Assembly: GCA_937893735.1 (NCBI GenBank)
Contig: CALBGD010000057.1
Location: 1 to 25,080 of the forward strand
Length of the DNA: 25,080 bases
Direction of reading: 5' to 3'
Source of the DNA: an uncultured Clostridia bacterium
GTDB lineage: Bacteria; Bacillota; Clostridia; Oscillospirales; Ruminococcaceae
The translations under genes were made by a program, and so were the position numbers. Of this stretch, positions 1-25,080 are shown one piece after another (position 1 is the stretch's first letter; every line of letters starts with the position of its first letter). The notes under the pieces were generated by a model, which saw nothing but the letters and a program-made list of their open reading frames with translations, did no database searches and was not told where the DNA came from.

Positions 1-1
1 G

Positions 2-241
2 GTCATCTGGTATGGCTCAAACAAGCTGAAAACACTGATGGTGTTCCCCTCCATCTTCAAGGGCGAGCACATCAGGCACAGCGAATGCATCGACATCATA
101 AAAGCTGACAGCGTAACCGTAAAGTTCGACAAGCCCTGCGCGCTCCAGATAGACGGCGAAACCATTCTTGGCGTTACGGAATACAGCGCAAAGAGCAGCG
201 CCGCAGTAAAAGCAGAAAAAATGGCAGCCCAGAAAATTTAG
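2..241 (+). CDS. Diacylglycerol/lipid kinase family protein, C-terminal fragment
   Basis: The reading frame is open from the window edge to a TAG stop, so only the last 79 residues are seen and the start lies outside. The fragment matches the C-terminal beta-sandwich of the DagK/YegS lipid kinase family: a 'MVFPSIFKGEH' stretch, alternating beta strands, and 'ALQIDGE', the family's usual late DGE motif. Such enzymes phosphorylate diacylglycerol or related lipids at the membrane with ATP. The nucleotide-binding N-terminal domain cannot be checked here. The gene is followed directly by the promoter of the next gene, with no terminator hairpin visible between them. The assignment rests on a short tail, so the exact lipid substrate is open. 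Confidence 0.65.
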   Translation, partial: VIWYGSNKLKTLMVFPSIFKGEHIRHSECIDIIKADSVTVKFDKPCALQIDGETILGVTEYSAKSSAAVKAEKMAAQKI

Positions 242-244
242 CCC

Positions 245-273
245 TTGACAGAACGACGGTAATTATATATAAT
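245..273 (+). promoter_or_regulatory. Perfect-consensus sigma-70/sigma-A promoter for the LysR-type gene
   Basis: TTGACA at 245-250 and TATAAT at 268-273 are separated by exactly 17 bases. Both hexamers match consensus. The expected transcription start is near 280, about 33 bases upstream of the LysR-type start codon. Confidence 0.88.
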
Positions 274-312
274 ATTGATATAAAAAAATACACTTATCCA
301 TGGAGAAATTAT

Positions 313-1194
313 ATGTATATCAGTTTTGACTATTACCGCGTTTTCTATTATGTTGCCAAATACGGAAGCATATCTCAGGCAGCGGAAGCCCTCATGAACA
401 ACCAGCCGAATATCTCCCGGACCATAAAGAACCTCGAAAGCGAACTGAACTGCACCCTTTTCATTCGCTCACGAAAAGGCGTGGAACTCACGATCGAGGG
501 AGAAAAGCTGTTCTCCCATGTTTCCGCCGCCGTGGAGCAGATACAATACGGCGAGGAAGAGCTATGCCTTGAACGCTCACTTGCAAAAGGCGTCGTTACA
601 ATAGGCGCGAGCGAAATAGCGCTGCGCTGCTTCCTCCTGCCTATCCTTAAGGAATTCCGCCAGAAATATCCCGGTGTAAGGATTCGGGTATTGAATCAGT
701 CCACACCGCAGGCGATTTCAGCACTGAAGCACGGGCTGGTAGATCTTGCCGTGGTCACTACCCCCACCAGCGATACAGAATCCATTATTTATAAAGAAAT
801 ATGTGAAATACACGAGATACCAGTCTGTGGAACGGCTTTCTCCGAGCTTGCCGACAAGCAGCTCACGCTCTCGGAGCTCACAAAATACCCGCTGATCTCC
901 CTTTTTAAGCAGACGAAAACCTATGAGATATACTCCGAGTGGTTCAGGCAGAACAACTGTGCTTTCTTGCCGGACATAGAAGCCACGACAGCTGATATGA
1001 TACTCCCGATGGTGAGCAACAATCTGGGTATAGGCTTTGTCCCGGAACAGTTCCTCGACAACTACCCGACCCAGGGACTTATACGGCTTGACGTTAAGGA
1101 AATCCTCCCGGCACGAAAAATATGCTTTCTGAAAGGAAAAAATCACTCCATGAGTGCCGCCGGCAGAGAAATGGAAAGAATGATACTTAAATAA
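313..1194 (+). CDS. LysR-family transcriptional regulator
   Basis: This 293-residue protein has the normal LysR-family length. A winged helix-turn-helix occupies residues about 1-62 ('YGSISQAAEALMNNQPNISR' then 'LESELNCTLFIR'). A type 2 periplasmic-binding-like effector domain follows from about residue 90 ('GVVTIGASE', 'LPILKEFRQKYPGVRIRV', 'GLVDLAVVT', 'GIGFVPEQF'). The start is ATG with GGAG eight bases upstream. The effector and target genes cannot be read from the sequence. LysR regulators often control a divergent neighbour, but here the upstream gene is co-directional and the downstream operon is convergent, so no local target is obvious. Its full-consensus promoter suggests strong basal expression unless repressed. 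Confidence 0.93.
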   Translation: MYISFDYYRVFYYVAKYGSISQAAEALMNNQPNISRTIKNLESELNCTLFIRSRKGVELTIEGEKLFSHVSAAVEQIQYGEEELCLERSLAKGVVTIGASEIALRCFLLPILKEFRQKYPGVRIRVLNQSTPQAISALKHGLVDLAVVTTPTSDTESIIYKEICEIHEIPVCGTAFSELADKQLTLSELTKYPLISLFKQTKTYEIYSEWFRQNNCAFLPDIEATTADMILPMVSNNLGIGFVPEQFLDNYPTQGLIRLDVKEILPARKICFLKGKNHSMSAAGREMERMILK

Positions 1195-1199
1195 AATCA

Positions 1200-1235
1200 C
1201 ACCCTCTGTAAATTACAGAGGGTGCAGTTTTTATT
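1200..1235. terminator. Bidirectional intrinsic terminator between LysR gene and atp operon
   Basis: A perfect 10-bp stem (CACCCTCTGT at 1200-1209 with ACAGAGGGTG at 1215-1224) has a 5-base loop. On the plus strand it is followed by CAG and TTTTT, and on the minus strand by a T-rich tract (TGATTTTATTT). It serves both convergent transcripts. The plus-strand tail overlaps the stop codon of atpC. Confidence 0.9.
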
Positions 1236-1641
1236 GATTAATGCTGCTCTTGACTTTCAGCCTTGTTGCAGCCCTTGCAAGGGTCATCTGCGCCGCATTG
1301 AACTCGCGTATGCTTCTCTTCTGGAGCATAGCCTCCTTGGCGGCGGCAGCGGCCTCGCGGGCGCGGTTGGCGTCTATCTCCTCGGGGCGCTCTGCGGAAT
1401 CCACCAGCACCAGCACCTCGCCGTCCTCGACCTTCACCAGCCCGGAGGACACTGCCGCTATGCGGTCAGGCTCGCCCGGGATACGGTAGGTCATTATCCC
1501 CGGGACCACCGCGCTGATGATGTCGCAGTGTCCCGCAAGTATTCCGTACTGTCCGTCAGCCGTGGGGACTATCAGCGACTCGCAGTCGCCCTCATAGAAC
1601 GTGTTTGAAGCCGCAAGGATATGCGTTTTGAATGTATTCAT
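1231..1641 (-). CDS. atpC: F1 ATP synthase epsilon subunit
   Basis: This is the last gene of the atp operon. At 136 residues it has the usual length: an N-terminal beta-sandwich (residues about 1-87, with 'FYEGDCESLIVPTADGQYGILAGHCDIISAV', a typical epsilon pattern around the conserved G-x-GILxxH) and a C-terminal helical hairpin (about 88-136, Ala/Arg-rich). Epsilon is part of the central rotor stalk, contacts gamma and the c ring, and in many bacteria its C-terminal helices inhibit ATP hydrolysis. It lies 12 bases after atpD with a weak GGGGTG ribosome binding site. Its stop codon sits inside the bidirectional terminator tail. Confidence 0.95.
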   Translation of the reverse strand: MNTFKTHILAASNTFYEGDCESLIVPTADGQYGILAGHCDIISAVVPGIMTYRIPGEPDRIAAVSSGLVKVEDGEVLVLVDSAERPEEIDANRAREAAAAAKEAMLQKRSIREFNAAQMTLARAATRLKVKSSINQ

Positions 1642-1653
1642 GGCGCACCCCGC

Positions 1654-3956
<2,303 letters not shown>

Positions 3957-3967
3957 AGCGCACCGCC

Positions 3968-5743
3968 TTAACCGCCGTTACGCTCCAGAAAGCGCTTTGC
4001 GAATTCCAGCATGGAGTTTCTTTCCTCTTCGGTGGTCTCGCCCGTGCGATCTATCTTGTCGCAGAGGTCGGGCATTTCCGCCGCCGCGGAATCCAGCAGC
4101 TCACGGCTGAACTGCGGTATCTTATCCACAGGGATATTCTGGAAAATGTGCCCCATAGCCGCTGTCAGCAGGATAACCTGCTCATGCTGCTTGTAGGGGT
4201 TATACTGCTTCTGGCGGAGCAGTCTCATAAGTCCCTGACCATAGCGGAGCTGCTTCTTGGTGGCTTCGTCAAGGTCGCTGGAGAACTGCATGAACACTTC
4301 CATCTCGCGGTACTGCGCGAGATCAAGACGGATAGCGCCGGTCGCCTTTTTCATCGCCTTTGTCTGTGCGGCGCCGCCTACACGGGAAACCGACAGACCT
4401 ACGTTTACCGCAGGGCGCTGACCGGAATGGAACAGGTCGCTTTCAAGGAATATCTGACCGTCCGTGATGGAGATTATGTTTGTAGGAATATACGCGGATA
4501 CGTCGCCCGCCTGAGTTTCTACTATCGGGAGCGCAGTCATGCTGCCGCCGCCGAGCGCGTCGGAAAGGTGCGCGGAACGCTCCAGCAGACGTGAATGCAG
4601 ATAGAATACGTCTCCCGGATAAGCCTCACGTCCCGGAGAACGCTCCAGCAGAAGGCTGAGTGTACGGTACGCGACTGCGTGCTTGGAAAGGTCGTCGTAA
4701 ACTATCAGAACGTCCTTTCCGTGGTTCATGAAGAACTCGCCCATTGCACAGCCGGAATACGGCGCGATGTACTGCAATGTCGCGGAATCACTGGCAGTGG
4801 CGTTCACGATTATCGTGTAATCCATAGCGCCGTGCTTGCGGAGGTTCTCTGCAAGCTGAGCGACTGAGGAAGCCTTCTGACCTATCGCAACGTAGATGCA
4901 GACGACTCCCTTGCCCTTCTGGTTCAGGATCGTATCAAGCGCGATTGCGGTCTTACCGGTCTGGCGGTCGCCGATTATCAGCTCACGCTGACCTCTGCCT
5001 ATCGGGAACATGGAGTCTATCGAAAGCAGACCAGTTTCCATAGGGCGGTTGACCGGCTGGCGGTCGATGATGCCGGGCGCGGGATTCTCAATAGGATAGT
5101 AGTCCTCCTGAGCTATTGGACCCTTTCCGTCGACCGGCTCGCCGAGGGCGTTGATGACGCGTCCCATAAACGCTTCGCCTACCGGGATACCAGCGACTTT
5201 CTTGGTGCGGCGGACTATGCTGCCCTCGGTTATCTCGCTTTCATCGCCGAAGATAACGCAGCCTATCTCGTCCTCCTTAAGGTCGAGTATCATGCCCTTT
5301 ATTCCGGATTCAAACAGCAGTATCTCGCCGTACTCGGCGTCCTCCAGTCCGCTGATGGTCGCAATGCCGTCGCCGACTGTCAGTACCGTGCCGACTTCCT
5401 CGTCCTTGGGAATGGGCTCGAAATCCTCGATAGCCTGACGTATCATCGGAAGAACGTCCTGCTTGCCGCGGATAGCCTCGGAGATGCTCTCCTTGAGCTG
5501 CTTTGCCCTGCCCTCGGCGCTCCAGTCGAATATGCGGTCAAGGTTCCACTTGTATGTGGAGGTGCCTATCTCAATGCGGAAGCCGTCGCGCACGCTGTCG
5601 TCCTGCTTCGGTATAACCGCAACGGCGGCACCGTACTTCTTTTCCAGAAAATCCTGAACCTTTTTAAGCTGTTCGTCCGTGGGAGTTTCACGGCTGTAAA
5701 TGAACGCTTCGACCTCGACTTTTCTGATCTCGTGTTCTGTCAT
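3968..5743 (-). CDS. atpA: F1 ATP synthase alpha subunit with delta-like N-terminal extension
   Basis: Residues from about 95 onward are a normal alpha subunit: '[18 protein letters not shown]', P-loop 'GDRQTGKT', the arginine-finger motif '[14 protein letters not shown]', and the C-terminal helical domain ending '[11 protein letters not shown]'. At 591 residues it is about 85-90 longer than usual. The extra N-terminus looks like the C-terminal domain of the delta/OSCP subunit: '[19 protein letters not shown]', a strand pair with '[13 protein letters not shown]', then a helix '[13 protein letters not shown]'. This follows delta's usual order (helix, G-x-V strand, D-S-x-x-GG-hairpin, final helix). 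No separate atpH lies in its normal place between atpF and atpA, which are 6 bases apart. The start ATG has AAAGGAG upstream overlapping the end of atpF. Alpha identity is certain; the delta origin of the extension is by pattern and absence of atpH. Confidence 0.93.
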
Positions 5744-5749
5744 CAGTCA

Positions 5750-6223
5750 TTACTCCTTTCCGGAATCATCAAAGCTGTCATACGCACTGCCGGCAGGTAC
5801 AAGGAGCTTGTCTACCGCTGCGGAAACCATTTCCTCTATCTGGGCGTTCGTCTCCTGGAGAACCTTGTTCTTCTCTGCCTGTGCCGCTCTCCTTGCGTCG
5901 TCGATTATGCGGAGCTTCTCCTGCTCTGCCTCTGCAATATGAGCCTTCGCGGCATTGTCAGCGTCAGCCATAGCCTTCTTCTTCAGCTCGGCAGCTTCGT
6001 CCTGCGCCTTGGCGATGAGCCCGGAGTACTTCTCCTGCTCTGCCTCTGCTGCGGCGAGCTTGTCGCTGGCTGTCTTATCCATGTCCTTGTAGTAAGCCTC
6101 GCGCTTTGCCATGAAATTCTTGACCGGCTTGTAAAGCAGCAGCCAGAGACCTCCGGCGAGTATCACGAAGTTGAACAGGTGCAGCAGAATCTGCTGCCAG
6201 TCTACATTAAGAGGGATTCCCAT
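5750..6223 (-). CDS. atpF: F0 ATP synthase b subunit
   Basis: This 157-residue protein has one N-terminal membrane helix ('ILLHLFNFVILAGGLWLLLY', residues about 12-31), the conserved 'KPVKNFMAKRE' after it, and a long charged alpha-helical coiled coil rich in Ala, Glu and Lys. That is the peripheral stalk that connects the membrane a/c motor to the F1 head. In normal enzymes its C-terminus binds the delta subunit. Here the only delta-like sequence in the operon is on the alpha subunit encoded immediately downstream. The start has AAGGGGG upstream and lies 12 bases after atpE. Confidence 0.94.
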   Translation of the reverse strand: MGIPLNVDWQQILLHLFNFVILAGGLWLLLYKPVKNFMAKREAYYKDMDKTASDKLAAAEAEQEKYSGLIAKAQDEAAELKKKAMADADNAAKAHIAEAEQEKLRIIDDARRAAQAEKNKVLQETNAQIEEMVSAAVDKLLVPAGSAYDSFDDSGKE

Positions 6224-6235
6224 AAAATTACCCCC

Positions 6236-6619
6236 TTACAGTACGAAGATGATGAGTATTGCAACTACCAGCGCGTAAATGATCGCAGTTTCTATAAACA
6301 CCAGACCGAGCATCATGTTTGTACGGATCTTGTCCGCAGCCTCGGGCTGGCGGGAAATGCCCTCAGAGGACTTGGCAGTTGTAAGACCCATGCCTATGCC
6401 TGCGCCGCACGCAGCGATACCTACGCAGATACCAGCCGCAATAGCCTTGCTGCCGGTGGAGTTGTCACTGGTCGTCTGAGCTTCCTGAGAAACGCTGGTG
6501 CCGTCCTGCGGAGCGGGCTCGGGCTTGTCGGCAGCCGCAAACGCTACCAGGCTGCAAAGCGCGCATACCATCAGCGCAATGAATCCGCATATTACTAACT
6601 TCTTAACTGATCTCTTCAT
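6236..6619 (-). CDS. atpE: F0 ATP synthase c subunit (rotor ring) with signal peptide
   Basis: The C-terminal ~70 residues form the c-subunit helical hairpin: Gly-rich first helix ('GIAACGAGIGMG'), the loop 'RQPEA', and the second helix with the ion-carrying Glu110 ('GLVFIETAIIYALV'). Before it lies an unusual N-terminus: a signal peptide ('KKLVICGFIALMVCALCSLV', then AFA-A cleavage near residue 28-29) and a ~28-residue acidic/Ser-rich linker. I start at the second ATG (6619), because the upstream in-frame ATG (6634) is part of the GGAGG ribosome binding site. That gives 127 residues versus about 70-90 usual. Near Glu110, Thr111 and Tyr115 recall Na+-type rings, but the Gln expected on helix 1 is Met77, so ion choice is undecided. 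Confidence 0.93.
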   Translation of the reverse strand: MKRSVKKLVICGFIALMVCALCSLVAFAAADKPEPAPQDGTSVSQEAQTTSDNSTGSKAIAAGICVGIAACGAGIGMGLTTAKSSEGISRQPEAADKIRTNMMLGLVFIETAIIYALVVAILIIFVL

Positions 6620-6654
6620 GGTCGTTTCCTCCATAACTGTTTTCTTTAAAATTA

Positions 6655-7494
6655 TTATTTGTTTGTGGATTTAGATATTCGATTTTTTATTGCCTTGATG
6701 GGAGGCTCTGAAACCTCTCCGTAGAACATCGCCGTCAGCATAGTCAAAACGTATGCCTGAATAAGCGCGTGCAGCAGCGTGAACATTATTCCCACGAAAA
6801 CCGGGAGAACAAAGCTCAGGCTGATGTTGTAGTACACAAGCTCCGTTACCAGCAGACCGCTGAGCAGCGCGCCGAAAAGACGGAAGCTCATTGATATCGG
6901 CAGCGAGAATTCCTTGAGCGTTCTTCCGACGCCCTTGATCTTTGCGCCCGCGATACCGCCGCTGAGTATCACCAGATACGACAGGCAGCCGAGCATTATC
7001 GCCGCGTTTATATCCGACAGCGGAGCAGGCAGCGATATGGTGCCTCCAACTGTGGTGGGAGCCTGAATGCCGAAAAGCTCGAACAGCGTTCCAACGAAGA
7101 TATACACTCCGGCTGCGAATACATACGCGCCAAGGAATGTGTTCTTGTGGGGGCTGCTGGTCTTGGCGAGATTATCAAAGAATCCCACGAGCTGCTCCAG
7201 CACAAGCTGGAACTTCCCCGGCACCATCTTGAACCTCGGTATCGCGAAAATGCGGATCAGAGCCGCTGCAACGAGCAGCACTCCGCATACCACCAGCGAG
7301 GAAATATACGCCGGGTTTACGTCCTTCAGTCCGAAAAGGCTCACCTTATTCGTTCCGTGCAGCACTGCGTCGCGCATTACCACCTTGATGGATTCAGACT
7401 CGCCCGTACCGCCCACAAGGAGCGCCGCAACAAGAATGACCGCCATCAATGCGACCCATACGACTATGAATACCACACGTTTTCTTTTGCTCAT
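6655..7494 (-). CDS. atpB: F0 ATP synthase a subunit
   Basis: The protein is 279 residues and polytopic, with about six membrane helices. The essential Arg of the proton/ion half-channel is in 'SFRLFGALLSG', within the conserved 'LKEFSLPISMSFRLFGALLSG' region's second half. The last helices ('LHALIQAYVLTMLTAMF') carry the conserved Gln. The extracytoplasmic N-terminus and 'VPGKFQLVLEQLVGFFDNL' segment are typical of bacterial subunit a. It starts 50 bases after the DUF1275 gene with AGAAAGGAG upstream. No atpI lies upstream. A weak internal promoter (GTGAAA, 16 bases, GATAAT, at about 7515-7542) is possible but not convincing. Confidence 0.95.
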   Translation of the reverse strand: MSKRKRVVFIVVWVALMAVILVAALLVGGTGESESIKVVMRDAVLHGTNKVSLFGLKDVNPAYISSLVVCGVLLVAAALIRIFAIPRFKMVPGKFQLVLEQLVGFFDNLAKTSSPHKNTFLGAYVFAAGVYIFVGTLFELFGIQAPTTVGGTISLPAPLSDINAAIMLGCLSYLVILSGGIAGAKIKGVGRTLKEFSLPISMSFRLFGALLSGLLVTELVYYNISLSFVLPVFVGIMFTLLHALIQAYVLTMLTAMFYGEVSEPPIKAIKNRISKSTNK

Positions 7495-7544
7495 ATTTTT
7501 CTCCTTTCTATCTGCTATATATTATCCGCTTTTAGCGGTAATTT

Positions 7545-8222
7545 TCACTGCTCCTGTTGTTCGTGAATGAACATCAGGCAGAAGCTTACCATAAGAAGCC
7601 CGCAGCAGACCCAGATTATGCCATATCCTATCGAAGTGGAAAGCACGCTGCCGATACCTGCGCCGACTGCGAACACTCCGATGACGCCGAAATATGTCAG
7701 CGACTTTGTAAGAGCTTCACGGTCATGGCTGCGCAGGAAAGCGCACAGCGATTCCATGCCGCTCCTCATATTGCCTATGCACATCGTGCTGGCGTATGGC
7801 TGACCGTGTATCTTGTGGAACGTCTGCACCTGAAGCGCGCACACGAACGAAACCAGCGCATTCGCAAGAGCGTTCATAGTTTCTGGAATAAATCCGACAA
7901 TAAACAGCAGGACTATCTCCTCGATAAGAACTATCTGTCTCCAGTGTATGCGCTCATACCGCTTGTAGTGAACGTGCACCAGTTCTGCTACTGCTATTCC
8001 TATCAGAAAAGAAATAATTGGCACAAGGTATTTTACCACCTTGTCCCATTCCCCGCGGAACAGCGCTGAGGACATCAGCACGATGTTTCCGGTCTGCGCA
8101 TTGGCGAATACTCCGTCACGGCAGCAGTATGTATAAGCGTCCTGAAATCCTCCGGAAAGTATGATGAACACCGCCGACCGAAATTTATCGGACATCTGTC
8201 CATGGAAGCCATTGTTCTTCAT
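7545..8222 (-). CDS. YoaK/DUF1275 family membrane protein
   Basis: This 225-residue protein has about six hydrophobic segments and the family's signature pieces: 'ILSGGFQDAYTYCCRDGVFANAQTGNIV' near the N-terminus (Gly-x-x-Asp-Ala, then N-x-QTGN), and 'CALQVQTFHKIHG' followed by 'TMCIGNMRSG' in the middle. Function in this family is unproven; members are annotated as possible transporters. The start is placed at 8222, where GGAGG lies six bases upstream; an upstream in-frame codon at 8264 would add 14 residues without a ribosome binding site. It is first in the atp operon, in the position where atpI is often found, and probably shares its promoter with the ATP synthase genes. Confidence 0.85.
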   Translation of the reverse strand: MKNNGFHGQMSDKFRSAVFIILSGGFQDAYTYCCRDGVFANAQTGNIVLMSSALFRGEWDKVVKYLVPIISFLIGIAVAELVHVHYKRYERIHWRQIVLIEEIVLLFIVGFIPETMNALANALVSFVCALQVQTFHKIHGQPYASTMCIGNMRSGMESLCAFLRSHDREALTKSLTYFGVIGVFAVGAGIGSVLSTSIGYGIIWVCCGLLMVSFCLMFIHEQQEQ

Positions 8223-8286
8223 AGCCGACCTCCTATTCAAGAGCCTACATCTGATTTGTTTCAAATGGCGTACTTTTTCGTTTTAT

Positions 8287-8315
8287 ATTATAATACACTT
8301 CTAAAATAAAGTCTA
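8287..8315 (-). promoter_or_regulatory. Promoter of the DUF1275-atp operon
   Basis: On the minus strand TAGACT (8315-8310) is followed by 17 bases and a consensus TATAAT (8292-8287), in a very AT-rich stretch. The predicted start is near 8280, giving a 5' leader of about 58 bases before the DUF1275 start. The -35 matches four of six consensus bases. Confidence 0.65.
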
Positions 8316-8384
8316 ATCTTAATTTGAAATGTTTGATATATCATTATGGCATGAATCCAATAAATGCCTCAAGATATTTATATA

Positions 8385-8412
8385 CAAAAAAGCCCAGCAC
8401 TGAGACTGGGCT
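8385..8412 (-). terminator. Intrinsic terminator after the ABC lipoprotein gene
   Basis: A 7-bp stem (AGCCCAG at 8391-8397 with CTGGGCT at 8406-8412) has an 8-base loop. On the minus strand it is followed by TTTTTT (8390-8385). It ends the DUF1847-ABC transporter operon before the atp promoter. Confidence 0.9.
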
Positions 8413-8448
8413 TTCATTATTATATATTATATTATGCTTATGCGCAAA

Positions 8449-9558
8449 TTATCCGCAGCAGTCGCTCATTTTGTGGGTCTCCGGGGTGGCGGAAAGGGAT
8501 TTGCTCTCATAAGCCACCTCTGCGAATTCGCCGTTTTCCACAGCGTAGCTGTCCGGAACTCCGTCAAAAAACTTGAATGAACGTCCCACAAGGGCGGAAA
8601 CATCGGTAGATTCCTTGAGCAGGCCGATGTTATGAAGATCAGTCGCAACATTCAGGAGTGCGTCGTAGCCGCCCTGAACGCTCGGAATGTACTCGTATCC
8701 CTTGAGTATCTCGGCATTTGCCGCAGCGTCTCCGCTGACATACTCGCCGTCTATCTGTATCTGAGCCGCTTCTTCTGGATTCTGCGCAACAAAAGCGGAG
8801 GCTTTCAGCACTGCCCTTGTGAAGGCTGCTGCTATATCCGGGTGCTTTTCCGCAAGCTCTGCGGATACGAAGCTAACGCAGCAGTACTCGCTCGCGTAGG
8901 GCTCGGTCACTGCTGTATCAAGCAGCACTTTCAGACCGTATTCATTCTCCGCGTTAGTGGCAACCGGGTCAGGAGTGGAGATAGCGTCGACCGCGCCGTT
9001 TATCAGGGCTACCGGCTGGTCTGTGGTGCTGTAAACCGCAAATGACACCTCGCCGGAATCCGCCGAAATATCGACACCTGCTGCGTTGAGAGCTCGCTTG
9101 GCAGTTATCGCCTCGGAGCTTGCAAGCGAGCTTACGCCGATGGTCTTTCCCTTTAAGTCTGCGAGGGACTCTATGCCGGAATCGGCACGGACAAGTATCT
9201 TGGTGCAGCCTGTGTGCATTCCGGAGGTTATTACCATGTTAAGCCCGTTTTCGATAGGCTGAACGAACTTTCCTACCAGACCGAATCCGCAGTCTATCAT
9301 TCCGGAGCCCAGCGCCGCCTGTATGTCGGAGCCGCCGAAATCCACGCGCTCCCACTTTATTCCCTCTTCGTCAAGGTAGCCCTTTTCCATTGCCACCTGA
9401 AGCGGAGCGTGGCAGAGCGCGCCCTGCACCTCGCCTACCTTAAGAGTATATGTATCGCTGTCCGGGCTTCCGCCGGAGCTTTCCTGCTGTGCGCAGGCTG
9501 TAAGTGAAACGGCAATTATAGCAGATATGGCTGCCGCAGCTATTTTTCTGAAATTCAT
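8449..9558 (-). CDS. ABC transporter substrate-binding lipoprotein (nitrate/sulfonate/taurine type)
   Basis: The N-terminus is a lipoprotein signal with lipobox L-T-A-C. The mature part is a type 2 periplasmic-binding fold of the NrtA/SsuA/TauA family: 'APLQVAMEKGYLDEEGI', 'GGSDIQAALGSGMIDCGFG', 'SLADLKGKTIGVSSLAS', 'LINGAVDAISTPDP', 'HPDIAAAFTRAVLKASAF'. Domain order is normal, unlike the second binding protein in this window. I start at 9558 (MNFRK), since the in-frame ATG at 9573 belongs to the ATGGAGG ribosome binding site; the product is 369 residues. It is unusually rich in Cys for a surface protein, including 'HTGC', 'SEYCC' and a C-terminal 'SDCCG'. The ligand is not determinable; a sulfur compound is suggested only by the leader peptide upstream of the operon. 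Confidence 0.88.
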   Translation of the reverse strand: MNFRKIAAAAISAIIAVSLTACAQQESSGGSPDSDTYTLKVGEVQGALCHAPLQVAMEKGYLDEEGIKWERVDFGGSDIQAALGSGMIDCGFGLVGKFVQPIENGLNMVITSGMHTGCTKILVRADSGIESLADLKGKTIGVSSLASSEAITAKRALNAAGVDISADSGEVSFAVYSTTDQPVALINGAVDAISTPDPVATNAENEYGLKVLLDTAVTEPYASEYCCVSFVSAELAEKHPDIAAAFTRAVLKASAFVAQNPEEAAQIQIDGEYVSGDAAANAEILKGYEYIPSVQGGYDALLNVATDLHNIGLLKESTDVSALVGRSFKFFDGVPDSYAVENGEFAEVAYESKSLSATPETHKMSDCCG

Positions 9559-9572
9559 TGTGTGATCCTCCA

Positions 9573-10352
9573 TTAAATCGTGTATTCAACTTCCTTTTCT
9601 CTGCCAGCGAAATCAAGCACCTTCAGTATCTCGCTTCTCAGGCGGATAAATTCAGGGTTGTTTCTGTCGCGGGGCTGGCTGAGATGTACCTCGAGTATTT
9701 CCTCTATCTTTGCCGGGCGCGGGGACATTACCACTATCTTGTTTGAAAGATAGACCGCCTCGTCCACATCGTGGGTCACCATCACCATGGTCATGTTCTG
9801 CTCAGACTTGATGCGCAGAAGTTCGTCCTGCATATTCATTCTGGTGAACGCGTCCAGCGCGCCGAGGGGCTCGTCAAGCAGCAGAGCTTTCGGGTGGCCG
9901 ATGAGCGCCCTTGCAAGGGAGGCTCTCTGGCACATTCCGCCGGAAAGCTGGTGCGGATATGACTTCTCAAAGCCGCTCAGCCCGACAAGCTCCATGAATT
10001 CCTTAACGGAATCCTTCTTCTGCTTGAAGATGTGCCTTGCCCTCAGCCCGAAGGAAATATTATCGTAGATATTCAGCCACGGGAACAGGTTCGGATCCTG
10101 AAAGACAAGTCCGCGGTCGTAATTCGGCTTGGTTATCTTCTCGCCGTCAAGGTAAACCGCTCCCTCTGTCGGCTGGTCAAGCCCCGCCAGAAGCCGGAGC
10201 ATGGTGGATTTTCCGCAGCCGGAGGGTCCTATCAGGCAGACGAAATCTCCCTGATGTATTTTCAGATCCACGCCGTTCAGCGCATGGACTATTTCTCCGT
10301 CCGGGCGCCGGAAGCTCTTTTTTACGCCTTTGAATTCTATTGCTCCTACCAT
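9573..10352 (-). CDS. ABC transporter ATP-binding protein (nitrate/sulfonate/taurine type)
   Basis: This 259-residue ATPase has all core motifs: Walker A 'GPSGCGKST', Q-loop 'LVFQDPNLFPW', signature 'LSGGMCQRASLARAL', Walker B 'ALLLDEPLGALD', and H-loop 'MVTHDVDEAVYLS'. It belongs to the SsuB/TauB/NrtD-like group and powers import with the permease encoded just before it. The start at 10352 has GGGAG seven bases upstream and overlaps the permease stop by seven bases, so translation is likely coupled. An in-frame GTG at 10373 would add seven residues but lacks a site. Its stop codon overlaps the ribosome binding region of the lipoprotein gene. Confidence 0.93.
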   Translation of the reverse strand: MVGAIEFKGVKKSFRRPDGEIVHALNGVDLKIHQGDFVCLIGPSGCGKSTMLRLLAGLDQPTEGAVYLDGEKITKPNYDRGLVFQDPNLFPWLNIYDNISFGLRARHIFKQKKDSVKEFMELVGLSGFEKSYPHQLSGGMCQRASLARALIGHPKALLLDEPLGALDAFTRMNMQDELLRIKSEQNMTMVMVTHDVDEAVYLSNKIVVMSPRPAKIEEILEVHLSQPRDRNNPEFIRLRSEILKVLDFAGREKEVEYTI

Positions 10353-11308
10353 TTGATGACTCCCTTCTGCCACAGCAGCACCTTGTCCCTCACCTTAAAC
10401 AGAATGGTGATAACGAGATAAAACAGCACTGCGATAACGATAAGCCCCGCGTAAACATTCGCGTAGCACATCATTTCCTTCTGCCAGTTGACATACCAGC
10501 CCATTCCGTATTTTGCGCCTATCATCTCCGCCGTCATCAGCGTTACGAACGAAGAGCAGATACCGTTGAACAGACCGAGGAATATGCTTGGCATTGCAGC
10601 GGGGACTCCCACCTTAAAAATACGCCAGAAGTGATTTGCGCCCAGCGTTGAAGCTACCTCGAAATAGGAATTCTTTACATTTGAGATACCGCTGGAAGTC
10701 AGCACGACCGTTGGGAACCACACGGATATTCCGATAATGAAAGCGCTCGCGGCCCTTGCGGTGGGGAATATCAGCAGGAATATCGGTATCCACGCCGTGG
10801 ACGGTATCGGACCCAGAATACGCACCAGCGGATTGATCCAGTAGCTGAGCGTCTTGCTGAACCCTATCCCGACGCCCATCAGGAAGCCGACAATCAGCCC
10901 TCCCAGAACGCCCGAAGCGAGTATTCCGGAGGAATATCCCACGCATTTCAGGATAAGCTCCCAGTCCTCGAAAAGCGTTCCGAACACCCGGTCGAGGGAG
11001 GGAAAATACAGGGTAGGCAGCAGCGCGGTCTTTACCGTGACGATGTTAAGGATATTCAGTACCAGAAGGACTCCGGCGAGAAACGGAGCTCTGTAAAACA
11101 GTCCGCCGTCATCGAATGACTTTTTATTTTTCAGGTGCAGAAGAAGCGCCGCTGCGAAATAAATAACGGTTATCGCGATTATCAGCCAAGCGAAATAAGG
11201 GTGCGCCGCCTTCTGGTGCTTATCAGAATCAGGTACCGCAACGGCGACTATCTCTGCGGCAGCGGCTGAAAGCAGCAGAAGTCCGGAGCGAAACAGGGTT
11301 TTATTCAT
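10346..11308 (-). CDS. ABC transporter permease (nitrate/sulfonate/taurine type)
   Basis: This is an integral membrane subunit with the EAA-type coupling loop 'EVASTLGANHFWRIFKVGVP' that docks the ATPase, and the preceding conserved 'PLVRILGPIPSTAWIPI'. At 320 residues it is longer than the usual 250-270. The surplus is an N-terminal pair of hydrophobic segments (residues about 5-27 and 38-58) before the canonical transmembrane core. It starts 18 bases after the DUF1847 gene with AAAGGAA upstream and its last codons overlap the ATPase start. A single permease gene suggests a homodimer. Confidence 0.92.
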   Translation of the reverse strand: MNKTLFRSGLLLLSAAAAEIVAVAVPDSDKHQKAAHPYFAWLIIAITVIYFAAALLLHLKNKKSFDDGGLFYRAPFLAGVLLVLNILNIVTVKTALLPTLYFPSLDRVFGTLFEDWELILKCVGYSSGILASGVLGGLIVGFLMGVGIGFSKTLSYWINPLVRILGPIPSTAWIPIFLLIFPTARAASAFIIGISVWFPTVVLTSSGISNVKNSYFEVASTLGANHFWRIFKVGVPAAMPSIFLGLFNGICSSFVTLMTAEMIGAKYGMGWYVNWQKEMMCYANVYAGLIVIAVLFYLVITILFKVRDKVLLWQKGVIKW

Positions 11309-11326
11309 TGTTTATTCCTTTCCGGC

Positions 11327-12022
11327 TCACTTTATGTTGCCTATGCTGAGCTTTGAATAGTCTATTTCCTCGCCGACAGGCGCAAGGAGCAGCTTTTTGT
11401 AATACGCTCTCGCCTGATACAGCGCGCCGACAGGATTATGCGCAAGCACTCTGTCCTTGGTGACGAGTGTAGTTGTTATGCCCTTTGCATACTTGTAGAA
11501 CAGACTGTCGTGACCTACGCACAGCCCAACAACGACATTCAGATCCACCTTTGCCTTGTTGAGGAGCTTTGCCTGCATGATGGGGTTGCACATTACCTTT
11601 CCGGTGACGCAGGTGTATTTTTCGTCTATCCCGATATCCGTCTTGTTAACTGAGCCGACCTTGCAGCCTACTCCGTAAACCTCGAAACCGTTCAGCTTCA
11701 GTATGCGGGCAAATATACGGCTTTCCTCGATAAGTCCCACGCAGGTCGCTATGCCTATCTTTTTTACGCCGATCTTGCGTGCGAACTCGATTATCTCCTC
11801 TACCCTTGTGTATTTCCCGTAGAACGCGCCCTCTACCTCTGCGGACGCCACCGCGATCTTACGGTTGGTACGGTTTTTTAAGTAGAGGTCTGTGACCTCG
11901 TTTATTTCCTCCTCTGTGAGGGCGGCGGTGGGGCAGAACTCAGGATATGTGCCGTTCCGCTTGGCGCAGTTTAGTACTCCGCAGTCGGTGCAGCTATGGC
12001 AGATGTTCTTGTTGTCAGACAT
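11327..12022 (-). CDS. DUF1847 family protein, Cys-rich, probably metal-binding
   Basis: This 231-residue protein has an N-terminal cysteine cluster (C8, C11, C14, C19, with C30 nearby: 'CHSCTDCGVLNC') and then a Rossmann-like domain with repeated Cys-Gly or Gly-Cys turns ('GIATCVGL', 'GVGCKVG', 'VVGLCVGHDSLF', 'HNPVGALYQARAYY'). This matches the DUF1847 family, which carries a predicted metal-binding annotation and has no proven function that I know. With about ten cysteines and no signal peptide it is a cytoplasmic candidate for metal or Fe-S binding. It is first in the ABC transporter operon, directly after the leader-terminator element. The start has TAGGAGG eight bases upstream, and that site begins within three bases of the end of the terminator's T-run. 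Confidence 0.85.
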   Translation of the reverse strand: MSDNKNICHSCTDCGVLNCAKRNGTYPEFCPTAALTEEEINEVTDLYLKNRTNRKIAVASAEVEGAFYGKYTRVEEIIEFARKIGVKKIGIATCVGLIEESRIFARILKLNGFEVYGVGCKVGSVNKTDIGIDEKYTCVTGKVMCNPIMQAKLLNKAKVDLNVVVGLCVGHDSLFYKYAKGITTTLVTKDRVLAHNPVGALYQARAYYKKLLLAPVGEEIDYSKLSIGNIK

Positions 12023-12039
12023 GATGTTTTCCTCCTAAT

Positions 12040-12065
12040 AAAAAAAAAGCGCATTCTGCTGCGCT
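12040..12065 (-). terminator. Leader terminator (candidate attenuator) before the DUF1847-ABC operon
   Basis: On the minus strand a 6-bp stem AGCGCA (12065-12060) and TGCGCT (12053-12048) with loop GCAGAA is followed by nine T residues (12048-12040, the first shared with the stem). It lies between the leader peptide stop and the ribosome binding site of the first operon gene, so it would stop transcription before the operon unless prevented. Leader bases CTGCGC (12119-12114), inside the end of the leader reading frame, are complementary to GCGCAG (12064-12059) in the terminator's left arm and could act as an anti-terminator. Confidence 0.85.
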
Positions 12066-12094
12066 CCGATTATGGCTGGGTTTCTGTCTGAAAC

Positions 12095-12190
12095 TCACAT
12101 TCGGAATATACGGGCGCAGGAAGTGAACTCGGTCATACGGCGCATGACTGAACACATCATATTACAGCACATCATCTTTACAGAGCTCAT
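12095..12190 (-). CDS. Met/Cys-rich leader peptide (31 codons)
   Basis: A small reading frame starts at ATG 12190 with GAAAGGGG nine bases upstream and ends with TGA at 12097-12095. It has 31 codons, of which 8 are Met and 4 are Cys, concentrated in 'KMMCCNMMCSVMRRM' (residues 5-19). The transcript start expected from the promoter is about 65 bases upstream. The stop is followed by a small hairpin (GTTTC/GAAAC, 12094-12080) and then the intrinsic terminator. The composition and position fit a leader that senses Cys- or Met-tRNA supply by ribosome stalling. An alternative is a soft-metal-binding peptide. It was too short for standard gene finders; translation is inferred from the ribosome binding site and codon composition. 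Confidence 0.72.
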   Translation of the reverse strand: MSSVKMMCCNMMCSVMRRMTEFTSCARIFRM

Positions 12191-12261
12191 CTGTGATTTC
12201 CCCTTTCTACGAGTATTCATATATTACATATTGTTTTGATATGTTTTGTTGGTGCAATGCT

Positions 12262-12290
12262 ATTATAACTGATAACTGACAAATTGTCAA
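12262..12290 (-). promoter_or_regulatory. Perfect-consensus promoter of the leader-DUF1847-ABC operon
   Basis: On the minus strand TTGACA (12290-12285) and TATAAT (12267-12262) are 17 bases apart, both exact. The predicted start is near 12255. Such a strong promoter fits control downstream of initiation, at the leader terminator. Confidence 0.88.
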
Positions 12291-12308
12291 GGGGAATATG
12301 GAAAAAAA

Positions 12309-12418
12309 GTTACCACTAAGTAACGCTTTGTGCATAATAACCAAATCCTTAAAACGCTTATTTAGAAATGCAGCGAACTGTACAAATTACAAATGCTGTC
12401 CACTTTGTATAAGGATTT
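12309..12418. promoter_or_regulatory. Inverted repeats between the divergent promoters
   Basis: This 130-base spacer between two outward-facing consensus promoters holds a dyad GTTAC-6-GTAAC (12309-12324) and a widely spaced perfect 9-bp inverted repeat, AAATCCTTA (12343-12351) and TAAGGATTT (12410-12418). The latter ends one base before the plus-strand -35 box. They could be operator sites; no regulator is known. No gene is seen between 12291 and 12493. Confidence 0.35.
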
Positions 12419-12419
12419 A

Positions 12420-12448
12420 TTGACAAAATCTTCTTATACTGATATAAT
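12420..12448 (+). promoter_or_regulatory. Perfect-consensus promoter of the membrane protein-glycosyltransferase pair
   Basis: TTGACA (12420-12425) and TATAAT (12443-12448) are 17 bases apart, both exact. The predicted start is near 12455, giving a leader of about 40 bases that contains a small ACAGC/GCTGT hairpin. Confidence 0.88.
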
Positions 12449-12493
12449 TATAGAAATACAGCGTGGTTTGCTGTTTAAAAAGTGAGGTATTAT

Positions 12494-13807
12494 ATGAAAA
12501 GGATAACTGCGGTGCTGCTCCGGGCGGGAGTGTTCGCGGCGGTGCTTCTGGCGCTGTGGGCTTTGCTGACCCTTTCCGCCGCCGTGCCGAACGACAGTAT
12601 ATATGGAAATATGCTGTCGAGCGCTGAGTACTACATGGAAACCGAACCGTTCCAAGGGGAAGGTCAGCTACGTATGCGGCAGGACAACTATGCGGACGCA
12701 ATACTTCTTAACGTAGCATGGAATATGGGCAGCGGCTTGCCTTTCAGCTCCGCGCTGGACACGAAATACTATGACGGCGGCGAACGCGGCGAGAACTACG
12801 GGCTGTACTGTTCAGTCACGGAAAACGCGGCTCCAAATACGGATTACACCCGCTACTGGCACGGAATGTCCGCTCTGATACGCCCGCTTATGCTGGTTAC
12901 AGATGTCCGGGGGATCAAGCTCATCGGGGAGATATCCGCGTTTCTTCTGCTGGCGCTTAACTGCGCCCTGCTGCTGAAAAAGCGCCAGTTCTTTGCAGCG
13001 GGAGCAGTTCCTGCGGCGTTTTTATGCGTACACATCTGGGATATCGGACTTGCGATGGAATATCAGCCGGCGGTGCTGATAACCCTGCTTCTGCTGCCGC
13101 TGTATATTCTGATGGAAAAAAAGGACGGCGCACTGCCGCTCCTTGCAGTGATATCCGGAACGATGATCGCATTCTTTGACTTCCTGACCGCTGAAACGCT
13201 CACGATACTGATACCGCTGCTGACCGTTTTCATCATTCGAAAGCAGGAAGGGAGAGCCGTTTCGCTGCGCGGCAATGTCCTGATGATTGCTGACTGCGGC
13301 GGCGCATGGCTTCTTTCCTACGCGGGGACGTTCCTTGTAAAGTGGGGCGCAGCAAGCATTGCCGCGGGAGAAAACAAATTCCTTGCCGCGATAACCTCTG
13401 CGGAGGTCAGAATGTACGGCTCAGCGGAGCAGCTTTCCCCGGCGGAACAGTTTTTTGCCGCGCCGCTTGCGAACATCTCAACGCTTTTCGGAGGAACTTC
13501 CCGGCTGGACTGGGGCGCAGTTACGGCGGGAATATTGATAAGCGCGGCAGTAACAGGCGCGGTATTCTATCTGTTCCACGACCGTGAGCGATTCGACCGG
13601 AGCTTCACGCTCACAATGCTGATACTCGGCGCGCTTCCGTTCGTGAGATTTTTCCTGCTGAACAATCACTCTTACCTGCACGAATTTTTCACATACCGTG
13701 CGCTTGCCTCGTCGATACTCGCTGTTTTTGCAGCGGTATGGTTCCCGCTTAGGTTCGGCAGGAAAAAATCCTCCGCAAAAGGAGGGAAAAAGCATGGAAG
13801 AGCTTGA
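12494..13807 (+). CDS. Polytopic membrane protein, function unknown
   Basis: This 437-residue protein has an N-terminal membrane segment (about residues 8-30), an extracytoplasmic stretch of about 85 residues, then roughly nine to ten further hydrophobic helices and a basic tail ('GRKKSSAKGGKKHGRA'). The extracytoplasmic part ends in 'TRYWHGMSALIRPLMLV', a pattern I associate with uncharacterised GT-C-like membrane proteins of Gram-positive bacteria; I cannot name the family firmly. It overlaps the GT2 gene by 14 bases, so the two are probably translated together and may act in one glycan or lipid-glycan pathway, with the GT2 enzyme charging a lipid carrier. The start is ATG at 12494 with GAGGT five bases upstream rather than the GTG at 12482. 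Confidence 0.75.
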   Translation: MKRITAVLLRAGVFAAVLLALWALLTLSAAVPNDSIYGNMLSSAEYYMETEPFQGEGQLRMRQDNYADAILLNVAWNMGSGLPFSSALDTKYYDGGERGENYGLYCSVTENAAPNTDYTRYWHGMSALIRPLMLVTDVRGIKLIGEISAFLLLALNCALLLKKRQFFAAGAVPAAFLCVHIWDIGLAMEYQPAVLITLLLLPLYILMEKKDGALPLLAVISGTMIAFFDFLTAETLTILIPLLTVFIIRKQEGRAVSLRGNVLMIADCGGAWLLSYAGTFLVKWGAASIAAGENKFLAAITSAEVRMYGSAEQLSPAEQFFAAPLANISTLFGGTSRLDWGAVTAGILISAAVTGAVFYLFHDRERFDRSFTLTMLILGALPFVRFFLLNNHSYLHEFFTYRALASSILAVFAAVWFPLRFGRKKSSAKGGKKHGRA

Positions 13808-14480
13808 ACTGACTATCCTTATGCCCTGCCTTAACGAATCCCGGACTGTTGCGCGGTGCGTTGGGCTGGCAAGGGAATTCCTGCGGGAAAACAGCGTCTG
13901 CGGAGAGGTGCTTGTCGCCGACAACGGAAGCACTGACGGTTCTGCTGAACTGGCGCGGGCCGCAGGCGCGCGGGTCGTCAGCATTACTGAGCGCGGCTAT
14001 GGGAATGCGCTCATCGGGGGAATAAAAGCCGCCCGAGGGAAGTATGTGATAATGGGCGACTGCGACATGAGCTACGATATGCTTCATCTGGGCGGATTCC
14101 TCGAAAAACTGCGGGAGGGATACCCCCTTGTGATGGGCTGCCGTCTGGACAACATACAGCCCGGCGCCATGCCGTTTTCTCACAGGTACATCGGGGTTCC
14201 GGTGCTGTCGTTTCTTGGGCGCGTGAGGTTGCGCACGCAGGTGCGGGATTTTCACTGCGGACTGCGCGGCTTCGACCGGGAGAGGGCGCTCGCGCTCGGA
14301 CTTTCCTGCGGAGGAATGGAATTCGCGACCGAGATCATCGGGAAATTCGCGCTTTCCGGAGCCGATATAGCCGAGATCTCGGTAACGCTCAGTCCGGATG
14401 GGCGCGGCGGGAGATCCCACCTGCGAACTATCCGGGACGGTTTGCGGCATTTAAGGTACATATTCTTCGGCTGCCGCTGA
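13794..14480 (+). CDS. Family 2 glycosyltransferase (dolichyl-phosphate sugar synthase-like)
   Basis: This 228-residue GT-A protein has the usual start of family 2 enzymes ('LTILMPCLNESRTVARCV'), 'VLVADNGSTDGSAELA', the DxD-type metal/nucleotide site 'GDCDMSYD', and 'FHCGLRGFDRERAL'. It resembles polyprenyl-phosphate mannose/glucose synthases that transfer a sugar from a nucleotide to a lipid phosphate at the cytoplasmic face. After the conserved 'GGRSHLRTIRDGLRHL' it stops, whereas many relatives continue into one or two C-terminal membrane helices; membrane attachment may be supplied by the partner protein upstream. The start at 13794 has AAAGGAGG upstream inside the previous gene. Sugar and acceptor are not known. 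Confidence 0.87.
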   Translation: MEELELTILMPCLNESRTVARCVGLAREFLRENSVCGEVLVADNGSTDGSAELARAAGARVVSITERGYGNALIGGIKAARGKYVIMGDCDMSYDMLHLGGFLEKLREGYPLVMGCRLDNIQPGAMPFSHRYIGVPVLSFLGRVRLRTQVRDFHCGLRGFDRERALALGLSCGGMEFATEIIGKFALSGADIAEISVTLSPDGRGGRSHLRTIRDGLRHLRYIFFGCR

Positions 14481-14492
14481 GAATACGAAAAA

Positions 14493-14527
14493 ATCCCCGC
14501 ATACGCGTCCGGTGCGTATGCGGGGAT
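14493..14527. terminator. Bidirectional terminator between GT2 gene and pyrimidine operon
   Basis: A perfect 14-bp stem, ATCCCCGCATACGC (14493-14506) with its complement (14514-14527), has a 7-base loop. On the minus strand the stem continues into TTTTTT, a strong tail. On the plus strand the tail is AAAGTTTTATTTATT. It ends the long pyrimidine operon and the convergent glycosyltransferase transcript. Confidence 0.92.
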
Positions 14528-14533
14528 AAAGTT

Positions 14534-14947
14534 TTATTTATTAGACTGCTGAGGTGCGCGGCGGCAGTTCTCCAGAAGGTTTATGAGCTGAGAAATCGGA
14601 ACGAAGAACGCTTCCTCGCTGTCGTCCTCCATCTCAATGACCATCAGCGCCTTTGTGCCCCAGTCGTTCACCGTTATCCGGCGGATAGTGGAGCCCTTGT
14701 CAGTCTTGGTGTTGATCGACTTCAGCAGGTCGTTCATGCGGACGAATCCATGTATCCTGCCGCTGCTGCTTGTCCGGAATGACAGCTTCTTTGCGAGGGG
14801 TCTTTCGATGTCGATTATTACCCTGATCTCCGTTATCCCGCCGGGCATTTCAGCCTCCGTGCGATGCACCGTGCGGAACAGCTTTGCCGGAATGTAGTCC
14901 TCCAGCTTGACCGTCGGCACGTCTGCGTAATGCTCTGAATTAGCCAT
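14534..14947 (-). CDS. Hypothetical protein, last gene of pyrimidine operon
   Basis: This 137-residue protein is not recognised. It is soluble-looking with no signal or membrane segment, has mixed alternating hydrophobic/charged strands ('TEIRVIIDIERPL', 'TIRRITVNDWGTKALMVIEM', 'EEAFFVPISQLINLL') and no cysteine apart from one near the end. It starts 18 bases after the aminotransferase gene with AAGGAAGG upstream and ends at the operon terminator, so it is co-transcribed with pyrimidine breakdown genes. A role in that pathway or its control is only an inference from position. Confidence 0.75.
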   Translation of the reverse strand: MANSEHYADVPTVKLEDYIPAKLFRTVHRTEAEMPGGITEIRVIIDIERPLAKKLSFRTSSSGRIHGFVRMNDLLKSINTKTDKGSTIRRITVNDWGTKALMVIEMEDDSEEAFFVPISQLINLLENCRRAPQQSNK

Positions 14948-14965
14948 GCTTCATCGATCCTTCCT

Positions 14966-16288
14966 TTAAAGAGTTGCGTCTACCTCGGCGAGGACTTCGT
15001 CTACCTTCACCATTTCCTCGCGGAGCTGCTCCGGAGTGATGATGAGCGGCGGGCATACAAGTATCATGTTCTCATGGGAGTAGGTCATGAATTTCTTCGC
15101 CTTGAGCTTTCCGATGATACCGCCCATCACGCCGAGCTTGTCGCCGCCGTAGGGCACCAGGGGCTCCCTTGTTTCCTTGTCCTTGACCAGCTCGATAGCG
15201 GAGAACAGACCGATGTAGCGCACATCGCCCACGCACTTGTGCTTAGCCTTGAGCTCCTCGAGTATCTCGCCGAGCACCTTGCCGCTCTTGTTTACGTTGT
15301 CGAGGATATTGCTGTCCTTGTAGTAGTTCAGGCAGGCAACTCCGGCTGCGCAGGCAAGCGGGTGTCCGCTGTATGTAAGTCCGCACTGGAGCACGTTGTC
15401 ATCGAAGTAATCCGCAATCTTCTTGCTGACTGCAACGCCGCCTAGCTGTACATAGCCGCAGGTAACTCCCTTTGCGAAGCTTACGATATCAGGCTTTACG
15501 CCGAAGTTTTCAAAGGCGAACATCTTTCCGGTGCGTCCGAAGCCTGCCATGACCTCGTCGCATATCATCATGATGCCGAACTCGTCGCAGATTTTGCGCA
15601 CGCCTGCGAGGTAGCCCTCCGGCGGGATAATGATACCGTTGGAACCTGTAATTGTTTCCATTACGATCGCTGCTACGGTGTCTGGTCCCTCATAAATAAC
15701 CTGCTCGCGGAGCTTATTTACATAATACTCACTGTACTCCTTCTCGCTTGCGAACGGAAGATTATCGCGGTACATATACGGGTCGAAGAACTTCACGAAG
15801 CCGGGGATTCCGGGCTCGAGGGGATATCTTCTCGGCTCACCGGTCAGGTTGCCTGCGCCGAATGTGGAACCGTGGTAGCTCCTGTAACGGGAGAACACCT
15901 TTTTCCTGCCGGTGTACATTCTCGCCATCTTGATGGCGTTTTCGTTTGCGTCGGCGCCGCCGTTGGTGAAGAACACCTTGGCGATGTTGTCCGGCATGAG
16001 GTCTACGACCATTTCAGCGAGCTTGGAACGGCTCTCGCAGGCGTAGCTGGGGCCTACGAAGCAGAACTTCTCAGCCTGCTCCTTGATGGCGTCGATTATG
16101 GGGCGGCAGCCGAAGCCTACGTTCAGGTTAACGAGCTGGCTGGACATATCGGTGTAGCGGTTTCCGTCGTAATCCCAAAAGTAAATGCCCTCGCCGCGCT
16201 CCACGGGAATAGGGTTCAGACCGCCCTGCTTTGACCATGACTGTAAATTGTACTTGGTGTGGTTGGTTTTGATCTCAGTTGCATTCAT
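14966..16288 (-). CDS. Class III PLP-dependent aminotransferase, probable beta-alanine aminotransferase
   Basis: This 440-residue enzyme has the class III (omega-aminotransferase) fold. Visible are 'FFTNGGADANENAIKMARMYTG' near the PLP phosphate site, 'YRSYHGSTFGAGNLTG', 'ICDEVMAGFGRTGKMFAFE' with the PLP-binding Asp, and the Schiff-base Lys in 'VSFAKGVTCGYVQLGGVAVS'. Placed after dihydropyrimidine dehydrogenase and dihydropyrimidinase genes, it most likely transfers the amino group of beta-alanine or beta-aminoisobutyrate to a keto acid, giving malonate semialdehyde or its methyl form. The substrate is inferred from context. The start at 16288 has GGAGG upstream inside the 3' end of the regulator gene, a 14-base overlap that suggests translational coupling. 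Confidence 0.9.
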   Translation of the reverse strand: MNATEIKTNHTKYNLQSWSKQGGLNPIPVERGEGIYFWDYDGNRYTDMSSQLVNLNVGFGCRPIIDAIKEQAEKFCFVGPSYACESRSKLAEMVVDLMPDNIAKVFFTNGGADANENAIKMARMYTGRKKVFSRYRSYHGSTFGAGNLTGEPRRYPLEPGIPGFVKFFDPYMYRDNLPFASEKEYSEYYVNKLREQVIYEGPDTVAAIVMETITGSNGIIIPPEGYLAGVRKICDEFGIMMICDEVMAGFGRTGKMFAFENFGVKPDIVSFAKGVTCGYVQLGGVAVSKKIADYFDDNVLQCGLTYSGHPLACAAGVACLNYYKDSNILDNVNKSGKVLGEILEELKAKHKCVGDVRYIGLFSAIELVKDKETREPLVPYGGDKLGVMGGIIGKLKAKKFMTYSHENMILVCPPLIITPEQLREEMVKVDEVLAEVDATL

Positions 16289-17486
16289 AAGAATCGTCCT
16301 CCATTATCAGCTTTGAGTTTTCCATATTGAGCAGTTCCTTTGCCCGGAAAGCCAGAAGCAGATTCATTTTATCCTCGTCGCTGAAGCTGCTGTCAAGAAG
16401 CTCGCGTATCTGTTTCAGCTTGTAGTTCACCGTGTTCCGGTGAACGCCGAAGATATCCGCGACCTCCTTAACGCTGCAATCGTTCTCGAAGTAGCAGCGC
16501 AGCAGCTCAGCGCAGTCGGTGTTGTTCTTGGCGTCGTAGTCAAGCAGCTTCCCGAGGGTGCTGTCAACGTAATCCGAGAGGATACGCGAGCTCTCCACGC
16601 CGAAAAGCAGCTTGTAAACGCCGATGTCGTGATAGTGCATGACCGTGGCTTTTTTCATTGCCGCAAGCCTCATTGCAGAGACCGCCTCATGATAGCAGGA
16701 ATGTATCCCATCATAGCCAAGTCCGTTGTCCGAAATGCCGATGTGCACTCCCACCGGCTCGGTGTAGTTTTCAGTGACAGCCGCCGCAAGCTGCTCGGCG
16801 AGCTTTCCCGCTTCCTGTGCGGAAAAATGCTGCCGGACTATCACCAGATAGTTCTCCTGAATGAAAATACAGGAGGGATACTGCGTGCTGGCGCATATTT
16901 TCCTCACAAGGAATCTCATGCTGCGCCATTCATCGCCGCTGCCGGGCTTGTCCGGGTGGGAAAGCTCCGCGGCGAGAAGCGTGTAGCCGCTCACATCGTG
17001 GAATCCGCGGCGCTCCAGCACCGGCGCGTAGCCGTCCCGCTGGCCGGGCGAGAAGAACAGGTTCCGGAACGCCCCGGCAAGACTCGTCTCACTTTCTTCG
17101 TTGCTGACTATCCTGTGACAGAAATCGTAGGTCAGGTCGATGAGCCGCACTGACCACGGGACCACGAAAAGCGGCAGCGCACTGCGCTCGCAGTATTCCG
17201 CGACCTCCCTCGGGACGGCGTTTATGTACGGACCGATGTTCACAACGATTCCGGCAGCGTTCCTTTCTTTCAGATGATGTGCAAAATCAAGGAGCCAGTC
17301 GTTTCCCTTATGTCCGATACCGGTAGTAAATACCAGCTCGTTTCCATGCATGAAGTCCGGCACCTCGCTGTCCTCAACGATATGCACCCAGCGGACGTAG
17401 TTCTCCATTCCCGCCTTTCCGGCGATGAGCTTCATGCCGTAGGTCTTTTCGGCGTTCGCACATATTCTTGCAAGAGTGATAGCCAT
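16275..17486 (-). CDS. PucR-family transcriptional regulator
   Basis: This 403-residue protein has the PucR architecture: an N-terminal purine-catabolism-regulator domain ('GMKLIAGKAGMENYVRWVHI', 'ELVFTTGIG', 'AAGIVVNIGPYI', 'LPLFVVPW'), a middle GGDEF-like region, and a C-terminal helix-turn-helix ('CSVKEVADIFGVHRNTVNYKLKQI', roughly residues 343-366). PucR relatives activate nucleobase catabolism operons in response to the base or an intermediate. Its place inside the pyrimidine operon suggests self-regulation and control of the upstream promoter near 24390. I start at ATG 17486, six bases after GGAGG, rather than the GTG at 17492. It lies 19 bases after the dehydrogenase gene. Confidence 0.92.
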   Translation of the reverse strand: MAITLARICANAEKTYGMKLIAGKAGMENYVRWVHIVEDSEVPDFMHGNELVFTTGIGHKGNDWLLDFAHHLKERNAAGIVVNIGPYINAVPREVAEYCERSALPLFVVPWSVRLIDLTYDFCHRIVSNEESETSLAGAFRNLFFSPGQRDGYAPVLERRGFHDVSGYTLLAAELSHPDKPGSGDEWRSMRFLVRKICASTQYPSCIFIQENYLVIVRQHFSAQEAGKLAEQLAAAVTENYTEPVGVHIGISDNGLGYDGIHSCYHEAVSAMRLAAMKKATVMHYHDIGVYKLLFGVESSRILSDYVDSTLGKLLDYDAKNNTDCAELLRCYFENDCSVKEVADIFGVHRNTVNYKLKQIRELLDSSFSDEDKMNLLLAFRAKELLNMENSKLIMEDDSYECN

Positions 17487-17505
17487 AAACACCCTCCTTT
17501 CGGAT

Positions 17506-18990
17506 TTATCTTCCGGGCTTCTTCACCCGGCGGCTGTGGGATATCGAACCCGTCGGACAGACGAGGGTACAAAGCAGGCAGCCGACGCATTTTCCCCCGG
17601 AAAGGCGCGGCTTTCTGTCCTCGCCCATGACTATTGCCTGATGTCCGCCGTCCATGCAGGAAATGTAACATCTTCCGCAGCCTGCGCAGCTTTCCTTGTC
17701 AAATATCGGGTAAACCACGGTGCTTCTGTCCAGATCGTCTGCCGGGACTACGTTGTTGAGCGCTGTTCCTGTGAGCTCGCTCAGCTTTGCCATGCCCTTT
17801 GATTTAAGATACGCTTTCGTCCCTGTGATAAGGTCGTCGATTATGCGGTATCCGTACTGCATTACCGCCGTGGTTATCTGGATATTCGTGCAGCCAAGCG
17901 CGATGAATTCCAGCGCGTCGTGCCAGCTTTCGATTCCCCCGATACCGCTCAGCGGCATTCCGGAAAGCTCCGGGCAGACCGCCATATCGTGAATGAACCG
18001 CAGCGCTATCGGCTTTACAGCCTTTCCGGAATACCCGGATACCGAGCACTTTCCGTTTACGCTCGGACAGGACACCATCGTGTCAAGATCGATACGCGTC
18101 AGGCTCTTTACCGTGTTTATCGCGGCTATTCCGTCAGCGCCGCCCTCTTTCGCGGCTATCGCGGGGACCTCCATGTTGCCGATGTTCGGGGTCATTTTCG
18201 CCAGCACCGGGAGCTTCGTCCCGCGCTTTGCCGCGGCGGTGTAGGCCCTCACAAGCTCCGGATCCTGCCCGACTTCGCTGCCGAGCCCCTCCCCCACCAT
18301 CTGCGGGCAGGAGAAGTTGCACTCGATGATGTCGCAGCCTGCCTCCTCGCTGAGCCTTGCAAGCTCCGTCCATTCCTCCTCGGTGCTGCCCATGATGGAG
18401 GAAACGATCACCTTTGTCGGGAAATCCTGCTTCAATCTCCGCAGTATCTCCAGATTCTCCTTCAGCGGATGGTCGGAAATCTGCTCCAGGTTCTTGAAGC
18501 CCACGAACGGCGTGCTTTCCTTGCCTATCGCGTCAAATCTCGGGGAGACCTCGTCCGGCTTTATAAAGCCTATCGTCTTGTAGACGATACCGCCCCAGCC
18601 GGCTTTCAGCGCGTTGGCGCACATCTCGTAGCCGCTTGCCACCACCGACGACGACAGGAAGAACGGATTCTCGCACTTAACGCCGCAGAATTCCATCGAA
18701 AGGTCCGCGGAAAGCCCCTCAGCCCTTACCGCCTCCGGAGCCGCTGCCGCCATCTCGCGAATTTTCACGGGGAAATCGTAGTGCAGGCAGGCTTTCTCGC
18801 ATTCGCCGGAGCACTCTGCGCATTTGGCGGCTTCGATGTACCCGGCTCCCACGGCGGGATTCTCGAACCTGACAGCCCTTACGAACCGCGCCGGGTCGAA
18901 GCCCTCCGGGCACGCCGCCGTGCAAGGGGCGTCAGAGCACAGCATACACCGCGCCGATTCATTGTTTAAGATTAGATTTCCGTATTTCAT
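17506..18990 (-). CDS. preA: Dihydropyrimidine dehydrogenase, PreA-type, with extra N-terminal Fe-S domain
   Basis: The central domain (residues about 100-410) is a dihydroorotate-dehydrogenase-like FMN barrel with the PreA patterns 'ECNFSCPQM', '[11 protein letters not shown]', '[10 protein letters not shown]', 'AAINTVKSL' and '[16 protein letters not shown]'. The C-terminus has two ferredoxin-type clusters ('[15 protein letters not shown]' and '[14 protein letters not shown]'). It reduces uracil or thymine to the dihydro base. In addition, residues about 15-80 carry eight more cysteines ('[14 protein letters not shown]' and '[12 protein letters not shown]') like the N-terminal domain of animal DPD and PreT. 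The FAD/NAD(P)H domain that normally links them is missing and no preT lies nearby, so the electron donor may be ferredoxin. The start at 18990 has AGGAGG eight bases upstream; a GTG at 19008 is upstream of that site's best spacing. Length 494 residues versus about 410 for E. coli PreA. Confidence 0.9.
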
Positions 18991-19017
18991 GCTGATAACC
19001 TCCTGCACGAGTAGATT

Positions 19018-20379
19018 TTATTTTGCCTTATGCTTTGCGCACTTGACGAACTTGCCCCAGCCGCGCTTGCCGACGAACTCGCCGTTGTCGAACACCAGCT
19101 TACCTCTGGAGTAGGTCTGCACGGGATAGCCGTGGACCTCGATTCCCTCCCAGATGGTGTGGTCGCAGTCGGAGTGCATATTTTCCTGATGGATAGTGAA
19201 ATTCTTCGATGGGTCGTAGATAACGATATCCGCGTCCTTGCCGGGAGCTATCTCGCCCTTTTCGGTGCATCCGAAGATCTTCGCCGGATTCGTGGAGCAG
19301 AGCTCGACAGCCTTTTCGAAGCTGATAACGCCGTCGTTCGCTTTACCGAGCATATACGGGTACATATTCTCAATACCCGCGCAGCCGTTCGGGATCTTGC
19401 GGAAGTCGCTCAGACCCCAGTCCTTTTCGCTCTGCTGGAACGGACAGTGGTCGGTGGCGATGGTGTCGATATCGCCGCGCTTTATCGCCTCCCAGATAGC
19501 GTCCTGGGATTCCTTGCCCTTCATAGGCGGCGAGCATACGAAGTTCCTGCCGTCCTCGCGCTTGTAAACGTCGCTGGTGAATTCAAGGTACTGCGGGCAG
19601 GTCTCCGCGTAGATCTCCAGTCCCTCGTCCTTAGCCTTTGTGACCGCCTCGACTCCCTGTTTGTTCGCAAGGTGAACTATGTACAGCGGAGCCTTTGCAG
19701 CCCTCGCAAGATTTATAGCGCGCTCGTCCGCTTCGCCCTCGACGAACTCCGGACGGCTCATATAGTGATACCATGCGCTGGTCTTGCCCTCGCTGATGTA
19801 TTTCTCGGTGAGGGTGTTCACAAGCTCGTTGTTCTCAGCGTGCACCGCGATAAGCGCGCCGAACTCCTTGGACTTCGCCAGAAGCTGGTAGAACACGCCG
19901 TCCTTTACGCCGAAATCATACACCATGAACACCTTGTAGGAGGTGATACCGATATCGCACGCATCCTTGATGCTGTCCAGCAGCTCGCCGTGGATATCCT
20001 TTACGCCGATGTGGAACGAATAATCCACCGCCGCGTCGGGAGCCGCGAGGGCGTTCCGGCGCTCAAAGGTCTGGGTCATCGTCTCGTTGAAATCCTGAAG
20101 CGCGAAATCAAAAACGGTCGTTGTTCCGCCGCAGGCAGCCGCCCTTGTTCCCGCGAAATAATCGTCCGAGGACACCGTGCCTCCGAACGGCATTGCCAGG
20201 TGAGTATGCGCGTCTATCGCCCCGGGGAGCACCAGCTTTCCTGCCGCGTCAACTACCTTTGCGCCGGGCATATCAGGAATACTGCCGACAGCGGCGATTT
20301 TTCCATCCTTGACCGCAACGTCAGCCCTGAAGGAACCGGTCGCGTTCACGACTGTGCCGTTCCTGATGATCATATCCAT
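19018..20379 (-). CDS. Dihydropyrimidinase / hydantoinase
   Basis: This 453-residue amidohydrolase opens the dihydropyrimidine ring to an N-carbamoyl-beta-amino acid. The binuclear metal ligands are visible: 'GAIDAHTHLAMPFGG' (HxH), the carbamylated Lys in 'GITSYKVFMVYD', His in 'IAVHAENNELV' and 'LYIVHLANKQG', and Asp in 'DTIATDHCPF'. Length and order match bacterial dihydropyrimidinases and D-hydantoinases. The start is ATG 20379 with GAGGAGG seven bases upstream; a longer reading frame reaching 20619 would overlap the previous gene and has no support. It follows the binding-protein gene after a 175-base gap with hairpins and precedes the dehydrogenase gene by 27 bases. Context favours dihydrouracil/dihydrothymine over hydantoin. 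Confidence 0.93.
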   Translation of the reverse strand: MDMIIRNGTVVNATGSFRADVAVKDGKIAAVGSIPDMPGAKVVDAAGKLVLPGAIDAHTHLAMPFGGTVSSDDYFAGTRAAACGGTTTVFDFALQDFNETMTQTFERRNALAAPDAAVDYSFHIGVKDIHGELLDSIKDACDIGITSYKVFMVYDFGVKDGVFYQLLAKSKEFGALIAVHAENNELVNTLTEKYISEGKTSAWYHYMSRPEFVEGEADERAINLARAAKAPLYIVHLANKQGVEAVTKAKDEGLEIYAETCPQYLEFTSDVYKREDGRNFVCSPPMKGKESQDAIWEAIKRGDIDTIATDHCPFQQSEKDWGLSDFRKIPNGCAGIENMYPYMLGKANDGVISFEKAVELCSTNPAKIFGCTEKGEIAPGKDADIVIYDPSKNFTIHQENMHSDCDHTIWEGIEVHGYPVQTYSRGKLVFDNGEFVGKRGWGKFVKCAKHKAK

Positions 20380-20414
20380 AAGAAAACCTCCTCGTATAAT
20401 GTTGGCAAATTCAC

Positions 20415-20481
20415 ATTTGTCGGAAAACCGGGCGGAGCCGCTCCCCGCCGGGCTTTCCGACAAATCCCCGCCGCAGCGGGG
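20415..20481. repeat. Long palindrome and adjacent GC hairpin between binding-protein and dihydropyrimidinase genes
   Basis: ATTTGTCGGAAA (20415-20426) and its exact complement (20454-20465) enclose a GC-rich core that can also fold (CCGG/CCGG, GGAG/CTCC), making a 51-base near-palindrome. Next to it CCCCGC (20466-20471) pairs with GCGGGG (20476-20481). Neither is followed by a T-run on the minus strand. It could be a dispersed palindromic repeat, an mRNA processing or stability element, or a leaky terminator that lowers expression of the enzyme genes relative to the transporter. Confidence 0.7.
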
Positions 20482-20554
20482 GTCTGCCGGGAATGAAAGA
20501 AAAAACACTTTACCATAAGGCTGAAAACGGAGATGCGCCTTTATCACAAGCCGG

Positions 20555-21739
20555 TCAGCCGCCGTAGTTGGAGTTCTTGTAAACGAGTACCAGACCGGAT
20601 CTCTGATATACCTGAGCAACCTCCAGAAGATCCATGCCGCCCGCGTTGGCGTTGATGAGGTTGGAGACCCATGTTACGCCGAAATCTACTGTGCCGTTGT
20701 AGACCGCTGTGGTCTCGGAGATATCACCGCCGCCGGAGATGATGTCGACCGTAAGACCTACTTCGTCGTAGTAGCCCTTAGCCTGCGCTACATAATAGCC
20801 CATGAACTGAGCCTGCGGCAGCCATTTGAGCTGTACGGAAACGGAGGTCTTTTCGGGAGCGCCGTCCGTTTCGGGGTCGTAGGTGAGATAATCAGTGCTG
20901 CGGATATCGTCCAGCGTGAGGGAAGCCAGCTTGTCCTTGGCTGTGCTGTCCTCCAGAATGATGTACTGCTTTGCAAGGTCGAGGGTCTGCTGCATTGCGG
21001 CTTCGTCCATGTTTCCTACGTCAGCGGCTGAAACCGTATTGCCGTTCATGTCGGTGGTTACAAGCTTTGCCACCTCGGAAGCCATATACGCCTGATGCTC
21101 GGCGGATACGGAGGAGCCTGCCTCGAATACTATCTCAGCCGCCTCGTCCGGGTGCTCGCAGGCATAAGCCCAGCCCTTCATTGAAGCGGAAACGAACGCC
21201 TTTACAGTGTTCGGGTTAGCCTCTGCGAATGCCTTGGAGGTGAACAGGTTGTCCTCCAGCATTGCAACGCCCTCGTCGTTCATATCAATAATGCTTACGG
21301 AATCTCCGTAGCCGTAGCCGCCGTCATAGTCGTTCTTTACCAGACCGAGCTCGTTGTATGTCATTGCAGAGGCCAGCTTTACGCTGTCGCTGTCGAACTG
21401 GTCCATCGTGAAATCCATGGTGATATAGTCAGTGGGAAGTCCGTACTTTGTCAGCAGCGCCTGGATCTCATACTCGTTGCCGAGGCCCCAGTTTCCTATT
21501 GTGCCCTCAGCTGCGGCGGACTTGATGATATCCTCGTGGCTCATTGCGCCAGTGGATTCCGCTGCGGAGCTCTCCTCAGCCGCGGAGCTGCTTTCTTCTG
21601 CTGCCGAAGTGCTTCCAGCAGAACTGACGGAAGCCGTGCTCCCGGTGCTGGAGGTCCCTCCGGAACATGCGGTAAACTGCATGCAAGCCATTATCGCTGC
21701 AACTCCTGCAAGTAAAAATCTCTTTCTTTCTGCTTTCAT
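20555..21739 (-). CDS. NMT1/THI5-like ABC substrate-binding lipoprotein, apparently circularly permuted
   Basis: This 394-residue lipoprotein has a signal peptide with lipobox F-T-A-C (Cys25) and a ~38-residue Ser/Ala/Glu-rich linker. The binding domain then begins in the middle of the usual family order: 'GNWGLGNEYEIQALLTKYGL' (from residue 82), 'ASAMTYNE', 'IDMNDEGVAMLED', 'FVSASMKGWAYACEHPDEAA', 'ASEVAKLV'. After a short linker (about 286-297) comes the segment that normally opens the protein, 'VSVQLKWLPQAQFMGYYVAQ' and 'AKGYYDEVGLTVDIISGGG', and the protein ends at 'SGLVLVYKNSNYGG'. In relatives that last segment precedes the GNWG part. The frame is intact from signal to stop. With the ATPase, permeases and pyrimidine enzymes it probably binds a pyrimidine or related ring. 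Confidence 0.88.
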   Translation of the reverse strand: MKAERKRFLLAGVAAIMACMQFTACSGGTSSTGSTASVSSAGSTSAAEESSSAAEESSAAESTGAMSHEDIIKSAAAEGTIGNWGLGNEYEIQALLTKYGLPTDYITMDFTMDQFDSDSVKLASAMTYNELGLVKNDYDGGYGYGDSVSIIDMNDEGVAMLEDNLFTSKAFAEANPNTVKAFVSASMKGWAYACEHPDEAAEIVFEAGSSVSAEHQAYMASEVAKLVTTDMNGNTVSAADVGNMDEAAMQQTLDLAKQYIILEDSTAKDKLASLTLDDIRSTDYLTYDPETDGAPEKTSVSVQLKWLPQAQFMGYYVAQAKGYYDEVGLTVDIISGGGDISETTAVYNGTVDFGVTWVSNLINANAGGMDLLEVAQVYQRSGLVLVYKNSNYGG

Positions 21740-21789
21740 AGTGTGTACCTGCCTTTCTTTATTCCATTTGTTCTATACTTAACGGGAGG

Positions 21790-22590
21790 TTATGCCTTTC
21801 TCCGCTTAAGCACCATTCTTTCAACCAGCATAAGAACGATGTACATTCCTATGCCTATCGCGCACGCCGTCGCGATGTAAGCCCACGCCGTGGGGTACTG
21901 ACCCTTTACGATATTCTCGCGTATCTGGCGGCCTACGCCTACCGTATCCTCCGCGAAGTACTCTGTTACCAGCGCGCCGATAACGCTCGCCGGAACGCTG
22001 ACCCTCAGCGCCGTGAAAACATACGGCAGTGAGTTCGGCAGACGAAGCTTCGTGAACACCACGATCTTCGGAGCCGCGTAGGAGGTCATCAGATCCTCGG
22101 AGAACGGCTTCAGCTCGGTCAGCCCGCGGAATGCGTTAACGCTCATCGCCGCCGTGCAGGATATCGTGACCACGATTATCTTGGCAAGCGTGCTTCTTAC
22201 GGAAACGTCCGTGCTGACGTCGCGCGTCCAGTTGTTTATTACCGGGGCGAGAGCCACTATCGGTATCGCGTTGAACGCAGAAACTATCGTAAGTCCGCCG
22301 GCGCCCCATTTCCGGAATATCGAAGCAACAACGGCTATCAGGTATCCGAGGATACTGCCCGCCGCGAGTCCTCCCAGGGCGACTATCAGGGTCATCTGAA
22401 CCTGGCTTCCGATGCTGTCCCTGTTCTGTGAGATTATCTCTCCGATACGCGTGGGAAGCGGAAGCGTTATCGTATCGGTTCCAAGCCATGAATGAAGCAC
22501 CTGAGTCTGCCACAGGACGAATATCACTACTCCGAAAAGAAGCGGAAGTCCTGCGCTTGACAGAATCCCAAGCCATTTCTTTGTTTTCAT
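21790..22590 (-). CDS. ABC transporter permease (second of two), pyrimidine-type operon
   Basis: This 266-residue BPD-type inner membrane subunit has about six helices and the EAA-like coupling region 'DLMTSYAAPKIVVFTKLRLP'. Other typical pieces are 'AFNAIPIVALAPVI' and 'VPASVIGALVTEYF'. It belongs to the SsuC/ThiX-like group. It starts 11 bases after the other permease with GAGGAGGG upstream, so the two likely form a heterodimer. The next gene, for the binding protein, is 50 bases downstream. Confidence 0.92.
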   Translation of the reverse strand: MKTKKWLGILSSAGLPLLFGVVIFVLWQTQVLHSWLGTDTITLPLPTRIGEIISQNRDSIGSQVQMTLIVALGGLAAGSILGYLIAVVASIFRKWGAGGLTIVSAFNAIPIVALAPVINNWTRDVSTDVSVRSTLAKIIVVTISCTAAMSVNAFRGLTELKPFSEDLMTSYAAPKIVVFTKLRLPNSLPYVFTALRVSVPASVIGALVTEYFAEDTVGVGRQIRENIVKGQYPTAWAYIATACAIGIGMYIVLMLVERMVLKRRKA

Positions 22591-22601
22591 GATATCCCTC
22601 C

Positions 22602-23453
22602 TCAGTTCCCAGATTTATTGCGCTTGTACGGGCAGAGCAGCCTTTCGATAAGCCCCATCAGCACGAAGCTCAGAATTCCTATGACTGCGCTTATCAGCAC
22701 GATGTCCCAGAACACCAGACGGGTCATTCCGCCTTTAAGGGACTGCGAAAGCATACAGCCAAGCCCGTTGCCGCCCTGGAGCGTATCCACCAGTATCGAA
22801 GCGGTTATCGCCATCGGCGCGGATATCTTCAGTCCGGTGAAGAAATACGGGATACACGCCGGAATAAGCGTCTTTGTGTAAAGCTGGAACTTATTCGCCG
22901 CGTAGCTGTACATCAGTTCGTGCTTCTCTTTCTCGACCGAGCGGAAGCCCGCCAGCACGTTCGTTGACACCGGATAGAAAGTGAGTATAGCCGCGATAAC
23001 TATTCTTGCGGAGTTGATATCTCCGGTTATCGAAAGGATTATCGGCGCCATACCGAGTATCGGTATCATCTGAATTATCATCAGATACGGGAACGCTATC
23101 TTCTCGACCACCCTTGAAAGATTCATCAGCAGAGCCAGTATGTAGCCCGCCGCGATTCCGGCAAGGAATCCGATTCCCGCGCGGGAAAGCGTTTCGCCGC
23201 AGGCGGTGCCGATAAGCTCTATCATCGTCATCTTTCCGGTGACCTTTTTGTCGCTGAAAAACGAACCAATTATCTCGTACAGGTGCGGCAGGACGTTCAC
23301 CGGAGTGCGCTTTGTCGCCGCAACTATACAGGCGAATATCTCCCAGATGACCACTATTCCGAGTATCCATACCAGCGTCACCATGTGTTTTGAATGTACG
23401 AAGCGCTTAAGAACCGGAAGGGGGCCTCTTCGCGCTGTTTTTGCCGTTGTCAT
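22602..23453 (-). CDS. ABC transporter permease (first of two), pyrimidine-type operon
   Basis: This 283-residue membrane subunit of the SsuC/ThiX-like group carries the coupling loop 'ELMYSYAANKFQLYTKTLIP' and the preceding 'IIQMIPILGMAPIILSI'. It has about six helices plus a basic cytoplasmic N-terminus. It lies 12 bases after the ATPase gene with GGAGGG upstream. Two permease genes rather than one mark this transporter as different from the single-permease system at 10346-11308. Confidence 0.92.
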   Translation of the reverse strand: MTTAKTARRGPLPVLKRFVHSKHMVTLVWILGIVVIWEIFACIVAATKRTPVNVLPHLYEIIGSFFSDKKVTGKMTMIELIGTACGETLSRAGIGFLAGIAAGYILALLMNLSRVVEKIAFPYLMIIQMIPILGMAPIILSITGDINSARIVIAAILTFYPVSTNVLAGFRSVEKEKHELMYSYAANKFQLYTKTLIPACIPYFFTGLKISAPMAITASILVDTLQGGNGLGCMLSQSLKGGMTRLVFWDIVLISAVIGILSFVLMGLIERLLCPYKRNKSGN

Positions 23454-23465
23454 GCCGTTCCCTCC

Positions 23466-24242
23466 TCAAACTCCCTCGAAGCTGTTTCTTACCTTTGCGA
23501 CAAGCTCTGTGAAATGCTGGGTGTCCGTCATATCCAGCGTCCGGGGTCTCGGCAGGTCGATATCGACTACCGCTGAAAGCCGCCCCGGGTGCGGTGAAAG
23601 CACGCATACGCGGTCGGAAAGAAACACGCTCTCGGAAATGTTGTGCGTTACGAAAATTACCGTCTTGTTGGTCTTACGCCATATCTTCAGCAGGTCGATG
23701 TGGAGCTTTTCACGGGTGAATTCGTCCAGCGCCGAGAACGGCTCGTCCATCAGGAGTATCTCCGGGCGTATCGCCAGCGCCCTTGCGATCCCGACTCTCT
23801 GCTGCATGCCGCCGGAAAGCTGATTCGGATAGTGGTTTGCGAAATTTGTCAGCCCCACCATCTCCAGCATACTGTCCGCGATGTCCTCGCGCTCGTCCTT
23901 GGGGACGTGCATTATCTCCAGCGGGAGCATTACGTTCCGGCGGACTGTGCGCCAGTCGTAGAGCACCGGGCTCTGGAATACTATGCCGTACCTCTGCGCC
24001 AGCCGCGCTTCCCTTGGGGTCACTCCGCCGACCGTTATCTTTCCGGAGGTCGGGTGGAGCAGGTCCGCGATGATTCTAAGGAGCGTTGTCTTGCCGCAGC
24101 CCGAGGGACCGAGCAGCGAGATGAACTCGCCCTTTTTGATGTCCAGCGTTACATTGGTGAGCGCCGTTACATCATTTCCGCCCTGATCCTTGTACACCAT
24201 GCCGATGCTGTCCAGCATGATCTCTGTTTTCTCGTTTGCCAT
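23466..24242 (-). CDS. ABC transporter ATP-binding protein, pyrimidine-type operon
   Basis: This 258-residue ATPase has Walker A 'GPSGCGKTT', Q-loop 'IVFQSPVLYDW', signature 'LSGGMQQRVGIARAL', Walker B 'ILLMDEPFSALD' and H-loop 'FVTHNISESVFLSD'. It groups with the SsuB/ThiZ-type importers. It is the first gene of the transporter-pyrimidine operon. The start at 24242 has AAGGAG eight bases upstream; a GTG at 24251 would overlap that site. The ribosome binding site sits directly after the T-rich tail of a leader hairpin, so expression may depend on whether that hairpin forms. Confidence 0.93.
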   Translation of the reverse strand: MANEKTEIMLDSIGMVYKDQGGNDVTALTNVTLDIKKGEFISLLGPSGCGKTTLLRIIADLLHPTSGKITVGGVTPREARLAQRYGIVFQSPVLYDWRTVRRNVMLPLEIMHVPKDEREDIADSMLEMVGLTNFANHYPNQLSGGMQQRVGIARALAIRPEILLMDEPFSALDEFTREKLHIDLLKIWRKTNKTVIFVTHNISESVFLSDRVCVLSPHPGRLSAVVDIDLPRPRTLDMTDTQHFTELVAKVRNSFEGV

Positions 24243-24255
24243 ATCGATCACTCCT

Positions 24256-24307
24256 TATAATAAAAATCAGGGCAATAGCATCATCTTCGGCGCCATTGCC
24301 CTGATTT
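24256..24307 (-). promoter_or_regulatory. Terminator-like leader hairpin before the pyrimidine operon
   Basis: On the minus strand AAATCAGGGCAAT (24307-24295) pairs perfectly over 13 bp with ATTGCCCTGATTT (24276-24264), with an 18-base loop. It runs into TTTTTATTAT, then the AAGGAG ribosome binding site. It lies between the promoter and the first gene, so it could attenuate transcription or protect the 5' end. On the plus strand the tail is TTTCTGTTTCTT. Confidence 0.75.
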
Positions 24308-24378
24308 CTGTTTCTTGTCGAACTTGCAGGATTTGAATTTGATTTATTCATTCATTCTGTTCCTCTGTTCTTGATACA

Positions 24379-24407
24379 AGTATACAGCATAATGTCATTT
24401 CTGTCAA
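24379..24407 (-). promoter_or_regulatory. Promoter of the transporter-pyrimidine catabolism operon
   Basis: On the minus strand TTGACA (24407-24402) is followed by 17 bases and TATACT (24384-24379). The -35 is exact and the -10 matches five of six. The predicted start is near 24372, giving a 130-base leader that contains the terminator-like hairpin and a three-codon reading frame (ATG 24355, stop by 24344) with AGAGGA upstream. Confidence 0.8.
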
Positions 24408-24435
24408 TGTGCCATTGAACATTTAGGATAAATGT
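24402..24435. promoter_or_regulatory. Two adjacent dyads at the -35 of the pyrimidine operon, candidate operator
   Basis: CAATG-TGC-CATTG (24405-24417), within the longer near-palindrome 24402-24421, overlaps the -35 hexamer. Directly upstream is a perfect 7-bp dyad ACATTTA-GGA-TAAATGT (24419-24435). Their position suits regulator binding, possibly by the PucR-type protein encoded in the operon. Confidence 0.5.
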
Positions 24436-24658
24436 ACAATAACATTTCCTTGAAATCCGTGCCTTTATATGTAATATATACACAACAATGCAGGTTTGTG
24501 CTTCCGCATAACCAGATTGCTTGTGCTTTGGCACATATATTCTGCTTAGTCCGACCGAAATAACTCAGACTTGCACCTTGGATCTTCCAAAAGATTTCTC
24601 TTTCAGAAAATGAATTTTCCGTTGTGCAATTTATTCATTTTCATATCCGACAGGACAT
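24436..24658. other. Non-coding spacer with one inverted repeat
   Basis: No convincing gene is seen between the operator region and the upstream gene's terminator. It is AT-rich. It holds a perfect 10-bp inverted repeat, GAAAATGAAT (24606-24615) and ATTCATTTTC (24633-24642), and two copies of TTGTGCTT about 25 bases apart near 24495-24530. Their roles are unknown. Confidence 0.5.
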
Positions 24659-24689
24659 AAAAATTCCGGACAGCCCAAGCTGCCCGGAA
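24659..24689 (-). terminator. Intrinsic terminator of the carbamoylase gene
   Basis: On the minus strand TTCCGGGCAGC and GCTGTCCGGAA form an 11-bp stem with one G-U pair and a 4-base loop (24689-24664), followed by TTTTT. It ends the amidohydrolase transcript 24 bases after its stop codon. Confidence 0.88.
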
Positions 24690-24712
24690 CTTCATGTTAT
24701 GTTTGCGGATAA

Positions 24713-25080
24713 TCAATCCTGATCCGCCTTGAGCACAGCGTTCAGCATTACCGTCGCACCCTCCGTGCAGTGCTCCACGGAGCTGAACTCCTTCTCGCAG
24801 TGGGAAAGTCCGTCCTTGCTCTGTACGAATACCATGGTTGTTGGTATCATGTAAGCGCAGAACTGTGCGTCGTGACCAGCGCCGGAGTGGATATACTGGT
24901 GCTTGATCCCGGTCTCCTCAGCAGCCGCCTTGACGTAGCTTACAAGCTTCTTATCATAGTAAACGGTGTCGCGGTTCCATGCTTTGACTACCTCGCAGGT
25001 GCAGCCAGCCCATGTCTTTTCAGCGCAGCTCTTCACGATGGCAAGCACCTTATCAAGCACCTTGGGGTCCTCGTGGCGCG
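24713..25080 (-). CDS. Zn-dependent N-carbamoyl-amino-acid amidohydrolase, C-terminal part (probable beta-ureidopropionase)
   Basis: The frame is open to the window edge, so the start is outside. The visible C-terminal ~122 residues match the M20-type amidase/carbamoylase group (N-carbamoyl-L-amino acid hydrolase, beta-ureidopropionase, allantoate amidohydrolase): 'HSGAGHDAQFCAYMIPTTMV' and 'VQSKDGLSHCEKEFSS', where the His of GHDA and the His of SHCE are typical conserved positions. The next operon encodes dihydropyrimidinase, whose product is an N-carbamoyl-beta-amino acid, so removal of the carbamoyl group is the natural role. Allantoate or another carbamoyl amino acid cannot be excluded from a fragment. 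It has its own terminator, so it is transcribed separately from the following operon. Confidence 0.85.
   Translation of the reverse strand, partial: RHEDPKVLDKVLAIVKSCAEKTWAGCTCEVVKAWNRDTVYYDKKLVSYVKAAAEETGIKHQYIHSGAGHDAQFCAYMIPTTMVFVQSKDGLSHCEKEFSSVEHCTEGATVMLNAVLKADQD

Follow-up and report, generated by a model that had tools for sequence, protein, structure and literature searches.

A circularly permuted NMT1/THI5-like binding lipoprotein beside pyrimidine-degradation genes of Clostridia

Results

A lipoprotein with reversed segment order

The 394-amino-acid lipoprotein encoded at positions 20555 to 21739 of the window, the whole stretch of 25,080 nucleotides from an uncultured Clostridia bacterium that was analysed, represents the NMT1/THI5-like (PF09084) substrate-binding fold in circularly permuted form. 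Very probably an ABC importer that serves a reductive pyrimidine-degradation operon uses it as its lipid-anchored substrate-binding protein, and the permutant is natural, has a single origin and formed inside one gene in or near Clostridia. The reading frame lies on the minus strand, begins with ATG and is open throughout, so that the absence of a frameshift claimed in the original prediction is borne out. Its parts, from N- to C-terminus, are as follows.

21665..21739, minus strand: signal peptide and lipobox, residues 1-25, with Cys25 as lipid anchor by motif
21545..21664, minus strand: flexible tether rich in Ser, Ala and Glu, residues 26-65, of low pLDDT and variable among relatives
21500..21544, minus strand: new N-terminal helix, residues 66-80, at the position of the normal-order '..SPADLKGK'
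20870..21499, minus strand: residues 81-290, equivalent to the second part of a normal-order NMT1/THI5-like protein and reaching the C-terminus of that protein
20852..20869, minus strand: new linker from the old C-terminus to the old N-terminus, residues 291-296
20576..20851, minus strand: first part of a normal-order NMT1/THI5-like protein, from the 'VQLKW' strand to the 'SGLVLVYK' strand, residues 297-388
20555..20575, minus strand: new C-terminus, residues 389-394 and stop; tails in the family have 1-12 residues

Cys25 is at least 90% conserved among 62 aligned members. In the AlphaFold model a helix occupies residues 6-19 of the signal region, the pLDDT drops below 50 at residues 19-37, 44-50 and 52-63, around and within the tether, and the new N-terminal helix is modelled at residues 68-77, its place in the fold being judged from N-termini compared side by side.

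The Pfam NMT1 profile (PF09084) scores 107.9 bits against a curated cut-off of 20.5 and matches as two stretches, the better of which, residues 310-390, corresponds to profile positions 2-82 of 216. The score places the protein in PF09084, but the part that comes later in the profile precedes the part that matches its start, and we therefore file it as a permuted branch of the family and not as an ordinary member. A normal-order control from the same window (8449-9573) matches with residues 55-269 along profile positions 4-216. This control belongs to a second ABC system of the window (8449-12022), with an ATPase (9573-10373), a permease (10346-11308) and a DUF1847 protein (11327-12022). A search of PDB sequences aligned residues 299-366 with positions 7-73 of chain 4nmy_A, and residues 78-221 with positions 109-256 of the same chain; both pieces also match 3ix1. 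Together with the Pfam stretches, these matches establish that the segment order is reversed. Both pieces match one normal-order relative, L164 from Syntrophobotulus glycolicus, at BLAST E-values that exclude chance (1.8e-37 and 9e-32); the identities are 44% and, for the first-part piece (residues 297-388), 56%. In a profile-profile comparison, residues 79-290 correspond to residues 147-347 of a 348-residue normal-order relative (probability 100, E 2.4e-52), a match that reaches the very end of that protein.

The loop that connects the 'SGLVLVYK' strand to the 'SPADLKGK' helix is where the new ends are found. Across it, the sequence of normal-order proteins is '..LLLVSK-TSKGI-NSPADLKGKKVGSW..', while the permuted proteins end with '..LVLVYK' plus a few residues and start with the helix '..SHEDIIKSAAAEGTIGNW..'. 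Read against the normal-order sequence, the two ends place the cut in a single loop and suggest that the domain has been neither shortened nor doubled. The original prediction had placed the termini at the junction of the two segments and the old N-terminal piece at the C-terminus, and both statements agree with these alignments; the strings that it cited, GNWGLGNEYEIQALL, VSVQLKWLPQAQFMGYYVAQ and SGLVLVYKNSNYGG, are found at residues 82-96, 300-319 and 381-394, and aligning the two pieces separately, the check that it had proposed, refutes a normal order. Its linker at residues 286-297 does join the old ends but proves to be shorter. Homology to the normal C-terminus extends through residue 290, and E296-K297, invariant in the 62 aligned members, stands opposite the normal-order 'DK' that precedes the first strand, which leaves about six residues, approximately 291-296.

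Rotation of the sequence and structure models

When the core was aligned globally with that of the Anoxybacterium protein P0157, the score rose from 275.5 without rotation to 647.5 with rotation at residues 288-293, compared to a mean of -28 (sd 15) for shuffled sequences. Rotation likewise raised the score from 217 to 578 against P0121, the S. glycolicus protein, and from 227 to 571.5 against L165. The best rotation point was 286-291 for L165 and either 276 or 294-299, within 3 points of each other, for P0121. Two normal-order controls hardly responded: L165 against P0157 went from 886.5 to 889.5, and the other NMT1 protein of the window (8449-9573) from 111.5 to 118.5. Among the relatives described below, the gain was 326-389 in all 78 anchored members of the set of 81; the other three (L024, L052 and L060) do not carry the anchor motif, yet are permuted by the order of their BLAST matches.

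AlphaFold returned confident models for the permuted protein (pLDDT 86.7, pTM 0.81) and for normal-order P0121 (pLDDT 89.1, pTM 0.83), and the secondary-structure elements common to both are cyclically shifted. With the normal-order model, Foldseek retrieved 4nmy (E 2e-23) and 3ix1 (E 8e-21), at 17-22% identity to this ThiY (3ix1)/4nmy group. With the permuted model, the best 50 rows listed held no NMT1/THI5 entry, and OpuAC was matched at 1.4e-6; this is a practical pitfall, as order-dependent searches split or miss permuted proteins. In the Type II binding-protein topology, which we take to apply here, the new termini presumably lie on the second lobe with both interlobe crossovers kept, and the lipid anchor would now sit on the second lobe instead of the first.

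The operon and the probable role of the protein

In GTDB contigs, 202 related stretches were found, and the 80 that matched best were taken as permuted loci. The neighbours of the gene are given below with the number of these loci that hold a relative within the retrieved stretch, some stretches being cut by a contig end.

24713..25080, minus strand: M20-family Zn-dependent amidohydrolase (PF01546), C-terminal part, running off the window end; relative in 65/80
23466..24251, minus strand: ABC ATPase, best NCBIfam match of SaoA/taurine type and under the cut-off; relative in 77/80
22602..23453, minus strand: ABC permease A (BPD_transp_1); relative in 77/80
21790..22590, minus strand: ABC permease B (BPD_transp_1); relative in 78/80
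19018..20397, minus strand: HydA, dihydropyrimidinase (TIGR02033, 492 bits, cut-off 393); relative in 75/80
17506..19008, minus strand: PreA, dihydropyrimidine dehydrogenase subunit (NF006183, 571.8 bits, cut-off 335); relative in 70/80
16275..17492, minus strand: PucR-type regulator (PF07905, HTH_30); relative in 57/80
14966..16288, minus strand: class-III aminotransferase (PF00202); relative in 62/80

The operon thus runs from the ATPase through permeases A and B, the binding protein, HydA, PreA and the regulator to the aminotransferase, with the M20 gene upstream. PreA (500 amino acids) has an N-terminal Fer4_20-like part that scores 24.6 bits, just below the cut-off of 25.8, and above the cut-off in L164; no PreT partner was found among the window's reading frames scanned against Pfam. 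The M20 frame is open to the window end and shares 86% identity with residues 300-420 of a 420-residue relative in L206. This enzyme is likely an N-carbamoyl-beta-alanine amidohydrolase, and the aminotransferase likely acts on beta-alanine or a similar compound. In several spirochaete loci the HydA and PreA relatives lie on the other strand and are only 41-45% identical. A further conserved reading frame of 137 amino acids (14534-14947), without a Pfam match, has a relative in 14 of the 80 loci. Elsewhere in the window, a 591-residue ATP synthase alpha-type reading frame (3968-5743) carries an OSCP (delta) match at residues 8-86 and is possibly a delta-alpha fusion.

With its lipobox and the adjoining permeases and ATPase, the protein has the marks of an ABC-importer lipoprotein. 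Normal-order orthologues keep similar company: preA and/or hydA lie close by on the five plasmids inspected from among 52 matching plasmid records (two of Deinococcus and one each of Sinorhizobium, Klebsiella and Thalassospira), as well as in L164 (Syntrophobotulus), L203 and L165-L170, and G908 is similar. The stretches examined around three more distant Clostridial normal-order proteins (L204, L205 and L207) hold no preA or hydA relative. Judged from these neighbours and the sequence, the ligand may be a pyrimidine base or a reduced product, such as uracil, thymine or a dihydro derivative; the two-lobed trap would close on it and then pass it to the two permeases.

Could the permuted protein instead have given up its place in the importer and act as a sensor or scavenger that binds another ligand? 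The long stem of its clade might mean a change of role, the ratio of stem to crown being 3.4 for the binding protein versus 2.5 and 1.7 for the two permeases in single quick trees, and one genome, G976, has both permuted and normal-order genes. However, 78 of the 80 loci (all but L021 and L056) have a permease relative on the same strand no more than 400 bases away from the gene, and 55 positions show the same residue in at least 95% of the permuted proteins and in each of the 6 normal-order proteins used for comparison. We regard such a change of role as improbable.

A single origin

In a tree built with both pieces in one register, the 41 permuted sequences among 91 rows (40 of the 80 permuted loci and the window, against 40 of 120 normal-order database proteins and 10 others) form one clade with support 100. 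Its stem branch is long (1.41) and adjoins the 40 relatives of the S. glycolicus protein, which are of Clostridia type where names were checked. When the pieces were treated separately in quick trees, with one outgroup row that lacks a piece, the permuted rows fell with Clostridial normal-order groups in both cases, with support 86 for the C-terminal piece (90 columns) and 92 for the N-terminal piece (186 columns), as expected for common descent of both parts within PF09084. As there is one permuted clade and both pieces go with the same Clostridial normal-order proteins, the permutation looks, from these sequences, like one event inside one gene.

The unequal identities of the two pieces to L164 (44% versus 56%) could also suggest that the C-terminal piece was taken from a different binding-protein gene and not moved within one. 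The separate trees, which recover the same Clostridial normal-order groups, and a domain that apparently has no part missing or doubled argue against such a source and make it very unlikely.

The transporter genes tell a similar story. Every third of the 73 permuted loci with all three ABC genes was sampled, together with the window and, on the normal-order side, 13 of 14 loci (the Klebsiella locus was left out); the 26 permuted-locus rows form one clade with support 100, and the operon therefore looks like an old cohesive unit. The seven spirochaete loci require three changes on the best permuted tree, of which well supported branches force only one; on that best tree, they point to transfer from Clostridia.

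According to the single-origin reading, a single event within one ancestral gene, in Clostridia or close to them, would have produced the permutant. The ~92 residues that used to open the mature domain, from strand 1 to 'SGLVLVYK', would have moved behind the old C-terminus by way of a linker of ~6 residues, and the new N-terminus, with its signal peptide, lipidated Cys and tether, would have been placed at the loop after the 'SGLVLVYK' strand. Duplication and fusion are the usual route to circular permutation, and the route here probably began with a tandem duplication and fusion, after which the outer parts were lost.

Distribution and uniformity of the permuted form

Homologues with the same order, whose existence in related genomes the original prediction had suggested checking, are numerous, with many anaerobes of gut type among their carriers. 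By the order of BLAST pieces, 81 of 81 proteins (the best 80 loci and the window) are permuted and 50 of 50 chosen comparison proteins normal. The best 120 listed database relatives are all permuted, and the best 120 listed relatives of the S. glycolicus protein are all of normal order, where the locus and database sets overlap and cover nearest relatives only. The 80 loci comprise 70 from Bacillota, 7 from Spirochaetota, 2 without a phylum and 1 labelled Pseudomonadota, a label that stems from the odd name 'uncultured eubacterium 1-6'.

Samples of genomes, which partly overlap and in which many genomes were scored on some first-look candidates only, indicate how often the form occurs. In the phylum of Ruminococcus bromii (G003), 2 of 398 genomes carry the permuted protein, one being G003 itself, and 7 of 398 carry related normal-order proteins at E 1e-15. 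Within the class of G003, 6 of 391 genomes (G003 included) hold both permuted pieces, in 1 more the gene is interrupted by the end of a contig, and 4 hold close normal-order proteins (53-73% identity to P0157), with both forms present in G976; of the 30 genomes that gave a match, 20 gave weaker ones only, and these were left unclassified. In the phylum of the Treponema-labelled G009, the count is 1 of 198, G009 itself. Phage records gave no match at E 1e-5. G976 (loci L205 and L206), apparently a metagenome-assembled genome in which contamination is possible, carries a permuted gene with the pyrimidine operon as well as a normal-order relative that is accompanied by ABC genes of its own. Three short reading frames that match only one half of the NMT1 profile, G006:C5:609103-609390 and G010:C1:4906931-4907215 and 4876304-4876633 (127, 159 and 192 amino acids), are possibly split or decayed binding proteins.

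The 'VQLKW' segment normally opens the domain, and a second copy cut short in a damaged tandem would look just like the C-terminal ~97 residues. The family ends too uniformly for this, however. All 70 locus proteins that bear the motifs stop 1-12 residues past the end of the '.YK' strand, the 11 that fail at least one of three strict motifs were inspected and also stop within a few residues of it, and the 120 listed database relatives all stop 6 residues past it. Moreover, in 81 of 81 proteins the best match of the 'VQLKW' piece lies behind the other piece, and hence no member was seen with a complete domain that lacks it. Uniform ends and piece order thus refute a truncated second domain on present data, and we give it hardly any credence. 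A misassembly, frameshift or gene-calling artefact, which might be suspected as many relatives are metagenome-assembled genomes, is virtually inconceivable and is refuted by the same order and an open frame in many records, isolates included: Ruminococcus bromii, Sporobacter termitidis, Eubacterium oxidoreducens and Anaerocolumna sp. AGMB13025, the last with a complete genome.

Discussion

In a study of the gut bacterium Anaerostipes hadrus, preA and hydA with preT are credited with inactivation of 5-fluorouracil (PMC11036815); as the operon has preA and hydA, the importer could bear on this inactivation.

The nearest known proteins are the Clostridial normal-order ones (S. glycolicus P0121/L164 and Anoxybacterium hadale P0157), with a median core identity of ~48% (L164, L203). 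They share the lipobox motif, the same ABC gene order and, in L164 and L203, the preA/hydA neighbours, but their segment order is opposite, and their anchor and termini lie elsewhere in the fold. ThiY (3ix1), 4nmy and fungal THI5/NMT1 belong to the same Pfam family as the window protein; ThiY and 4nmy, the latter a thiamin-binding protein of C. difficile, have the normal order and are tied by their PDB titles to thiamin/HMP binding or synthesis.

Permutation in other binding proteins has been described. TpMglB-2 (Tp0684, 'Cluster Bc') of Treponema pallidum is a natural permutant of a binding lipoprotein in which approximately the first 100 residues have moved to the C-terminus and a fourth interlobe crossover has been added; the cluster is reported from spirochaetes and Gram-positives, and the authors considered another gene as a possible source of the moved part (PMC4990184). 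The spread is similar to that of the window protein, but TpMglB-2 has the Type I glucose/galactose-binding fold and belongs to another family; no such kinship appears among the window protein's Pfam matches at E ≤1 or among 9 PDB sequences at E ≤1. OpuAC of Bacillus subtilis (2b4l/2b4m) is a circular permutant of ProX and belongs to the betaine-binding family, unlike the window protein (PMC2395249). Pfam OpuAC gives no match to the window protein at E ≤1, and the likeness is therefore one of topology and does not imply kinship. In the accessible part of the OpuA paper PMC2861598, the word stems 'permut', 'swap' and 'dislocat' do not occur.

With these cases in mind, one may ask whether membrane-tethered binding proteins of Clostridia and spirochaetes have repeatedly arrived at permutation as a selected solution, the window protein like TpMglB-2 and perhaps OpuAC, by which the anchor moves to the other lobe, relieving the lobe that it formerly held of strain from the tether and altering docking on a two-permease importer. 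We find this rather doubtful. The moved lipid anchor may, as the original prediction proposed, change how the protein is presented to the permeases.

Among the open-access matches listed, by titles and the beginnings of abstracts and with subscription journals mostly outside, no report of a permuted NMT1/THI5 protein was found. This suggests that, while permutation of binding proteins is known, the NMT1/THI5 case adds an unusually clean pair of forms. OpuAC/ProX and TpMglB-2/MglB link remote proteins, whereas the two forms described here are close (~48% identity), occur both in Clostridia and lie both beside related permeases and enzymes, and so provide a clean before-and-after pair. Such a pair is well suited to testing how the position of the termini and of the lipid anchor matters in folding, lobe closure and permease docking.
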